A stretch of DNA of 64,000 nt from Ulvibacter algarum. GTDB lineage: Bacteria > Bacteroidota > Bacteroidia > Flavobacteriales > Flavobacteriaceae. Shown piece by piece: positions 1 through 64,000 of the stretch. The translations under genes and the position numbers were made by a program. The notes below the pieces were generated by a model. The model made no database searches. It was not told the origin of the DNA and worked only from the letters and a program-made list of their open reading frames with translations. Within the stretch, counting starts at the first letter, position 1. Each line of letters starts with the position of its first letter. The stretch spans positions 186,001 to 250,000 of the forward strand of contig CANLBJ010000001.1 in NCBI GenBank assembly GCA_947488905.1. The letters run 5' to 3'.

Positions 1-182
1 TCTTAGAGTTTTCTGTAGATGTGGTTCCACTAAAATTACTAGAGATGGGTTGCCTACCTGGTAATGAAGTAGAATTGGTACAAATAGCACCTTTTCAAGA
101 CCCTTTATACTTAAATATTAACGGGAGTCACCTAGCAATTAGAAAAGAAACTGCAGAAAAAATTGAGGTAAAACTCATTTAA
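1..182 (+). CDS. feoA: FeoA, ferrous iron transport protein A (3' part only)
   Basis: The window opens inside a reading frame that stops with TAA at 180-182. The visible 59 or so residues run from LEFSVDVVPLKLLEMG through a G(N)EVELVQIAPFQDPLYLNI stretch to an RKETAEKIEV ending. This is the C-terminal two thirds of the small SH3-like FeoA domain: the LLEMG-x-LPG turn, then a beta strand with P-x-x-DPL. FeoA is a cytosolic partner of FeoB in Fe(II) import. It sits 91 bp upstream of feoB on the same strand, as expected for a feoAB operon. The start lies outside the window. The gap to feoB holds one TTTCCGAAG motif (203-211) and a short CTTCGACTCTGCTC repeat. Confidence 0.9.
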   Translation, partial: LEFSVDVVPLKLLEMGCLPGNEVELVQIAPFQDPLYLNINGSHLAIRKETAEKIEVKLI

Positions 183-239
183 ATAAATTTAAGTATTGCC
201 TTTTTCCGAAGTTAAAAAAAGACACTACTAATAAAGAGC

Positions 240-257
240 ACTTCGACTCTGCTCTAA
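240..257. repeat. short CTTCGACT-type intergenic repeat
   Basis: ACTTCGACTCTGCTCTAA between feoA and feoB resembles the CTTCGACTnnGCTC repeat also seen at 40549 and, in variant form, at 30369 and 62647. It is a very short dispersed intergenic repeat of unknown function. Confidence 0.45.
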
Positions 258-273
258 GTAAATTTGTCGAAAT

Positions 274-2373
274 ATGGCTAAACAGATTAATGTTGCATTA
301 ATAGGAAACCCTAACACGGGTAAAACGTCTGTATTTAATAGACTTACAGGCCTTAACCAACAGGTAGGAAATTATCCCGGTATCACCGTTGAAAAAAAGC
401 AAGGAACTTGCAAGTTATCACGCAACGTAAAAGCACACGTGATTGATCTTCCCGGCACCTATAGCTTAAATGCTTCTTCACTAGATGAAAACGTAGTAAT
501 AGAATTATTACTTAACAAAAACGATAAAGATTTTCCAGATGTTGCTGTTGTAGTTGCAGATGTAGAAAATCTAAAAAGAAACCTTCTTCTTTTTACACAA
601 ATAAAAGACCTAGGAATCCCTACTATCCTCGCCATAAATATGGCAGATAGAATGAAGCGAAAAGCAATATCTTTAGATATTGAGATCTTAGAAGAAAAGC
701 TAGAAACAAAGATTGCCTTAATAAGCTCTAGAAAAAATGAAGGGTTTGACTCTCTTAAAGAGCTTATCACAAACTTTGGAAAACTTAACAACAAGCCTTG
801 CTTAAACGCCTCTGTAATTGCTCCTGAGTATTTTAACAGATTACGTAAAACCTTCCCTAATCAAGATTTATACAAGCTATGGTTAGTAATCACCCAAGAT
901 GTAAATTTTGGAAAACTAGACCGTCAAGAATTAAAAGTAGTTGCTAGTTTTAAAACAGAATCTGAGAGCAACCTTAAAAGACTTCAACAAAAAGAAACTA
1001 TTGCCCGCTACCAGTTTATCAACAAGGTTTTAAAAGAAACTCTCATTGTTGATGCTGCAAATGCAAAAGATTTAAGAAGTAGACTAGACAGAGTGTTAAT
1101 GCATAAATTTTGGGGCTATATTATTTTCTTCGGAATTTTACTCCTCATTTTTCAAGCAATTTTTGACTGGAGCACCTACCCAATGGACTGGATAGATAGC
1201 ACTTTTGCTTCTTTTAGTGAATGGACTAAAAGCGCCATGCCGGCAGGAGATTTTACAAACCTCATCGCCGAAGGTATCATACCTGGACTAGGCGGTATCG
1301 TTATTTTTATACCACAAATTGCATTTTTATTCTTGTTTATTTCAATCTTAGAAGAGAGTGGTTATATGAGTCGTGTGGTATTTTTAATGGACCGTGTTAT
1401 GCGACGTTTTGGGCTTAGCGGTAAAAGTGTCGTTCCTTTAATTTCTGGAACAGCCTGTGCAATACCAGCCATTATGGCAACAAGAAATATAGAAAACTGG
1501 AAAGAACGTCTCATTACTATTCTTGTAACACCATTTACTACTTGTGCAGCAAGATTACCTGTCTATCTTATTATTATTTCGTTAGTGATACCAGAACAAC
1601 GTGTACTTGGTATTTTTACTTTGCAAGGGCTCTCTTTACTATTTATGTACTTTTTAGGCTTTGCATCGGCTATTGTATCTGCTTGGTTATTAGACCGTTT
1701 TTTAAAGGTAAAAAGTAAAACATTTTTTGTGGTCGAAATGCCAAATTACAAGTTACCCTTGTTTAAAAACGTTGCTATTACGGTATTAGAAAAAACAAAG
1801 TCTTTTGTATTTGGGGCTGGTAAAATCATTCTTGCTATTTCAGTAATACTATGGGTGCTTGCCTCTTATGGGCCTGGAGATTTTAATAATGCAGAGTCAA
1901 TTGTTAATGAACAGCATATTTCAGAAACACTTACAGACCAAGAACTAGATACAAAAATCGCTGCCTTTAAACTAGAGCACAGTTACATAGGTATTCTTGG
2001 TAAAGGCATTGAGCCTGCAGTTGCTCCATTAGGGTACGACTGGAAAATAGGGATAGCCATTGTGAGTAGTTTTGCTGCTCGGGAGGTTTTTGTAGGAACA
2101 CTAGCAACTATTTATAGTGTAGGTAGTGAAGAAGAAGAAACCATTAAAAATAGAATGGCCGCAGAAGTAAACCCTATACTGGGAGGCCCTCTTTTTAATT
2201 TTGCAAGTGGTGTTTCACTCTTACTTTTTTATGCTTTTGCTATGCAATGTATGAGTACTATTGCCATTGTAAAAAAAGAAACCAATAGCTGGAAATGGCC
2301 TATATGGCAATTTACAGTAATGACAGCAATAGCATATATTGTTGCGCTAGGAGCTTATCAGTTTTTAAAGTAA
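274..2373 (+). CDS. feoB: Ferrous iron transporter FeoB
   Basis: Inner-membrane Fe(II) permease with an N-terminal G-protein domain. The GTPase motifs are all visible: G1 GNPNTGKTS at residues 11-19, G3 DLPG at 58-61, G4 NMAD at 122-125. A helical guanine-dissociation-inhibitor-like linker spans roughly residues 170-265. The membrane domain follows with the two Gate modules typical of FeoB, including the IFIPQIAFLF and SGTACAIPAIMATR segments, then FeoB C-terminal helices to residue 699, a normal length for the Bacteroidota form with separate FeoA. Start at ATG 274 gives the usual short N-terminus before the P-loop. It forms an operon with feoA upstream, and a small lipoprotein plus a FeoB-associated Cys-rich protein downstream. 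Confidence 0.97.
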   Translation: MAKQINVALIGNPNTGKTSVFNRLTGLNQQVGNYPGITVEKKQGTCKLSRNVKAHVIDLPGTYSLNASSLDENVVIELLLNKNDKDFPDVAVVVADVENLKRNLLLFTQIKDLGIPTILAINMADRMKRKAISLDIEILEEKLETKIALISSRKNEGFDSLKELITNFGKLNNKPCLNASVIAPEYFNRLRKTFPNQDLYKLWLVITQDVNFGKLDRQELKVVASFKTESESNLKRLQQKETIARYQFINKVLKETLIVDAANAKDLRSRLDRVLMHKFWGYIIFFGILLLIFQAIFDWSTYPMDWIDSTFASFSEWTKSAMPAGDFTNLIAEGIIPGLGGIVIFIPQIAFLFLFISILEESGYMSRVVFLMDRVMRRFGLSGKSVVPLISGTACAIPAIMATRNIENWKERLITILVTPFTTCAARLPVYLIIISLVIPEQRVLGIFTLQGLSLLFMYFLGFASAIVSAWLLDRFLKVKSKTFFVVEMPNYKLPLFKNVAITVLEKTKSFVFGAGKIILAISVILWVLASYGPGDFNNAESIVNEQHISETLTDQELDTKIAAFKLEHSYIGILGKGIEPAVAPLGYDWKIGIAIVSSFAAREVFVGTLATIYSVGSEEEETIKNRMAAEVNPILGGPLFNFASGVSLLLFYAFAMQCMSTIAIVKKETNSWKWPIWQFTVMTAIAYIVALGAYQFLK

Positions 2374-2477
2374 GAAGCTGTGAGAGTTGAGTATTGAGTA
2401 AAAATGAAAATTTTGTATCTTACATAACAATGTCGGAATCGAACTGCAACTAAATTATATAATAAGTAAAAAGTAAA

Positions 2478-2930
2478 ATGCGAATACTATCAATTTTAAT
2501 AACCATCTTACTCATTTCGTGTAGCACAAACGATGATTCGGGTTGTTTTGTAAGCGACATTGACTATACAAATCTTGAAGCTGCATACAGCTGCGAGAAC
2601 ACTAAATACCTAGTAGACATAGATTTACAAGATACATTTGTGCTCATAAACTCTCAAGCAGAATTTGACGCTCAAATAACCGGAACTTGTATGCCGCAAA
2701 TAGATTTTGAAACTTACACACTTATTATAGGTAAGCAAGGGTTAGCTAACGGCAACACCTCTATAAGCTATGACTATATAAATGATTGTGAGATAGACAC
2801 AAACACATTAACAGTGACATTTACACAAAATGCCACCACAGAAGCCCCTAATATCACCTACCATATTCTTTCTCCAAAAATCGCAGAAAGCACTACAGTA
2901 GAAGTAATTACAAATATCAGTACATTATGA
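2478..2930 (+). CDS. Small lipoprotein of unknown function in the feo operon
   Basis: A 150-residue protein with a type II signal peptide (MRILSILITILLISC, lipobox Cys at residue 15), so it is expected as a lipoprotein in the periplasm or outer membrane. I do not recognise the mature domain. It contains several Cys residues (for example CFVSD, AYSCENTK, GTCMP, NDCEID) and a beta-rich look. It begins 104 bp after feoB. Its stop TGA overlaps the ATG of the next gene as ATGA, so it is probably translationally coupled to the FeoB-associated protein. A role in iron uptake is only inferred from position. Confidence 0.8.
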   Translation: MRILSILITILLISCSTNDDSGCFVSDIDYTNLEAAYSCENTKYLVDIDLQDTFVLINSQAEFDAQITGTCMPQIDFETYTLIIGKQGLANGNTSISYDYINDCEIDTNTLTVTFTQNATTEAPNITYHILSPKIAESTTVEVITNISTL

Positions 2931-3091
2931 ACATTCAACTCATTTTAGTCATCATCACCTTCCTCTCAGCTGTAGGGTATATTCTTTACACTTTTGTTTT
3001 TAAATCTATACTACAAAAGAAGAAACGAGCTTTAGGCACGCTTGATGGCGGAAATACTAAATGTGGAAAGAGTGATTGCGGCTGTCATTAA
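2927..3091 (+). CDS. FeoB-associated Cys-rich membrane protein
   Basis: A 54-residue product beginning MNIQLILVIITFLSAVGY and ending GGNTKCGKSDCGCH. One transmembrane helix (about residues 3-27) is followed by a basic KKKR stretch and a C-terminal Cys-rich tail with C-x4-C-x-C. This architecture matches the small FeoB-associated Cys-rich membrane proteins commonly encoded next to feoB, thought to help deliver or handle iron at the membrane. The start ATG overlaps the preceding stop by 4 nt (ATGA). Coordinates were read by hand. Confidence 0.85.
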   Translation: MNIQLILVIITFLSAVGYILYTFVFKSILQKKKRALGTLDGGNTKCGKSDCGCH

Positions 3092-3130
3092 TTTGCTGCT
3101 GCAGGCCATCAATAATAGACTAAGGTCAAT

Positions 3131-3166
3131 TTTCTTTTTAGAGAATTAACCTCTAAATAAAAAGAA
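3131..3166. terminator. Probable bidirectional terminator between feo and mnt operons
   Basis: TTTCTTTTTAGAG and CTCTAAATAAAAAGAAA form an imperfect inverted repeat around AATTAAC, with A- and T-rich outer arms suiting termination from either side. It overlaps the last codons and the stop of the minus-strand permease gene and lies 40 bp after the FeoB-associated gene. Confidence 0.45.
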
Positions 3167-4306
3167 ATCATCTTTTAGGTGCTCTATATTTTCATCTTTA
3201 TTTGTGATGATATATTCTAATGCAATATTTGTAAAGTTGCTACCTTTTTCTGTGAGCGAGACTAATTGATTATCAATAGAGATTAGATTATTTTTCTCTG
3301 CCAAATCTACCACACTTTTAGCCCTAATTTTTTGCCAGTTTATATGTTCGCGTAAATGGTTAATGTGACGCTCTTCTTCTTCAGTATGATTATTTAAATG
3401 TAATAAGAAAGTAAGCAATGATACTTCTATGCGTTGTTGCTTTTGCCTGTACATTACAGCAATCAATCCTTTTTTTGGAGCAAATAGATATACTATTAAA
3501 AATACCAACCCTAACATGGTAGAAATAGACCCTGCAATAGAAGCATCTAACCAGTGTGCTAACCAATAGCCCGATATTGCAGAAAACACGCCAAATAATA
3601 CCGAAAGCAACAACATCTTCTTCAAATCTGAAGTCAATAAATAAGAGGTTGCCGCAGGGGCTATCATTAGGGCAACAACTAGTATGGCTCCAACTGCCTC
3701 AAAAGCACCTACTACTGTAATAGAAGAAATAGACATCAATCCATAATGTAATATAACTGGCGAAAAACCAAGTGCAGAAGATAGCCCAACGTCAAAAGTG
3801 CTCACCTTTAACTCTTTAAAAAAGAGTAAAAGTAACGCAACAGTAATCACTAGAATGACACCCATTACCCATAAAGACTTAGGTCCCACATCTACACCAC
3901 TCATCATCAAACGGTCAAAAGGTGCAAAGGCGAGTTCACCCAATAATACGGCGTCTACATCAAGATGCACATCATTAGCGTTCTTGGCAATCAAAATAAC
4001 ACCAATACTAAACAACGCAGGAAAAACTAAACCAATGGCGGTATCCTCTTTTACTAATCCCGTTTTTTGAATCCACTCAACAAGCACCACTGTTATTATT
4101 CCGGTAAAAGCAGCAAAAATAATCAACAATGGCGAGTTTAAATCTTGCGTGATAAAAAACCCAAGTACCAATCCTGGCAATATAGAATGACTAATCGCAT
4201 CACTAATCAAAGCCATTTTCCGAAGCACCAAAAACACGCCTGGTATAGCACAAGCAACGGCCACCACTGCGGCAATTAACTGTATTTCTATTTGTGGATT
4301 ACTCAT
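3146..4306 (-). CDS. Metal ABC transporter permease with C-terminal winged-helix domain (second permease)
   Basis: Membrane subunit of a zinc/manganese/iron ABC importer (ABC-3 family; ZnuB, MntB, SitD type). About eight or nine hydrophobic helices fill residues 10-275, with the family pattern VFLVLRKMALISDAISHS near the N-terminus and GAILVVALMIAPAATSYL further on. After residue 300 comes a soluble tail with HLREHINWQK and LVSLTEKGSNFTNIA, which looks like a DtxR-family winged helix. A longer frame reaches 4345, but ATG 4306 (MSNPQIEIQL) is a better start: it overlaps the previous permease stop by 8 nt and avoids a charged 13-residue extension. It is the last gene of the operon. Confidence 0.9.
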   Translation of the reverse strand: MSNPQIEIQLIAAVVAVACAIPGVFLVLRKMALISDAISHSILPGLVLGFFITQDLNSPLLIIFAAFTGIITVVLVEWIQKTGLVKEDTAIGLVFPALFSIGVILIAKNANDVHLDVDAVLLGELAFAPFDRLMMSGVDVGPKSLWVMGVILVITVALLLLFFKELKVSTFDVGLSSALGFSPVILHYGLMSISSITVVGAFEAVGAILVVALMIAPAATSYLLTSDLKKMLLLSVLFGVFSAISGYWLAHWLDASIAGSISTMLGLVFLIVYLFAPKKGLIAVMYRQKQQRIEVSLLTFLLHLNNHTEEEERHINHLREHINWQKIRAKSVVDLAEKNNLISIDNQLVSLTEKGSNFTNIALEYIITNKDENIEHLKDDFFLFRG

Positions 4307-5423
4307 TATCGTCTTTTTTATCAAACATAGTTTGAGCCTCTTCAAACCCTTTTTGAGTTAAAGCCCATTCTTGTCCGTTGAGGGATATCCACCCCTTTTC
4401 TACCATTTCTTTTAAGGAGCTTTTTGCAAAACCCTGAAAATTATTTAAAATCTTAATTGCGTGCGGGTGAGAGATATTCTCGTGTGTTTCTACAATACCA
4501 AACATAAATTGCAAAGTCTTTTTTAACTGTAGATCCCTCCTATTTCTTCGGAAACGTAATTGACGGAACAAAAGCCCTCTCCCCGGAGAAAATATGAATG
4601 AAAACAAGACAAAAACACTAGCCACTAAAACAATTACTGGCCCAGTAGATAAGTTGTTTTGACTTGCACTAATAGCCGTACCAAACACACCAGAAAAAGC
4701 GCCAAAAATTGCTGCAAGAAAAACCATCACACTTAGCTTATTAGTCCACTGTCTGGCTGCAGCTGCAGGCGCTAATAACATCGCGCTCATTAACACAACA
4801 CCTACCGTTTGTAAACCTAACACAATAGCCAATACAATAAAAAAGGTAATAGTGATATCTATAAACTTAGTGTTAAAGCCTAAAGTCTTTGTATAATCTG
4901 CATCAAAAAGGAGTATTTTAAATTCTTTCCAGAAAAGTAACATCACAATAAGTGCGAGCCCAGTTACAATGAGCATCAATATCACATCACTCTCAACAAG
5001 AGTGGCTGCTTGCCCAAACAGATATTTATCTAATCCTGCTTGGTTAGCATTAGGTTGTTTCTGAATATATGTCAATAATAACATCCCAAAACCAAAAAAC
5101 AAACTCAAGACTAATCCTAGTGCAGTATCACTTTTTAAGTGAGTCTTCTTTGTCATTCCTCTAATCCAGAACGTCCCTATTAATCCACTCACTAAAGCCC
5201 CTAATAATAACGTGTTTGTATCCTTTGCACCCGTAATCAAAAATGCCACCGCAATTCCTGGTAAGGCAGCATGAGAAATAGCATCACCCAACAAACTCTG
5301 TTTTCTAAGCACTGCAAAACTACCTAACATACCACAAATTGCCCCCAATACTGCTGTCCCTAGCGTAATGGTACGCAAGGTGTAGTCTGTGAATAGAAGA
5401 TTGAAATATTCGGTGATTGTCAT
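4299..5423 (-). CDS. Metal ABC transporter permease with C-terminal winged-helix domain (first permease)
   Basis: 374-residue ABC-3 family permease, paralogous to the next gene; the two probably form the heterodimeric channel of the importer. Hydrophobic helices run to about residue 280. The family signatures FAVLRKQSLLGDAISHAALPG (N-terminal, in parts) and VLMSAMLLAPAAAARQW are clear. From about residue 295 there is a basic stretch (RQLRFRRNRRD) and then a soluble winged-helix-like region ending SLNGQEWALTQKGFEEAQ. Such a tail is common in Bacteroidota and Firmicutes importers of this class. Start ATG 5423 is 13 bp after the ATPase stop. Confidence 0.92.
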   Translation of the reverse strand: MTITEYFNLLFTDYTLRTITLGTAVLGAICGMLGSFAVLRKQSLLGDAISHAALPGIAVAFLITGAKDTNTLLLGALVSGLIGTFWIRGMTKKTHLKSDTALGLVLSLFFGFGMLLLTYIQKQPNANQAGLDKYLFGQAATLVESDVILMLIVTGLALIVMLLFWKEFKILLFDADYTKTLGFNTKFIDITITFFIVLAIVLGLQTVGVVLMSAMLLAPAAAARQWTNKLSVMVFLAAIFGAFSGVFGTAISASQNNLSTGPVIVLVASVFVLFSFIFSPGRGLLFRQLRFRRNRRDLQLKKTLQFMFGIVETHENISHPHAIKILNNFQGFAKSSLKEMVEKGWISLNGQEWALTQKGFEEAQTMFDKKDDNE

Positions 5424-5436
5424 TTAATAGAATGTC

Positions 5437-6174
5437 TTACTTATTAACTGCCACTTTATAATTAATCCCGTATGTTTTTGTTAAATTATCATCATTAAAG
5501 ATGTCTTTAACTGGCCCAGTAGCAATCTTTTTTACGTTTAAAAATGTCACCCAGTCAAAATATTCTGGCACTGTCTGTAAATCGTGATGTACTACAACCA
5601 CTGTTTTACCAGCTTTCCTCAATTCTTTTAAGATGTTAATGATTGCAATTTCAGTTGTGGCATCTACTCCTTGAAAAGGCTCATCCATAAAATAGATAGA
5701 AGCATTTTGCACCAAGGCTCGAGCCAAAAAAACGCGTTGCTGTTGCCCACCACTCAATTGACTAATCTGCCTGCTTTTAAAAGACAACATTCCTACTTTT
5801 TCAAGTGCTTCTAGTGATGCTTTCTTCTCTTTTTTTCCTGGACGCTTTATCCAACCTAGGCTCCCGTAGGTACCCATCATAACTACATCTAGGGCAGTGG
5901 TTGGGAAATCCCAATCTACACTTCCCTTTTGAGGCACATAAGCAACAAGTTGTCGTTGTTTTTTATATGGTTTACCATAGATTGACACACTTCCGGCTAT
6001 TGGATCTATAATGCCTAAAATAGATTTAATTAAAGTAGATTTCCCTGCGCCATTAGGCCCAACAATGGCCATCAGTACTGCTTCTGGGACTACAAGGTCA
6101 ATATCCCAAAGTACGGGCTTATAGTTATAAGCTACCGTTAAATCATCTACTTGTATGGCTATTTTATCACTCAT
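5437..6174 (-). CDS. Metal ABC transporter ATP-binding protein
   Basis: 245-residue ATPase that powers the Mn/Zn/Fe importer from the cytosolic face. Walker [10 protein letters not shown] lies at residues 39-47, the Q-loop at [12 protein letters not shown] (80-91), the ABC signature LSGGQ at 140-144, Walker B YFMDEP at 161-166, and the H-loop in VVVHHDL near 195. The VDWDFP segment after the Q-loop is typical of the MntB/SitB/ZnuC group of ATPases for metals. It lies 4 bp after the binding-protein gene. Confidence 0.95.
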
Positions 6175-6178
6175 AATT

Positions 6179-7084
6179 TTATTTCAACGCATTGACAATA
6201 GTGTTTACATTATAAGTAAACATCCCAACATAAGTACCCTCTACAGTTCCTGTATTTCCTAGGGCATCACTATATAAAGAACCTCCTATCACTACTTCGT
6301 GATCTTTAGAAAGCACTGCTGCTTGCAACGCTTCTATTGTTCTTCTTGGTACAGAGCTCTCTACAAATATTGCTTTTACTTTGTTGTCTATAATAAACTG
6401 ACTTAAACGTTGTACATCTTGTACACCAGCCTCTGTAGCCGTAGATAGCCCTTGCAAGCCTACTACTTTAAAACCATAGGCTTTTCCGAAGTAATTAAAC
6501 GCATCGTGTGCTGTCACTAAAATTCTTTTTTCTTCTGGTAAGGTTGCAATTTTTTCTTTTACTGAAATTTCAAGAGCATCTAGTTTCGCTAAAAATTGTT
6601 TTTCATTTTCTTTAAAAGCAATTGCATTTTTAGGATCAGCCTCAGAAAGTTGTTCTGTCACTTTTTTTGCAAACTGTTTAAAAAACCCAATGTTAAACCA
6701 AACGTGAGGGTCATAGTTAGAAGCAAAATACTCGCTACCTATCAACTCCTCTTTTGGTAAAAACTCACCTAGACCAACTGTCTTTTTACTGTTGCCCATT
6801 TTCTCAAACACCTCAACAAGTTTGCCTTCTAGGTGTAATCCATTATAAAAAATAATATCTGCTCCTGCTAGTTTAGACACATCACCCTCACTTGCTTTGT
6901 ATAAATGTGGATCTACACCTGCACCCATTAAGCCTTGCGTTTCTATAAGATCTCCACCTATATTCTCTACAAGATCTGTGAGCATTGTAGTGGTTGTGAC
7001 AACTTTAAGTTTACCGTTTTCTTCTACCTTGCTTTTACAACTTAGTAAAGTGATTACTGATAATAGTATTATAAAATTTTTCAT
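6179..7084 (-). CDS. Metal ABC transporter substrate-binding lipoprotein
   Basis: Cluster A-I solute-binding protein (ZnuA/SitA/MntA/TroA type) that captures Mn, Zn or Fe in the periplasm. A lipoprotein signal ([16 protein letters not shown]) ends at a lipobox Cys. Probable metal ligands follow in the family order: His in GVDPHLYK, His in YDPHVWFN, Glu in FVESSVPRR and Asp in [10 protein letters not shown]. There is no His-rich loop of the kind found in many zinc-specific ZnuA proteins, which mildly favours manganese or iron. I chose ATG 7084 because it gives a canonical signal; an in-frame ATG at 7108 overlaps the repressor stop by one base (TAATG) and would add eight residues. Confidence 0.92.
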
Positions 7085-7107
7085 TTTTCTGAAATTATAA
7101 TAATTCA

Positions 7108-7764
7108 TTAATTAGTCTGTACGTATAAATTTTCGGCAATTTTTTTTGAGATAAAAGACTGGTCTCTACCCACTTGAATAACCATAGAACCATCAAAAAA
7201 CTCTTTACCTAACACATTGATTTTTGTACCTATACTTATGTTTTTTTTATCTAAAAACTGTAGAAATTCTGGGCTTGATTCTTTAACGCCTACACAAACA
7301 CCGCGTTGTCCTTTTTTGAGTTTAGATAGTAATTTTTTTTCTGTTCTCTTGAAGTTTCCGTTAGCATCTGGTATAGGGTCTCCGTGTGGATCAAAATCTG
7401 GGCTCCCTAAATACTTGTCTAGCCTATTAATTAGCTCATCACTCTGTATATGCTCTAATTGCTCTGCAATATCATGCACTGCATCCCAATGAAAATCTAG
7501 CTTATCTACTAGAAAAACCTCCCATAGTCTGTGTTTTCTAATCACACCGGCTGCAACTTTTTTACCTTGTTCAGTTAGGGTAGCCCCTTTGTATTTTTTA
7601 TAAGAAAGTACTTTTTTGTCTGCTAATTTTTGTACCATATCTGTTACAGATGATGGCTTTGTATCCATAGCATCTGCTATGGCATTTGTAGACACTTCTT
7701 TTTCACTTTGTGACTGTAAGTGATAAATAGCTTTAATATAATTTTCCTCTGCGTACGTAAACAT
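7108..7764 (-). CDS. DtxR/MntR-family metal-dependent transcriptional repressor
   Basis: 218-residue iron- or manganese-dependent regulator. The N-terminal winged helix (residues about 3-65) contains AEENYIKAIYHL and the recognition helix region DTKPSSVTDMVQKL. The dimerisation domain follows with the metal-site residues of the family (RKHRLWEVFL, EHIQSDELINRLDKYL, DPHGDPIP), and a C-terminal SH3-like FeoA domain covers about 150-215. It is the first gene of the importer operon and probably represses it when metal is plentiful. A palindrome TTTAGACTAGACTAAA lies 44 bp upstream. A -7 element ends only 5 nt before the ATG, so the mRNA may be leaderless. Confidence 0.94.
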   Translation of the reverse strand: MFTYAEENYIKAIYHLQSQSEKEVSTNAIADAMDTKPSSVTDMVQKLADKKVLSYKKYKGATLTEQGKKVAAGVIRKHRLWEVFLVDKLDFHWDAVHDIAEQLEHIQSDELINRLDKYLGSPDFDPHGDPIPDANGNFKRTEKKLLSKLKKGQRGVCVGVKESSPEFLQFLDKKNISIGTKINVLGKEFFDGSMVIQVGRDQSFISKKIAENLYVQTN

Positions 7765-7768
7765 ACGG

Positions 7769-7776
7769 CAAAGGTA
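7769..7776 (-). promoter_or_regulatory. -7 promoter element of the mnt/dtxR operon
   Basis: On the minus strand this reads TACCTTTG, matching TAnnTTTG. No TTG is seen at the expected -33 distance. It lies directly before ATG 7764. Confidence 0.55.
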
Positions 7777-7807
7777 AAATTATTTTTTGATATGTAGTGA
7801 TTTAATA

Positions 7808-7823
7808 TTTAGACTAGACTAAA
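7808..7823. promoter_or_regulatory. Probable MntR/DtxR operator
   Basis: TTTAGACTAGACTAAA is a 16-bp near-perfect inverted repeat (TTTAG at one end, CTAAA at the other) that fits the general DtxR/MntR/SirR operator pattern TTTAGnCTAGnCTAAA. It sits upstream of the -7 element of the repressor gene and overlaps the stop codon of the djlA-like gene. Autoregulation of the importer operon is inferred. Confidence 0.65.
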
Positions 7824-8553
7824 AACCTCTCTCTTTTTGCAGTTGATCATAAGCCTCTTGCACCTTTAAGAACTTCTCTTCTGCACCTTTCTGGTAGGCT
7901 TTATCCATGTGTACTAGCTTATCTGGATGGTATTTTTTTGCCATAGTACGGTATGCTTTTTTAACTTCGGCATCTGTGGCGCTTTTGTCTATCTCTAAAA
8001 TCTTATAAGCGCTATCTGGCTTTTTAAAGAACATTGCTTTTATGCTAGAAAAATCTGCTCCTTGTATAGATAGATAACCTGCTATTTGCTGGATTACATT
8101 CACCTCTGATGTTGTTACATGCCCATCTGCATTTGCAATACTAAACAAGAAATGTAGTATTTGTAATCTACTTTCATATCGGGTTCTTGCTCTTAAGTGC
8201 ATTGAGATACGTTGTGCAGAAACATCCCGTTTTTTTATAACATCATTAAAAACTTTAAACGTAGCGTTTGCTCTTTCTTTACCATAAGCTTGCACAAAAT
8301 ACTGACGCACATAGTCAAGCTCAGTCTGGCTTACTTTACCGTCTGCTTTAATAACAAATGATGAGAGAGATAATAAATTGAGCTCAAAATCTGCGGGTGA
8401 AACTTGATCACCTCTACTTCTTTGTTGTTGAAAAACATCACCAAAACCGCCACCGCCAGAATACGTTCTTCGCTGGCCTCCACCAGATTTTCCCATCTGG
8501 CTAAATAAATATCGTACCACCCAAAAGGCAATAAGAATAAGTAAATACTTCAT
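7819..8553 (-). CDS. TerB/DnaJ-domain co-chaperone (DjlA-like)
   Basis: 244-residue membrane-anchored co-chaperone. One N-terminal transmembrane helix (MKYLLILIAFWVVRYLF) is followed by a Gly-rich linker, a TerB-like helical domain (FVIKADGKVSQTELDYV at about 65-80; the second repeat IANADGHVTTSEVNVIQ) and a C-terminal J-domain with the HPD tripeptide in KKYHPDKL. It is expected to stimulate an Hsp70 (DnaK). The frame extends to a TTG at 8577, but that codon lies inside the -7 promoter element at 8575-8582, so ATG 8553 is the start. E. coli DjlA has the same TM-TerB-J order. Confidence 0.88.
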   Translation of the reverse strand: MKYLLILIAFWVVRYLFSQMGKSGGGQRRTYSGGGGFGDVFQQQRSRGDQVSPADFELNLLSLSSFVIKADGKVSQTELDYVRQYFVQAYGKERANATFKVFNDVIKKRDVSAQRISMHLRARTRYESRLQILHFLFSIANADGHVTTSEVNVIQQIAGYLSIQGADFSSIKAMFFKKPDSAYKILEIDKSATDAEVKKAYRTMAKKYHPDKLVHMDKAYQKGAEEKFLKVQEAYDQLQKERGF

Positions 8554-8574
8554 AAAATAAATAACATTGAAATG

Positions 8575-8582
8575 CAAAGATA
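8575..8582 (-). promoter_or_regulatory. -7 promoter element of the djlA-like gene
   Basis: Minus strand TATCTTTG, an exact TAnnTTTG match, 21 nt before ATG 8553. It decides the start codon of this gene. Confidence 0.6.
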
Positions 8583-8922
8583 AGTAATCATAAGAGGCTT
8601 TATGTTACAGTGTAGAGAACTTCCATTTTACTATTTGTTCTATGAGGTAGTGCTAACCGTGATTACTCATACGGAATACCCCTCTACTTCTCCCTAAAAA
8701 CAAAACACTCTGTTGTTAAGCTTTTCGTCTTCGATTTCGGTTTCTACTGGTTCCTGAGTGGTTACGTTTTTTCTACAGAATTGTATAGAAGGGCGGTTTA
8801 ATAATCTCTAATAAAGCACAATTATTAATGCCTCTAAAATTTCCGAAGAAAAACGATAAAATCTACCAATGTGCTCATTGAGTTTACAAATGGTTCTTTT
8901 ATTATAACGTGTTAGTTATTTG
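8583..8922. other. Non-coding gap between divergent genes
   Basis: About 340 bp with no convincing reading frame. It holds one TTTCCGAAG motif (8840-8848) and short TTTCGATTTCGG-like runs, and the divergent promoters lie at its two ends. I see no tRNA or structured RNA. Confidence 0.5.
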
Positions 8923-8930
8923 TATCTTTG
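8923..8930 (+). promoter_or_regulatory. -7 promoter element of the bacilliredoxin gene
   Basis: TATCTTTG, an exact TAnnTTTG match, 33 nt before ATG 8964. No clear TTG box at -33. Confidence 0.6.
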
Positions 8931-8963
8931 TAGACTAAGAATTACAATTTAAAAGAAACGATT

Positions 8964-9374
8964 ATGTATCCAGCAGAATTAGTAAAACCAATGAGAGAAG
9001 ACTTGACTAACATCGGGTTTTCTGAACTACATACAGAACAAGACGTAAAAGACGCATTAAGCAAAGAAGGAACAACGCTAGTAGTTGTAAACTCTGTTTG
9101 TGGATGTGCGGCTGCAAATGCAAGACCAGGTGCTAGAATGTCTATACAAAATGCAAAATCTCCAGATCATTTAGTGACGGTATTTGCGGGTGTAGATCGT
9201 GAGGCAGTTGATGCTGCAAGAGCGGCTATGATTCCTTTTCCTCCTAGCTCACCATCAATGGCGTTATTTAAAAATGGCGAACTTGTACATATGCTAGAGC
9301 GTCACCACATAGAGGGTCGCGCTGCAGATATGATTGCAGAAAACTTAAAAGGAGCTTATAACGAGCACTGTTAG
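8964..9374 (+). CDS. Bacilliredoxin, BrxA/BrxB family
   Basis: 136-residue thioredoxin-fold protein of the YphP/YqiW family. The family hallmark CGC active site occurs at residues 46-48 in VNSVCGCAAANARP, and the ends MYPAELVKPMREDL and MLERHHIEGRAADMIAENL are strongly conserved in the family. Bacilliredoxins remove bacillithiol from S-bacillithiolated proteins after oxidative stress, so the gene suggests that this organism makes bacillithiol. It is a single-gene unit with its own promoter and terminator. Confidence 0.95.
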   Translation: MYPAELVKPMREDLTNIGFSELHTEQDVKDALSKEGTTLVVVNSVCGCAAANARPGARMSIQNAKSPDHLVTVFAGVDREAVDAARAAMIPFPPSSPSMALFKNGELVHMLERHHIEGRAADMIAENLKGAYNEHC

Positions 9375-9410
9375 GCTTAGGCTACGCTCAGCCTGCAGAA
9401 AATTTATTAA

Positions 9411-9451
9411 GATTAAAGCGGAATGATTTTCATTCCACTTTAATCTTTTTT
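9411..9451 (+). terminator. Rho-independent terminator after the bacilliredoxin gene
   Basis: GATTAAAGCGGAATG pairs with CATTCCACTTTAATC (one mismatch) around a TTTT loop and is followed by TTTTTT. The T run touches the upstream limit of the next reading frame. Confidence 0.8.
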
Positions 9452-9503
9452 GGTTGAAAAGCTTTTTTATCTTTACCATCATAACCATATATTACATCTT
9501 GAT

Positions 9504-10250
9504 TTGAAGCAATTTTTAAAAATACTATCTTATCCTTTTTCTGTGGTATTCTACCTATGTTTTGGGTTATCTATAGTCATTTTTCACGGCTTACAGTGGG
9601 TGGGTTTTAATGTCTTTGGGTATAAGGGACATAAAATGATGGTAGAAGGACTACAATGGTTTTTAATGCGTTGTCTCAATATTCTAGGCACACGACATTC
9701 ATTTACTATTACAGAAAAAATTCCTGAAAACGTGCCGCTTATCATTGTGAGCAATCACCAAAGTATGTGGGACATCCCTCCTATAATTTGGTATTTAAGA
9801 AAATACCATCCCAAGTTTATTTCTAAAAAAGAGCTAGGTAAAGGCATCCCTTCTATCTCTTATAATTTAAGACACGGCGGCTCTGTGCTTATTGACAGAA
9901 AAGACCCCTTACAAGCTACACAACAGATTGTTAAAATAGGGCAATATGCACAAAAGTATAACAGGAGTGTAGTTATTTATCCAGAAGGAACTAGAAGCCG
10001 TGATGGATATCCTAAACCCTGGAAAAAAAGAGGCTTGCAAACGCTTATTAAAGAAATGCCAGATGCATACTTGTTACCTGTAACAGTAAGTAATAGCTGG
10101 AAACTGCAGCGTTATGGTGCTTTTCCTATACCATTAGGCACTCACTTAAAGATTATCACTCATCCACTGCTCAAAGTATCTGACTATACACAAGATGAGC
10201 TCATCACTATGGCAGAAAAAACAGTAGTTAATAGTATTGTACATGACTAA
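9504..10250 (+). CDS. plsC: 1-acyl-sn-glycerol-3-phosphate acyltransferase (PlsC family)
   Basis: Membrane enzyme that transfers an acyl chain to lysophosphatidate to make phosphatidate. An N-terminal hydrophobic segment (LSYPFSVVFYLCFGLSIVIF) precedes the catalytic HX4D motif NHQSMWD (His near residue 85) and the acceptor-binding motif PEGTRSR (near 160). The frame is open back to a TTG at 9450, but that lies in the preceding terminator. TTG 9504 gives the start MKQFLKILSYPF, typical of the family, and there is no ATG that would retain the N-terminal helix. The product would be 248 residues. It overlaps the HD-hydrolase gene by 8 nt. Confidence 0.85.
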   Translation: MKQFLKILSYPFSVVFYLCFGLSIVIFHGLQWVGFNVFGYKGHKMMVEGLQWFLMRCLNILGTRHSFTITEKIPENVPLIIVSNHQSMWDIPPIIWYLRKYHPKFISKKELGKGIPSISYNLRHGGSVLIDRKDPLQATQQIVKIGQYAQKYNRSVVIYPEGTRSRDGYPKPWKKRGLQTLIKEMPDAYLLPVTVSNSWKLQRYGAFPIPLGTHLKIITHPLLKVSDYTQDELITMAEKTVVNSIVHD

Positions 10251-10923
10251 CACTCAAGATAGCCGTCTGCCCGAGACGCAGACAGTAATAAATAACACTA
10301 TCGCATACGTTAAAAAAACACTGGCAAATGCAGAAGGTGGGCACGATTGGTTTCATATAGAGCGAGTGTATAAAAATGCATTGCTAATTGCCCAAAGTGA
10401 AGAAGTAGATATTACCATTGTTGCTCTTGCAGCCTTATTGCACGACATTGCAGATTCTAAATTTAATGATGGTGATGATGCGATAGGGCCAAAAACAGCT
10501 GATACTTTTTTAAAGACACAGAACGTGTCTGAAGCTATAAAAAATCATGTGGTGCAGATTATAGCTAATGTTTCTTTTAAAGGCGGAAATGCCACTAAAA
10601 CTTTTCACTCAAAAGAACTTGAAGTTGTTCAAGATGCAGATAGACTTGACGCCATAGGCGCCATAGGTATTGCGCGCACCTTTAATTATGGTGGTTTTAA
10701 AGATCGTAAAATATATGACCCTAGCATTGAACCTCAACTTGACATGACACCAGAGGAGTATAAGGCATCAACAGCACCAACCGTTAATCATTTTTATGAA
10801 AAGCTCTTATTGCTTAAAGACAAAATGAACACAGTTACTGGAAAGAAAATTGCCCAAGAAAGACACCTTTTTATGGAGCAGTTTCTTGAGCAATTTCATG
10901 AAGAGTGGGAAGGCAAGAAATAG
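10243..10923 (+). CDS. HD-domain phosphohydrolase
   Basis: 226-residue soluble protein with the HD metal site spread as expected: H in GGHDWFHIERV, the HD pair in ALLHDIADSKF (about residues 63-73) and the distal D in VVQDADRLDAIGAIGIARTF. The layout resembles the YpgQ/YedJ group, which hydrolyses nucleotide substrates; the actual substrate cannot be read from sequence. ATG 10243 overlaps the stop of plsC by 8 nt, so the two are probably co-translated. Confidence 0.88.
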   Translation: MTNTQDSRLPETQTVINNTIAYVKKTLANAEGGHDWFHIERVYKNALLIAQSEEVDITIVALAALLHDIADSKFNDGDDAIGPKTADTFLKTQNVSEAIKNHVVQIIANVSFKGGNATKTFHSKELEVVQDADRLDAIGAIGIARTFNYGGFKDRKIYDPSIEPQLDMTPEEYKASTAPTVNHFYEKLLLLKDKMNTVTGKKIAQERHLFMEQFLEQFHEEWEGKK

Positions 10924-10930
10924 CATTAAT

Positions 10931-10970
10931 AAAAAAAGCAACGGAACTCAAAGAGTTACACTGCCTTTTT
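10931..10970. terminator. Possible bidirectional terminator
   Basis: AAAAAAAGCA-ACGG-AACTC and GAGTT-ACAC-TGCCTTTTT form an interrupted hairpin with A and T arms between the convergent HD-hydrolase and TraB/GumN genes. The stem is imperfect. Confidence 0.4.
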
Positions 10971-10987
10971 ATTGTGAAATTTGTACT

Positions 10988-11851
10988 TTATTCTGTGATT
11001 GGAGTAACAGTATAACCTGCTTCTTTAAGTAGTTTGATTACCCCTTGCTCTCCCCCTAAGTGACCTGAACCTACGGCATAAAAAACTTCTTTATCTTTTG
11101 AGTATGTTCCTATTTTTGGAATCCAGTTTTGATTACGTTCATCTAAAACCTTTACTTGCATTTTTGGGTCATATTCAAAGTACTCATTTAAACCTGTGTA
11201 CAAAGCTTCAATATCTTCTGTTTTATAAATGGCTATCATATCATTAAAAAAGCTGTCAATACCGCCATCTTCTGTCAGCATTTTTATCACATCATCTATT
11301 TGTTCTTCATAAGACTGCCCATCAAACATTGCCATCTGAAACGCTACTGTCTCAAGACCTTTTATTTCTTTTTCTTGTTCTTTTGCCATCCCTACAAAAG
11401 TACCCTCATAGCTTGCCATATTTTGCCCTAAATGAGCCATCATTGCCATTGAAGAAATAATAAAAGGTTTCATTTTATTTAATCCAGCCATGCCAATGCC
11501 CATTTTTGCAGTAAAGTATTCATCTAAAATTTTGTACTCTTCTACTGTCATATGGTCTTTTAATGAATCTTCGCCAGCAATCATAGAAACCCCCATCATT
11601 TCTGATTGCATATTTGGATCGTCCATATCTAGTTCTAGTACAATGAGCTCACTTTTATCAAAGGCTGTTTTAACTTTGTCTTTGAGCACAAAATCTTCTT
11701 TTGGCATCATATGAAAAGTACCAAAAACATAAGCTGTTTTAATTCCGTTTCCTTCTACTTTATAAAGTAGTGTGTTTTCTTGTGCTTGTAGATTTAATAT
11801 TGATAATAAGCAGATTACTGCTGTTGCGAGTATTGATTTTAAAGTTTTCAT
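10988..11851 (-). CDS. TraB/GumN family protein (putative secreted metallohydrolase)
   Basis: 287-residue protein with a type I signal peptide (MKTLKSILATAVICLLSILNLQAQ). The family motifs are present: YVFGTFHMMP (GTxH) near residue 45, LELDMDD near 80, and YAVGSGHLGGEQGVIKLLKEAGY (GxGHLxG, in parts) at the C-terminus. TraB/GumN proteins resemble the Tiki metalloprotease fold; the bacterial substrates are mostly unknown. It is downstream of the chain of tiny membrane-protein genes on the same strand and might share their transcript. Confidence 0.88.
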   Translation of the reverse strand: MKTLKSILATAVICLLSILNLQAQENTLLYKVEGNGIKTAYVFGTFHMMPKEDFVLKDKVKTAFDKSELIVLELDMDDPNMQSEMMGVSMIAGEDSLKDHMTVEEYKILDEYFTAKMGIGMAGLNKMKPFIISSMAMMAHLGQNMASYEGTFVGMAKEQEKEIKGLETVAFQMAMFDGQSYEEQIDDVIKMLTEDGGIDSFFNDMIAIYKTEDIEALYTGLNEYFEYDPKMQVKVLDERNQNWIPKIGTYSKDKEVFYAVGSGHLGGEQGVIKLLKEAGYTVTPITE

Positions 11852-11888
11852 ATCTATATAATTTAGTGTTTTAATAATGATTTTAGGA

Positions 11889-11942
11889 CTACCCTAATAA
11901 AGAAATAGTGATTGCGATTAAAAAGTTGATGATAGTGGTCAT
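11889..11942 (-). CDS. Possible 17-residue hydrophobic peptide
   Basis: Very short frame, MTTIINFLIAITISLLG, read by hand. It is hydrophobic and follows the 31-residue gene by 13 nt in the chain of tiny membrane-protein genes. Its length makes it weak; it could be chance. Confidence 0.25.
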   Translation of the reverse strand: MTTIINFLIAITISLLG

Positions 11943-11955
11943 AGTAGTTGTTTTT

Positions 11956-12051
11956 TTAGATTAGTTTTATTAATAAGTAAATAGATATCCCAGCGATAAT
12001 GCCAATACCAAACTTGATAAGTTGTATACGCTGTGTTGTTTTAGTTTTCAT
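11956..12051 (-). CDS. Tiny membrane protein, 31 residues
   Basis: Hand-read frame beginning MKTKTTQRIQLIKFG and ending IYLLIKLI: a basic N-terminus and one transmembrane helix. The start lies one base after the stop of the gene before it, and the N-terminus MKTKT resembles those of its neighbours. No family is recognised. The support is the regular chain of same-strand, overlapping or abutting frames with similar starts. Confidence 0.5.
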   Translation of the reverse strand: MKTKTTQRIQLIKFGIGIIAGISIYLLIKLI

Positions 12052-12052
12052 A

Positions 12053-12157
12053 TTAGTGAAAGTTTAAATGAATATATTCTGTAATAAACACATAGCTTAA
12101 TATTGTCAATGCAACTAACCAGCTTGTGGTTGCTTTAGTTTTAGTTTTCTTTTTCAT
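12053..12157 (-). CDS. Tiny membrane protein, 34 residues
   Basis: Hand-read frame beginning MKKKTKTKATTSWLVALT and ending YIHLNFH: a basic N-terminus and a single predicted transmembrane helix. It overlaps the 3' end of the preceding gene by 17 nt in another frame, which suggests translational coupling. No family recognised. Confidence 0.5.
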   Translation of the reverse strand: MKKKTKTKATTSWLVALTILSYVFITEYIHLNFH

Positions 12158-12299
12158 AAGATTGGTCTTTAACAAGCTCAATGTCTGATGTGTTGGTTGT
12201 TTTATTTTTTGTCAATTTTCCGAAGCCGTACCCCACACATAGTCCAAAAATTAGGCTTAAGGTTAACTTTAAAATGATTTTTTTGGTTTTAGTTTTCAT
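12141..12299 (-). CDS. Small membrane protein, 52 residues
   Basis: Hand-read frame beginning MKTKTKKIILKLTLSLIFG and ending DQSYEKEN. One transmembrane helix (about 8-28) with a GxxxGxGFG pattern, then a short polar tail. It overlaps the 70-residue gene upstream by 11 nt and the 34-residue gene downstream by 17 nt. The coding sequence contains a TTTCCGAAG motif (12217-12225). No family recognised. Confidence 0.55.
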   Translation of the reverse strand: MKTKTKKIILKLTLSLIFGLCVGYGFGKLTKNKTTNTSDIELVKDQSYEKEN

Positions 12300-12501
12300 T
12301 GTTTTCTAGGTTTTTATTAATAGATATCTGACTTGCAAAAACACCATATAGAGCTACTATTGCAATAAGAATCCAGAATCTAATTGTGATTGTATTTAAT
12401 GTTTTAATAGAAAGATTTTCTATAATCAAGTCTACCTCTGTAAATGTTAGTGCTAATACAAGAATTGCGACTACGAGAAATTTTATATAAGATGATTTCA
12501 T
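12289..12501 (-). CDS. Small two-helix membrane protein, 70 residues
   Basis: Product MKSSYIKFLVVAILVLALTF... with two predicted transmembrane helices (about residues 6-28 and 42-60) and a polar C-terminus NKNLENNEN. It follows the 139-residue gene by 35 nt and overlaps the next small gene by 11 nt. No family is recognised; it appears to be part of a set of small envelope proteins expressed together. Confidence 0.65.
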   Translation of the reverse strand: MKSSYIKFLVVAILVLALTFTEVDLIIENLSIKTLNTITIRFWILIAIVALYGVFASQISINKNLENNEN

Positions 12502-12536
12502 AATAAGTGGTTTTTAAAAGTGAATGTAATTTGCGG

Positions 12537-12956
12537 TTATTGAATCTTTCCATTTTTAACGAGTATGCTTTCTGTAAACTCATCGTTTATAAAATCTAGA
12601 TGGACTACATCAATATCTTTATACCCCTCAACGGTATTAACTAGAGTAGAATTAAGCTTTGTTGCAGTATCACTTATAGATGATTGAAGTTTGCATCCTG
12701 TAAGCTCAAACGTCGTGCTCTCGTTAGAAATTCCGTCCTCTTTGTTAACCTGTATCCCAAATGCCGAAATCCCCACATTAACATCATCGCAATCGCAATT
12801 TGCCTTTATGGTTTTTACCACATTACCATTGGTCCCTGTGTGAGACTTATAGCCAGAATACATACCCATACAAAATGGAACGGCAACTATAAGTCCTAAT
12901 CCTAATAATGTTGCTTTTAATATTGTGCTTGTTTTAATTTGCTTTTTAGTTTTCAT
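12537..12956 (-). CDS. Membrane-anchored protein of unknown function, 139 residues
   Basis: Starts MKTKKQIKTSTILKATLLG and has one transmembrane helix (about 14-33) followed by a periplasmic or external domain with a CDCDD motif, DGISNESTTFELTGCKLQ, and a C-terminal HLDFINDEFTESILVKNG. I do not recognise the domain. It is the first and largest member of the small-gene chain that ends near 11889. The shared MKTK N-terminus suggests that the smaller members may be related to it or to one another by duplication. Confidence 0.7.
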   Translation of the reverse strand: MKTKKQIKTSTILKATLLGLGLIVAVPFCMGMYSGYKSHTGTNGNVVKTIKANCDCDDVNVGISAFGIQVNKEDGISNESTTFELTGCKLQSSISDTATKLNSTLVNTVEGYKDIDVVHLDFINDEFTESILVKNGKIQ

Positions 12957-13350
12957 AATAAGTAGTTTTATATTCCCGATTCATTTCGGAGTTATTGTTT
13001 CGTTTTGATAGTACAAACATCTGGCATTAAAACACCTTAATAAAGAGAAGCCCACCCAATTTTAGAAAAATAGGGTAGGCTTAAAATCTTGTTACGCGTT
13101 TAATTTAAAGGGATAAGAGGTTTTCTTCGGAAATTTTAACGACTTAAAAATCAGCAACCCTAAATTTATAAATTTGGGGTTAAAAGAAGTTTTTTAATGA
13201 TTATTTGACATTTCCGAAGTCTAAAAAAGAGCAGTTATATTAAGGAAAATCTCCTTAATATCGTAGCAAATGCAGTTGTAGTATTTATTGAATTTTGATT
13301 GTGCGCAGTCTCACAATGGGACGTTTAATACAGAGAATTGCAAACCACCT
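12957..13350. other. Non-coding gap with hairpins and two TTTCCGAAG motifs
   Basis: About 390 bp without a credible gene. It contains a hairpin GCCCACCC/GGGTAGGC at about 13049-13081, another at 13156-13181, and copies of the TTTCCGAAG motif at 13125-13133 and 13211-13219. Confidence 0.5.
13156..13181 (-). terminator. Probable terminator of the TPR-AraC gene
   Basis: AACCCTAAATTT and AAATTTGGGGTT form a 12-bp hairpin with a 2-nt loop (one mismatch). A modest T run follows on the minus strand about 6 nt later. Confidence 0.45.
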
Positions 13351-15066
13351 TTACGTGACGTTTTTAATATTCTTGATATAAAAAGAAGGATTAAGCCCCG
13401 TGTCTTTCTTGAAGTATTTTGTAAAACTATCTGCACTTTTATAGCCCACTTCTTCTGCGATAGCTTGTATAGAAAATGACCTAAAAAACACATCATTTTT
13501 TAATCGTACAATTGTATAATTAATACGAAGATCATTAATATAGGTATTGAAGTTTTTACCGTAATGTGAGTTAATTACTTTAGAAAGGTAAGAGGTATTT
13601 GTATTAATCTTTTTTGCCACATTATAAGAGTTGCAGTCTTGTTTTAAAAAGTATTCTTTTTGTTCTAGTTTTTTAAGACCGTCAAGTATTTGTTGCGTAA
13701 CCTCATTTGAGACATCGCTTGTAGCCTTTTCTTCTAGCACCTCATCTTTGGTGTCAATAATTTCTGAAGGTGTCTTAGCAGCTTTTATTTTTGTGAGTAG
13801 TGCTTCAAATTTTAATTCGTCAGCTTTTTTGGTTCTATAGAATTTCAGAAGTAAAAACAAAAGTGTGAGTATAATTATAGAACCTCCCAAGAGAAGGTAA
13901 TTTAAATAAGATTGCTTTTCTTCTCTCTCTGCTTTAACTTTTTCAATTTCATTATTAAACTGTTCGCGTTCTTTTTCTCTTAAAGAAGTAGAAACATCTG
14001 TAGTTATTTTTGAATATTCTTTTTCGGTATTAAAATATTTTTCAAAATAGTAATTTGCTTTTTCAAAATCTCCCGTTTGAGTAAGAGCATCTGCTAAGTT
14101 TTTATAATAATCTCGCATATACCCCTCTTCTTCTGGAGAGACTTGATAGTCCCTTAAACCTTGCAGAAATTTTCTAGCTGCCTCATCATAATTTTTTTCT
14201 TTAAGAGCTATAGACCCATACCTGCTCGCCATTCTAAGAGGCACTAATGCGCCCTCAAAACCTGAGCAGTATTTCTCTGCTTCTACTAGATTCTTTCTGG
14301 CCATATCATATTTATCTTCTTCTAGTGCAATGTCATATTGACTTAGATAATACTTACGCATATAACAGCTATCCTTGTCTTTTTTAAACTCTTTAATTAA
14401 GGCAGAATAATACTTGGCAGAATCTAGTTGATTCAGTTTTGTATAAATATTAGATAGATTATAATTAACAGTGCTTATAGCTTGATACTTTAATGAATCT
14501 GTGTAGATAGAGTCTACCGGTTTATCTGTAATAACTTGAAGTGTTGTTTTTTCTATTTTTAAAGCCTCCTTATAGTCATTGTTTACCCTATAAACATAAG
14601 ACAAACTACTTAGCGCAGCTCGTTCTCCTATTTCATCATTCTCGTTTTCTGCAGTTTTTAAAGATAGGTTGTAGTACCTTATTGCTTCTTTAAGATTAGG
14701 CAAACTCATTTGTATATGGCCTGCTAGATTATAAGATTGCGCTACGTAATTAGGAAGGTTATTCTCTTGTGCAAAAGCAAGTAGTTTTTCATACTGATCA
14801 TTTGCTTTTTTAAAATCTCTATGGCTAAAATGTGTGTATGCGATAGCTGCCATACCTTGCCATTCTTTTTCTTTATCCTTTTCTCTCTTCCCTTTTAAAA
14901 TATAGGCACCAGAAGCACTAAGGGCTTTTGACAGGTCTGAAGTCATATATTTGTTAATAGAATCTTCTATAGCATCAAAAGATTGTTGTGATAATTGCTC
15001 TTCTGTCTGTGATAAAGAAACATTTATAGCAGCAAAACTTAAAAAAAGAAGAATGTAATATCTCAT
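13351..15066 (-). CDS. TPR-sensor transcriptional regulator with AraC-type DNA-binding domain
   Basis: 571-residue membrane-spanning regulator of a type common in Bacteroidota. Signal peptide (MRYYILLFLSFAAINVSLS), a periplasmic TPR region (about 30-370, e.g. YVAQSYNLAGHIQMSL), one transmembrane helix near 385-408 (YLNYLLLGGSIIILTLLFLL), a linker, and a C-terminal AraC helix-turn-helix pair at about 465-565 (NTNTSYLSKVINSHYG and FSIQAIAEEVGYKSADSFTKYFKK). It probably senses an envelope signal and controls genes directly. It is upstream of, and parallel to, the chain of small membrane-protein genes, which are candidate targets. Confidence 0.92.
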   Translation of the reverse strand: MRYYILLFLSFAAINVSLSQTEEQLSQQSFDAIEDSINKYMTSDLSKALSASGAYILKGKREKDKEKEWQGMAAIAYTHFSHRDFKKANDQYEKLLAFAQENNLPNYVAQSYNLAGHIQMSLPNLKEAIRYYNLSLKTAENENDEIGERAALSSLSYVYRVNNDYKEALKIEKTTLQVITDKPVDSIYTDSLKYQAISTVNYNLSNIYTKLNQLDSAKYYSALIKEFKKDKDSCYMRKYYLSQYDIALEEDKYDMARKNLVEAEKYCSGFEGALVPLRMASRYGSIALKEKNYDEAARKFLQGLRDYQVSPEEEGYMRDYYKNLADALTQTGDFEKANYYFEKYFNTEKEYSKITTDVSTSLREKEREQFNNEIEKVKAEREEKQSYLNYLLLGGSIIILTLLFLLLKFYRTKKADELKFEALLTKIKAAKTPSEIIDTKDEVLEEKATSDVSNEVTQQILDGLKKLEQKEYFLKQDCNSYNVAKKINTNTSYLSKVINSHYGKNFNTYINDLRINYTIVRLKNDVFFRSFSIQAIAEEVGYKSADSFTKYFKKDTGLNPSFYIKNIKNVT

Positions 15067-15176
15067 AATTGATGAGTATTAAAAAATAAAAAATGTTACG
15101 TTAAATGCACTGAATAACATAAAGATAAATAAGAATTTATAGTTGGCTTTTTGTGAATCATCATTAATGATAATTA

Positions 15177-15794
15177 CTAACTATGACTTTTGCTTTTGTG
15201 ATTAAAGTACCATTTTCCTAATTGCTGAAATACAAAAATAAGTGGGATTAAAAATTTGTCATATGGGCTAATGAAAAATGAAAGTACCATTAATATAGCC
15301 CAAAAAAGAACAGCTAACCATCCTCTAAACAATAAATAAGATGCGTCATATTTTGCTATTTGTAGTTTTGCTCTTTTTAAAACAATAATTAATTGAGTCA
15401 ACATCGTCAACCCTAAGAATACAAGATTACCACAATAAAATGTAAAAGGACCAACATAATCAAACCCTTGTACAAAAAAACCTGTAGAAAATGGCAATAA
15501 TGCCACAGATAGGAGCATTAAGGTGTTTATAGTAAACATCTTATTATCAAAATTTTGAATATAACGAGAGTAGATTAAATAAAACTTCCAGTATAGCGCA
15601 ATCACCATAAAGCTTATAAAAAAACCTATAAACTCAGGATACAAATATTGAAATGTTAGCTCAATACCTCTTTCTTTTAAAGAAGAAAATGTAGGTATGC
15701 TAATCTCTAAAACCAGTAAAGTAATGGCAATAGAAAACACAGCATCTGTAAAACTAAAAATTCGTTCTTTTTGAAAAGTATAATGTTTGAGCAT
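15177..15794 (-). CDS. TMEM175-family potassium channel protein
   Basis: 205-residue membrane protein. The family signature R-x3-FSDAVF-x-IAITLLVLEI is visible as RIFSFTDAVFSIAITLLVLEI in the first helix (read in parts), with about six transmembrane helices overall. Prokaryotic TMEM175 proteins (DUF1211) are K+-conducting channels lacking the usual TVGYG filter; the hydrophobic first helix lines the pore. It lies 12 bp after the enoyl-CoA hydratase gene on the same strand. Confidence 0.85.
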   Translation of the reverse strand: MLKHYTFQKERIFSFTDAVFSIAITLLVLEISIPTFSSLKERGIELTFQYLYPEFIGFFISFMVIALYWKFYLIYSRYIQNFDNKMFTINTLMLLSVALLPFSTGFFVQGFDYVGPFTFYCGNLVFLGLTMLTQLIIVLKRAKLQIAKYDASYLLFRGWLAVLFWAILMVLSFFISPYDKFLIPLIFVFQQLGKWYFNHKSKSHS

Positions 15795-15806
15795 CCGTAA
15801 AGCTAG

Positions 15807-16589
15807 TTATTTTCCCGGAAAATCAGCCTTTCTTTTATTTAAAAATGCTTGAGTACCTTCTTTAAAATCCTCAGTACCAAAACAGTTTCCAAATTGTTTA
15901 ATCTCTGCCTTAAAGCCATCTACGCCAGTTTCAAAACCTGCGTTTATTGCAGAAATAGCAGCACTAATTGCTACAGGCGAATTACGCATTATTTTACTTG
16001 CTATTTTTTCTGCTAAAGGTATTAACTCCTCCTGTGTAGTTACATGATTTACTAAGCCACATTCTAGTGCCTTGTTTGCATCTATCATACCTGCTGTCAT
16101 AATTAACTCCATGGCACGACCTTTACCTACTAATTGTGGCAAACGCTGCGTACCTCCGTACCCAGGAATAACCCCTAGAGAAACTTCTGGTAATCCCATT
16201 TTTGCATTGTCGCTGGCTACTCTAAAATGTGCTGCCATTGCTAACTCAAGACCTCCACCTAATGCAAAACCATTTACGGCTGCAATTACAGGTGTGCTTA
16301 AATTTGCAACAAAATCAAACAATAACGCTTGTCCTTGCGCTGCAAGTTTACCTCCTTCTTCTTCACTAAAATCTGCAAACTCACTAATGTCTGCGCCGGC
16401 TACAAATGCTTTCTCACCACTTCCTGTTATCACAATTACCTTTACATCATTATCATCATCTGCTGCTTTAAAGGCTTCATGCAACTCATGAATAGTTGCG
16501 CTATTTAAAGCGTTTAACTTAGAAGGTCTGTTAATTGTGATTGTTGCAATTCCGTTTGCAGTATCGCTAAGAATGTTTGTATAGCTCAT
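15807..16589 (-). CDS. Enoyl-CoA hydratase/isomerase family protein
   Basis: 260-residue crotonase-fold enzyme of fatty-acid or amino-acid beta-oxidation. The CoA oxyanion-hole segments EKAFVAGADISEF (near 58-70) and NGFALGGGLELAMA (near 105-118) are intact. Both catalytic glutamates of true hydratases are present, one in GGGLELA and one in LPEVSLGVIPGYGGTQRL, so (3S)-hydroxyacyl-CoA formation is likely. The nearest type is the short-chain crotonase. Start ATG 16589. Confidence 0.94.
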   Translation of the reverse strand: MSYTNILSDTANGIATITINRPSKLNALNSATIHELHEAFKAADDDNDVKVIVITGSGEKAFVAGADISEFADFSEEEGGKLAAQGQALLFDFVANLSTPVIAAVNGFALGGGLELAMAAHFRVASDNAKMGLPEVSLGVIPGYGGTQRLPQLVGKGRAMELIMTAGMIDANKALECGLVNHVTTQEELIPLAEKIASKIMRNSPVAISAAISAINAGFETGVDGFKAEIKQFGNCFGTEDFKEGTQAFLNKRKADFPGK

Positions 16590-16633
16590 GGGTGGTTTCT
16601 ATTTAATTATTTATTGTAAAAATAAACATTTGA

Positions 16634-18094
16634 CTACATTTGACGAGGTATTCTCACTGTAAAAGTAGTCTTAACTCCTGGTGTTGAAGTTACAGTTATT
16701 GATCCATTATAGTTTTCTACTATAGTTTTAACCATTGCAAGACCTAGTCCCATTCCACTATTTTTTGTGGTAAACTTAGGTTCAAAAATCTTTTCTGTTA
16801 ACTCTGGCGCAATGCCTATTCCGTTATCACTTACCGTGATTAATATTTCAGAAACCTCTTCAGTTATTTCTACATCAATTCTTGGCTCATCTGGGTTATT
16901 TTGCTCAATAGCTTGTGTACTGTTTTTCACTAAGTTTGTCAACACACGAATAAGTTGTGTACGGTCAAATTTTGCTATAATCTTCTCATCGTTACTACTA
17001 AAATAGATATACGGTTCATTAAAAATATCTAACGCCATTTTGGTGATTTTTACCACGTTTAGCGTTTCATCTTTTTGTGCTGGCATCTGCGCATAGTTAG
17101 AAAAAGCCGAAGCAATAGCACTCATGGTGTCTATTTGCTGTATCAATGTATTACTATACTCATCAATCTTTGCATCTATATCTGGGTCTTCTGCATCAAA
17201 CCTACGCTGAAAACTCTGCACCGTTAATCGCATAGGTGTCAGTGGGTTTTTAATCTCGTGTGCCACCTGCTTTGCCATCTCTCTCCACGCAGCTTCGCGC
17301 TCATTTGCCGCAAGGGTTGCCGCACTGGCCTCTAGCTCATCTATCATCCCATTATAAGCATTTACAAGATTGCTTATCTCTTCTGTCGTATTGGTCACAT
17401 TGATCCTTTTGTTACGCTTATCTAAACGTGTATCTATAATTTTTTGACTAATGGTATTTAGAGATTTTGTAATATATTTTGATAAGAAGTACGCCAGCGC
17501 AATAGCAATCCCTAGCATAAATAAATAGGCAATAGCTAGGCGTGTAAGATTTTCTTGCAGTTCTCTTTTTATAAAACCATCATCTTCTATATAAGGGAGA
17601 TTTAAAATGGCAAGTGGCTTAAATGAAGCATCTGTTATATAACTGTAACTAGATTGATACCGCACCCCATCTTCTTCAAACTCTTCTATAAAAGTTTTAT
17701 CGCTAGACATTGTCAATTGGTTCATAACGCTAGCAGATAAGCAAGTTTTAGACGTGTCTCTAACAAAAGATGCTTTAGAAGATTTTAATAATGAACCTTC
17801 AAGGTCATAAAAATAGATCTCTAGATTATGAATTCTTTTTAGCTTGTAAATATCGTTTTTAAAAATTAATGGAATATACTCTGTCTCTACTGGGAACGTA
17901 GTTTCATAAAGCATATCTCCTATATGCTTGGTAATATTTTCCTGTTTTCTTTCTAGCCTATCTCTGTGATAATCTTCTGCCTCTTCTTGATATTGATAGA
18001 CCGTAACTATTGCAATTAAAATAGAAGCAATAACCACCAGTGCTAACATGGATAGAAAAATACGATTACGTAAAGATTGTGTGTAGAATTTCAA
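16634..18094 (-). CDS. NtrY-like sensor histidine kinase
   Basis: 486-residue inner-membrane kinase. Two transmembrane helices (about 12-33 and 186-206) flank a periplasmic sensor region. A HAMP linker follows (residues about 205-258), then the dimerisation/phosphoacceptor domain with H279 in QVAHEIKNPLTPM, and the HATPase domain with N box LVKNSTQAIEQN, G1 DNGIGIAP and G2 GMGLGLAMVK. The HEIKNPLTP box is characteristic of NtrY-type kinases. No response regulator is adjacent, so its partner is elsewhere. Confidence 0.92.
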   Translation of the reverse strand: MKFYTQSLRNRIFLSMLALVVIASILIAIVTVYQYQEEAEDYHRDRLERKQENITKHIGDMLYETTFPVETEYIPLIFKNDIYKLKRIHNLEIYFYDLEGSLLKSSKASFVRDTSKTCLSASVMNQLTMSSDKTFIEEFEEDGVRYQSSYSYITDASFKPLAILNLPYIEDDGFIKRELQENLTRLAIAYLFMLGIAIALAYFLSKYITKSLNTISQKIIDTRLDKRNKRINVTNTTEEISNLVNAYNGMIDELEASAATLAANEREAAWREMAKQVAHEIKNPLTPMRLTVQSFQRRFDAEDPDIDAKIDEYSNTLIQQIDTMSAIASAFSNYAQMPAQKDETLNVVKITKMALDIFNEPYIYFSSNDEKIIAKFDRTQLIRVLTNLVKNSTQAIEQNNPDEPRIDVEITEEVSEILITVSDNGIGIAPELTEKIFEPKFTTKNSGMGLGLAMVKTIVENYNGSITVTSTPGVKTTFTVRIPRQM

Positions 18095-18288
18095 TTGTTT
18101 CTAGTTTTTCTTCGGAAATATTAATGATTGAAAGATAGCAATAATTACACCAAGTTTTTATAGAAAAGAAGAAAGACCGCTTTGCTGAAAGAAGAAAGAA
18201 AAATCATAAAAAAGGGAATATGGAATATGGCTGCTTGGCTTATAGAATATAGATTTTTTATATTTAAATTAATGATTCTTAATCAAAA
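18095..18288. other. Intergenic gap
   Basis: Contains a TTTCCGAAG motif on the minus strand (18110-18118) and an AT-rich stretch. A short frame at 18182-18373 overlaps hemJ on the opposite strand and is not credible. Confidence 0.4.
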
Positions 18289-18825
18289 TCATTTCCCTTC
18301 TCTTATCCGCTTATACATCTTCACGCCCAACATTAAAATAATTGAAAAGACTACAATCCCAACCGTTCCGTAAATCCAGTTAACGGCACTTTTCAGAATA
18401 ACTAAAAAAACTACAGAAAACAAGATGAGTGTTGCTCCTTCATTAAACATTCGCATCCAGTTTGATGAGTGTTTATAGGTATCATTGTAATGCGCTTTAA
18501 AAATAAGATGACATTTTATGTGGTAGAAAATAAGAGCAACGACAAAGGCTAATTTTACGTGCATCCAAGAATCTTGCAACCAATTAGGCACTAAAATCAA
18601 CAACCATATTGCAAACCCTATGGCCAGAACCATAGACGGCCAAGTGATAATATACCACAAACGTTTTGTCATTATTTTATACTGATCACTCAAGATTTTG
18701 CGTGCAGGATTATCCTCTATCTGTGCCTCTATTTGATATACAAACAAGCGTACAATATAAAACAAGCCAGCAAACCAAGTGATGACAAAAATTAAGTGTA
18801 AAGATTTAATATAGTTGTATTCCAT
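18289..18825 (-). CDS. hemJ: Protoporphyrinogen IX oxidase HemJ
   Basis: 178-residue integral membrane protein with four or five helices. The HemJ (UPF0093) signatures are the N-terminal SLHLIFVITWFAGLFYIVRLF, with the essential His at residue 10, and later WMHVKLAFVVALIFYHIKCHL and WMRMFNEGATLILF. HemJ oxidises protoporphyrinogen IX to protoporphyrin IX, the step before ferrochelatase (hemH, 25741). I see neither hemG nor hemY in this window, so HemJ is the likely enzyme here. It lies 7 kb from hemH and has its own promoter. Confidence 0.92.
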   Translation of the reverse strand: MEYNYIKSLHLIFVITWFAGLFYIVRLFVYQIEAQIEDNPARKILSDQYKIMTKRLWYIITWPSMVLAIGFAIWLLILVPNWLQDSWMHVKLAFVVALIFYHIKCHLIFKAHYNDTYKHSSNWMRMFNEGATLILFSVVFLVILKSAVNWIYGTVGIVVFSIILMLGVKMYKRIREGK

Positions 18826-18862
18826 TATAAACTCTCCAGTTTGAGAGATTTTTTAAAAAAAA

Positions 18863-18870
18863 CAAATATA
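18863..18870 (-). promoter_or_regulatory. -7 promoter element of hemJ
   Basis: Minus strand TATATTTG, matching TAnnTTTG, 37 nt before ATG 18825. A TTG lies 23 bp further upstream (18896-18894), at the long end of the spacer range known for flavobacterial promoters. Confidence 0.55.
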
Positions 18871-19015
18871 ATCTTAATCCTTGAATCATAAATCAATAAA
18901 ACTACGATAGTTAGTATGATTTTCACAAAAACAAACCTATATTTACTATATATAATTTACAGATTTTAGCAAAACAACACTTTAAAGATTAATTTATTTT
19001 CTTAAAGTTTCAGTA

Positions 19016-20098
19016 TTGAAAAAAGACACCTTAAATAATGATATATTTAATAAGGCTCATAATGGCATTGCTATTGTTGGCCTAAAAGGAGAGTGGCTAG
19101 ACGTCAATGATAGTATTTGTAACTTACTTGGTTACAAAAAAGACGAACTTCAAATGTTAACCTTTCAAGATATTACTCACCCAGATGATTTAAATAAAGA
19201 CCTCCAGTTATTGCAAAAAACACTTGACGGAAGTGTAGACAATTATCAAATGGAAAAAAGGTATTTACATAAATCTGGACAAACGGTATGGGCATTACTA
19301 TCTGTAGCTATTATTAGAGACCCTTACAATAAACCACTCCATTTTATTTCTCAAATTATTGACATTAGTACTCGTAAAAAGTCTGAAAGAGAATCTAAAG
19401 AATACCTAAACCTACTAGTAGACCAAAATAATAAGTTTAAAAGTTTTGTAGAAATTGTAAATCATGATTTAAGAACTCATATAGGAAATCTTTCAACTAT
19501 TTCTAGTTTTATAGAAGATGAAGATCCTGCACTTTTTGAAACTCAAAATTATAAAATGCTTAAGCAAGCTATTTTAAATTTAAATAGCACATTAAAGCAA
19601 ATCAACAATACGATTTATGACGATAGTTTAACTCAAAACAAATTAGTCTCAACACAAGTATCCTCACTAATTGATAGCGCATACAAGAGTATTAGCGGAC
19701 TAGCTATCACAAAAAAAGTAACACTAATTAACGAAGTTGCTACTAATCTATTTCTTAAAACAGAACCCGCATATCTTAACAGCATATTATTTAATTTTAT
19801 AACAAACGCTATTAAATATAGTTCGCCTCAACGAGATTCATTTATTAAAATATCTTCTAGATCAACAACAGATTTTCATATTATAGACATAGAAGATAAT
19901 GGACTAGGTATAGATCTTAAAAAAAATCAAAAGAGACTTTTTCAACCCAATGCAACATTTCATAACAATGAAGATGCACGAGGTATTGGTCTTTTTATCA
20001 CAAAAAAACACATAGAATTACTGGGAGGATCTATAATAGTAGAAAGCAACGTAAATGTAGGGTCAACATTTACGCTATCTTTTCCTAAAAAAGACTAA
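19016..20098 (+). CDS. PAS-domain sensor histidine kinase
   Basis: 360-residue, apparently soluble kinase. An N-terminal PAS domain with PAC motif covers about residues 8-125 (IAIVGLKGEWLDVNDSI, HPDDLNKDLQLL, ISQIIDISTRKKSE). The phosphoacceptor is His in VNHDLRTHIGNLS near 148, and the HATPase has N box FNFITNAIKY, G1 IEDNGLGID and G2 RGIGLFITKKH. The start is a TTG (MKKDTLNNDIF); no ATG lies upstream in frame, and the next Met is inside the PAS domain. There is no adjacent response regulator. Confidence 0.88.
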   Translation: MKKDTLNNDIFNKAHNGIAIVGLKGEWLDVNDSICNLLGYKKDELQMLTFQDITHPDDLNKDLQLLQKTLDGSVDNYQMEKRYLHKSGQTVWALLSVAIIRDPYNKPLHFISQIIDISTRKKSERESKEYLNLLVDQNNKFKSFVEIVNHDLRTHIGNLSTISSFIEDEDPALFETQNYKMLKQAILNLNSTLKQINNTIYDDSLTQNKLVSTQVSSLIDSAYKSISGLAITKKVTLINEVATNLFLKTEPAYLNSILFNFITNAIKYSSPQRDSFIKISSRSTTDFHIIDIEDNGLGIDLKKNQKRLFQPNATFHNNEDARGIGLFITKKHIELLGGSIIVESNVNVGSTFTLSFPKKD

Positions 20099-20111
20099 TC
20101 AATCTAAATAA

Positions 20112-23100
20112 CTATTCTTCTATAAAAAGGTAATTAAGCTGCATACTATTAAAAGCGGCATTAAACTCTTTTATTTCTTCAGAAACAAGGGTATCAAACT
20201 TTTGTAACTCTTGATCTATCTGTTGCGTCAATTGATTTTTTACAGCCACATCCTGCGTAGTTGGCGGAAAATCATCCATCCCCACAAGACTGTTTAGATG
20301 TGCTAGTTTATTAGTCAACTTAATAGGAAAATTTAATGGATCTTGCCCACTTTTATTCTTTATTTGATATAATGCCTTTTCAATTTCTGAAAATTGATTG
20401 CTTAATGTATCTGCTTTTTCTACCAAATCTTTTATCGTCTCGTTATCCTTATACTGTGACTTAAAAGCCTTGAGTTGGTCATTGATTTTTCTTATTTTTT
20501 TAATTGATTTATGCGCTTTGTCTACCGTTGAGTTTACATCTGTAATAAAATCAAATTGCTTTTGCATTCCTGCAACGTCTGTCTCTGCATTTTTATCTGC
20601 TACTATATTGAAAGTCTGCGAGAGCGCTGGTTTATCTTCCACTTCAAGCACCACTTTATATTGTCCAGGCACGGCTTGTGGCGCACTTGTACTCGCCCAC
20701 CATAAAATCATCCCTTTTAACTTTTCTGCATCTTTACCACGCATATTCCAGGTGTGAAAATTAGCCCCTTCTTCTACTTCAAGCTCATCAATATTCTTTT
20801 CTTTATCTGCTTTAGTACTAAACTTTTTAATCGTGTCGTTCTTCATGTTTAAATAACTCAACGAGATCTTTTTATCTTCAGAAATGTTAGCCAAATTAAA
20901 ATACGTCATCACACCACTAGGATGGTTAGTTCCATCTGTAAGCGAACCACTGCGTGAACCTCCACCCATTCTGTAGGTGTCTTTAGGTTTAAATAAATAC
21001 GTGCTGTTTTTGTTTGCTTCAGAAACTTGATGTATCACACTCAAATCATCAATTATCCAAAGGCTTCTTCCTTGGGTTGCCACAATCAGATTGCCATCTT
21101 TTAAAGCCAAATCTGTAATAGGAACAATAGGTAAATTAAGCTGAAAAGGTTGCCAGTCTTTACCATCGTTAAAAGAAATATACATTCCTGTTTCTGTACC
21201 TGCATACAGCAACCCTTTTTGCTTTGGGTCTTCACGCACTACTCTAGTAAAATGTTCATTTACAATCCCATTTGTAATCTTTTTCCACGATTTACCGTAG
21301 TCTGTTGTTTTATATAAGTAAGGTGCAAAATCTCCGGTTTTGTATTTTGTTCCTGCAACATAGCAAGTACCTGCTTCAAAATGAGAAGGTTCTATACTAT
21401 TTATCATCATCCATTCTGGCATTCCTTTTGGCGTTACATTCTGCCAGTCTTTACCACCATTTTGAGAAACGTGAATCAAACCATCGTCACTTCCCGTCCA
21501 TAAAACTCCTTCTTTCACAGGACTTTCTGCTGCGGCAAAAATGGTACAGTAATATTCTACACTTGTATTATCTTGCGTGATAGGCCCTCCAGAAGATTTC
21601 TGCTTTTCTGCAACATCTCTCGTTAAATCTGGGCTAATTAACTCCCAGCTTTCACCCTCATTAGTAGTGGCGTGCAAGTGATTTGAAGCTGTATATAATT
21701 TTTTAGGATTGTGTGGCGAGAAGAAAATAGGAAAGTTCCATTGAAACCTATATTTCATATCTTCTACCCCATGACCCATTGGGTTATCTGGCCAAACGCT
21801 TATACTGCGTACCGTGTTTTTCTCGTGATTATAACGTGTTAAAAAGCCATCATAACTACCCCCATAAACAATATCATTATTTAAAGGATCTACCGCAATA
21901 TGTGCGCTCTCTCCACCTGCAGTACTTTCCCAGTCATCATCGCTTATACTGCGACCCTCTGTTCTGTGTGGTATTCTTACTGTAGAGTTATCCTGCTGCG
22001 CCGCATAAATACGATACGGAAAAGCATTATCTGTAGTCACTCTATAAAATTGTGATGTAGGCTGGTTATAATATGTACTCCATGTTTCGCCACCATCATT
22101 GCTCACTTGCGCTCCACCATCATCACCAATAATCATGCGGTCTGGATTTTCTGGCGCAATCCATAAATCATGATGATCGCCGTGTGGTGCATTATAAGTC
22201 TCATAGGTTTTACCGCCATCAGTACTTTTATGATAGCGCACGTTTAAAACATACATTACATCTTCGTCTTTTGTATCTGCATAAATGCGGGTGTAATACC
22301 AAGCACGTTGTCTTAGTTTACGCTCATCATTTATCTTTTTCCAGGTCTCGCCACCGTCATCACTGCGGTACACGCCACCTTCTTTTTCATTCTCAACAAT
22401 AGCCCAAACACGATCGCTATTTGCTGGAGAAACTGTCACACCAATAATACCTAAAGTACCTTCTGCAAAACCTTTGTTTGTAGAGATTTCTTTCCACGTC
22501 TCGCCACTGTCTGTACTTTTCCATAATGCAGAGCCTTCACCACCACTACTTAAACTGTAGGGAGTTCTTCTTACATTCCAGGTACTAGCATACAATATTC
22601 TTGGATTATTTGGGTCCATTATTAAATCTACGGCTCCCGCATTATCATTTACAAATAAGGTTTTTCGCCATGACTTTCCTCCATCTGTACTTTTATAAAC
22701 GCCGCGTTCTTGTGTGGGTTTATAAATGTTACCCATCACGCCTGCATATACGGTATTAAAATCTGTTGGGTGCACTACAATTCTAGGTACGTGACGGCTA
22801 TCTTTTAAACCAGCTTGTTCCCATGTTTTCCCTGCATTTTCAGATTTCCAGATTCCGTAACCTGATGATACATTACCACGCACTGTTTTTTCTCCACCAC
22901 CCACATAAATCACATTTGGGTCACTTTTAGCCACCTCAATAGAACCAATAGAACCGCCAAAAAATCCATCTGAGATATTTTTCCAATGTCTACCGCCATC
23001 TTTTGTTTCCCAGATTCCGCCACCGGTACTCCCAAAATAATAGAGATTTGGTTTTCCGGGAACTCCAGTTACAGCAGCGCTACGGCCGCCTCTAAAAGGG

Positions 23101-23225
23101 CCCACTAATCTATATTCTAAAGCATCATATAAGGCCTCGTCATATTGCTGCGCTTGTAGTGGTTCATTAAAATTTCCGAAGAAAAAGAAAGAAAAAAATG
23201 AGAGGAGTAAGAGTTGGTTTTTCAT
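20112..23225 (-). CDS. Large secreted BNR/VPS10-type beta-propeller repeat protein
   Basis: 1037-residue protein with a signal peptide (MKNQLLLLSFFSFFFFGNFNE). Most of it is made of BNR/sortilin-like repeats with the Asp-box pattern S-x-D-x-G-x-T/S-W: for example STDGGKSWRKT, STDSGETWKEI, SDDGGETWKKI, NGGKDWQNV and DYGKSWKKI. Such proteins form one or two beta-propellers; sialidase-like and VPS10-like folds share the motif. Homologues are abundant secreted proteins in Bacteroidota, but their function is unclear. The C-terminal 250 residues hold an Ig-like segment and coiled-coil-like helices (FDFITDVNSTVDKAHKSI). There is no T9SS sorting domain. It is 3 bp after the next T9SS protein gene. 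Confidence 0.85.
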   Translation of the reverse strand: MKNQLLLLSFFSFFFFGNFNEPLQAQQYDEALYDALEYRLVGPFRGGRSAAVTGVPGKPNLYYFGSTGGGIWETKDGGRHWKNISDGFFGGSIGSIEVAKSDPNVIYVGGGEKTVRGNVSSGYGIWKSENAGKTWEQAGLKDSRHVPRIVVHPTDFNTVYAGVMGNIYKPTQERGVYKSTDGGKSWRKTLFVNDNAGAVDLIMDPNNPRILYASTWNVRRTPYSLSSGGEGSALWKSTDSGETWKEISTNKGFAEGTLGIIGVTVSPANSDRVWAIVENEKEGGVYRSDDGGETWKKINDERKLRQRAWYYTRIYADTKDEDVMYVLNVRYHKSTDGGKTYETYNAPHGDHHDLWIAPENPDRMIIGDDGGAQVSNDGGETWSTYYNQPTSQFYRVTTDNAFPYRIYAAQQDNSTVRIPHRTEGRSISDDDWESTAGGESAHIAVDPLNNDIVYGGSYDGFLTRYNHEKNTVRSISVWPDNPMGHGVEDMKYRFQWNFPIFFSPHNPKKLYTASNHLHATTNEGESWELISPDLTRDVAEKQKSSGGPITQDNTSVEYYCTIFAAAESPVKEGVLWTGSDDGLIHVSQNGGKDWQNVTPKGMPEWMMINSIEPSHFEAGTCYVAGTKYKTGDFAPYLYKTTDYGKSWKKITNGIVNEHFTRVVREDPKQKGLLYAGTETGMYISFNDGKDWQPFQLNLPIVPITDLALKDGNLIVATQGRSLWIIDDLSVIHQVSEANKNSTYLFKPKDTYRMGGGSRSGSLTDGTNHPSGVMTYFNLANISEDKKISLSYLNMKNDTIKKFSTKADKEKNIDELEVEEGANFHTWNMRGKDAEKLKGMILWWASTSAPQAVPGQYKVVLEVEDKPALSQTFNIVADKNAETDVAGMQKQFDFITDVNSTVDKAHKSIKKIRKINDQLKAFKSQYKDNETIKDLVEKADTLSNQFSEIEKALYQIKNKSGQDPLNFPIKLTNKLAHLNSLVGMDDFPPTTQDVAVKNQLTQQIDQELQKFDTLVSEEIKEFNAAFNSMQLNYLFIEE

Positions 23226-23228
23226 GTA

Positions 23229-24314
23229 TTACTTTTTAATAAATTTTTTAATAACACTGTTTTCTTCTGAAAGAAGCTTGATAAAATACACGCCGCTAGA
23301 CAAATGACTTAAGTTAATTTCTTGAAAATTGTCTATTTCTGTAGTAAGCACTTTACCTTGTAACGATAAAATTTCTATGCTCGATAGCTGGATTTCTTTT
23401 GATGAGATTTGTAGTGTTTCTGAAACTGGATTGGGCGAAATGAAAAGATCTGTTAGCGATTGTACTGGCGTATCCAAAAGGAAGTTTCTGAAATATGAAA
23501 TAAAACCTGGGTAACTTTCAATTGAAAAATAAGTGTTTGAAATATCATAAACTCCTAATAATAAGTTCGTGTCTTGTAATTCTGGTATTCCCGTGGAGTT
23601 TGGTTCTCCATTTTCACAATTAGAATCATCAATTGACAATGCTTTTACCTGTAGCGCATAATCGTACCATTCAAAATCCTCACCATAGGCAAAAACCCCA
23701 TTAAAAGTGACACATCCATTTGTTCCCTGAAAAGTGAAGTCAGGATTAATAGTTATTTGAGGAGGTGTAGGTGAGGTGATTGGGTTTGATGGCCCTAAAT
23801 CCCCTTCTACTTTGTGCAAATACCACGTTTGAAAAAAATTCTCATCAAAATCTGTAAAAGGAGTATTTTTATAAAAGGCGGTATTATAATTTTGGTCTAC
23901 TATCCTTAATGTTTTAGAACCATCATTTAAAATAGTTAAGTCATAAGAGAAAACTTTTAAATCTAAATCTATTGAGGTTAAGACTTCATAAAAATATTCG
24001 TTCTCAAAATCACAGCCAAAATCATCACATGCGAGATCTGTAATTGCTATATTTTGAAGTTCAAACTCATCTTCGGTATCACTAAAAACAATTGTTCCTG
24101 TAAAATCATTTGTAACTCCATTTGTTGAAAAAGTGTAATCACCATTTGATTCAGAAAAACTTAAAGTGAAGAAATTTATAATAGGCGAGAGTGTTTCGGG
24201 ATAGTCAGTATTTATATAATTTAAATACCAAGTTTCTTCAAACAGCTGCGGGTCTTGCGCTTTTACATTAAATGCTGTAATGCAGACAAATAATACAATA
24301 AGTACTTTTTTCAT
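23229..24314 (-). CDS. T9SS-secreted protein of unknown function
   Basis: 361-residue protein with signal peptide (MKKVLIVLFVCITAFNVKAQ) and a C-terminal type A T9SS sorting domain: ISPNPVSETLQI, then LSSLEILSLQGKV-like and LSSGVYFIKLLSEENSVIKKFIKK segments. The central part looks like two copies of a lipocalin/META-like beta domain (ETWYLNYINTDYP and QTWYLHKVEGDLG), with Cys pairs in ACDDFGCDF and GCVTF. It should be exported across the outer membrane by T9SS. It is 3 bp upstream of the BNR protein gene, so the two are likely co-expressed. Confidence 0.85.
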   Translation of the reverse strand: MKKVLIVLFVCITAFNVKAQDPQLFEETWYLNYINTDYPETLSPIINFFTLSFSESNGDYTFSTNGVTNDFTGTIVFSDTEDEFELQNIAITDLACDDFGCDFENEYFYEVLTSIDLDLKVFSYDLTILNDGSKTLRIVDQNYNTAFYKNTPFTDFDENFFQTWYLHKVEGDLGPSNPITSPTPPQITINPDFTFQGTNGCVTFNGVFAYGEDFEWYDYALQVKALSIDDSNCENGEPNSTGIPELQDTNLLLGVYDISNTYFSIESYPGFISYFRNFLLDTPVQSLTDLFISPNPVSETLQISSKEIQLSSIEILSLQGKVLTTEIDNFQEINLSHLSSGVYFIKLLSEENSVIKKFIKK

Positions 24315-24353
24315 AACACTAAATTTTAGACACCTAAAGATACCTAAAAAAGA

Positions 24354-25730
24354 TTACGTTTCTACAAGGTCTTTCTTAACAGCCCGTTGCAGAAAATATC
24401 CCGTAACACTCGTAGAAAGAACATCTGCAATAGGGAAAGAAATCCAAACCCCAAAGACACCGTAAAAAGTTGGAAGTATTAATATTAAAGGGATTAAGAA
24501 GAATCCTTGTTTGGTCAAGTTGAGCAATAAAGCTGGCACCACACGCCCTATAGATTGGAAATAAGAACCCCCTATTAACTGGATTACTATCACAGGTGTT
24601 ACTGCAAAAACCCAACGTAGTGCATTTGGAGTTCGCTTAAGTAATTCTGCGTTATTGAGCAATGTTTCTGAGTCTTGACCACTTTTATTACTGATAAAAA
24701 TCCCAACAAAGGGTTCTGCAAAAAACATTATAACAATGAAAATACCTAAGGCTAAAATACCAGAGTACTTTATAGAAATGTTAATCGCCTCTCGTACTCG
24801 CTGAAATTTTCCTGCCCCAAAATTATAACCCGCAATAGGCATAAAACCCTGGTTAACACCAATTACCGGAAATAATGCAAACATTAATGCTCTACTTATA
24901 ATCCCGTAAGTTGCCACATCAATAGCATCACCATAACTTATTAATACGTTGTTTAACAATATGGTTAAAACAGCAATTACTCCTTGCCTAGCAAGGGTTA
25001 CAAAACTAAGACCGCTTATTTCTTTTACTATTTTAGAATCAAGAATAAAGCTTTTAAGGTTGAGGCGTAATTCACTTTTAAAAAGGAAGAACCAAAGTAC
25101 AAATAGAAAACAAATAGCATAACTAATAAAAGTAGCCCAAGCGGCACCTGCCATCCCAAACTCAAATACATTAATAAGCACATAATCCATCCCAATATTT
25201 GCAATAGCTGGGAGCATCATGGCATACATAGCAAATTTTGGTTTTCCTTCTGCCCTGATTACATTATTGCCCATCATGCACATAGAAAGCATCACAATAC
25301 CGTACATCACAATGCGATAGTAGGTTAATGCTAAATCTTTAAAACTATCATCTGCTCCAAAGAACTCAATGGCATAATCTTGAAATACCAACCCTATAAC
25401 AGCTAAAAAACCAGAAATCAAAAATGTCAAAGTAGTCTGATTTCCGAAGACCTTTAAAGCCTTCTTATCATCTCCTTTACCTAAAGCTCTTGATAAAACT
25501 GAGCTACCTCCTATTCCTATTGCGAGCCCAATTGCTGCTATAAAAAAGGTGATAGGTAATACAACTGTAATCGCTGAGATTGCCAAAGGTCCTATCCATC
25601 TTCCCATAAAAATGGTATCCACAATGATGTTAAGAGACATCACAAGAATCCCTATAGAAGCAGGAACAGCTTGTTTAATTAACAAGCTGCTAATAGATGC
25701 GGTACCTAAAGTGTCTGAGTTTTTTTTCAA
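24354..25730 (-). CDS. MATE family efflux transporter
   Basis: 458-residue membrane protein with twelve predicted helices in two homologous halves. The N-terminal half begins LLIKQAVPASIGILVMSLNIIVDTIFMGRWIGP, read in parts, which is a typical MATE opening; the second half contains ARQGVIAVLTILLNNVLI and MPIAGYNFGAGKFQRV. It probably exports drugs or metabolites in exchange for Na+ or H+. The start is a TTG at 25730; there is no in-frame ATG between the previous stop and this codon, and a later Met would delete part of helix 1. It is 10 bp downstream of hemH. Confidence 0.88.
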   Translation of the reverse strand: MKKNSDTLGTASISSLLIKQAVPASIGILVMSLNIIVDTIFMGRWIGPLAISAITVVLPITFFIAAIGLAIGIGGSSVLSRALGKGDDKKALKVFGNQTTLTFLISGFLAVIGLVFQDYAIEFFGADDSFKDLALTYYRIVMYGIVMLSMCMMGNNVIRAEGKPKFAMYAMMLPAIANIGMDYVLINVFEFGMAGAAWATFISYAICFLFVLWFFLFKSELRLNLKSFILDSKIVKEISGLSFVTLARQGVIAVLTILLNNVLISYGDAIDVATYGIISRALMFALFPVIGVNQGFMPIAGYNFGAGKFQRVREAINISIKYSGILALGIFIVIMFFAEPFVGIFISNKSGQDSETLLNNAELLKRTPNALRWVFAVTPVIVIQLIGGSYFQSIGRVVPALLLNLTKQGFFLIPLILILPTFYGVFGVWISFPIADVLSTSVTGYFLQRAVKKDLVET

Positions 25731-25740
25731 AAATATTCTA

Positions 25741-26787
25741 TTAAGCGATTGCTTTATTTACATCTACAATACGCCATTCTTCTACCATATTTGCAAGTAC
25801 TTGTGCAAAGTCATCACGATCGTTTAAGCAAGGGATTACTGAGAACTCTTTACCGCCTACTTCGTGAAAAATCTCTTCTGCCTCCATCGCAATTTCTTCT
25901 AGTGTCTCAAGGCAATCACTTACAAATGCTGGAGTAACTACTACTAGTTTTTTAGTACCCTCTTTACCCATACGCTCTACAGTTCTATCTGTGTATGGCT
26001 GTAACCATGGGTCAAAACCTAATCTAGACTGGAAGGTTGTAGAGTAGGTTCCGTTTTTTAAACCTAGTTTTTTTGCAACATTAACAGTGGTCATTTCGCA
26101 TTGATGTCTGTAGCAAAATTCGTGTTGTTCACTTCCTTTCTTAAAGCAACATTTACCGTCCATTTTGCAATTTCCGTTAGTGATATCGCTTTTTCTAATA
26201 TGCCTCTCTGGAACACCGTGATAACTAAATAAAATATGCTCGTAATCTAGTTTATCTAAACCTTCCCCTATACTTTGAGAAAGCACATCTATATAATCTT
26301 GTCTTTTACTAAAAGCTGCTGTGCGTGTAATTTTTACCTGCGGAAAATGTGCTGCAACAAGCTCATCAACTTTTACATCAATAGTCTCTGTTGTTGCCAT
26401 CGCAAATTGAGGATACAACGGTATTGTTTTTATTTCTGTACACCCTTGGTCTACTAATTCTTGTATTCCTTTTTTTAAGGTCATAGAGCCATAACGCATT
26501 GCAAGTGCAACTGGAATGTTAAGTTTAGACTGTACTTTTTTCTGTAATCTTTCAGAAAGTACAATTAACGGAGAACCTTCTTCCCACCAGATTTTTGCGT
26601 ATGCTTTTGCAGACTGCTTAGGTCTAGTGTTTAAAATAATACCTCGCACTAAAAGAATACGTGCCCATCTAGGCACATCAATAACTCTTTCATCCATTAA
26701 GAACTCATCGAGGTATGTTTTAACATCTTTTGGTGTTGGGCTGTCGGGCGAACCGAGATTTACTAATAAGACTCCTTTTTTATTCAA
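25741..26787 (-). CDS. hemH: Ferrochelatase
   Basis: 348-residue enzyme that inserts Fe(II) into protoporphyrin IX. Family landmarks: KKGVLLVNLGSPDSP at the N-terminus, LMDERVIDVP, RYGSMTLKKGI, IPLYPQFAMATTE, the catalytic His in ILFSYHGVPERH and the catalytic Glu region in PAFVSDCLETLEEI. Unusual is an insert with Cys residues, GNCKMDGKCCFKKG then EFCYRHQC, near residue 210, where a few bacterial ferrochelatases carry Cys ligands of an iron-sulfur cluster. The start is TTG 26787, since no in-frame ATG lies between the upstream stop and the conserved N-terminus. The MATE gene follows. Confidence 0.95.
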   Translation of the reverse strand: MNKKGVLLVNLGSPDSPTPKDVKTYLDEFLMDERVIDVPRWARILLVRGIILNTRPKQSAKAYAKIWWEEGSPLIVLSERLQKKVQSKLNIPVALAMRYGSMTLKKGIQELVDQGCTEIKTIPLYPQFAMATTETIDVKVDELVAAHFPQVKITRTAAFSKRQDYIDVLSQSIGEGLDKLDYEHILFSYHGVPERHIRKSDITNGNCKMDGKCCFKKGSEQHEFCYRHQCEMTTVNVAKKLGLKNGTYSTTFQSRLGFDPWLQPYTDRTVERMGKEGTKKLVVVTPAFVSDCLETLEEIAMEAEEIFHEVGGKEFSVIPCLNDRDDFAQVLANMVEEWRIVDVNKAIA

Positions 26788-26978
26788 AACAATAGATTTT
26801 GTTACATTGAGCGCAATAAATATGTGTTAAACAACCATCTGTTATTTATCTTTAACTGTGCTCAGGCTAACATTAGTGATTGTAAAAATACTGCTTATAA
26901 TTTTGTATTAAAAGTAGATACAATAGATTAACGTAATGTTATAATTAATAAATCTTTTGGGTTAATGTATTTATTCAA

Positions 26979-27887
26979 TTAAGAACTCAACCCCATCACA
27001 AACTTCTTAGGAGTAGTCCCAAATTTCTTTTTAAAAGCCGCAATAAAATGACTTGCTGTACTGTAACCAACTTTTAATCCCACTTCATTTACATTATGAG
27101 ATCCTGAGGCAAGTAGTTGTCGTGCAACTTCCATTTTATAATCTGACAAAAAAGTAAAAACTGGGGCTCCATAAATTTGCTTAAAACCCTCTTTAAGTTT
27201 ATTGATAGGCAATTGAATCTCATCACTCAGTTCTTTTAAAGTAGGTGGTTCTGCCATTCGTGCGATAATAATTTGTTTTGCCTTCTTAATTTTCACAACA
27301 TTCATTTCATCTACTAAAAAGGGGCATTGTTCTATATCAACATCTTCTTCACGATTAAAATAAAGGCTTAGCAACTCGTATGCTTTTCCCTTAAAATAAA
27401 GAGGCTTTACAGATGGGTGCAGATTATAATTCATTAATTGATTTAATACAATAGCCATAGATGGTGAGATCGTTGCATCTTTGTAGTATTTTCTATCCTT
27501 ATTCTCATCGCTTAAAAATGAGATATAGTTAGCCTCTGTAGAAAACAATGTATGAAATTTTTTAATAGGCAACAACACAGATATTACCCAAGAATGCGGC
27601 GCTACACTAACCTCAATAGGCAAATCTCTTTCTGGATTGTATAATAACAACGAACTGTTTTCTTGAATAGGCAATCTATAATTTCCATTGTTAAAACTAA
27701 AAGATCCATTCCCTTTTACACAAAAATGAAACTGAATGTAATTTGAATTAACATCACGTTTAAATAACTGATTTTCATCTGTTTCATTATTAAATTTCAA
27801 AATAAAAAAACCGTCTTCAATTGTGGTTTCTCTATAGATACCTTGAGCGATACTTTCTGAAATATTATTGGTTTGCAAATTGTCCAT
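26979..27887 (-). CDS. AraC-family transcriptional regulator divergent from hemA
   Basis: 302-residue regulator. The N-terminal sensing domain (about 1-195) is cupin-like (FHFCVKGNGSFSFNNGNYRL), and the C-terminal AraC domain (about 205-300) has helix-turn-helix pairs PTLKELSDEIQLPINKLKEG and VNEVGLKVGYSTASHFIAAF, then the GTTPKKF end. The layout resembles the PchR-like group, whose members often control iron or heme genes. Position back to back with hemA suggests that it regulates the heme locus; the ligand is not known. Confidence 0.9.
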   Translation of the reverse strand: MDNLQTNNISESIAQGIYRETTIEDGFFILKFNNETDENQLFKRDVNSNYIQFHFCVKGNGSFSFNNGNYRLPIQENSSLLLYNPERDLPIEVSVAPHSWVISVLLPIKKFHTLFSTEANYISFLSDENKDRKYYKDATISPSMAIVLNQLMNYNLHPSVKPLYFKGKAYELLSLYFNREEDVDIEQCPFLVDEMNVVKIKKAKQIIIARMAEPPTLKELSDEIQLPINKLKEGFKQIYGAPVFTFLSDYKMEVARQLLASGSHNVNEVGLKVGYSTASHFIAAFKKKFGTTPKKFVMGLSS

Positions 27888-27929
27888 TTATTTAGAATTG
27901 TTTTAAATAAGCTGCTTGTCGTGCTACAA

Positions 27930-27937
27930 CAAAGATA
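27930..27937 (-). promoter_or_regulatory. -7 promoter element of the AraC regulator
   Basis: Minus strand TATCTTTG, an exact TAnnTTTG match, 42 nt before ATG 27887. Confidence 0.6.
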
Positions 27938-28041
27938 CGTATTTATTGATTCTAAGACGATTTATGGGTTTTAACAAGAGTTTTCTACCCACTCCGACAT
28001 AAATGGTACCGCTAGCGTTATTTTTTAGGTATGTGATAATA

Positions 28042-28049
28042 TACTTTTG
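28042..28049 (+). promoter_or_regulatory. -7 promoter element of hemA
   Basis: TACTTTTG matches TAnnTTTG and gives a leader of about 70-75 nt before TTG 28128. The leader contains a short hairpin TGTGTG/CACACA (28064-28084). Confidence 0.55.
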
Positions 28050-28127
28050 CCTAAAATTGTGATTGTGTGAAAAATATCCACACACTAGCAAGAATGACTC
28101 AACACTATCAGAACGAATATCAATCAC

Positions 28128-29378
28128 TTGAACACAAATCAAACAGAATCATTCTTTGCTATTGGTCTTAATTACCAAAAGGCCGATGCAGAGATTCGTG
28201 GACATTTTAGTATTTCTGAAACAGCTCAAAAAGCAATTATTCTTTCTGCTAAAGAAAAAGGCGCTTCTTCTTTGACGCTAATATCAACGTGTAATAGAAC
28301 CGAAATTTATGGCTTTGCAAAAAGCGCAGATGATTTAATCAAATTGCTTTGCGAACATACACGTGGTACGGTAGAAGAGTTTAATAAAGTATCATATATC
28401 CATAACGGAAAAATGGCGGTTTCACACCTGTTTAAAGTAGGAACAGGTCTTGACAGCCAGATATTAGGAGATTTTGAGATTATTAGTCAACTAAGAACGG
28501 GATTACGCCGTTCTAAAAAAGCAGGCGTTCTCAACCCGTTTATGGAACGATTGGGTAACGCAGTAATTCAAGCCAGTAAACGCATTAAAAACGAAACCGA
28601 AATTTCGTCTGGTGCAACATCTGTAAGTTTTGCAGCTGTTCAATATATTATGGCACGTGTTCCTTATGTTTCAGAAAAGAATATTCTTCTCTTCGGAATT
28701 GGGAAAATAGGGCGTAACACCTGTGAAAACCTTATTAAACACACAAAAAATGAGCATATTACGCTCATAAACAGAACAAAAATAAAAGCAGAAGAAGTTG
28801 CCGGAAAGTTTAACTTAGTGGTGAAAGATTATGCTAACATACAAAGTGAAATTGCAGCAACAGACGTGTTAATTGTTGCCACAGGCGCACAACTACCTAC
28901 CATTAGCAAAGAACTTTTATATCTTAAAAAACCTTTATTAATTCTAGATCTTTCTATTCCAAAGAACGTTTCAGAAACAGTAAAAGAGAACCCTCTAGTT
29001 ACCTTGATACACTTAGATGAATTGTCTAAAGTGACAGATGCAACTTTAGAGCATCGCCAATCTCAAATACCGTTAGCACAAACTATTATTGAAGAGGTAG
29101 CATTAGAATTTAATACCTGGTCAAAAAACAGAACATTTGCACCAACTATTAAGGCATTAAAATCAAAGCTGAGCGATATTAAAATGGGCGAAATAGATAA
29201 TCAACGCCGTAAAATATCTGACTTTAACGAAGAGCAGGCAGAGATTATTAGTAATCGTATTATTCATAAAATCACTACCCAATTTGCCAACCATTTAAAA
29301 GGCGCAAACGGAACTACACAGCAAAGTATAGACCTTATAAATCAAGTGTTTCAACTACAAAGCACAAACGATGAATAA
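28128..29378 (+). CDS. hemA: Glutamyl-tRNA reductase
   Basis: 416-residue first enzyme of the C5 route to heme: it reduces glutamyl-tRNA to glutamate-1-semialdehyde. The catalytic Cys is in LISTCNRTEIYGF (near residue 55); the NADPH-binding region is ILLFGIGKIGRNTCENL; LDLSIPKNV and the C-terminal dimerisation helices follow. The protein starts at a TTG (MNTNQTESFFAIGLNYQ). No ATG or GTG lies between the upstream in-frame stop (28095) and this codon, so a TTG start is nearly forced and may keep expression low. It overlaps hemC by 8 nt. Confidence 0.96.
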   Translation: MNTNQTESFFAIGLNYQKADAEIRGHFSISETAQKAIILSAKEKGASSLTLISTCNRTEIYGFAKSADDLIKLLCEHTRGTVEEFNKVSYIHNGKMAVSHLFKVGTGLDSQILGDFEIISQLRTGLRRSKKAGVLNPFMERLGNAVIQASKRIKNETEISSGATSVSFAAVQYIMARVPYVSEKNILLFGIGKIGRNTCENLIKHTKNEHITLINRTKIKAEEVAGKFNLVVKDYANIQSEIAATDVLIVATGAQLPTISKELLYLKKPLLILDLSIPKNVSETVKENPLVTLIHLDELSKVTDATLEHRQSQIPLAQTIIEEVALEFNTWSKNRTFAPTIKALKSKLSDIKMGEIDNQRRKISDFNEEQAEIISNRIIHKITTQFANHLKGANGTTQQSIDLINQVFQLQSTNDE

Positions 29379-30312
29379 AGTAATTCGCATAGGTACAAGA
29401 GACAGCGAACTCGCATTATGGCAAGCAAATACGGTTAAAAGAAAACTAGAAGCTATAGGCTACAAAACCCTATTAGTTCCTGTAAAATCTACCGGAGATT
29501 TAGTACTCGATAAACCATTATACGAAATGGGAATTACCGGGATTTTCACAAAAACATTAGATATTGCCATGCTTAATGGCACTGTAGACATTGCAGTACA
29601 TAGTATGAAAGATGTACCAACAGCATTGCCTAAAGGGATCATTCAGACAGCTGTTTTAGAGCGCGCAATGACAGAAGACGTGCTAGTCTCTACTAGTAAT
29701 ATTGACTACACAAAACCGTGTACTATTGCTACAGGAAGTTTGCGCAGAAAAGCACAATGGCTTCACCGCTATCCACACCATACAGTCGTTGATCTCCGCG
29801 GAAATGTTCAAACTAGATTACAAAAGCTTAAAGATAATAATTGGGATGGGGCCGTTTTTGCAAAAGCAGGGCTTGACAGGTTAGGCTATCTTAATGAAGA
29901 AAAAATAACAAATAAAAACTTTGAAGGAACTATCGAAGTTTTAGACTGGATGATTCCTGCACCCGCTCAAGGCGCTATGGTGATCGTAACATTGCAAAAA
30001 GACGATTATTACACAAAAGCAATATCAAAAATAAATAATATTTCGGCAGAAATTTGCACTCAAATAGAGCGTGACTTTTTAAGAAAACTGGAAGGTGGTT
30101 GTACTGCTCCTATAGGTGCATTAGCAGAAATAGTGGGAGAAGATATTCAATTTAAAGGATGCTTATTTTCGCTTGATGGAAAGACAAAAATTGAAGTGGC
30201 AAAAACCATGGACAAGAATAATAGTAATGGTGGTGTTGATGCAGCGGTAGAGTTATTAGAAAATGGCGGCAAGGAATTGATGAAGGAGATTAAAGCAGAA
30301 ATGAATCAATAG
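29371..30312 (+). CDS. hemC: Porphobilinogen deaminase (hydroxymethylbilane synthase)
   Basis: 313-residue enzyme that polymerises four porphobilinogens into hydroxymethylbilane. Recognisable are IRIGTRDSELALWQA at the N-terminus, DIAVHSMKDVPT, ATGSLRRKAQW, VVDLRGNVQTRL and the dipyrromethane-cofactor Cys in RKLEGGCTAPIG near residue 247. ATG 29371 overlaps the end of hemA by 8 nt. After hemC comes an intergenic repeat before hemD. Confidence 0.97.
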   Translation: MNKVIRIGTRDSELALWQANTVKRKLEAIGYKTLLVPVKSTGDLVLDKPLYEMGITGIFTKTLDIAMLNGTVDIAVHSMKDVPTALPKGIIQTAVLERAMTEDVLVSTSNIDYTKPCTIATGSLRRKAQWLHRYPHHTVVDLRGNVQTRLQKLKDNNWDGAVFAKAGLDRLGYLNEEKITNKNFEGTIEVLDWMIPAPAQGAMVIVTLQKDDYYTKAISKINNISAEICTQIERDFLRKLEGGCTAPIGALAEIVGEDIQFKGCLFSLDGKTKIEVAKTMDKNNSNGGVDAAVELLENGGKELMKEIKAEMNQ

Positions 30313-30321
30313 TTAACGGTG

Positions 30322-30400
30322 TCCCCTCGAGCGCAGTCGAGAGGTCTTTTTATTAAATAGGAATTCTAAAATAGTTCTCGACTGTGCTCGAACGTACACT
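30322..30400. repeat. Inverted-repeat intergenic element before hemD
   Basis: Composite element: a hairpin CCTCGA-GCGCAG-TCGAGAGG, a T-rich spacer, then AAAATAGTTCTCGACTGTGC. A close copy with a shorter spacer follows hemD at 31121-31180, and the hairpin alone recurs at 38097-38118. The first hairpin with its TCTTTTT tail could also terminate or attenuate transcription between hemC and hemD. Confidence 0.7.
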
Positions 30401-30406
30401 GCAACA

Positions 30407-31114
30407 ATGCTTTCAATCCTATCCACAAAAAAACTAAAACCCAACCAAAGAGACTTACTCCTAGGGCAAGGTTTTACACTCGTGGATTACAACGCTATCA
30501 AAATTGAATTTATTAATTTTGATATGCCAGATAAAATAGAAAACGCAATATTCACAAGTCAGAATGGGGTGAATGCTTTTATAAAACAAGCACAATCTAC
30601 TCCCTTCTCAGTGAGAAAAGAGCTGGGGATGAGGGTTTTCTGCGTTGGTCAAAAAACAAAAGCGCTTTTAGAGCAAAACGGACTAAAAGTGATTGAAACA
30701 GCAAATTATGGAGCAGATTTAGCTCAAATAATTGCAAAAAACTATAAAAATGACTCCTTTTTTCTTTTTTGTGGTGAGCAAAGAAGAGACGAAATACCAA
30801 ATATGCTAAATGCTTCAAAAATTAATATTTCAGAAGTAAAAACATATAAAACAGTATTAAAACCACGTAAATTTGAACAAAAATGGGACGGAATCCTGTT
30901 TTTTAGCCCGAGTGGAGTGGAGAGTTATTTTGTTGAAAATGAAGACGGAGCGCAAGCGATTCTAGAACAAGTGCAGAATAACCAGCCGTTGCTAATCTGT
31001 ATAGGAGAAACAACTGCAGCTGCAGCAAGAAAATATAGTAAAAACATACTAATAGCAAACACAATTTCTGTAGAGAGTGTGATTGCAAAAGCAGTAAAAA
31101 ATTTAAAGATATAA
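30407..31114 (+). CDS. hemD: Uroporphyrinogen-III synthase
   Basis: 235-residue enzyme that closes hydroxymethylbilane with inversion of ring D. Sequence conservation in HemD is low; the call rests on [12 protein letters not shown] (the S-x-N motif near residue 47), [42 protein letters not shown] and [13 protein letters not shown] / [15 protein letters not shown], all in the right order, and on the position between hemC and hemE. It is bracketed on both sides by copies of the same intergenic repeat. Confidence 0.92.
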
Positions 31115-31120
31115 CAATGC

Positions 31121-31180
31121 CCCCTCGAGCGCAGTCGAGAGGTCTTTTTAAAATAGTTCTAGACTGCGCCCGAACAGACA
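31121..31180. repeat. Inverted-repeat intergenic element between hemD and hemE
   Basis: CCCCTCGAGCGCAGTCGAGA plus GGTCTTTTT and then AAAATAGTTCTAGACTGCGC, the second copy of the element at 30322-30400. The frame of hemE stays open through it by chance, which can mislead start prediction. Confidence 0.7.
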
Positions 31181-31188
31181 AACATATT

Positions 31189-32229
31189 ATGAGCAATAAC
31201 ATAAAAAACGACTTATTTTTAAGAGCCTTAAAAGGCGAAACTGTAGACCGTCCACCTGTGTGGATGATGCGTCAAGCTGGACGTTACCTGCCAGAATTTA
31301 TGGAAATCAAAGCAAAGTATGATTTCTTTACCCGCTGTCAGACTCCAGAGCTTGCTAGCGAGATTACAGTACAACCCATAAGAAGATATGGTATGGACGC
31401 GGCAATACTGTTTTGCGACATTCTAGTGATCCCACAAGCAATGAATATTCACGTAGAGATGAAACCGAATATTGGACCTTGGATACCAGAACCTATTCGT
31501 ACTCATAAAGATCTTGATCGTGTGATTGTGCCAGACATTAACGACACTTTAGGGTACGTGATGGAAGCGATTAAAATGACCAAAGAGAAGCTAAATGATG
31601 ACATTCCACTAATAGGTTTTGCAGGCTCGCCTTGGACACTTTTATGCTATTGCGTACAAGGTCAAGGGAGTAAAAACTTTGACAAAGCAAAAGAATTCTG
31701 TTTTACACAACCCGTTGCAGCCCACGAGTTATTGCAGAAAATTACAGACACAACTATTCTGTATCTAAAAGAAAAAGTAAAGGCAGGAGTGAATGCATTA
31801 CAAGTTTTTGATAGCTGGGGCGGGATGTTATCTCCAGAAGATTATCAAGAATTTTCTTGGCAATATATGCAACAAATTATTGATGCATTAAAAGATGATG
31901 CACCCGTAATTGCTTTTGGAAAAGGTTGCTGGTTTGCCCTAGATACAATGGCAAAAAGTGGCGCTTCTGCATTAGGTGTAGACTGGACGTGTTCTGCTAG
32001 AAACGCAAGATACTTAACGGGCGGAAACATTACACTACAAGGTAATTTTGATCCTACAAGATTATTTAGTCCACCAAAAGTGATCAAGAAAATGGTAAAA
32101 CAGATGATTGATGACTTCGGAAAAGATAAATATATTGTAAATCTGGGCCACGGAATTTTACCTAATGTCCCAATAGAAAATGCCGGTGCTTTTATTGATG
32201 CGGTAAAAGAATACAAAGCAGACTCTTGA
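31189..32229 (+). CDS. hemE: Uroporphyrinogen decarboxylase
   Basis: 346-residue enzyme that decarboxylates the four acetates of uroporphyrinogen III to give coproporphyrinogen III. Landmarks: [16 protein letters not shown] near the N-terminus, [39 protein letters not shown] and [11 protein letters not shown] at the C-terminus. The frame is open upstream to 31117, but that extension translates the intergenic repeat (MPPRAQSRG). ATG 31189 ([14 protein letters not shown]) gives the normal N-terminus. The stop overlaps the possible TTG start of the next gene. Confidence 0.97.
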
Positions 32230-32714
32230 AAATCTGGACACGAATAAGGCGATTGAGTATTAAACAACTATGGAAATTTTCAATCTTATTTTTGAAACAT
32301 CCGTTATTGATTTTCCCAACCCTGAATGCAACAAAAAGAACCTTTGCTATTTGCAATGAACATTTTGGGACAGCACATAACAGAAGTAATGCGGCAAATG
32401 CTTTTAGGCACGCATTATGGAATGTACTTATTTGTAGAAATACATTAAAAAGAACCAAAAACAAACAGAAATCTGTCTTTTGGGCTCAAAAAGTAGGGGA
32501 TCTGTATGAAAAGGTGACTCAAAACAAACCATTAGAAGAGGCAATGGATTTGCATAATAACGCTGTGGGTAGAATCTACTTTTTAAATCTTATAGACAAA
32601 ACAGAAGAAGAAATCGTTAGCTTTACGCTAGAAAAGATGAAAAACGCAAAAAAAGTAGCCAATATTGAAGAAATGGAGCGTTATAGAATAGAAATGTTTT
32701 ATTTAGAAGAATAA
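32226..32714 (+). CDS. Protein of unknown function in the heme operon (DUF6973-like)
   Basis: 162-residue protein beginning [18 protein letters not shown]. It contains a conserved-looking block [20 protein letters not shown], rich in His, Asn and Arg, followed by KVGDLYEKV and [15 protein letters not shown] believe this corresponds to a flavobacterial domain of unknown function (DUF6973), but that label is from memory. The start would be TTG 32226 overlapping the hemE stop (TTGA). There are 5 nt between its stop and the next gene, so it is clearly part of the operon. Confidence 0.7.
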
Positions 32715-32719
32715 AAGCG

Positions 32720-33499
32720 ATGATAAAAAATATCTTTAAAGGAATAAAAGCTTACGCCGGGACATTCAAGCTAATTGGTCAATTAAAACTCTGGAAATAC
32801 TTTGGAGTACCCGTGCTTATTAGTTTTCTAACGGCAACACTTATTGGTTTTTTAGCTTGGGGATTAAGTGATAACATAGGTAGATTTATTGCAAAACTCT
32901 GGGTTTGGGAATGGGGTAGTGAAACCTTTCTTAGTATTTCGGCATTTTTAGGTGGTCTTGCTATTATAGCGCTTGGCTTGATTCTTTATAAGCACATAAT
33001 AATGGCTTTAAGCGCGCCATTTATGAGTCCCGTTTCAGAAAAAATAGAAAAGCATTTATTAGGAGAACAGCATGTGCATCGTGACACTAGCAACAAAGAA
33101 CAACTATGGCGAGGGGTACGTATTAACGTGCGCAACTTATTTTTAGAGCTTCTTTTTACCATCCCGTTAATCATAATTAGTTTTATACCCGTGATAGGTA
33201 TTGTAGCTTCTGCACTTATCTTTTTAATCCAGTCATATTATGCTGGCTTCGGAAATATGGATTACACCCTAGAACGTCATTTTAAATATGATGAGAGCAC
33301 AAAATTTGTACGTGCTAACAGTGGTGTTGCCATAGGAAACGGCATTGTATTTATGGCAATGCTTTTTATTCCTGTGATAGGTATTATACTCGTATTACCA
33401 TTATCTGTTACTGCTTCTACAACAGAAACAGTTCGCTTAATTAAAGAAAGCGGAAGATTAAAAGTAGGTGATAGTACTGCAGAAAATTTAATATCATGA
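32720..33499 (+). CDS. EI24/CysZ-like membrane protein
   Basis: 259-residue integral membrane protein with four to six hydrophobic helices. The pattern NIFKGIKAYAGTFKLI, YKHIIMALSAPFMSPVSEKIE and YYAGFGNMDYTLERHF fits the EI24 domain family, which includes the sulfate transporter CysZ. In many flavobacteria an EI24 gene lies in the heme operon between hemE and hemF, as here. The substrate is not known. Its stop overlaps the next start by 4 nt (ATGA). Confidence 0.85.
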   Translation: MIKNIFKGIKAYAGTFKLIGQLKLWKYFGVPVLISFLTATLIGFLAWGLSDNIGRFIAKLWVWEWGSETFLSISAFLGGLAIIALGLILYKHIIMALSAPFMSPVSEKIEKHLLGEQHVHRDTSNKEQLWRGVRINVRNLFLELLFTIPLIIISFIPVIGIVASALIFLIQSYYAGFGNMDYTLERHFKYDESTKFVRANSGVAIGNGIVFMAMLFIPVIGIILVLPLSVTASTTETVRLIKESGRLKVGDSTAENLIS

Positions 33500-34020
33500 T
33501 CACCTGCTCTGGCTTTCAAATTAACCCATTAAAAATTGAAGAAGCAGCAATGCTTTCTCATTTAATGTTAGAGAATAGAGAACGGTTTAGCCTTTATTTT
33601 CCAGGGACACTTGCAGAGAATATTTCAGAAGAAAAATCTAGACAGTTTATTGATCAAGCAGCTCAAAAAATGAAGTCTAAAGAGCAGTTTCTTTACGGCA
33701 TTTTTGTTGACGGTATTGTGATAGGGCTCATATATATCAAAGACCTCAACTGGTCAATTAAAGAAGGAGAGTTTGCTTATTGTATAGGTGAAAAATATAC
33801 TGGAAAAGGATGGATCACTGAGGCTGTTAAAGCACTATCATCTCTGGCATTTACTAAACTTGATCTTGAGAGATTAAAAATAATCGCCCATAAAACTAAT
33901 ACTCCAAGTATACGAGTGGCAGAAAAATGTGGTTTCGCTTTTGTAGAAACCTTAAAAAACGAATTTACTCCTCCCGGTAAACAACCAATGGATATGGAAC
34001 TTTATCTACTTAAAAAATGA
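33496..34020 (+). CDS. GNAT-family N-acetyltransferase (RimJ/RimL-like)
   Basis: 174-residue acetyl-CoA-dependent acetyltransferase. The GNAT core is visible: LYGIFVDGIVIGLIYI (beta 4), GEFAYCIGEKYTGKGWITEAV (motif A; the acetyl-CoA loop is GKGW) and LERLKIIAHKTNTPSIRVAEKCGF (motif B), in the usual RimJ/RimL order, with an EYxL-like C-terminus (MELYLLKK). The substrate is unknown. It overlaps both neighbours by 4 nt, so it is tightly coupled within the heme operon. Confidence 0.9.
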   Translation: MITCSGFQINPLKIEEAAMLSHLMLENRERFSLYFPGTLAENISEEKSRQFIDQAAQKMKSKEQFLYGIFVDGIVIGLIYIKDLNWSIKEGEFAYCIGEKYTGKGWITEAVKALSSLAFTKLDLERLKIIAHKTNTPSIRVAEKCGFAFVETLKNEFTPPGKQPMDMELYLLKK

Positions 34021-34949
34021 AAGAACAATTTGTAACATACATTAGACAACTTCAAGAAACCATTACTTCTCGATTAGCAGATATTGATGGAAAAGCAACT
34101 TTTGAAGAAGACCTTTGGGAAAGAAAAGAAGGTGGCGGCGGTAGAACTCGCGTTATAGAAAATGGGGCAGTTTTTGAAAAAGGAGGTGTAAATATTAGCG
34201 AGGTTCACGGTAAATTACCAGAAAGTATGCAGCAGTATTTTGGCGTTAAAGATGCTAATTTTTTTGCTTGTGGCCTTAGTCTTGTTTTACACCCTGTAAA
34301 CCCAATGGTGCCTACTGTACACGCAAACTGGAGATACTTTGAGATGTACAACCAAGAAGGTGATATTGTAGACCAGTGGTTTGGAGGCGGTCAAGATTTA
34401 ACACCTTATTATTTGTTTGATGAAGATGCAAAGCATTTTCACCAAACATGCAAAACAGCTTGCGATAAACACAACACTGATTTTTACCCTAAATATAAAG
34501 CACGCTGTGATGAGTATTTTTATAACGCACACAGAGAAGAAGGTCGTGGTATTGGTGGGCTATTTTTTGATTACTTAAAAGCAACAGATGCATCTGCCGC
34601 AGTATTAGCTGAGGAAAAAGAAATGAAAATGCAAGATTGGTATAATTTTGTAACCGAAGTAGGGGATAGTTTTCTAGATGCCTACTGCCCTATTGTAGAA
34701 AAAAGAATGGATCTGCCTTTTACAGAAGAACAAAAAAACTGGCAAGAAATACGTCGTGGGCGTTATGTTGAGTTTAATCTAGTACACGATAAAGGGACTT
34801 TATTTGGCTTAAGAACAAACGGTAGAATAGAAAGTATATTAATGAGCTTACCTCCTCACGTACAATGGGTTTACAATCATCATCCAGAAAAAGGTAGTGA
34901 AGAAGAACGGTTAATTAATGTTCTAAAAAAACCTAAAGATTGGGTATAA
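34017..34949 (+). CDS. hemF: Oxygen-dependent coproporphyrinogen III oxidase
   Basis: 310-residue aerobic enzyme that converts coproporphyrinogen III to protoporphyrinogen IX. Signatures: GGGGRTRVIENGAVFEKGGVN (in parts), VHANWRYFE, WFGGGQDLTPYY, GRGIGGLFFDYL, RRGRYVEFNLVHDKGTLFGL and SLPPHVQW. Length and order match E. coli HemF. Its presence indicates an aerobic life style for heme synthesis; no oxygen-independent hemN is in this window. ATG 34017 overlaps the GNAT stop by 4 nt. Confidence 0.97.
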   Translation: MKEQFVTYIRQLQETITSRLADIDGKATFEEDLWERKEGGGGRTRVIENGAVFEKGGVNISEVHGKLPESMQQYFGVKDANFFACGLSLVLHPVNPMVPTVHANWRYFEMYNQEGDIVDQWFGGGQDLTPYYLFDEDAKHFHQTCKTACDKHNTDFYPKYKARCDEYFYNAHREEGRGIGGLFFDYLKATDASAAVLAEEKEMKMQDWYNFVTEVGDSFLDAYCPIVEKRMDLPFTEEQKNWQEIRRGRYVEFNLVHDKGTLFGLRTNGRIESILMSLPPHVQWVYNHHPEKGSEEERLINVLKKPKDWV

Positions 34950-34950
34950 T

Positions 34951-35313
34951 ATGAATTGCTACTGCGGAACAAAAAACACCTATGAAGATTGCTGTGGGAT
35001 TTTCCACAAAAATGGAGGCAAAACCACAACAGCAGAACAATTAATGCGATCGCGTTACTCAGCTTTTGTGCTAGCTAATGGTGATTATTTAATGCAAACA
35101 CATCATAAAAGCACACGGCCTTTAAAAGAGAAAAAAGCAATTGTAGAGTGGGCAAAATCTGTACAATGGCTTAAACTAGAAGTAGTAGAATCTACAGTTG
35201 ACACCGTAAATTTTAACGCTTACTTTTTAGAAAATGGCACTGCAGATGTTATTAGTGAAAACTCAAAATTTGTAAAAGAAAGTAATATCTGGTTTTACTT
35301 AGGTTTAGCATAG
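34951..35313 (+). CDS. YchJ-family protein with SEC-C motif
   Basis: 120-residue protein of the UPF0225/YchJ family. The N-terminal SEC-C zinc-binding motif CYCGTKNTYEDCC is followed by LMRSRYSAFVLANGDYLMQTHHKSTRP, read in parts, which is the YchJ-type NTF2-like domain, and ends ENSKFVKESNIWFYL. Function is unknown. It begins one base after the hemF stop and is probably the last gene of the heme operon, since the next gene is convergent. Confidence 0.9.
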   Translation: MNCYCGTKNTYEDCCGIFHKNGGKTTTAEQLMRSRYSAFVLANGDYLMQTHHKSTRPLKEKKAIVEWAKSVQWLKLEVVESTVDTVNFNAYFLENGTADVISENSKFVKESNIWFYLGLA

Positions 35314-35325
35314 TGAGAGACATCT

Positions 35326-37980
35326 CTACTTCCAGATAAGCGCCTTCTTAGAAGTCACACGTTTCTCATCTTCTTGATAGCTTTGAAATCTAGCTCTTAG
35401 CAATTGTTTTCTTCCTATTAGGTTTCTTGTAAACAGTAGTTTTGAGCTACGATTTGTTTTTTGCCAATGTTTAAAAAAGAGCAATGCTTCTTCTTTTCTT
35501 TCCCCAAAAACAGACGGAACTGCATAATAATTAGCAAAACCAAGTTTACGCCTTAACCACCCAGATTGAGCAATCATATACCTCGGGTTATCTATTGGGT
35601 CGATTATCTCTTGTAAGTAATTTATAAAATGAAGTCCCTCTTTTGCATTAGCATTAAGTAAACAACAAGTAATATCACCATTTTCAAATTGCTCAATAGA
35701 AAGGTTTACTCCTTTTACATTTTCAATATATTCTTTTTCTATCATTGCTTCTAACAAGGCAGAGGCAATATCTTGTAACTCTTTATCACGCCTACCATAT
35801 TTAAAATAAAGCTTGACTGCTTTTATAGTTTTAGGCATTAAGACCGAAACAAAACCTAACACAACTGCATAAAAGAAATATAGTATACCCTTAGAAAGGA
35901 TGGTCAATATGTTGTTAAAAATAATTTCGGGTAATGCGAGTGTAAAGAGCGCTACAATCTCTAACAGGGTATACTTTAAAGCATTTTTAAAATAGAGTTT
36001 TTTTATTTTTGCAAAAGCGTCAGGTTGATCATACTTTAATTTTAACTCCCGTACTAAAATAGCACCGTCGCCTATAGATTTTTTCCAACGCTGGGTTACA
36101 TCTTTTCTTTGCGAAGACAGCTTTATCATTGCTCTATTGAGAACATCAATATCATTTAAGTTGTCCAGCACATTAAGTCTGTCAAAACCATTTTCTATAT
36201 AGTTTTCTTTAGTTAATGAAATCCCGCAAAAAGCCTCAAACCTTCTAGATAATAATTTTAAATCTGCACCTCCAGATTCACTAGTGGGATCTAAACAGGC
36301 AATGTGCCATATATTTGCAACCTTATCTTCTTGAGCAGGATTTACTCTAATAGCTCGGCCTCTCATTTGGTTTGACATCACAAAAGAACCTACAAAAGAC
36401 GCCAAGATTAATGTATTAATCGCTGGTGCATCCCAACCCTCTCCCAACAATGATTTTGTACCCACAAGTACTTCAATATCACCAGACTCAAACAGCTGTG
36501 TCATAGCACCCACCATATGCTTGTTTGCTTGTGTGTTGGCTTTAATAATCACAAACTCAGAGTCGTGAACTACCTCTTGTGAGAAGTTTTCTGCGGAAAT
36601 AATCCTTGATAGATTATCCACTAAAGAATTATGAATAATCACCAATGAACCCGTTAATACCCCCAGTTTTGATAATTGCAAAGGATAATTTGGGTCATTC
36701 TTAATTTTATGAAGCAGGTATTGAAAAATAGGAACTACTCCTAATTTGTTGATTTTACTTAGTGAATCTGTATGTTTAAATTCTAAAAATTCTTTTCTAA
36801 TATAATCTGACAACACCACCATCCTAAGATTGCTTTTAAGTGCTGTGCTTTCAAGTTTTACTATTTCAGAAATACTTAAAAGCTTAGAGGGGCTTTGCGA
36901 GAGTGTTTTGTATAAAGAGCGCTCCCCTACTAGATTGATTCTCTTTTTGTCTAGTGCACCTATTTTTCTTAGTTGCTTTTCTATGGGTGTTAGCGTTGTT
37001 TCATCTTCAAGATATGACTCACGAAGCTCAATTAAAAATGGGGTAAGTAATTTTTCTATCCACGTATAACTCAATGAAGGAAACTTTACATTATCACCCT
37101 CAATGCCAAGTACAATTGTTTTAGTTTGGTCTATTTCTATTCCTGCCGCGTTAAGAAAAATCAAGATCGCAGAATACAACTCGGGGTTTTTATAGATTGC
37201 TTCTAGGCTGTCTTCCGTCTCTAAATAAAAAGGATGTTTTAATATAAATTGAATGAAATCTTCATTAACAGTTAGATCATTAGCAAAATTTATTAATTGC
37301 TGCCTGTAGTTGATAATATATTTAATCTGATCTTCATCTGGCTTAGAAAAATATACATAGTCTTGATGTGGGCAAATATTCCCTTCACGCACCAACTCTG
37401 GGATACCAATCTCCATATCTATGGGGCCACAGAGATCAAAATATTTTGTTATTTCTGCGAGATCGCTATCGTACGGCGGTGTTGCTGTTAGCGCTATTAC
37501 AGTACAATCTGGTATATCTTTAAGTGCAAAAAGAGGTTTCCACCATTCGTTTTTTAGGTGGTGCGCTTCATCTAGAACCAATGTTTCAATTCCTGCCTTT
37601 TTAAAATAAGCTAGCAGTTTTTCATTATTGTATTCTAAATCATTTTTAAAAAAAGAATGTAATGATTGATATGTTGTAAAAGTGATGTCTGCTAAGTCTT
37701 TAATATCAAAAGAGACAGAAACTACTTCCTTTTCTTTTACAAAACACTCCATCATACGATTGTACCATTGGTTACGTATAGTAAGTGTAGGTGCTAGTAC
37801 AATTGCCTTTTTGTTGAGGCGTTGCATCATCTCTAAGCCCAAAACCGTTTTACCAGAACCTGGCGGTGCCACTACGTGTAAATGGCGATCTTTATTGTGC
37901 GCTTCAAAATCTACCAAAAATCGCGCTTGATAGCTGCGCCAAGGGTAGATAAAGTTAAAGTGTTGGGATAGTAAACTCAA
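35326..37980 (-). CDS. SF2 DEAD/DEAH-box helicase with internal membrane segments
   Basis: 884-residue superfamily 2 helicase. Motif I PPGSGKT (39-45), Ia LAPTLTIRNQW, II DEAHH (137-141), III LTATPP (164-169), a long insertion up to about 440, then the second RecA domain with LVGTKSLLGEGWDAP and VI QMRGRAIR (538-545). After the helicase core there are two strongly hydrophobic stretches at about 666-690 and 695-720, and a soluble C-terminal domain (LRRKLGFANYYAVPSVFGERKEEA in parts). Membrane segments are unusual in an SF2 helicase. The start is TTG 37980; the in-frame stop at 37993-37995 and the nearby motif I leave no alternative. Role unknown: repair or phage defence are guesses. Confidence 0.85.
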   Translation of the reverse strand: MSLLSQHFNFIYPWRSYQARFLVDFEAHNKDRHLHVVAPPGSGKTVLGLEMMQRLNKKAIVLAPTLTIRNQWYNRMMECFVKEKEVVSVSFDIKDLADITFTTYQSLHSFFKNDLEYNNEKLLAYFKKAGIETLVLDEAHHLKNEWWKPLFALKDIPDCTVIALTATPPYDSDLAEITKYFDLCGPIDMEIGIPELVREGNICPHQDYVYFSKPDEDQIKYIINYRQQLINFANDLTVNEDFIQFILKHPFYLETEDSLEAIYKNPELYSAILIFLNAAGIEIDQTKTIVLGIEGDNVKFPSLSYTWIEKLLTPFLIELRESYLEDETTLTPIEKQLRKIGALDKKRINLVGERSLYKTLSQSPSKLLSISEIVKLESTALKSNLRMVVLSDYIRKEFLEFKHTDSLSKINKLGVVPIFQYLLHKIKNDPNYPLQLSKLGVLTGSLVIIHNSLVDNLSRIISAENFSQEVVHDSEFVIIKANTQANKHMVGAMTQLFESGDIEVLVGTKSLLGEGWDAPAINTLILASFVGSFVMSNQMRGRAIRVNPAQEDKVANIWHIACLDPTSESGGADLKLLSRRFEAFCGISLTKENYIENGFDRLNVLDNLNDIDVLNRAMIKLSSQRKDVTQRWKKSIGDGAILVRELKLKYDQPDAFAKIKKLYFKNALKYTLLEIVALFTLALPEIIFNNILTILSKGILYFFYAVVLGFVSVLMPKTIKAVKLYFKYGRRDKELQDIASALLEAMIEKEYIENVKGVNLSIEQFENGDITCCLLNANAKEGLHFINYLQEIIDPIDNPRYMIAQSGWLRRKLGFANYYAVPSVFGERKEEALLFFKHWQKTNRSSKLLFTRNLIGRKQLLRARFQSYQEDEKRVTSKKALIWK

Positions 37981-38096
37981 GACGCCTAAGGCTCAATTTA
38001 TATTGGTAAATTTGCAAGGTTAAAAATACAGTTTTGAAACGAGTTTTTTTACTGAAATAGTAACAGCTTTAATGATCAGTAATATTTTGATTCTGT

Positions 38097-38118
38097 CTCC
38101 TCGAGCGCAATCGAGAGG
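38097..38118. repeat. Inverted-repeat hairpin upstream of hemB
   Basis: CTCCTCGAGCGCAATCGAGAGG, the same hairpin as at 30322 and 31121 with one change in the loop. It lies in the 239-bp gap between the divergent helicase and hemB genes. Confidence 0.65.
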
Positions 38119-38219
38119 TAATTTTTACAGTAAAGATTTTAAATTAGGTTTCGTGTGCAAATCACGGTACTTTCAAAATAATTGCATTATTTATTATTAA
38201 TGCTCAACAATACATCATT

Positions 38220-39209
38220 ATGTACCCATTAAGAAGAAACAGAAGATTAAGAACTACAGAGGCAATGCGTAGCCTTGTAAGAGAAAACAGTATCTCTCCT
38301 AATGACTTTATCGTTCCTATTTTTATCGTGGAAGGTAAAAGCATTAAAGAAGAAATAGCCTCAATGCCTAATTACTACCGCTATAGTCTAGATATGCTTA
38401 AGGCAGAAATTAAAGAGCTATGGTCTTTAGGTTTAAAAAGCGTTTTGCTTTTTGTAAAAGTGCCAGAAAACTTAAAGGACAATGCAGGTAAAGAAGCTTT
38501 AAACCCAGAAGGGTTAATGCAACGTGCTATTAAAACCGTAAAAGATGTTTGCCCAGAAATGATAGTGATGACAGATGTTGCCCTAGATCCATATTCTAAA
38601 TACGGTCACGATGGTATAATACAAAATGGTGAGATTGTAAACGACCCAACAAACGTTTTTCTAGCAAAAATGGGACTAAGCCACGCACAAGCAGGAGCAG
38701 ACATTGTAGCACCTAGCGATATGATGGATGGTCGTATACTTGCCATGCGATCTTTATTAGAAGAAGAAGGTTATTACAATACTGGGATAATGAGCTATAG
38801 TGCTAAATATGCATCAGCTTTTTATGGCCCTTTTAGAGATGCACTTGATAGTGCACCAGTAGATTTACAGAACATCCCAAAAGATAAAAAATCTTATCAA
38901 ATGGACCCTGCAAATAGAGAAGAAGCCATTAAAGAAACCCTAATGGATATAGACGAAGGCGCAGACATTGTGATGGTAAAGCCTGGTCTTTGCTATCTAG
39001 ATATTGTACGCGATATTCGTGAAGTTGTAGACGTACCCGTTGCCGTATATCAAGTAAGTGGAGAGTATGCAATGCTTAAAGCTGCTGCAGAAAAAGGCTG
39101 GTTAAATCACGACGCAGTAATGATGGAACAGATTTTGAGTATAAAAAGAGCAGGAGCAACAATGATTGCAAGTTATTTTGCAAAAGATGTTGTGAAGCTG
39201 TTATCTTAA
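38220..39209 (+). CDS. hemB: Delta-aminolevulinic acid dehydratase (porphobilinogen synthase)
   Basis: 329-residue enzyme that condenses two 5-aminolevulinates into porphobilinogen. Landmarks: RRNRRLR at the N-terminus, FIVPIFIVEG, MTDVALDPYSKYGHDGI, ADIVAPSDMMDGR, the Schiff-base lysines in SYSAKYASAFYGPFRDA and DIVMVKPGLCYLD. The metal-binding region has Asp and Ala (DVALDPY...GHDG) where zinc enzymes have Cys (DVCLCPY...GHCG), so this is the Mg-stimulated, zinc-independent type. It is separate from the hemA-hemF run by the helicase gene. Confidence 0.97.
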   Translation: MYPLRRNRRLRTTEAMRSLVRENSISPNDFIVPIFIVEGKSIKEEIASMPNYYRYSLDMLKAEIKELWSLGLKSVLLFVKVPENLKDNAGKEALNPEGLMQRAIKTVKDVCPEMIVMTDVALDPYSKYGHDGIIQNGEIVNDPTNVFLAKMGLSHAQAGADIVAPSDMMDGRILAMRSLLEEEGYYNTGIMSYSAKYASAFYGPFRDALDSAPVDLQNIPKDKKSYQMDPANREEAIKETLMDIDEGADIVMVKPGLCYLDIVRDIREVVDVPVAVYQVSGEYAMLKAAAEKGWLNHDAVMMEQILSIKRAGATMIASYFAKDVVKLLS

Positions 39210-39218
39210 TAATCAACT

Positions 39219-39920
39219 ATGAAACTATACCTTTTCTTATTCCTTTTTATTGCAAGTTTTTCTTCAGAAATATTAGCCCAAGGAGAACCTAAGCCTATTC
39301 AGATTAATAGTCAAACTATCATAAAAGACCCAGAAGGAAACAAAGTCACATTTCCAATTTTCATGAGCTTGATGGATAGTAAAGAATGGACTATAGAGCC
39401 AAAAGCGACAGCTAGTGGTGAGCAATACATTCAGTTAGTTAAACTTTCTGAGGCACAGCAAAACTCTATGGTGGCAATGAAATCTCAAGAAACCAATGCC
39501 TTTAATGGTAATACCATCCCTTATTATAACTTAATAGACCGCGATGGCAATGTCATTAAAACAGACAATACTAAAGGTAAAGTTGTGGTCTTTAACTTTT
39601 GGTTTGCAAGCTGCCCTCCCTGTATAAAAGAAATACCTGAGTTGAATAAAGTATATGAAAAGTATAAAAATAATGAAGATATTGTTTTTGCCGCTATCAC
39701 CTTTGAGAAAGAAGACAAGATTGCTAGGTTTCAAGAGAGATACAATTTAAAATACCCTATTGTGGGGCAAACAGGTTCTTTTAGCCAAGCGATTACTAGA
39801 GGTGCTTATCCTACAAATGTTATTGTAAAAAGAGATGGGTCTATACAAGAGTATATTTCTGGTGGGATGGTAGGTATAGGTAAACAAATTGAGGCGGCTA
39901 TAGAGGCTGCGCTTAATTAA
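39219..39920 (+). CDS. TlpA-family thioredoxin-like protein
   Basis: 233-residue periplasmic redox protein with signal peptide (MKLYLFLFLFIASFSSEILAQ). A linker region precedes a TlpA/ResA-like thioredoxin domain with the CPPC active site at residues 132-135 in FNFWFASCPPCIKEIP, and the cis-Pro region GAYPTNVIV near 207. It is likely to reduce disulfides in the periplasm, for example for cytochrome c maturation; the partner cannot be told. It lies 9 bp after hemB, so it may share its transcript. Confidence 0.9.
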   Translation: MKLYLFLFLFIASFSSEILAQGEPKPIQINSQTIIKDPEGNKVTFPIFMSLMDSKEWTIEPKATASGEQYIQLVKLSEAQQNSMVAMKSQETNAFNGNTIPYYNLIDRDGNVIKTDNTKGKVVVFNFWFASCPPCIKEIPELNKVYEKYKNNEDIVFAAITFEKEDKIARFQERYNLKYPIVGQTGSFSQAITRGAYPTNVIVKRDGSIQEYISGGMVGIGKQIEAAIEAALN

Positions 39921-40034
39921 CAATTTAAGATTTGGAGTTACTTATACTTTAATTTTTAACCTTTTATGTATTGTAAAAATTTTAGATTTCTGCTTTAATT
40001 TCGATTTCGATTTCAAATCTTTATCTTCGGAAAT

Positions 40035-40547
40035 ATGAAACATTTATTACTTCTACTATTTATTAGTATTTCGGCAACAACTATGGCGCAACAAACTACT
40101 GTAAAAACAGCTTGGCTAGAGAAGTGGAACAACTCAAAAGAATACCTCATCGGGATTGCAGAAGCAATGCCAGAAGAGTATTACGACTTTAAACCTACCG
40201 AGCGCCAAATGACTTTTCAAGACCAATTGTTGCACATAAAAGGTAATATGGATTGGTTGAGTAACACTTATTTTACAGAAGCTGGTTTTGACAAAACAAT
40301 TGGCGAGCAACCCTCCTCCAAAGCATACCTTATTGAACATATTAAAGCTGCATTTGACAGTACTTATTTTATAGTAGAAAGCACCCCTGATGAAGATTTA
40401 AGTGATACCGTAGATTTTTTTGCTGGCAAAAAAAGTAAAATTCAAATATTAAATTTATTACAAGACCATGTCTCTCACCATAGAGGACAACTCATTGTTT
40501 ACCTTAATTTAAAAGAAATAGAGCCACCTAAGTTTATAGGTTGGTAA
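40035..40547 (+). CDS. DinB-family protein with signal peptide
   Basis: 170-residue four-helix-bundle protein. After a signal peptide (MKHLLLLLFISISATTMAQ) the DinB/YfiT-like metal site is spread over three helices: His in FQDQLLHIKGNMDWL, and two His in LLQDHVSHHRGQLIVYL near residue 150. PEEYYDFKPTERQMTF is the typical opening of DinB domains in Bacteroidota. DinB-fold proteins are metal-binding thiol transferases or hydrolases; the role here is unknown. A TTTCCGAAG motif on the minus strand (40025-40033) lies just before the ATG. Confidence 0.85.
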   Translation: MKHLLLLLFISISATTMAQQTTVKTAWLEKWNNSKEYLIGIAEAMPEEYYDFKPTERQMTFQDQLLHIKGNMDWLSNTYFTEAGFDKTIGEQPSSKAYLIEHIKAAFDSTYFIVESTPDEDLSDTVDFFAGKKSKIQILNLLQDHVSHHRGQLIVYLNLKEIEPPKFIGW

Positions 40548-40548
40548 A

Positions 40549-40569
40549 CCTTCGACTCCGCTCAGGATG
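40549..40569. repeat. CTTCGACTCCGCTCAG-type intergenic repeat
   Basis: CCTTCGACTCCGCTCAGGATG immediately after the DinB gene, one of the very short dispersed intergenic repeats of this genome (compare 240 and 62647). Confidence 0.55.
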
Positions 40570-40780
40570 CGATTTTACATTTAGAAAAGGACAGTTTGAA
40601 CCGTCGTCATTCGCTTAACCCATTACAAGAATCAATACATAAATTAAGAGTCTTCTTTTGTGGTTCGTGCAGCAGTAAAGCAGCGGTCTTGGGTCAAATC
40701 ATCAATGCACTAGCAAAAATTAAAATATCTTTAATATTCAAAATCATAGCAATATCTTACCTTGCAAAAAAATCTAACAA

Positions 40781-41872
40781 ATGGGCTTATTAATACTTTA
40801 CGCAGTACTTTCTATCTTCTTTTCGTTTCTCTGTTCTATACTTGAAGCTGCTTTATTGAGCTTCACTCCTACATTTATTAAAATGAAAAAGAGTGAAGGA
40901 AAAGGGTATGCAGACACACTTGCAGCTCTTAAAAAAGACATAGACCAGCCTTTAATTGCAATACTAACTATTAACACAATTGCACACACAGTAGGTGCAA
41001 TTTTAGTGGGTGTACAAGCAGAAAGCTTAGATTTTGACATTAATTTCTTTGGGATTAATATCGTTGGGATTGTATCAGCAATAATGACATTGTTGATTTT
41101 GATTATTTCAGAAATTATTCCTAAAACCATTGGTGCAACCTACTGGAAGAGCTTAGGTAATTTTACTGCAAAAGCTCTCAACATTATCATATTTCCGCTG
41201 AAATATACAGGGATTTTATGGTTGTTAAACTTGACTACAAAAATGATAGGAAAGTCTGCCCACGTTAGCACAATGAGCCGTGAAGAGTTTTTGGCAATCA
41301 CAGAAGCAGCAGAAATGGAAGGTGTGTTTGAAGATAATGAAAGCGCTGTAATAAAGAACCTTTTGGTTTTTAAATCTGTGATGGCAAAAAATGTGATGAC
41401 TCCTTTTCCAGTAGTTGTAAAGGCAGATGAAAGCTTAACATTACAAGAGTTTTATGATGCCAACAAGGGGTTACAGTTTTCTAGAATACCTGTTTTTCAT
41501 GAACAGTCACATAACATTAGTGGTTTTGTGCTTAAAGATGATATTCTTGAGCAAATTTTAGAATCTCACGGGGCTAAAACTCTGGCAGATATTAAGCGTG
41601 AAATTTCTGTGGTTAATGCAGAAAAGCCAATTCCAGAAATGTTTGAAACATTTATTGAAAAACGCGCACATTTATCGCTAGTAGTTGATGAGTTTGGGAA
41701 CAACATAGGCGTCGTTACAATGGAAGATATTATTGAAACGCTACTTGGACTTGAGATCATGGATGAAAGCGATGACATAGAAGATATGCAGGTTCAAGCC
41801 AGAAAAAACTGGGAACGTCGTGCAAAAAGAATGGGGATTTCTGTAGAAGATCTTGAGAAAGATAACGAATAA
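40781..41872 (+). CDS. CNNM-domain/CBS-pair membrane protein (hemolysin C-like)
   Basis: 363-residue membrane protein. The N-terminal CNNM (DUF21) domain has three or four helices (about 1-155; SFLCSILEAALLSFTPTFI and PLIAILTINTIAHTVGAIL). A CBS pair follows at about 190-330 (NVMTPFPVVVKADESLTL and HLSLVVDEFGNNIGVVTMEDI). Such proteins are linked to Mg2+ or Co2+ efflux (CorB/CorC-like). The C-terminal CorC_HlyC domain seen in longer members is missing; the protein ends shortly after the CBS pair. Confidence 0.9.
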   Translation: MGLLILYAVLSIFFSFLCSILEAALLSFTPTFIKMKKSEGKGYADTLAALKKDIDQPLIAILTINTIAHTVGAILVGVQAESLDFDINFFGINIVGIVSAIMTLLILIISEIIPKTIGATYWKSLGNFTAKALNIIIFPLKYTGILWLLNLTTKMIGKSAHVSTMSREEFLAITEAAEMEGVFEDNESAVIKNLLVFKSVMAKNVMTPFPVVVKADESLTLQEFYDANKGLQFSRIPVFHEQSHNISGFVLKDDILEQILESHGAKTLADIKREISVVNAEKPIPEMFETFIEKRAHLSLVVDEFGNNIGVVTMEDIIETLLGLEIMDESDDIEDMQVQARKNWERRAKRMGISVEDLEKDNE

Positions 41873-44098
41873 TTAAACCTCCTGTGTTACACTTAAATGC
41901 CTCAATATAGTAGTTAAAAACTGGGCTACATCATACGGTTTTAATATAATATCATTCATCCCTGCATTAATGATATTTGCTCTTGCTTCTTCAATTTCTA
42001 CTGCCGTTAATGCGATAATAGGCAATGTTTTATTGTAACTTCTTATTCTTTCTGTTGCTTCTATTCCGCCCATTTTTGGCATATGAATATCCATCAACAC
42101 CAAGTTAAATTTATTTTTTTGTACTTGCTCTATAGCTTGTAAACCATCATCTGCAAGTGTGGTTTTAAAATGTCTTGTCTCTAATATTCTTTGTGTTACT
42201 TTTTGATTAATCTTGTTATCATCTACAATCAAAATATGCATGTTTTCAAATACAGATTCCGTGGGTGAAATAACTTCATTAATAACAGAAAACTCATTAA
42301 TGTTTTTTACATTTTCTTCTAGAGAAATGACAAAAGAGAAAATTGCTCCATTACCTGGAGAGCTCTTTAAGTCTATTTTACTATCATAAATGTCTAATAG
42401 TTTTCTTACAATAGGCAGTCCTAGTCCTGTACCCTGATAATTATAGTTGTTGCTCTCTATTTGAGAGAACTCTTCAAATATTGATTCTTGTTTTTCTAAA
42501 GGAATTCCTATACCGTTGTCTTTAATAAAAAACTGTGTTTCATAAAGTCCTTTTCTATTTTTCCCCAATGATTTTATTACAATTTCAATGGTTCCGTTTT
42601 CATTAAATTTTACGGCGTTCCCTACTAGATTCATTAATATTTGAGAGAGTTTAATAGAATCTCCTATTAAGTTAGTGGGTAGCGTCTCATCAATACTTAC
42701 TTGTATTTTGTTATTGTTTTGCTCTAGACTAAAGGCAAAAGAATTTGTGATATTATTGACAAGCTTTTTTAAGTTAAATGGAGCACGCTCTAACTTCATT
42801 CCATTGGCATCAACTTTATTTAATGTAAGAACATCATTTATTAAAGCTAGTAGATAGTCTGCAGAAAATTTAAGAGATTTTAAATCGTCCTTATGACCGC
42901 CTAAGTTTTCATCTTCTAGTAAAATAGTTGACAAGCCTATAACACCATAAAGAGGGGTTCTTAATTCATGACTTACCGTAGAGAAAAACTGTGTTTTTAA
43001 TTTTGATAATCTTTCTGCCTCTTCTTTTGCTTTAATTAGTTGATCGTTGTTCTCATTTAGTTTTTTCACAATCTTTCTTCTACCTCTGTACAGTAAAAAA
43101 GCGGCAATAAATGCAGCAAGCAAGATTATACTTGCCACAATAAAAATATTTGAAAGCAGCCTTGATGTTGTTGCTTTTTCATGAGAAATAGTTTGTTCTA
43201 CCTTTGCTTTATTTAAGTCAATCTCGTATTGAGCAAGCTTTAATTTTGCACTGGCTTCTTGAAATTGTTGCTCCCTAATAATAGTATTATACTTAGATTC
43301 TAGTTTCTTTTCAACTTTTAAACTCTCTATAGCCTCAGCGAGATTACCGTTTTTTTGATATCCTTCAGACAAAAAACTTTGAGCTTCTAGCTCTTGTTGT
43401 ATAAAATCACCATCATTAGCTCGTTGTGCTGCTCCTTTTAAAAGAAAAATGGCATGTGAGCCTCTATTGCGTAGCATATGATATCTCCCTCTCAGTATGT
43501 CAAGATTAATGCTGTATAATGGATGTCTCTCTGTATTTGATTCAATAATTCTTCTACAAGTATTAAGATAAGGCAATGCCTCTGATGGTTTTTCTAGATT
43601 TATGTAAACCCAAGCAACATTTAATATTGATGCTAACCTATCTTTATCTTCTTCTCCAGCTTTTTTACTAATCTCTATTGCTTTTTCAAAATTCTCCCTT
43701 GCTTTTTGCAAATCTCCTCCTGTCTCCATGTAAGCGTTACCAATATCATTATAAACACCTCTAATCAAACTATCCTTTTTTGAGAGAATAGCATAATTTA
43801 AAGCTTTTCTATAATGTGAAAGACTATTGCTAGAATCACGCATTGATAGATAAACAGAGCCTAATCTTAAATTGCCTTTTGCAGCAAAAATGTAATTGTT
43901 GGTTTTTAGTGCTTCTTTTTCAATGATAGCACTTGTGGCAATAGCACCTTTGTAATCAAAATCATGCTGTTGTGTGTAAGTTTTTTCAACTAAAATAAGT
44001 AAACTATCTTTAGATATATTTGATTCTTGAGCAAGTGCAGTTTGAATGTTGCAAAAAAGACACAACAAAACTAGTAGCGCGGGGGATAAAAATTTCAT
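41873..44098 (-). CDS. TPR hybrid histidine kinase with receiver domain
   Basis: 741-residue sensor. A signal peptide (MKFLSPALLVLLCLFC) precedes periplasmic TPR repeats (about 25-300), a transmembrane helix (ILLAAFIAAFLLYRGRRK), a coiled-coil-like linker, the phosphoacceptor domain (FFSTVSHELRTPLYGV), the HATPase domain (LMNLVGNAVKFNENG, IKDNGIGIP, GTGLGLPIVRK) and a C-terminal receiver (ILIVDDNKINQKV, phospho-Asp in NLVLMDIHMPKMGG). The frame is open to 44158, but a full -33/-7 promoter at 44119-44148 lies inside that extension, so ATG 44098 is the start. The output partner is not adjacent. Confidence 0.93.
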   Translation of the reverse strand: MKFLSPALLVLLCLFCNIQTALAQESNISKDSLLILVEKTYTQQHDFDYKGAIATSAIIEKEALKTNNYIFAAKGNLRLGSVYLSMRDSSNSLSHYRKALNYAILSKKDSLIRGVYNDIGNAYMETGGDLQKARENFEKAIEISKKAGEEDKDRLASILNVAWVYINLEKPSEALPYLNTCRRIIESNTERHPLYSINLDILRGRYHMLRNRGSHAIFLLKGAAQRANDGDFIQQELEAQSFLSEGYQKNGNLAEAIESLKVEKKLESKYNTIIREQQFQEASAKLKLAQYEIDLNKAKVEQTISHEKATTSRLLSNIFIVASIILLAAFIAAFLLYRGRRKIVKKLNENNDQLIKAKEEAERLSKLKTQFFSTVSHELRTPLYGVIGLSTILLEDENLGGHKDDLKSLKFSADYLLALINDVLTLNKVDANGMKLERAPFNLKKLVNNITNSFAFSLEQNNNKIQVSIDETLPTNLIGDSIKLSQILMNLVGNAVKFNENGTIEIVIKSLGKNRKGLYETQFFIKDNGIGIPLEKQESIFEEFSQIESNNYNYQGTGLGLPIVRKLLDIYDSKIDLKSSPGNGAIFSFVISLEENVKNINEFSVINEVISPTESVFENMHILIVDDNKINQKVTQRILETRHFKTTLADDGLQAIEQVQKNKFNLVLMDIHMPKMGGIEATERIRSYNKTLPIIALTAVEIEEARANIINAGMNDIILKPYDVAQFLTTILRHLSVTQEV

Positions 44099-44118
44099 AG
44101 AGGAGAGGTTGGCTAACA

Positions 44119-44148
44119 CAAACTTAACAATTACAACCAAAACTACAA
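44119..44148 (-). promoter_or_regulatory. Promoter of the hybrid histidine kinase gene
   Basis: On the minus strand TTG (44148-44146), a 19-bp spacer, then TAAGTTTG (44126-44119): the best full match to the Bacteroidota consensus TTG-N19-TAnnTTTG in the window. It lies 20 nt before ATG 44098. Confidence 0.75.
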
Positions 44149-44193
44149 GCTTTATCATTTTTTTTCACACCTTTTCTGCTTGCCTATATTATG

Positions 44194-44201
44194 TATCTTT
44201 G
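44194..44201 (+). promoter_or_regulatory. -7 promoter element of the MGMT gene
   Basis: TATCTTTG, an exact TAnnTTTG match, ending 3 nt before ATG 44205; the transcript would be leaderless or nearly so. Confidence 0.5.
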
Positions 44202-44204
44202 AGT

Positions 44205-44681
44205 ATGGAGTCATTTATTTTACAAACAGAACTTGATTATCTTGAAATAAAAGGCACAATAAATGGTGTTAGTTCCATTAAGTTTTTAAATATTACTCCT
44301 GAAATTTTAAGGACAGAAATTCCTCCTGCTTTAAAACCAATTGTTACACAACTACAAGAGTATTTTGAAGGCAATCGCACTCATTTTGATATAAAACTTG
44401 ATCCTGAAGGGACGATATTTCAGAAAAAAGTATGGGCGCAGCTACAGACCATCCCTTATGGCAAAACAGTCTCTTATCAAAAAATAGCAAATGACCTAGG
44501 GGACCCAAAAGTAATAAGAGCAGCAGCCTCTGCAAACGGGAAAAACCCTATTTCAATTGTAATACCTTGCCATCGTGTTATTGGTAGTGATGGAAGCCTA
44601 ACAGGTTATGCGGGTGGTTTACATCGTAAAAAATGGCTTTTAGAACACGAGAGCCCTGTAACTCAAGGTAAATTGTTCTAA
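44205..44681 (+). CDS. ogt: Methylated-DNA--protein-cysteine methyltransferase
   Basis: 158-residue suicide enzyme that takes the alkyl group from O6-alkylguanine onto its own Cys. Conserved parts: FQKKVWAQLQTIPYGKTVSYQKIA, read in parts, with the helix-turn-helix that binds DNA, the AAASANGKNPISIVIPCHRVIG region with the acceptor Cys in PCHR, and SLTGYAGGLHRKKWLLEHE. The frame is open upstream to 44046, but ATG 44205 (MESFILQTELDYLEI) gives the normal N-terminus. It is divergent from the hybrid kinase gene. Confidence 0.94.
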   Translation: MESFILQTELDYLEIKGTINGVSSIKFLNITPEILRTEIPPALKPIVTQLQEYFEGNRTHFDIKLDPEGTIFQKKVWAQLQTIPYGKTVSYQKIANDLGDPKVIRAAASANGKNPISIVIPCHRVIGSDGSLTGYAGGLHRKKWLLEHESPVTQGKLF

Positions 44682-44724
44682 TTTTCTTTTTTGTACATTG
44701 AGCAATAGATCAATATACGTCAAA

Positions 44725-45438
44725 ATGATAAAAAGATTAAATCTAGAACATATTCTCTTTCTCGATATCGAGACTGTACCGCAGCATGAAAAATATAGTG
44801 ACTTAGACGAAACCACAAAAGCACTCTGGGAAGGGAAAACAAAATACCAGCGTAAAGATGATTTTACACCAGAAGAGTTCTATGACAGAGCAGGTATCTG
44901 GGCAGAATTTGGGACTATTGTCTGTATCTCTGTAGGCTACTTTAAAATACAAGGAGATCTAAGACAGTTTAGAACAACTTCATTTCATGGTGAAGAAGAT
45001 ATGCTCCTTAAAGAGTTTAAAACCTTGCTAGAAACACATTTTAACAAAACTCAACACGTGTTATGTGCCCATAATGGTAAAGAGTTTGACTTTCCTTATA
45101 TCGCAAGGCGTATGATTATTCAAGGTATAGATTTGCCTTTTAAATTAAATCTCTTCGGAAAAAAACCTTGGGAGGTACCTCATCTTGATACCTTAGAGCT
45201 ATGGAAATTTGGTGATTATAAAACCTTCACATCTTTAAAATTAATGGCTCATGTTTTAGGAATTCCTTCGCCTAAAGATGATATAGATGGCAGCGAAGTA
45301 CGTGATGTCTTTTATAAAGAAAACGACATTGATAGAATCATTACCTATTGTGAAAAAGATACTGTAACTGTTGCTCAGATTATTTTAAGATTACGCAACG
45401 AACCTCTTTTAATTAATGACGAAATATTAAGTGTTTGA
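44725..45438 (+). CDS. 3'-5' exonuclease, PolB-like DEDD type
   Basis: 237-residue protein of the predicted 3'-5' exonuclease group with a ribonuclease-H-like fold. Exo I is FLDIET (D14, E16), Exo II is the VLCAHNGKEFDFPYIARRM region, and Exo III is CEKDTVTVAQI near 215. The HLDTLELWKFGDYKTFTSL segment and the length fit the bacterial family with PolB-like exonuclease folds. It is likely to be a DNA- or RNA-trimming enzyme; the substrate is not known. ATG 44725 (MIKRLNLEHILFLDIET) is preferred over an in-frame TTG at 44698. It follows the MGMT gene closely, so a joint repair role is possible. Confidence 0.85.
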   Translation: MIKRLNLEHILFLDIETVPQHEKYSDLDETTKALWEGKTKYQRKDDFTPEEFYDRAGIWAEFGTIVCISVGYFKIQGDLRQFRTTSFHGEEDMLLKEFKTLLETHFNKTQHVLCAHNGKEFDFPYIARRMIIQGIDLPFKLNLFGKKPWEVPHLDTLELWKFGDYKTFTSLKLMAHVLGIPSPKDDIDGSEVRDVFYKENDIDRIITYCEKDTVTVAQIILRLRNEPLLINDEILSV

Positions 45439-45472
45439 TATTTCCGAAGTACTTAAGTATTACTGCAAAACA

Positions 45473-45504
45473 AAAATCCCGAATCATAAATGACTCGGGA
45501 TTTT
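45473..45504. terminator. Bidirectional terminator
   Basis: AAAATCCCGAATCA and TGACTCGGGATTTT form a strong hairpin with T-rich flanks on both strands. It serves the convergent exonuclease and subtilisin genes. Confidence 0.8.
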
Positions 45505-45530
45505 CTTTCAAATTAAAAATAAACTTAAAC

Positions 45531-48500
45531 TTACTTTTTTACAAAGCGCTCTATAAATGATGTTTCTCCTGCTTGAACTTTTAAGATATACACCCCACTA
45601 GCTAAAGAATTAACATTAATTGATTCTGTAAAAGCACCTTTTATTACTACTTGTCCAGATATATTTAACACCTCATAACTTGTTCCTGTTACGCCGGCTA
45701 ATCTAACATTTAAGTGACTTGCAGCTGGATTAGGATAGACGCTAAAATCTGCAGAAAATGGTGGCCCATCGTTACTCTGACCCTCAGATTGTGTACTGTT
45801 TGTACTTTGCGTTCCGCAAGGTCCTAGATTAGTCCATCCAGATGCAGTACGCTCATATAATGAGCCATTATAGGTTACACGATCACCTGTAGAATAAGAA
45901 GTACTACTATTGTAAGCAGCAACACCTGCACAAGGGTCTGTACTTGGTGCACTATTAGTCACACGCACATTATCTATAGCGATATCTGCTTGCCAAGTAC
46001 TACCCGTAAATCTATTAAAACGAACTTGAACCGTTCCGCCAGCATACGCGCTTAGATCTACTGTTGCTTCTAGCCAAGAGTTTCCTTGATTACCAGTCTC
46101 ACTCCATAACGATGTCCATGTAGCTCCGTTGTCTGAACTTGCTTCTAGAGCAATACTACCCATATCTGCAGCTCCATACATATGATAGTTAAATGTAATT
46201 CCTGCAGATGATGCCGTACTCAAGTCAAAACAAGGAGAGTTTAAAATAGCTCTCTTATTAGGATAGCCTACGTTGTTACCTGATGCTTCAACAAACATAT
46301 AGAATGATCCAGCCGCTCCACTAGAAGGTCCAGTACTACCAGAAGGTGTTCCACTAGAATCACGTGTCCAGTCTATATCATCTCCAGTACTAGTATTTGA
46401 CCAAGATCCTAATCCACTTTCATAACTCTCACTGTAAGGAAAAGCTGTAATACCTCCAGTACAACCGCCTGTTGCACCACCAGTAGTAGTAATTGTTCTT
46501 GTATTACTATAACCAGAGACATTACCTGCTGCATCTTTAGCTCGCACTCTGTAAGAATATGTAGTCGCTTCTGTTAATCCTGTAACATTTGCAGAAAGAC
46601 CATTAACTGATCCTATCACTGAGTTTCCTTGATAAATATCGTATCCAGTTACTCCTGTATTGTCACTTGAAGCACTCCAGTTTAATGTTACTGAAGTATT
46701 AGTAATATTTGCAGCAGTCAAGTTTGTAGGGTTAGACGGTGCTTGAGTATCTGCAGCTTGCGCTGTAATATTTACAGTATAATCTTCTACCTCTCCATAT
46801 GTAAATGTTTGACAAGATGTAGGGATTGCATTGTATTGCATCGCAACTCTCATTCTAGTTGTTCCAGATGACGCAGCAGTTGGTACTGTAAAGGTTCCGC
46901 TACTAGGAGTGTCTTTAGATGCTGCCTTTGACCAAACTAATTCTCCGCTATCTGTAAAGTCTCCATCCTTGTTGTAATCTACCCATACCGCATAAGCTTC
47001 ATCATAAACAGTTCCCGTCCAAGTAGGTGTTACTGTAACTGTATAAGGATTTCCCTTTGCCAGGTCTGTAGATATTGCTGTAAAGTCTGAATAGAACTGA
47101 GCACCACTTGCATTATTAATTGTGTTTAATTGAACCCTAGAAATATACTCGTCATTAGTATTTGTACTAGCTGAGTCACAATAGTTAAGACCTGCGACTG
47201 TAGTGGTTGCACTTGCTGTATTACTATAACCAGATACATTACCCGCCGCATCTTTAGCTCTAACTCTAAAAGAATATGTAGTTGATGGTGATAAACCACT
47301 CACTGAGTAAGATGTTCCATTTACAGAGGCAACAACACTGTTACCTTGATACACATCATATCCTGTTACTGCTATATTATCACTAGACGCATTCCAGTTT
47401 AACCCTACACTACTGCTTGTTACTCCAGAAGCAACTAAAGATGTTGGGTTTGATGGAGCTTGATTGTCTGCCACTGCATTGCCTAAACCAGAAACTATCA
47501 AACTAAATGCCTGGCTCCCTGAAGATAAAGAACCTTTATGTGTAACAGTTATCGTATAAGTACCAGATGCATTTGCAACATCTACACGCTCATAGTTATC
47601 TTTTGTATTATCTCCTTTACCGTTAGTGGTTACACCTGTTAATCTCCATGGTGTAAAATTTGATGCTCCTTTTGTTACTCTTACGTCTAGATCATTTACT
47701 AATGCCGCTGTACCTGAGTTAGTACCATTATTTACTGCACCAGCAACATCTGTCCATGAAATAGAGGTTAATAGATCATTTACTCCGTCACTTGTAACTT
47801 GTACGCTATAAGATTGTCCTGAGTTTAATGTTCTTTCTTCAATTTTAGATGCTGCGCCATTATCAGAAATTAATTCTGCAGCGGCTTTGGCATTCATTAA
47901 TCCCCAACCGTAAATAGCATCTGGTCCATTAGAGCCAGCATCATCTGCGGTATGTAATGCAATACCCTTTAGGGTTGCAGAACGCATATAACTACCGTTT
48001 AAGTTATTGTGATGTTGTTGTAACAGTAATAAAGATCCCGCAACGTTAGGAGATGCCATTGAGGTACCTGTAATACTTGCATAAGCTGTATTACTACTCT
48101 CATAGGTAGAGTATACACTTGTACCATTTCCTGTAATATCTGGCTTTATTCTATAGTCATCTGTAGGACCCTCACTACTTGAACTATTAATTGTAACACT
48201 GTTTAAGTCTCCATTTGCTGCAATGTTTGCATCCTGCGCATTTGCTACAACCATATTATTCTTAGAAGTAGAATGTCCAGTAAGTTTATCATAAGAAGAA
48301 TTTCCTGCTAAAGGGTTTCCGTTATAAGAGTTTTGGTTTCCATCATTTCCAGCAGCTACTACCATTAAATAATAGGGCGCATTATACATAACATTATCCC
48401 AATCTCTAGAGTCTTGTATATAAGCCCCAAAATATTGATCTGGCACTAAGTCTCCTCTAAAACCATAACTATGATTAGAAACTAACATCCCATTAGCTGC

Positions 48501-49130
48501 CTCTGAAGTAGCCTCAGCGACATCATTATTCCACATAGCTCCACGCACTTTAGATCTTGGCGCCATACCCTTTGCTGCTGCTTGTACACCAGATGCAGTA
48601 ATTGTACCAGTAACGTGTGCTGCGTGAAAGTTAAGTTGTGTACCACCTTCTGATGCGGCATCAATAATAGTAACTCTATTGGTTCCGCCTGCACCATCAT
48701 ATTCTTGGTGAGAAACACGAGCGTGGCCTCCATCCCATACGTTTGCTGTCATATTTTGACCATCTAAGCTTAAACCTAAACTACCACCTATGTTAAGATG
48801 ATTTGTTCTTGTAGATTTTGCAGCTGCCACATTAAACGTTCTATAATAAATAGCACTTCCGTCTTCTGCAAAACGCTGTAATTCTGCAATACCGCCGTCT
48901 TCTAAGGTAAGTTTTAAGGGGATGTTCTGTAATTGAGCTGCTTGTACTGCGAACTGTTTTTGTGTTTGATAATTTTGAGTTAATGTGGTTTCTAATGCAT
49001 TTAATACTGCTACATTAGATTTGCTTTTAATTTGCAAGCGCTCTGCAGGGGTTTGAGCTATTGCTAAGCCACCCGCCAAAAGAAGGCAAAAGGTGATAGA
49101 TTTTTTTAAATGAGTAAGGTTTGTTCTCAT
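45531..49130 (-). CDS. T9SS-exported subtilisin-like serine protease (S8 family), multidomain
   Basis: 1199-residue secreted protease. Signal peptide (SITFCLLLAGGLAIAQ), propeptide-like region, and an S8 domain with Asp133 (NVWDGG), His172 (HAAHVTGT), oxyanion Asn262 (AAGNDGN) and Ser357 (GTSMASPNVAG). After it: a beta-sandwich (430-545), a fibronectin type III domain (about 553-645), a GEVED domain (WVDYNKDGDF ... GEVEDYTV), a second FN3 domain, a MAM-like region (YESGLGSWSNT, FNYHMYGAADMGS), a short carbohydrate-binding CBM5/12-like module (SYSTGDRVTYNGSLYE) and a type A T9SS sorting domain (FSVYPNPAASHLNV ... VKK). It should be released or anchored at the cell surface and degrade external protein. 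Confidence 0.94.
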   Translation of the reverse strand: MRTNLTHLKKSITFCLLLAGGLAIAQTPAERLQIKSKSNVAVLNALETTLTQNYQTQKQFAVQAAQLQNIPLKLTLEDGGIAELQRFAEDGSAIYYRTFNVAAAKSTRTNHLNIGGSLGLSLDGQNMTANVWDGGHARVSHQEYDGAGGTNRVTIIDAASEGGTQLNFHAAHVTGTITASGVQAAAKGMAPRSKVRGAMWNNDVAEATSEAANGMLVSNHSYGFRGDLVPDQYFGAYIQDSRDWDNVMYNAPYYLMVVAAGNDGNQNSYNGNPLAGNSSYDKLTGHSTSKNNMVVANAQDANIAANGDLNSVTINSSSSEGPTDDYRIKPDITGNGTSVYSTYESSNTAYASITGTSMASPNVAGSLLLLQQHHNNLNGSYMRSATLKGIALHTADDAGSNGPDAIYGWGLMNAKAAAELISDNGAASKIEERTLNSGQSYSVQVTSDGVNDLLTSISWTDVAGAVNNGTNSGTAALVNDLDVRVTKGASNFTPWRLTGVTTNGKGDNTKDNYERVDVANASGTYTITVTHKGSLSSGSQAFSLIVSGLGNAVADNQAPSNPTSLVASGVTSSSVGLNWNASSDNIAVTGYDVYQGNSVVASVNGTSYSVSGLSPSTTYSFRVRAKDAAGNVSGYSNTASATTTVAGLNYCDSASTNTNDEYISRVQLNTINNASGAQFYSDFTAISTDLAKGNPYTVTVTPTWTGTVYDEAYAVWVDYNKDGDFTDSGELVWSKAASKDTPSSGTFTVPTAASSGTTRMRVAMQYNAIPTSCQTFTYGEVEDYTVNITAQAADTQAPSNPTNLTAANITNTSVTLNWSASSDNTGVTGYDIYQGNSVIGSVNGLSANVTGLTEATTYSYRVRAKDAAGNVSGYSNTRTITTTGGATGGCTGGITAFPYSESYESGLGSWSNTSTGDDIDWTRDSSGTPSGSTGPSSGAAGSFYMFVEASGNNVGYPNKRAILNSPCFDLSTASSAGITFNYHMYGAADMGSIALEASSDNGATWTSLWSETGNQGNSWLEATVDLSAYAGGTVQVRFNRFTGSTWQADIAIDNVRVTNSAPSTDPCAGVAAYNSSTSYSTGDRVTYNGSLYERTASGWTNLGPCGTQSTNSTQSEGQSNDGPPFSADFSVYPNPAASHLNVRLAGVTGTSYEVLNISGQVVIKGAFTESINVNSLASGVYILKVQAGETSFIERFVKK

Positions 49131-49602
49131 AATTTTAATTTTAGTGATTAGTTAATTAGGTAAAAATTACTGTCAATAAAAAACGCCATAATTAAGACTA
49201 AAGCGTGAATATCAACTTTGGTTTTAGCTATGACATGTTTAATAGGGGATAATAAAACTTGTTAACTAAGTTAAATCTCCCTAGCAGCATAGGTGGCTGC
49301 TTTACATTTCTTTGTTCGTCAATGATATTTTGTGAGTTATACGCTATAATTGGCAGCCCAAGAGGGCTAAATGACGCAAGCGGATTACGCAACAAAACCT
49401 TTATTTTTTTCATATATCAATAAGTTTTAGTGGTTAATTATTATTATTCTTTTACTAATTAACAATAATTTTATCGATTTAAAAATTATAATAGACCAAC
49501 TACATAAAACTTTATGAGTCTTAAATTAAAGCCCGGTTGTTATTATTTTTTTAAAGTAACTTCGTAGCACTAAGAATCTATACCGTTCAATTTTTTAAAA
49601 AA
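49131..49602. other. Non-coding gap with possible structured leader
   Basis: About 470 bp of AT-rich DNA between divergent genes. On the minus strand a 61-codon frame (49413-49228, MKKIKVLLRNPLASFSPLG) is open and includes two hairpin-like segments (AGCCCTCTTGGGCT and CAGCCACC...GGTGGCTG-like). I cannot tell whether this is a small gene, the subtilisin leader or chance. A weak TAACTTCG lies before the ABC gene. Confidence 0.35.
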
Positions 49603-51279
49603 ATGCTTTTAAACATAAATAATCTTTCTATTTCCTTCGGAAATGCCAAAAACCCCGTAGAAGTAGTCCACGACATTTCATTCTCTATAGCAGAAAATGA
49701 AATTGTAGGGATTGTTGGAGAATCTGGATCTGGAAAATCTGTTACCTCTTTAGCAATAATGGGATTATTACCTAAAAAAAATACGCACATAAAAGGAGAG
49801 GTTTTTTATAATGAGACTAATCTAACAACTCTTAAAATTTCCGAAGCAAGAAAACTACGCGGTAGTGAGATTGCCATGATTTTTCAAGAACCTATGAGTG
49901 CACTTAACCCTTCATTAAAATGTGGTTTTCAGGTTGCCGAAATGTTACAAAATCATACTTCGTTAAACGCAAGAGATGTTAAAAAAGAAGTCATATCTCT
50001 TTTTGAAAAAGTAAAACTGCCAAACCCCTTAGAGATTTTTAATAGATATCCTCATCAAATAAGTGGAGGGCAAATGCAGCGAGTGATGATTGCAATGGCG
50101 ATTGCTTGTAAACCAAAATTGTTAATCGCAGATGAACCAACAACAGCACTAGATGTAACGGTACAAAAAGAAATAATAGAATTGCTAAAAGAACTCCAAG
50201 CCGAAACTAAAATGGGTCTGCTATTTATCTCGCATGATCTGAGTCTAGTTAGTGAAATTGCAGATCGCGTGATTGTTATGTATAAAGGTAACATTGTTGA
50301 ACAAGGGACCGCAAACCAAATTTTTAAGGCGCCAAAAGATGATTACACAAAAGCGCTATTAGCCTCAAGACCAACCCTAGGAGAACGATTAAAAAAATTA
50401 CCTACTATTGCGGCAATTGCAGAGGGTTCTTTTAAACCAAAGCTAGTGAGCTCTATTGAACGTAGTGTGCGTCATAAAAAATTATATACCACTACTCCTA
50501 TATTATCTGTGAGAAATGTAGAAAAAGAATATTATAGCAACAGCGGACTCTTTGGTAAAAAAACAGCCTTTAAAGCGGTTGATGATGTAAGTTTTGAAGC
50601 TTATGAAGGAGAAACTGTAGGTCTAGTGGGAGAATCTGGCTGCGGAAAGTCTACGCTAGGCAAAGTCATACTAAAATTAGAAAAGGCAACTGCGGGCACC
50701 ATATTATACAGAGGTCAAGATATTGCGAAGCTTTCGTCTTCAGAAACTAGAATGCTCCGTAAAGAAATACAGCTTATTTTTCAAGACCCTTTTTCTTCTT
50801 TAAACCCAAGATTAACTATAGGTGAGGCTTTAATAGAACCTATGCTTGTTCATAGCATAGGTAAGAACAAGAAAGATAGAATGGGTAGGGTAGAAGATTT
50901 ATTAAAAAAAGTTGGGCTTGATGAAACTTATTTTAATCGCTATCCTCATCAATTATCTGGTGGACAACGCCAGAGAGTAGGTATAGCAAGAACCATAGCG
51001 ATGGAACCAAAACTTATTGTTTGTGATGAGTCTGTTTCTGCACTTGATATTTCTGTGCAGGCGCAAGTACTTAATTTATTAAATGAGCTAAAAGAAAGTT
51101 TTGGGTTTACTTATATATTTATCTCTCACGATCTTGCGGTAGTAAAGTATATGGCAGACCAACTGTTAGTAATGAACGCTGGTAAATTTGAAGAAGTAGG
51201 CGATGCAGATGAGATTTATGCGCAACCTCGTAAAGAATATACTAAGCGATTGATAGATGCAATCCCGAAAGGGATTTAG
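49603..51279 (+). CDS. ABC transporter ATP-binding protein with two ATPase domains (peptide/nickel type)
   Basis: 558-residue fusion of two oligopeptide-type ATPases (DppD-DppF or YejF-like). Domain 1: Walker A GESGSGKS near residue 39, signature ISGGQMQRV, Walker B LLIADEPTTAL. Domain 2: Walker A GESGCGKST near 345, signature LSGGQRQRVGIAR, Walker B IVCDESVSALD. The linker carries the C-terminal oligopeptide motif of domain 1 (YTKALLASRP), and the domain-2 end is YTKRLIDAIPKGI. No permease or binding protein gene is adjacent, so its membrane partners are encoded elsewhere. Confidence 0.93.
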   Translation: MLLNINNLSISFGNAKNPVEVVHDISFSIAENEIVGIVGESGSGKSVTSLAIMGLLPKKNTHIKGEVFYNETNLTTLKISEARKLRGSEIAMIFQEPMSALNPSLKCGFQVAEMLQNHTSLNARDVKKEVISLFEKVKLPNPLEIFNRYPHQISGGQMQRVMIAMAIACKPKLLIADEPTTALDVTVQKEIIELLKELQAETKMGLLFISHDLSLVSEIADRVIVMYKGNIVEQGTANQIFKAPKDDYTKALLASRPTLGERLKKLPTIAAIAEGSFKPKLVSSIERSVRHKKLYTTTPILSVRNVEKEYYSNSGLFGKKTAFKAVDDVSFEAYEGETVGLVGESGCGKSTLGKVILKLEKATAGTILYRGQDIAKLSSSETRMLRKEIQLIFQDPFSSLNPRLTIGEALIEPMLVHSIGKNKKDRMGRVEDLLKKVGLDETYFNRYPHQLSGGQRQRVGIARTIAMEPKLIVCDESVSALDISVQAQVLNLLNELKESFGFTYIFISHDLAVVKYMADQLLVMNAGKFEEVGDADEIYAQPRKEYTKRLIDAIPKGI

Positions 51280-51336
51280 ATTATCCATCATATTTTATTC
51301 CTTAAATAATCACTGTGCTTCTTTAAAATAGGGCAT

Positions 51337-51371
51337 AAAAAAAGCCCGTTCTAACCTCACAAAGAACGGGC
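51337..51371 (-). terminator. Rho-independent terminator (minus-strand T tail)
   Basis: GCCCGTTCT (51344-51352) pairs with AGAACGGGC (51363-51371). The plus strand has seven A residues directly before the stem, so on the minus strand the hairpin is followed by TTTTTTT. It may also act weakly on the ABC gene from the other side. Confidence 0.75.
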
Positions 51372-51661
51372 AAACCTTTTATCCATTTTTTTCGCAACAG
51401 ATTTGGGTGTAAATATTAATTTAAAAAGAACACTTTTCTAAAAACAAAACCAATCGCAATTATTAACTTAAATGTGTTTTTTACAGATTGGATCATTACT
51501 AATATAAGTAGGTTGTTCATTTTATTTGGGACTGTAAATATGAACATTACTTTTAAAATCGAAAGATAAAAAGCATAATTATTCGATGAAATACATCAAA
51601 TTTTAACATAATTGATGTATTTCACAGATGTAAACTGTTTTTTGTCGATATGAATTAAGGT
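51372..51661. other. Gap between ABC gene and metalloprotease gene; possible 34-residue peptide
   Basis: A minus-strand frame at 51520-51416 (MNNLLILVMIQSVKNTF ... VFFLN) of 34 codons is hydrophobic and basic and ends 45 nt before a strong minus-strand terminator. This might be a small protein or small RNA unit, or simply the 3' UTR of the metalloprotease gene. No other feature is seen. Confidence 0.3.
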
Positions 51662-52285
51662 TTAGCCCTTCCTTTTCTTCTTAGTAGATAGTACAGATTC
51701 TGTTGCGTAGTAGCTGCGACCGTAGTTTGAGCGCTTGTCTTCGCCTAGTCTTTTTGCAACTTGATTTGTCATTTTTATTACAAATGCTTCTTCTGCATTT
51801 GGAAAAGATAAATCATGACCATCATAATCTATTTTTTTACCACGATGTGAGTGATCTCCTTTTCTAGCGAGGTAGTCTTCATTTTCATACAACTCATTAT
51901 AACAATGTATGAGCTCATGTGACAATAAAGCTACTGGAGAGTTTGTGCCTTTGTTTCTTTTAAACCAGTTTTTTTTATGGTTTTTTCTAAATACAGCGCC
52001 GTGTGTGTCAAGAAACATCACACTATTTAATCTATGGTTATAAGCATTGCGATTGCCAGGAACAATGGTAATATTGTTTACTTGATCTGCGACTAGAACA
52101 TCTATTATATCTAAGGTTTTAGTCTCACCATCGTCTTCAAATGTGATAGTAAGTGCGTTAGACTTGTATAAAAAATCTATTGCAATAAAAGTATTACGCG
52201 TAAAACGATCTGAAATTTGATTATAATCTCTAGCCTCTTGATATATATAATTTGTAAACGTTCTATTAAGAGACCCTATCTTCAT
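51662..52285 (-). CDS. NleD/M91-like zinc metalloprotease
   Basis: 207-residue protein without a clear signal peptide. The zinc motif HELIH is at residues 123-127 in PVALLSHELIHCYNELY, with a likely third ligand or conserved Glu pair in NAEEAFVIKMTNQVAKRLG (165-166) and a R-S-x-YGRSYY end. This order is that of the M91 family (type III effector NleD) and of related toxin-type peptidases in other bacteria. The rest (IDFLYKSNALTITF, NRNAYNHRLNSVMF) is not recognised. It follows the CoA-transferase genes by 1 bp on the same strand. The assignment to M91 is from motif reading only. Confidence 0.65.
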   Translation of the reverse strand: MKIGSLNRTFTNYIYQEARDYNQISDRFTRNTFIAIDFLYKSNALTITFEDDGETKTLDIIDVLVADQVNNITIVPGNRNAYNHRLNSVMFLDTHGAVFRKNHKKNWFKRNKGTNSPVALLSHELIHCYNELYENEDYLARKGDHSHRGKKIDYDGHDLSFPNAEEAFVIKMTNQVAKRLGEDKRSNYGRSYYATESVLSTKKKRKG

Positions 52286-52286
52286 A

Positions 52287-52943
52287 TTACAGTTTCATTT
52301 CTGGTATATCACCTTCTATAATTAAATCTCCTTCTGTTACAGCTTCTATTTCTGAAACGCTAACCCCTGGAGCTCGTTCTAATAATTTAAACTTTCCGTC
52401 TACAACTTCTAGTACGGCAAGGTTAGTTACTATCTTTTTCACACAATTTACACCTGTTAATGGTAAAGAGCATTTTTTAAGCAGTTTAGATTCGCCAGCA
52501 CGATTAGTGTGCATCATAGCAACAATAATGTTTTCTGCAGATGCTACAAGGTCCATAGCTCCACCCATACCTTTTACCATTTTACCTGGTATCTTCCAGT
52601 TTGCAATATCACCGTTTTGAGACACTTCCATAGCGCCTAGTATTGTTAAGTCTACGTGTTGCCCACGTATCATCCCAAAACTAGTTGCAGAGTCAAACAA
52701 AGAAGCTCCTTTAAGAGCTGTTATAGTTTGCTTACCAGCATTAATCATATCTGGGTCTTCTTCTCCCTCAAAAGGAAAAGGTCCCATCCCTAATATCCCA
52801 TTTTCACTCTGAAACTCTACTTCAATATCTTCTCGTACAAAGTTTGCTACGAGTGTAGGAATGCCAATACCAAGGTTTACGTAATACCCATCTTGTACTT
52901 CTTGAGCGATGCGCTGTGCTATTTGTTCTTTATTTAGTGCCAT
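52287..52943 (-). CDS. scoB: 3-oxoacid CoA-transferase subunit B
   Basis: 218-residue beta subunit of succinyl-CoA:3-ketoacid CoA-transferase, which activates acetoacetate using succinyl-CoA. Signatures: ALNKEQIAQRIAQEVQDGYYVNLGIGIPTLVANF, read in parts, the catalytic Glu in FQSENGILGMGPFP near residue 46, and GGAMDLVASAENIIVAM. It is 3 bp after scoA on the same strand; the two make one heteromeric enzyme for ketone-body or fatty-acid use. Confidence 0.95.
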   Translation of the reverse strand: MALNKEQIAQRIAQEVQDGYYVNLGIGIPTLVANFVREDIEVEFQSENGILGMGPFPFEGEEDPDMINAGKQTITALKGASLFDSATSFGMIRGQHVDLTILGAMEVSQNGDIANWKIPGKMVKGMGGAMDLVASAENIIVAMMHTNRAGESKLLKKCSLPLTGVNCVKKIVTNLAVLEVVDGKFKLLERAPGVSVSEIEAVTEGDLIIEGDIPEMKL

Positions 52944-52946
52944 ATC

Positions 52947-53645
52947 TTATTTTTTGCGTACCGTTAATTGCTCAATTCTTTTTTCATATTTCTCACCCTG
53001 AAAAATGCGTTGTACAAAGATACCTGGTACGTGAATGTGGTTTGGGTCAAGCTCACCCGCTTCAACAAGTTCTTCTACCTCTGCTACGGTTACTTTTGCG
53101 GCTCCAGCCATGTTGGGATTAAAATTTCTTGCAGTTCCTTTAAAAATTAAGTTTCCTGCAGTATCTCCTTTCCAGGCTTTTACAAAGGCAAAATCTGCTT
53201 TAAATGCGTGTTCTAGCAAATGCATTTTACCATTAAATTCTTTTGTTTCTTTTCCTTCACCTACTTCGGTACCATAACCAGCTGGTGTGTAAAAAGCAGG
53301 GATTCCTGTTTTTGCTGCTTGGCAACGTTGTGCTAATGTTCCTTGCGGGATGAGGTCTACCTCAAGCTCTCCACTTAACATTTGTCTTTCAAACTCTGCA
53401 TTCTCCCCTACATAGCTAGAGATCATTTTCTTTATCTGATGTTTTTGTAATAATAGACCTAGTCCAAAATCATCGACACCTGCATTATTAGAAATACAAG
53501 TCACTCCTTTTACATTAAGTTCCACGAGTTTTGCTATCGCATTTTCTGGAATTCCGCTCAAGCCAAAACCTCCTAACATAAAGGTCATATTATCAGAAAC
53601 GCCTTTGCAAGCTTCAGAAACGTCTGCTACTGTTTTGTTTATCAT
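52947..53645 (-). CDS. scoA: 3-oxoacid CoA-transferase subunit A
   Basis: 232-residue alpha subunit. Conserved parts: [85 protein letters not shown], read in parts, and [20 protein letters not shown]. Start ATG 53645 gives [12 protein letters not shown], a normal family N-terminus. It lies 52 bp downstream of the PBP1A gene. Confidence 0.95.
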
Positions 53646-53697
53646 AATTGGTTTTCTTTAAGCCGATGTTTTCAGCCATTAATATTTTCGCGCAAGC

Positions 53698-56010
53698 TTA
53701 AAAATCAAACTCATCTGGTATCTCCTCGATATTCTCGTCGCTATCTTGTTTGTAATCGTCACAATCTGTAACGATAGACATGTCTTTAGGTTCTTTAAAT
53801 TTCTTGTCAGAAATCTCAAGTTTTTTATCTGCATAACATTGTTTCATATAAAGCCCCCAGATAGGCAATGCCATAGTTGCCCCTTGACCATAACTAGTTG
53901 ACCCAAAATGTACTGATCGATCCTCTCCTCCTACCCAAACTCCCGTCACTAGGTTAGGAACCATACCCATAAACCAACCATCACTATTGTTTTGTGTTGT
54001 TCCTGTTTTACCAGCTATAGGGTTTGTAAACTGATAAGGATATCCTGTTACCGTATTTTTATAGGCTCCACTTGTTCTACCTCTGTGTCTCAATCTTGAA
54101 CCAGAACCTACCTTTGTAACTCCTTCCATTAAACTAACTGTTACAAAAGCGGTTTCGCTACTAATAACATCTTTTGCTTGCGGTATGTTCTGATATAATA
54201 CGGTACCGTTTTTATCTTCAATACGTGTTATAACAGCAGGCTTAATATAAACTCCTTCGTTTGCAAAAGTACTGTAAGCTCCTACCATCTCATATAGTGA
54301 TAAATCTGCTGTACCTAATGCTAAAGAGGGTACCTCAACAATATCTTTTGTGTCAACTCCCATTTTTCTTACCAACTCTACTACTGGTTTAGGACCTACA
54401 CGATACATTAATTTTGCACTAATAGTATTTATAGATTTTGCTAAAGCTTCTCTTAGCGTAAGCATATCTCCATAATCATCACTTGCATTTTTAGGGCACC
54501 AATCTAATGTGTTCCCTTGTGCACCAGCCGGAATACAGAATGGCACATTTGCAAGCGTATCACAAGGTGACATGTGCATTTGGTCTATGGCAGTTGCGTA
54601 TAAGAAAGGCTTAAATGTAGAACCTACTTGACGCTTACCTGTTTTTACCATGTCATACTTAAAATGCTTGTAATCTATACCACCTACCCACGCTTTAATC
54701 TCTCCTGTTTGCGGTGTCATTGACATCATAGATGCTTGTAAAAATGACTTATAATATCTAATAGAATCTAAAGGTGTCATAGTCGTATCTATATCTCCTC
54801 CCCAAGAGAATACTTTCATTTTAGTTTTTTTCTTAAAACTAGCAATGATCTCTTTTTCTGTTTTATCTTGTTTTTTTAATTCTCTCCAACGGTCACTACG
54901 TCGCATTGCGTTATCAAAGATTCTATCTACCTCATCTTCTGTAACGTCTCTAAATGGTGCCGTTTTGTTTTTCTTATTTTGAGAATCAAACTCTGCTTGC
55001 AGTTTTGACATATGCTGGTCTACTGCATCTTCTCCATATTTCTGCATTCTAGAATCTATGGTCGTAAAAACTTTTAAACCATCACTATATATATTGTATT
55101 TACTCCCGTCACTTTTAGGGTTTTCTTTAATCCAGTCTTGCATAAAGGCACGTGCATACTCTCTAAAATAAGTAGCAATACCTTCATTGTGACCTTGTGG
55201 CGTGTAATCAAACTCTAATGGTGTTGCCTGTAAAGAGTCTTTTACTTGCTCACTTATAAAATCATATTTATACATCTGCTTTAAAACAACATTACGTCTG
55301 TTACGCACTCCCTCTGGGTTACGTAATGGATTATATAATGATGAGTTTTTAAACATCCCCACTAACATTGCAGACTCTACAGTGTTTAATTCGCTAGGAG
55401 GTTTATCAAAATAGATGTTTGATGCAGACTCAATACCAATGGCTTGATTTAAAAAATCATATGTGTTAAAGTACATCGTGATGATTTCTTCTTTAGTATA
55501 ACGACGTTCTAGACGTGTTGCAATAATCATCTCTTTAATTTTCTGCATCCCTCTAGCAAACTTGTTTTGAGAAGCACCACCATCTGTAAATAGTTGTTTT
55601 GCTAATTGTTGAGATACGGTACTTGCACCACCATTAGTACCCGCAAAAGCCATAGCACGCGCTAGCCCTTTTGCATCAATACCAGAGTGATCATAAAAAC
55701 GTATGTCTTCTGTAGCAAGTAATGCATTTACTAAATGATCTGGAAGCTCTTCAAAATCTACGGGTGTTCTGTTTTCTTTGTAAAATTTACCAAGTACCAC
55801 ACCATCAGACCCTACAATCTCTGTAGCTAGGTTTTTTTCTGGATTCTCTAGGCTTGTTTCATCTGGCAATGCGCCAAAAACACCCCAAGATGCTAGTAAA
55901 AATATGAGTACTACAAGACCGAGACCAATAGCAACAAGCATCCAAAAAGTACGAATGTGTTTGCCTACTCCAGTAGGTTTTGTTTTTTTCTTTGCAGTTT
56001 TAGTCGCCAT
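53698..56010 (-). CDS. mrcA: Penicillin-binding protein 1A (bifunctional transglycosylase/transpeptidase)
   Basis: 770-residue class A PBP that polymerises and cross-links peptidoglycan. A cytosolic start rich in Lys precedes one transmembrane helix (MLVAIGLGLVVLIFLLASW). The GT51 glycosyltransferase domain covers about 85-260, with the catalytic Glu in LLATEDIRFYDHSGID and GGASTVSQQLAKQL. The transpeptidase domain has SxxK in VGSTFKPFLYA (near 465), SxN in LAKSINTISAK and KTG in AGKTGTTQNNSDGWFMG. The C-terminus is acidic (DENIEEIPDEFDF). It lies 146 bp after gldH. Confidence 0.95.
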   Translation of the reverse strand: MATKTAKKKTKPTGVGKHIRTFWMLVAIGLGLVVLIFLLASWGVFGALPDETSLENPEKNLATEIVGSDGVVLGKFYKENRTPVDFEELPDHLVNALLATEDIRFYDHSGIDAKGLARAMAFAGTNGGASTVSQQLAKQLFTDGGASQNKFARGMQKIKEMIIATRLERRYTKEEIITMYFNTYDFLNQAIGIESASNIYFDKPPSELNTVESAMLVGMFKNSSLYNPLRNPEGVRNRRNVVLKQMYKYDFISEQVKDSLQATPLEFDYTPQGHNEGIATYFREYARAFMQDWIKENPKSDGSKYNIYSDGLKVFTTIDSRMQKYGEDAVDQHMSKLQAEFDSQNKKNKTAPFRDVTEDEVDRIFDNAMRRSDRWRELKKQDKTEKEIIASFKKKTKMKVFSWGGDIDTTMTPLDSIRYYKSFLQASMMSMTPQTGEIKAWVGGIDYKHFKYDMVKTGKRQVGSTFKPFLYATAIDQMHMSPCDTLANVPFCIPAGAQGNTLDWCPKNASDDYGDMLTLREALAKSINTISAKLMYRVGPKPVVELVRKMGVDTKDIVEVPSLALGTADLSLYEMVGAYSTFANEGVYIKPAVITRIEDKNGTVLYQNIPQAKDVISSETAFVTVSLMEGVTKVGSGSRLRHRGRTSGAYKNTVTGYPYQFTNPIAGKTGTTQNNSDGWFMGMVPNLVTGVWVGGEDRSVHFGSTSYGQGATMALPIWGLYMKQCYADKKLEISDKKFKEPKDMSIVTDCDDYKQDSDENIEEIPDEFDF

Positions 56011-56028
56011 TTTAAATCTTTATTTGGA

Positions 56029-56036
56029 CAAAAATA
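56029..56036 (-). promoter_or_regulatory. -7 promoter element of PBP1A
   Basis: Minus strand TATTTTTG, matching TAnnTTTG, 18 nt before ATG 56010. Confidence 0.5.
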
Positions 56037-56155
56037 TTTTGTTTAATGATGCGAAGATGTTATTTAATTTATAAAATCTAAGTCACCATCTAGTATGCGT
56101 TATTACTTATTGAGAATTCGTGGCATATTTTCGCCGCAAGGCAAACCCTATTGTA

Positions 56156-56635
56156 TTAATTAGCCTTCTCTATTGTATAACCCACATCTGTAATACCTAT
56201 TAATCTTCTCACTCCATCTACCTCACCGTTGTTGCGCAGTGCTTGACCTATCTCTAGTTTATACTCGCCATCTTCATTAAACTGCATTTTCTCTTTGAGT
56301 ACTAGTTTGCTCTGCTTAAGATTACCTATACCTTCTCCCAACCACGTGCCATCTGGGCGAGCCATCCTATACTCTAGGGTGTCAATTGCGGTTTTCCCAT
56401 TTGGGTACCTCAACGTTGTTATCAAAAATATGTTACTGTAAGGGTACTCATTTGTATTGCGCAATTGTAAATACACATTATAATCTTGCTCCTTTTTTAA
56501 CTCCGGAAATGTGAAGTCTACCGTCATCTGGCTATCCCAAAATCCAGGCAGATCTTGTGTCTCTCCAGCTACAGAGTCTCCTAAACAAGAAGTTAATAGC
56601 ATCGCAGCACATAACATAGCAATCACTTTACGCAT
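56156..56635 (-). CDS. gldH: Gliding motility lipoprotein GldH
   Basis: 159-residue lipoprotein with signal MRKVIAMLCAAMLLTSC (lipobox Cys at 17). GldH is required for gliding in Flavobacterium johnsoniae. Typical are FWDSQMTVDFTFPELKKEQDYNVYLQLRN, read in parts, YPYSNIFLITTLRYPNGK, DTLEYRMARPDGTWLGEG and a basic YKLEIGQALRNNGEVDGV. An upstream in-frame ATG at 56758 would place the start inside ricT and remove the signal peptide, so ATG 56635, overlapping the ricT stop by 8 nt, is chosen. Confidence 0.93.
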   Translation of the reverse strand: MRKVIAMLCAAMLLTSCLGDSVAGETQDLPGFWDSQMTVDFTFPELKKEQDYNVYLQLRNTNEYPYSNIFLITTLRYPNGKTAIDTLEYRMARPDGTWLGEGIGNLKQSKLVLKEKMQFNEDGEYKLEIGQALRNNGEVDGVRRLIGITDVGYTIEKAN

Positions 56636-57962
56636 CTTTCTTTGGCCCTTGTTTTTGGTTGTTATTAGGTCGTGGTTTGTTGTTATTAGTACGACGTTTT
56701 TTATTGTTATTTCTTGGGTTAGGCTTGTTTCCTGGCGTTGATGCTTTAGGTTTTGCACCTGTTTTTGCTCCAGTCTTTACTTTTGTCCCGGTTGCCGCTC
56801 CCGCTTTTGCCGGCTGTCGCTTTCTATTCTTGTTATTGTTGTTGCGACGCTTTTTGTTGCTTCGTTTAGGCTGGTCAAAACGAGTTAAACTATCTTGCCC
56901 CACCACGTTGCTATAAATCTCTTTTTCTAGATCTATAAATACCTCTTCTTTATATTCTTCTAACGCTCTAACTTTTTCTCCTTTTTTATTGATGGCAATA
57001 ATCTCATTGACTTTACTCACTTTAAGTTCGTGCCAGTTCATCCCATCTTTTAAATAAGAAAACCACATAAGACCTTTAAAGATGTCTGTTTTTTGACAAA
57101 CTGCAGGGCCTTTTTCTGTTTGTAATTTAACGTCTGTTTTAGGAAATTCTTGTAAAGCATCTAGATACGTATCTAGCTCATAGTTAAGACAACATTTAAG
57201 CTTACCACACTGTCCCGCTAACTTTTGCGGATTTAAAGATAACTGCTGGTATCTCGCCGCCGAAGTATTTACAGACCTAAAATCTGTTAACCAAGTTGAA
57301 CAGCAAAGCTCGCGCCCACAAGAACCTATACCTCCTAATCGTGCTGCTTCTTGTCTAAGCCCCACTTGCTTCATCTCTATACGAGAATTAAACGTTCGTG
57401 CTAGTTCTTTAATAAGTTCTCTAAAATCTACACGCTCATCTGCCGTGTAATAGAAAACAACTTTTGATGCATCACCTTGAAACTCAATATCACTTATCTT
57501 CATGCGTAACCCTAAACGGATAGCAATCTCTCTAGATTTTTTCTGAATATCATCTTCGCGATCTCTCGCCGTTTGCCAGATATCTATTTCTTTTTGATTT
57601 GCTTTACGGTAAATGGCAGGAAGAAGCTTTGTGTCTAGTCGCTCCTTTTTCTTTTTCATTTGCACGCGCACCAGTTCTCCTGTGAGCGTTACAATACCTA
57701 CATCGTACCCAGATTCTGCCTCTGTAGCAACAATATCACCTATAGCAAGTGTTAAATTTTCTTTATTGAGATAGAAATGTTTTCTACCATTTTTAAAACG
57801 GACTTCCACTCCGTCAAACGGAGTCATATTTGCAGGAAGCGCCATGTTTGAAAGCCAATCGAATACCGTTAGTTTATTACAGCCATCAGTTCCGCAAGTA
57901 CCATTGTTCTTGCATCCTTTTGGTTGTCCACCGGCACCAGAGGCACAGCTTGTACAGCCCAT
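56628..57962 (-). CDS. ricT: RicT/PSP1-domain regulatory protein
   Basis: 444-residue protein of the PSP1 family (YaaT/RicT). The N-terminus is Cys-rich (MGCTSCASGAGG). The core has GYDVGIVTLTGELVRVQMK, FYYTADERVDFRELIKELA, and the conserved GGIGSCGRELCCSTW and QKLAGQCGKLKCCLNYEL with multiple Cys that can bind an Fe-S cluster. After residue 365 the tail is an Asn-, Lys-, Arg- and Pro-rich, probably disordered region. In B. subtilis RicT acts with RicA and RicF on RNase Y; the role in Bacteroidota is less clear. It precedes gldH, as in other flavobacteria. Confidence 0.92.
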   Translation of the reverse strand: MGCTSCASGAGGQPKGCKNNGTCGTDGCNKLTVFDWLSNMALPANMTPFDGVEVRFKNGRKHFYLNKENLTLAIGDIVATEAESGYDVGIVTLTGELVRVQMKKKKERLDTKLLPAIYRKANQKEIDIWQTARDREDDIQKKSREIAIRLGLRMKISDIEFQGDASKVVFYYTADERVDFRELIKELARTFNSRIEMKQVGLRQEAARLGGIGSCGRELCCSTWLTDFRSVNTSAARYQQLSLNPQKLAGQCGKLKCCLNYELDTYLDALQEFPKTDVKLQTEKGPAVCQKTDIFKGLMWFSYLKDGMNWHELKVSKVNEIIAINKKGEKVRALEEYKEEVFIDLEKEIYSNVVGQDSLTRFDQPKRSNKKRRNNNNKNRKRQPAKAGAATGTKVKTGAKTGAKPKASTPGNKPNPRNNNKKRRTNNNKPRPNNNQKQGPKKDA

Positions 57963-57965
57963 AAT

Positions 57966-57981
57966 TATATATATATATATA
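57966..57981. repeat. (TA)8 dinucleotide tract upstream of ricT
   Basis: Sixteen bases of alternating T and A begin 4 nt before the ATG of ricT (57962). Length changes here could alter the leader or promoter spacing. Confidence 0.6.
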
Positions 57982-58042
57982 GTGCTCTTTTTAGTCTAAA
58001 AAAGAGACGAAGATTAATAAATGTATCAATAGGTAAAGATAC

Positions 58043-58194
58043 GGTTTTTGAGATAACGAAAGAAGGGAGTTTTTAATTGTACTTCGGAAATTTTAAAGGG
58101 GGTTTTAATGGTGCTGGGAATTGGGGAGATTTAGGTGTGGGTTTTGAGTTGTGGGGGATTAAAAAAGCCCTTTAAAAAAAATTGAAAGGGCTTT
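58043..58194. repeat. Module-end repeat, copy 2 (with terminator)
   Basis: About 150 bp nearly identical to 60644-60798, in the same orientation; only a few positions differ over the first ~130 bp. It includes AACGAAAGAAGG, AATGGTGCTGGGAATTGGGG and GAGTTGTGGGGGATTAAAAA. The end is a hairpin AAAGCCCTTT/AAAGGGCTTT (58164-58194) whose minus-strand T run makes it the terminator of the two-gene cassette upstream. It also contains a TTTCCGAAG motif (58082-58090). Confidence 0.85.
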
Positions 58195-58269
58195 AGGTTA
58201 TTTTAATTTTTGTTTATTAATTTGCTCTGTTCACTCAGTGTGGCACTAGTTACAAACTAGCAAGAGATG

Positions 58270-58725
58270 TTATTTTTTCACCCCTTCATTAAGCCACTTT
58301 ACTGGATAAATCACAAAACATTCCTCATTAATTATTTCAACTAAATAGGTTTTAAACATACCATTTTTGTCAAAAGGAGGCTGAGTTTTACCATAATATT
58401 CTATCAATCCTTGTTTGTTTGTTTTACGCCAAGAGTTAACGATAATATCGATGTCTTTCATCTCATTAAATGAATAATCCCCTAGTCTTCTAATATTCAA
58501 TGTGTCTGAAATACTATTTTTCTCGAAAAACAAAACAGCACTACCACACAAATTAAATTGAATCTCAGTTTTCTTTTCCCATTTAGTTTTAATCTTATGC
58601 GGGCAATCATTAATCGAATTATTGTAGTTAAAATAAAGAACTTCTTTATTTGCATATTGACTATGGGAGCTAAAAAACGAAAATAGAAAGATTAAAAAGG
58701 TTACTTTTTTAATTAAATGGTTCAT
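58270..58725 (-). CDS. Secreted protein of unknown function, possible partner/immunity protein
   Basis: 151-residue protein with a signal peptide (MNHLIKKVTFLIFLFSFFSSHSQ). The mature part has KTKWEKKTEIQFNLCGSAVLFFEKN, read in parts, and YGKTQPPFDKNGMFKTYLVEI. No family is recognised. The start overlaps the 3' end of the larger lipoprotein gene by 17 nt in another frame, so translation is coupled. This order (large protein with peptidase-like C-terminus, then a small protein) resembles toxin-immunity pairs, but that is inference only. A terminator follows. Confidence 0.7.
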   Translation of the reverse strand: MNHLIKKVTFLIFLFSFFSSHSQYANKEVLYFNYNNSINDCPHKIKTKWEKKTEIQFNLCGSAVLFFEKNSISDTLNIRRLGDYSFNEMKDIDIIVNSWRKTNKQGLIEYYGKTQPPFDKNGMFKTYLVEIINEECFVIYPVKWLNEGVKK

Positions 58726-60466
58726 TATCTATAGCATTTTGAATTATTGTTTCAATGTTTTGTTGTTCAGTTGCTGTCAATAAGTCCCAAGCTGTAGTTT
58801 CCTTTAAACCTATCCAAGAAAGTGCTTCATAAAATGCTTGAGAGTGATTGCCATCATCATAATCACTTAAAGCACCCGCCATAGTTGTTATATAATGTTG
58901 TTCCATCTGCTCATGATCTGCACTCGTTGGATTTGAATTGTTTACCTCATATCTTATAAAATAGTCCCAAACACCTGGAAATTCATTCATTAAATTAATT
59001 AAGAAATTCCCCCAATCTTCATCGCTTAAATTATTAAAGTTTACATTCGGATTTCCTGCGACACTCATTAATTTTCGAAACATTTCTGCGTGAACAGTTT
59101 CATGCATAAGCCCTACTGCCAATACAATTTTCGGAAAATTGTGTGTAGAATTATCCAAATTATTGTCTTTGTTGAAAACAATGTTAATTAGATAATTATT
59201 AGGGGGTATTGTTATTGCTAAAGCATCCCAATTATCACTTGTTTGATTAGACTGAAAATTCTCATCCGCACTAAACCTTAAATTAGCAACAGAGCCATCC
59301 GGTATAAAATTTGAAATATATTGTCCAATTGTATTGTTCCCTGATTTAAATTTATTAAACACATATGATAACCGAGGGTCTGACTGAAATGTATTATCAA
59401 TAATTATTTGCTCATCAAAATCAATATCGACACAATTATTAGAATTATTTTCATCATAATTATTAGCTAAATAGTTCGCCAAAGGAGTAGCCTCATTTTG
59501 ATTAGCAAAAGCCCAAGTATGTATAGCAGCTTGTTCTGTGGAGTTTATAGTCCCGCACATATAAGGCGTAAAAAACACAGAAAAATCTTCTACACAATCC
59601 TCAGAGTCTGTATCGCCATCTGGCAGAAAATCATTGCATAATTCTAAGACTACTGTTTGTGTTGTACCACCAAAATTGCCACCACCTCCACCACCGCTTC
59701 CGCCGCTAGTTCCGTTGCCGTCATTATTATTGTCACCGTTATTACCACCACCTGGACCACCACCTTCACCAGATTGAGGACACCAAACAATACTATATAT
59801 TGTTGGACCAGCATAGCCTCCATAATCATCACAAGGACACTCATCACCACCACATTCTATCCAAGTGGGTATCGCTGAAAATAGACAGCTTCCACTTGAA
59901 GTTCTATTATCTAAAGTAACACCACTAAATAAGTCATCTAATGTTAAAACTGTATTATCAAACTTATTAATGGCACCCTTAAAATCTTTTGACTTGTCAA
60001 ATAGCCAACTTAACTCTGGGTTGTATTGTAAAACACTAGAACTTACTTCTCCTGTAATAAGGTTTTGTTCAAATATAAAGTTGTAGAAAATACTCGCCTT
60101 TTCTTCAGAGTTGTTGTTTATAACTTTTAATGTATAATAATTTATAGAGTCTGTCTCTATTAAATGTATGATACTCGTGTCTATGTATGCACCTATAAGA
60201 TCTGCACCCCTACCCTCAAATTGAATTGTTCTGTTTTTATCCAAATGTTTACTGTTCGCAATAAAAGTTGAGCTTGAGCCAATGTCCTCAAAAAACTCGT
60301 CAAAATCTATAAATCCTTGCTTTGTCTCTAAATGGGTTTCGTGAGCATCTTGTTCTAAGACAATCTCATCTTCTTGACAGCTAACTATCATTAACATAGA
60401 TAGTGCAAAGCAAATTGCACTTGCTTTTTTTAGATATTTAAAAAATAAATGGGGGGGGTATTGCAA
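58709..60466 (-). CDS. Putative lipoprotein with C-terminal HExxH metallopeptidase-like domain; possibly phase-variable
   Basis: 585 residues from a TTG start. A lipoprotein signal ends at Cys30 (ALSMLMIVSC). Residues 31-190 are unrecognised, then a Cys-rich patch (CGGDECPCDD, 205-213), a Gly/Asn-rich linker (about 233-266) and a C-terminal domain with HETVH at 455-459 and a possible further ligand region DHEQMEQHY (518-526). The linker followed by a peptidase-like end suggests a polymorphic toxin, but no family is recognised. The only ATG (60474) is out of frame because of a run of eight C residues at 60458-60451; nine or six would join it to this frame (MKICNTPPHLFFKYL with nine). As read, TTG 60466 is the only start that keeps the signal peptide. 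Confidence 0.75.
   Translation of the reverse strand: MQYPPHLFFKYLKKASAICFALSMLMIVSCQEDEIVLEQDAHETHLETKQGFIDFDEFFEDIGSSSTFIANSKHLDKNRTIQFEGRGADLIGAYIDTSIIHLIETDSINYYTLKVINNNSEEKASIFYNFIFEQNLITGEVSSSVLQYNPELSWLFDKSKDFKGAINKFDNTVLTLDDLFSGVTLDNRTSSGSCLFSAIPTWIECGGDECPCDDYGGYAGPTIYSIVWCPQSGEGGGPGGGNNGDNNNDGNGTSGGSGGGGGGNFGGTTQTVVLELCNDFLPDGDTDSEDCVEDFSVFFTPYMCGTINSTEQAAIHTWAFANQNEATPLANYLANNYDENNSNNCVDIDFDEQIIIDNTFQSDPRLSYVFNKFKSGNNTIGQYISNFIPDGSVANLRFSADENFQSNQTSDNWDALAITIPPNNYLINIVFNKDNNLDNSTHNFPKIVLAVGLMHETVHAEMFRKLMSVAGNPNVNFNNLSDEDWGNFLINLMNEFPGVWDYFIRYEVNNSNPTSADHEQMEQHYITTMAGALSDYDDGNHSQAFYEALSWIGLKETTAWDLLTATEQQNIETIIQNAIDNEPFN
60451..60458 (-). repeat. Homopolymeric C8 tract in the start region of the lipoprotein gene
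   Basis: Eight G on the plus strand, C8 on the coding strand, between the out-of-frame ATG 60474 and the signal peptide. A length of 9 (or 6) puts ATG in frame; 8 gives a 14-codon peptide ending at TAA 60432-60430. Confidence 0.8.
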
Positions 60467-60506
60467 ATTTTCATACTATAAATTTAAATTATTATTTAGA
60501 TAGCCG

Positions 60507-60514
60507 CAAACCTA
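60507..60514 (-). promoter_or_regulatory. -7 promoter element of the lipoprotein cassette
   Basis: Minus strand TAGGTTTG, matching TAnnTTTG, 33 nt before ATG 60474. It is inside a box AAACCTAAACTCTTTTT (plus strand, 60508 onward) that recurs upstream of the gene at 60830-61303, where the element reads TAGGTTTA. Confidence 0.5.
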
Positions 60515-60567
60515 AACTCTTTTTATTTGTTGGGCATCGGTATAAACACCTAGTTTGAAAATTAACC

Positions 60568-60640
60568 CTACTTCTTAAACTTCAACTTCTCACTTCGCCC
60601 TTTCTTAAAAATCTTGTTGCTGTTATGTGTGCCAGTACTT
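60568..60640 (-). pseudogene. Duplicated 3' end of trhO
   Basis: About 73 bp encoding GTHNSNKIFKKGRSEKLKF plus KK and a TAG stop, almost the same peptide as the end of the intact trhO at 61383, but with about a dozen nucleotide differences, many of them silent or at the upstream edge, and TAG in place of TAA. It has no start or upstream coding part. It directly abuts the module-end repeat (60644), so it is a border of the second module rather than a decayed gene. Confidence 0.85.
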
Positions 60641-60643
60641 AGG

Positions 60644-60798
60644 GGTTTTTGAGATAACGAAAGAAGGCAATACTTAATTGTACTTCAGAAATTTTAAAGG
60701 GGGTTTTAATGGTGCTGGGAATTGGGGAGATTTTGTTGTGGGTTTTGAGTTGTGGGGGATTAAAAAAGCCCTTTCAAAATTGGCTTTTGAAAGGGCTT
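60644..60798. repeat. Module-end repeat, copy 1 (with terminator)
   Basis: Near-identical partner of 58043-58194. It ends in a longer hairpin, AAAGCCCTTTCAAAA/TTTTGAAAGGGCTT (60764-60798), with a T run on the minus strand, which serves as terminator for the gene at 60830-61303. One base of its TTTCCGAAG motif is changed (TTTCTGAAG). Confidence 0.85.
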
Positions 60799-60829
60799 AG
60801 CTATAAATTAATTTTCTGAAATTTTAAAA

Positions 60830-61303
60830 TCACAACCCATGTAAAAAAGAAGGATCTTCTATTTTTCTCGCAATGTAATAACCCTCAAAAAAGGATGTTT
60901 CATCAATTAAATATATATTCTCAAAGCTTTTAATGACCGTTAACAAATTCTTATAGTCTTTTGCAAGTATCATCTCATTATAGTTTATCACATTGAGCAT
61001 TGAATTTTTATCAATTAATATAGGGTTATTGTTTCCATTTATATTTTGATAAATGAAATCAAATGAAGTTCTATTATATGCTCTTGTTTCTGGAGTTTTT
61101 TTGAGTCTACCATCTTCTTTTGAAAACGAGATTTTATTAATTTTTGGACTTAAAGTAATATAATATTGATCATGTTGAATAGTGTCTGACTTGTAAGCCA
61201 TATGCTTGACATCAGATGTTTTCTTAATCAAAATATAGATATTCTCTTGTGAAAAACAAGAAACTCCGTTTAATAAGACCAATAATATAATGACAATTTT
61301 CAT
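60830..61303 (-). CDS. Secreted protein of unknown function in the first module
   Basis: 157-residue protein with a signal peptide (MKIVIILLVLLNGVSCFSQ; the Cys might also be lipidated). The mature part contains YITLSPKINKISFSKEDGRL, RTSFDFIYQNINGNNNPILID and a C-terminal SFFEGYYIARKIEDPSF. No family is recognised. Size and export signal are like those of the small gene at 58270, but I see no clear sequence similarity. It sits between the intact trhO 3' end and the first module-end repeat. An orphan immunity-type protein is one possibility. Confidence 0.7.
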   Translation of the reverse strand: MKIVIILLVLLNGVSCFSQENIYILIKKTSDVKHMAYKSDTIQHDQYYITLSPKINKISFSKEDGRLKKTPETRAYNRTSFDFIYQNINGNNNPILIDKNSMLNVINYNEMILAKDYKNLLTVIKSFENIYLIDETSFFEGYYIARKIEDPSFLHGL

Positions 61304-61382
61304 TCTTTTAATTTAATTGTTTTTACAAGTGGGTAAACCTAAACTCTTTTTAACAATTAATACTACTTAAAAACACGAAATC

Positions 61383-62414
61383 TTACTTCTTAAACTTCAA
61401 CTTCTCACTCCTACCTTTCTTAAAAATCTTGTTGCTATTATGTGTTCCTGCACGTAAGGCTTTTTGCTCTTCATATGGAAGCGCTACAATCTCTTTACAC
61501 TCTGTAGAGCAACAATTATCCATTGCTTTTTTACAGTCTTCACATTGTATAAAAAGTAAGTGGCAGCCTTCATTATCACAGTTAGTATGGTCATCGCAAG
61601 GCGCACCGCATTGGTGACATTGCGAGATAACATCTTCTGTAATACGCTCACTACGGCGATGGTCAAAAACAAAGTTTTTACCTATAAATTTATTTTCAAG
61701 CCCTTCACTTTCTACTTGGCGCGTGTACTCGATAATCCCGCCCTCTAGCTGAAACACATTTTTAAACCCTTTGTGTTTGTAATAAGCGCTGGCTTTTTCG
61801 CAACGGATACCTCCCGTGCAATACATCACTAGTTTTTTATCTTCTTTGTGGTCTTTTAAATCTGCCTCAATAATATCTAAAGAATCCCTAAAGGTATCAA
61901 CGTCTGGTGTTACGGCATTTTTAAAATGGCCTATCTCACTTTCATAGTGATTGCGCATATCTACGAGCACCGTATTTGGGTCTTCTATTAACTCATTAAA
62001 AGCAGCAGCATCTACGTGTACGCCTTTGTTGCGCACATCAAAGGTGTCATCATTTAAACCATCTGCGACTATCTTGTTGCGCACTTTTACTTTTAGCTTT
62101 AAAAAAGATTTTAGGTCTTGCTCCACAGCAATATTTAATCGCACATTTTCTAAAAAGTAAATGCCGTCAAGAAACGTTTTAAAATCTTCAAACCGTTTTG
62201 CGGGTAGCGAAAGTTGGGCGTTAATCCCTTCGTGAGCCACATATATACGGCCTAGCACTTCGAGGTCATCCCAAGCTACAAATAAATGGTTTCTGAAAAG
62301 TTCTGGATTGCCAATTTTGGCATATTGATAAAAAGAAAGCGTTAAACGGTCTTCTCCCGCTTGTTCTAAAAGTGTTGCTCTCTCTATCGCGCTTAATGTA
62401 TTGTACAGTTGCAT
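61383..62414 (-). CDS. trhO: tRNA uridine(34) hydroxylase, rhodanese family
   Basis: 343-residue enzyme (YceA/TrhO) that uses oxygen to make 5-hydroxyuridine at position 34 of tRNAs. N-terminal acylphosphatase-like domain (LEVLGRIYVAHEGINAQLSLP, read in parts), central rhodanese domain with the active-site loop MYCTGGIRCEKASAYY near residue 197, and a C-terminal Cys-rich zinc-like region (CHQCGAPCDDHTNCDNEGCHLLF in parts). The last 20 or so codons are duplicated at 60568-60640. It has its own -7 element and is the left border of the accessory modules. Confidence 0.95.
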   Translation of the reverse strand: MQLYNTLSAIERATLLEQAGEDRLTLSFYQYAKIGNPELFRNHLFVAWDDLEVLGRIYVAHEGINAQLSLPAKRFEDFKTFLDGIYFLENVRLNIAVEQDLKSFLKLKVKVRNKIVADGLNDDTFDVRNKGVHVDAAAFNELIEDPNTVLVDMRNHYESEIGHFKNAVTPDVDTFRDSLDIIEADLKDHKEDKKLVMYCTGGIRCEKASAYYKHKGFKNVFQLEGGIIEYTRQVESEGLENKFIGKNFVFDHRRSERITEDVISQCHQCGAPCDDHTNCDNEGCHLLFIQCEDCKKAMDNCCSTECKEIVALPYEEQKALRAGTHNSNKIFKKGRSEKLKFKK

Positions 62415-62456
62415 GCTATACTTGTTATTTAAGGGTTAAGAATATATTTTGAAAGA

Positions 62457-62464
62457 CAAAGATA
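62457..62464 (-). promoter_or_regulatory. -7 promoter element of trhO
   Basis: Minus strand TATCTTTG, an exact TAnnTTTG match, 42 nt before ATG 62414. Confidence 0.6.
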
Positions 62465-62719
62465 AAGGTTTTTAAGAAAAAGACCGCTATCGCTGTTAGA
62501 GTATAGACTTAAGGATGTTGTGCTTCTTATCTCTTCGGAAATATCAACGACATTAGAAATTAGCTCAAAATAAAAACATCATTAACCGTCTTGCAAAACT
62601 TGTCGAAGCGCAACAACTTAACAAAATAGTAAACAGTAACAATTTACCCTTCGACATGCTCAGGGTGATAACTAAGGTTATTAAAAAAAGTAAATCTCAA
62701 GATTAGCCCAAACGTTCAA
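62465..62719. other. Intergenic gap with short dispersed repeats
   Basis: About 255 bp between trhO and the SCO1 gene. It holds a TTTCCGAAG motif (62533-62541), TTGTCGAAGCGCAAC (about 62599), and an inverted repeat CCCTTCGACATGCTCAGGGT (62647-62666). No gene seen. Confidence 0.5.
62647..62668. repeat. CCCTTCGACATGCTCAGGG intergenic palindromic repeat
   Basis: CCCT...AGGG ends around TTCGACATGCTC give a small hairpin. It belongs to the same loose class as the CTTCGACTnnGCTCAG repeats elsewhere in the window. It might help terminate the SCO1 transcript. Confidence 0.5.
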
Positions 62720-63400
62720 TTAATCCTTATACTCTTTCTGAAGCTTCTCAATATCTAAAAGCAATCTATCAATATCTTCTGGCAATGTGCCATCATAAAA
62801 ACCACGTACTCTTCTTTTCTTGTCTACAAGAGCAAAGTTTTCTGTGTGTACTAACCCATAAGGATCATCTGGGTTTTCTTTTGCAACCATATAAGATTTA
62901 CGGGCAAGATCGTAGATTTCTATTTTAGAACCTGTAACAAGATTCCATTTTGATTCATCCACTCCTTTTTCTAAAGCGTATCTTTTTAATTGTGCAACGG
63001 TATCTATTTCTGGTGTCACCGTATGCGAGAGCAGGAGTATTTCTGGATTATCTTTTATTTTTTCTTGTATCTGCACCATATGATCTGTCATAATAGGGCA
63101 AATAGTCTGGCAAGTAGTGAAGAAAAAATCTGCTACATATATTTTGTCATTATAATCATCTTGGGTAATTGTTTTACCGTTTTGATTAGTAAGTTTAAAA
63201 TCTGCAATAGTGTGGTTTCTTTTAACGTGTTGTATCGTGCTATCTACAAGCTCTATGTTTAAACCTGTTCCTTTAGGCTGATATACAGGGAGTTTTGGTT
63301 CACCTGGCTTTAAAGCTCCATAGATTAAGTAAATAATTATCGCAGATAAAACGGCAAGTACGATCCAGAGCGTTTTGTATCTTAAAAAGAATGATTGCAT
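62720..63400 (-). CDS. SCO1/SenC/PrrC-family copper chaperone-like protein
   Basis: 226-residue protein anchored by an N-terminal helix (LWIVLAVLSAIIIYLIYGAL), facing the periplasm. The thioredoxin-like SCO domain has the copper-binding CxxxC in FFTTCQTICPIMTDHM (near residue 97), the third ligand His in LLSHTVTPEIDTVAQL, and VDESKWNLVTG and FALVDKKRRVRGFYDGT further on. SCO proteins load copper into the CuA centre of cytochrome c oxidase. No oxidase gene is adjacent. Confidence 0.93.
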   Translation of the reverse strand: MQSFFLRYKTLWIVLAVLSAIIIYLIYGALKPGEPKLPVYQPKGTGLNIELVDSTIQHVKRNHTIADFKLTNQNGKTITQDDYNDKIYVADFFFTTCQTICPIMTDHMVQIQEKIKDNPEILLLSHTVTPEIDTVAQLKRYALEKGVDESKWNLVTGSKIEIYDLARKSYMVAKENPDDPYGLVHTENFALVDKKRRVRGFYDGTLPEDIDRLLLDIEKLQKEYKD

Positions 63401-63418
63401 AATTTCTTAATATTTCAG

Positions 63419-63426
63419 CAAAAATA
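63419..63426 (-). promoter_or_regulatory. -7 promoter element of the SCO1 gene
   Basis: Minus strand TATTTTTG, matching TAnnTTTG, 18 nt before ATG 63400; a TTG lies 17 bp further upstream (63446-63444). Confidence 0.55.
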
Positions 63427-63522
63427 CTGCCTAATAATGAAACCAACACGCCACAATTAAAAAAGATAGTGCGCCTTTTAAACAAGGGATTTTATCTATT
63501 TTTTTAGGAACGGGTAAAAGGT

Positions 63523-63530
63523 TACTTTTG
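63523..63530 (+). promoter_or_regulatory. -7 promoter element of rseP
   Basis: TACTTTTG matches TAnnTTTG, 24 nt before ATG 63555. Confidence 0.55.
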
Positions 63531-63554
63531 CAATCTTAAATTGGAATCACATTT

Positions 63555-64000
63555 ATGGAAATTGCTATAAAAATTGGTCAGTTTTTACTGAGTTTATCTT
63601 TACTTATCGTGTTGCACGAGTTTGGACATTATTTCCCAGCGAAATTGTTTAAAACCCGTGTCGAAAAATTCTTTTTATTCTTTGATGTCAAATTTGCGCT
63701 ATTTCAGAAAAAAATAGGAGAAACTGTATACGGAATAGGATGGCTGCCGCTAGGTGGTTATGTGAAAATCTCTGGTATGATTGACGAGAGCATGGACACA
63801 GAAGCAATGGCAGAGGAGCCTAAAGAATGGGAGTTTAGAAGTAAACCAACATGGCAACGATTAATTATTATGCTAGGTGGTGTGACGGTAAACTTTTTAG
63901 TTGCTTGGTTTATCTATATAGGAATGATGGCTTTTTATGGAGAGACTTATATTGCTAATGAAAATATGAAGGATGGGTATGAGATCACAAACCCTTTAAT
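63555..64000 (+). CDS. rseP: RIP metalloprotease RseP (site-2 protease), 5' part only
   Basis: The window ends inside this gene after about 148 codons. The start MEIAIKIGQFLLSLSLLIVLHEFGHYF contains the zinc motif HEFGH of intramembrane M50 proteases within the first helix. YGIGWLPLGGYVKISGMIDES, read in parts, is the usual segment after the first helix (GWLPLGGYVK), and WQRLIIMLGGVTVNFLVAWFI starts the next membrane region. The enzyme cleaves membrane-bound anti-sigma factors and remnant signal peptides. The PDZ domains and second active-site part lie beyond the window. Confidence 0.94.
   Translation, partial: MEIAIKIGQFLLSLSLLIVLHEFGHYFPAKLFKTRVEKFFLFFDVKFALFQKKIGETVYGIGWLPLGGYVKISGMIDESMDTEAMAEEPKEWEFRSKPTWQRLIIMLGGVTVNFLVAWFIYIGMMAFYGETYIANENMKDGYEITNPL

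What the first reader, a model, noticed from the sequence alone, without database searches (positions are those of the whole stretch)
60430..60474. Possible phase-variable start of a surface lipoprotein gene through a C8 tract
The gene at 58709-60466 has a proper lipoprotein signal but in this sequence no ATG in frame. An ATG at 60474 lies 13 nt before a run of eight C; with C8 it reads into a stop after 14 codons, with C9 (or C6) it joins the lipoprotein frame as MKICNTPPHLFFKYL. A -7 element (60507-60514) is correctly placed 33 nt before this ATG. Slipped-strand changes in such tracts switch surface-protein genes in several bacteria. As read, the gene would be OFF or made weakly from TTG 60466. 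A one-base homopolymer error in the assembly is the main alternative.
Basis: partly seen in the sequence, partly recalled or inferred. Interest (0 to 1): 0.75.

Follow-up and report, generated by a model that had tools for sequence, protein, structure and literature searches.

The report
Likely repeat-switched start of a surface lipoprotein
A run of eight C's sits between the start codon and the export signal of a bacterial surface-protein gene, and relatives of this gene carry unrelated repeats at the same spot, so these genes are probably flipped on and off by repeat slippage, although the flipping itself has not been seen.

Summary
Observation confirmed. The C8 (60451-60458, minus strand) is the genome's only C/G run of 8 or more. 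The lipoprotein frame has no ATG before its signal peptide; the ATG at 60474 reaches a stop after 14 codons. Comparison favours phase variation: six relatives with the same HExxH domain lack an in-frame ATG and carry other frame-changing repeats there (7-, 5-, 4-base units, C7). Both features together: 5 of 43 family members, 0 of 96 other lipoproteins. Both wrong frames occur. Three of 19 other C8+ tracts in ten same-genus genomes lie just after an ATG and before an out-of-register signal peptide. The gene heads a two-gene cassette: 77 of 80 relatives have a small ORF next door, 74 with a signal-like N-terminus. It was gained between two genes that are neighbours in 8 of 8 same-genus genomes holding both. 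Best reading: a repeat-switched, zincin-like surface effector with a partner protein. Switching, toxicity and tract heterogeneity are untested; assembly error, TTG start and decay stay open, and many relatives are broken mid-gene.

The parts
60451..60458 (-). C8 tract between the ATG and the signal peptide
60472..60474 (-). ATG, out of frame with the lipoprotein as assembled; A at -3
   Evidence: A-3 as a positive determinant and AUG depletion near starts in F. johnsoniae: PMC6847099, passages
60464..60466 (-). TTG, the only ATG/GTG/TTG in the lipoprotein frame before the signal peptide
60507..60514 (-). TAGGTTTG, -7-like promoter box (weak evidence)
58709..60466 (-). lipoprotein ORF as read from TTG: signal peptide with lipobox Cys at 60377-60379, N-terminal domain, Gly-rich linker, C-terminal HExxH domain
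59090..59104 (-). HETVH (HExxH) motif; both His and the Glu are invariant in the 40 aligned sequences, window included
58270..58725 (-). partner gene, 151 aa with signal-like N-terminus, overlapping the lipoprotein ORF by 17 nt
60830..61303 (-). upstream 157-aa protein with signal-like N-terminus; similarity to the partner family too weak to claim
58064..61383 (.). approximate extent of DNA present here and absent between the same two flanking genes in G005

Best explanation
The C8 tract is a translational contingency repeat. Slipped-strand changes of its length move the ATG at 60474 in and out of register with a surface lipoprotein that carries a zincin-like HExxH domain, and this assembly caught an off-register state. 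The lipoprotein is the first gene of a gained two-gene cassette; the second gene makes a small, probably secreted partner, most likely an immunity protein or inhibitor, with its own ATG. Shown: sequence, frames, recurrence of unrelated repeats at this position in relatives, low dN/dS, partner conservation, empty site. Inferred: slippage in living cells, surface location, enzyme activity, effector role, role of the partner.
For: (1) No in-frame ATG together with a repeat: 5 of 43 family members with a detected lipobox, 0 of 96 other lipoproteins in the same contigs, p=0.0024. L092 is a sixth case, left out by the script because its ORF has no stop on the contig. (2) Repeat units differ: AAACTCC (L053), ACAAA (L061, Bizionia echini), CAAA type (L071, L092), ACCAAAC (L085), C7 (L131, Algoriphagus locisalis), C8 here. 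(3) Both wrong frames occur, 4 and 3 of 7 (for L092 counted from the ATG next to the repeat), so this is not one fixed frameshift signal. (4) Ten same-genus genomes hold 19 other C8+ tracts; 3 lie 13-19 nt after an ATG and before an out-of-register signal peptide, p=0.002 by position alone under the gene number assumed. (5) Of 64 ATGAA..C8+ sites read (63 from listed matches in 397 family genomes, plus L043 from the genus search), 12 are followed by a signal-like stretch and an ORF of at least 100 aa that starts there: 2 in frame, 7 and 3 in the two other frames (filter set after seeing the table). (6) dN/dS of an off-off pair is like that of an ordinary pair: L061-L071 0.29/1.28, L055-L057 0.30/1.38. 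(7) Small ORF next door in 77 of 80 loci; with signal-like N-terminus 74 of 80 against 16 of 96 controls.
Against: No second tract length at this locus was available. None of the seven HExxH members with a start repeat is in frame (0 of 7; p=0.059 if phases were random), which decay would also predict; of the two in-frame poly-C cases one (L193) has another in-frame ATG after the tract and the other (L163) is short. Most family members with a detected lipobox (37 of 43) have an ordinary ATG and no repeat. Many members are broken elsewhere: of 13 printed, I judge about 10 to have a stop or frame break between the N-terminal half and the C-terminal domain. The homologue in Aequorivita viscosa (L064), closest over both halves among those compared, is broken and has no C tract. 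The frame behind the L037 tract is itself open for only 43 codons. A run of 8 is short for fast slippage (general knowledge). The family-wide pattern count, 97 against 64 for the reversed control, is a modest excess, and without one genome (G407) it is 72 against 58 (my sums).
Confidence: 0.62

Rival explanations
1. One-base assembly or sequencing error in the C8; the gene is in fact in register and ordinary.
For: A homopolymer is the likeliest place for a one-base error, and the rest of the ORF is intact over 585 codons.
Against: Relatives show the same kind of defect with 4-, 5- and 7-base units, which single-base errors do not readily explain. It could still be true for this one genome; no reads were available.
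Confidence: 0.1
2. Translation starts at TTG 60466, so the gene is on at a low constant level and the C tract is incidental.
For: The TTG frame is open, and the distance from TTG to the KYLK stretch resembles the distance from ATG to YLK in the Aequorivita homologue (by eye).
Against: Only 3 of 96 control lipoproteins and 1 of 43 family members lack both an in-frame ATG and a repeat. An AUG 8 nt upstream is the sort of competitor that is depleted near F. johnsoniae starts (PMC6847099, passages).
Confidence: 0.1
3. The gene is a recently started pseudogene; the family decays often and the repeat is incidental.
For: Frequent internal breaks in relatives, the broken homologue L064, and no in-frame case among seven start-repeat members.
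Against: Repeats of unrelated units recur at this position and, with loss of the in-frame ATG, in none of 96 control lipoproteins; dN/dS stays low in off-off pairs (well-aligned stretches only); the window ORF has no other lesion.
Confidence: 0.13
4. Programmed ribosomal or transcriptional slippage on the C tract makes the protein at a set ratio without DNA change.
For: A run of eight C's is a possible slip site (general knowledge).
Against: The required shift differs between relatives, and other members use repeats that are not classical slip sites.
Confidence: 0.05

Closest known systems
Simple-sequence-repeat phase-variable (contingency) genes of Neisseria, Haemophilus, Helicobacter, Campylobacter (PMC11868660, PMC5320596, PMC6321876, PMC2823697: search listings and abstract starts only)
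   Same: Frame-changing repeat near the 5' end of a surface or secreted protein gene; homologues with different tract lengths and different frames.
   Different: Here in Flavobacteriaceae and one Algoriphagus genome, at a lipoprotein signal peptide, with several unrelated repeat units in one protein family; switching itself not shown.
Phase-variable S-layer lipoproteins and capsules of Bacteroides thetaiotaomicron (PMC12548429, abstract start seen)
   Same: Phase-variable surface lipoproteins in the same phylum.
   Different: That DNA inversion drives those switches is recalled; here the candidate is a slippage tract inside the coding frame.
Polymorphic toxins with zincin domains, Tox-MPTase1-5 (PMC3482391, passages seen)
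   Same: HExxH domain; relatives that share the N-terminal half but have other C-terminal halves; adjacent small gene.
   Different: Lipobox anchoring instead of the RHS-type carriers named there; no family-model match for the window protein; toxicity untested; 'phase variation' does not occur in the held text of that paper.

Membership tests
SSR-mediated translational phase-variable gene | Repeat tract whose unit is not a multiple of three, between start codon and body of the gene | tested here: met
SSR-mediated translational phase-variable gene | Different tract lengths or repeats and different frames among homologues | tested here: met
   for six relatives; most relatives have no start repeat; reprolysin-like proteases
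SSR-mediated translational phase-variable gene | Tract length varies at this very locus within the species or culture | not testable with these tools
   no raw reads or known conspecific genome; none of ten same-genus genomes, several incomplete, gave a full-length homologue
SSR-mediated translational phase-variable gene | Expression switches on and off | not testable with these tools
   needs culture work
SSR-mediated translational phase-variable gene | Surface or secreted product | tested here: met
   lipobox Cys conserved in 90% or more of 30 aligned sequences; by sequence only
Zincin metallopeptidases | HExxH motif invariant in relatives | tested here: met
Zincin metallopeptidases | Zincin fold | tested here: inconclusive
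Zincin metallopeptidases | Match to a curated family model | tested here: not met
   no Pfam or NCBIfam hit for the window protein at E 0.1; three relatives touch SprT-like below its cutoff
Polymorphic toxin (effector-immunity) systems | Shared N-terminal part with exchangeable C-terminal domains | tested here: inconclusive
   L018, L020, L021, L028 match the N-terminal half only; L005 (= L053) matches the C-terminal domain only
Polymorphic toxin (effector-immunity) systems | Cognate immunity gene next door | tested here: inconclusive
   small ORF with signal-like N-terminus in 74 of 80 loci against 16 of 96 controls; immunity function untested
Polymorphic toxin (effector-immunity) systems | Toxicity and delivery to neighbours | not testable with these tools
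   needs bench work

The most novel reading that the evidence does not exclude
Flavobacteria keep antagonistic surface effector cassettes under bet-hedging control: unrelated repeats have arisen again and again between the ATG and the signal peptide, so that a few cells display the effector while most do not, and the partner gene, with its own ATG, keeps silent cells protected. The same start-repeat device is used for secreted reprolysin-like metalloproteases in the same clade.
Probability: 0.33. Interest if true: 0.82.

Novelty: new variant of a known kind. Interest (0 to 1): 0.6.

Why it matters
Phase variation in this phylum is best known as DNA inversion in gut Bacteroides (recalled, in line with abstract starts seen). 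If true, this adds slippage-based switching in Flavobacteriaceae, tied to secreted proteases and to a conserved effector-like lipoprotein cassette. It could be tested with reads for the named strains, where these have been deposited. It also warns that automatic annotation may drop or mis-start such genes, because the assembled state of those found here is mostly off register.

Tried and rejected
A single programmed frameshift was considered and set aside because both wrong frames occur. The -7 box as strong evidence was set aside because the motif is no commoner than chance. C8 rarity as evidence in itself was set aside: 32, 3, 1 runs of 6, 7, 8 is a smooth decline. (CAAA)5+ tracts: 13 of 397 genomes have them; of the 13 tracts printed, one per genome, 2 sit between an ATG and an out-of-register lipoprotein signal (L136, which is the family member L010/L071, and L137, another lipoprotein); the rest lie upstream of an ordinary ATG or in no recognised gene of this kind; further tracts in G301 and G029 were not read. 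The upstream gene 60830-61303 as an orphan partner: BLAST found nothing significant, and the profile score of 20 bits carries 16 bits of composition bias, so not claimed. PDB sequence search with the C-terminal profile: nothing significant. Foldseek: no match at E 0.001 for the full model or the domain. First genome-contig scan with the whole protein: no relatives. One search read minus-strand loci in the wrong orientation; redone. Literature: ten searches of open-licence PMC; among the rows listed, often a small part of the papers matched (for example 12 of 254), I saw no paper on slippage phase variation in Flavobacteriaceae. I saw passages of PMC6847099, PMC3482391 and PMC6676235 (there 'phase variation' occurs only in a reference title about Bacillus); all other papers as listings and abstract starts.

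Full report
What is there. On the minus strand an ATG (60474) is followed, 16 nt from its A, by eight C's (60458-60451) and then by a lipoprotein signal peptide in another frame. Read from the ATG, translation stops after 14 codons. In the lipoprotein frame the ORF is open for 585 codons from TTG 60466, with no ATG before the signal peptide. The C8 is the only C/G run of 8 or more in the genome; runs of 6, 7 and 8 number 32, 3 and 1 by my tally, so its presence alone is not remarkable, but its position is.

A two-gene cassette. The relatives with the HExxH domain are 80 loci (99 were found and the best 80 kept). In 77 of them an ORF of 80-260 aa starts within 120 nt of the stop, and 74 of these have a signal-like N-terminus. 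For other lipoproteins in the same contigs the latter figure is 16 of 96, or 6 of 20 among those of 400 aa or more (p = 4e-26 and 2e-8). Of 77 partner proteins compared (76 of at most 200 aa from these loci, plus the window's), 65 fall into one BLAST cluster, the window's included. In the window the partner is 58270-58725, overlapping by 17 nt. The genes on either side (a PSP1-domain gene, 56628-57962, and a UPF0176/rhodanese gene, 61383-62414; the names ricT and trhO are recalled) were both found nearly full-length in 8 of 10 same-genus genomes, and in 8 of 8 they are neighbours, 123 to 336 nt apart by the match coordinates; G001 and G009 (77% and 59% complete) gave neither at full length. 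The nearest (G005, both flanking proteins 93% identical) aligns with the window up to about 58063 and again from about 61384, so some 3.3 kb was gained here or lost there; gain is the simpler reading with 8 empty relatives.

Repeats at the start recur in the family. Six further members with the HExxH domain lack an in-frame ATG and carry a frame-changing repeat between an out-of-frame ATG and the signal peptide: L053 (7-base unit), L061 (5), L071 and L092 (4), L085 (7), L131 (C7). In a test with fixed thresholds, of 43 members with a detected lipobox 5 show both features, 37 have an ATG and no repeat, and 1 has no ATG and no repeat; of 96 other lipoproteins none shows both, 89 have an ATG and no repeat, 4 have an ATG and a repeat, and 3 have no ATG and no repeat (p = 0.0024). 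The other 37 of the 80 loci were left out because no bounded ORF with a lipobox was found in the matched frame: contig ends, broken genes, or detection limits. Among them are L092 (no stop on the contig) and L124 (its halves lie in different frames, with a short CAAA repeat after the ATG).

The device is wider than this family. In ten same-genus genomes all 19 C8+ tracts were read: three (L036 C11, L037 C8, L043 C8) lie 13-19 nt after an ATG and before an out-of-register signal peptide (in L037 that frame is open for only 43 codons), and a fourth (L040) lies 1 nt before an ATG; the other 15 have neither arrangement. Across 397 family genomes the pattern ATGAA..C8+ occurs 97 times against 64 for the reversed control by my sums, 72 against 58 without G407, a modest excess. 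Of 64 sites read, 12 have a signal-like stretch and an ORF of at least 100 aa starting there, 2 in frame and 10 not (filter chosen after seeing the table). Three of the proteins, L036, L043 and L188, hit reprolysin-like metallopeptidase models, one above its cutoff (L036, Reprolysin_3) and the others below; only L036 has a T9SS sorting-domain hit; L202 has PARCEL-type repeats; L207 itself has no hit. Homologues of L207 (21 matches in 13 of 397 genomes) include starts with C10, C9 and C11 (L225, L228, L229, the same loci as L207, L188, L206), G9 (L240), (TC)20 (L231), (CA)8 (L239) and (CT)6 (L226, in frame), while many others have ordinary starts. L231 is from the window's own genus.

Why phase variation is preferred. 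The repeats are of unrelated units but share the position. The frame after the repeat falls in either wrong frame (4 and 3 of 7 in the HExxH family; 7 and 3 of 10 in the poly-C set), which a fixed frameshift signal does not predict. An off-off pair has low dN/dS like an ordinary pair, although only well-aligned stretches were used and dS is near saturation. In F. johnsoniae, A at -3 favours initiation and AUG is depleted near true starts (PMC6847099, passages), which makes the ATG a more natural start than the TTG 8 nt behind it.

What speaks against. No in-frame case was seen among the seven HExxH members (p = 0.059 if phases were random). Of the two in-frame poly-C cases, L193 has another in-frame ATG after the tract and L163 is short. 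Many relatives have breaks in mid-gene: about 10 of the 13 printed by my reading. The Aequorivita viscosa homologue (L064) is broken and has no C tract. Cassettes of this kind clearly decay, so the window gene may be an early casualty. Tract length in the living culture is unknown.

Verdict. A real and well-placed contingency-type tract at the start of a surface effector-like lipoprotein with a partner gene; switching likely but unproven. The class of mechanism is known; its use in this clade, the association with this cassette and the recurrence of different repeats were not seen in the listings of the searches made.

Noticed in passing
L225, L228, L229, L231, L239, L240, L226 (start regions): Homologues of a reprolysin-like secreted protein group carry C9-C11, G9, (TC)20, (CA)8 or (CT)6 at or near the start of the gene; L226 is in frame, the others off register.
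   Followed up: partly
G407 and G248 (same genus, g235): 25 and 9 ATGAA..C8+ matches against 6 and 4 in the reversed control; this genus may have many poly-C switched genes. Fifteen loci from these two genomes were read (L166, L167, L193-L205).
   Followed up: partly
L137:260-332: (CAAA)17 between an ATG and the signal peptide of a different lipoprotein, off register.
   Followed up: no
L040:2054-2063: C8 one base before the ATG of a 679-aa protein with a signal-like N-terminus in the window's genus: possible start-spacing switch.
   Followed up: no
L028 start region: 8-base repeat (ATCGAAAC)n before the signal peptide of a relative with another C-terminal half; not in the 80-locus counts.
   Followed up: partly
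L064:8750-9420: Aequorivita viscosa homologue: 7-base (TTGGTTG) repeats upstream of a broken gene, with a second HExxH-domain gene downstream.
   Followed up: partly
window 60830-61303: Small protein with a signal-like N-terminus at the upstream end of the gained DNA, possibly an orphan partner; similarity too weak to claim.
   Followed up: partly
L029 start region: G9 just upstream of the signal-peptide ATG of a distant HExxH relative.
   Followed up: no
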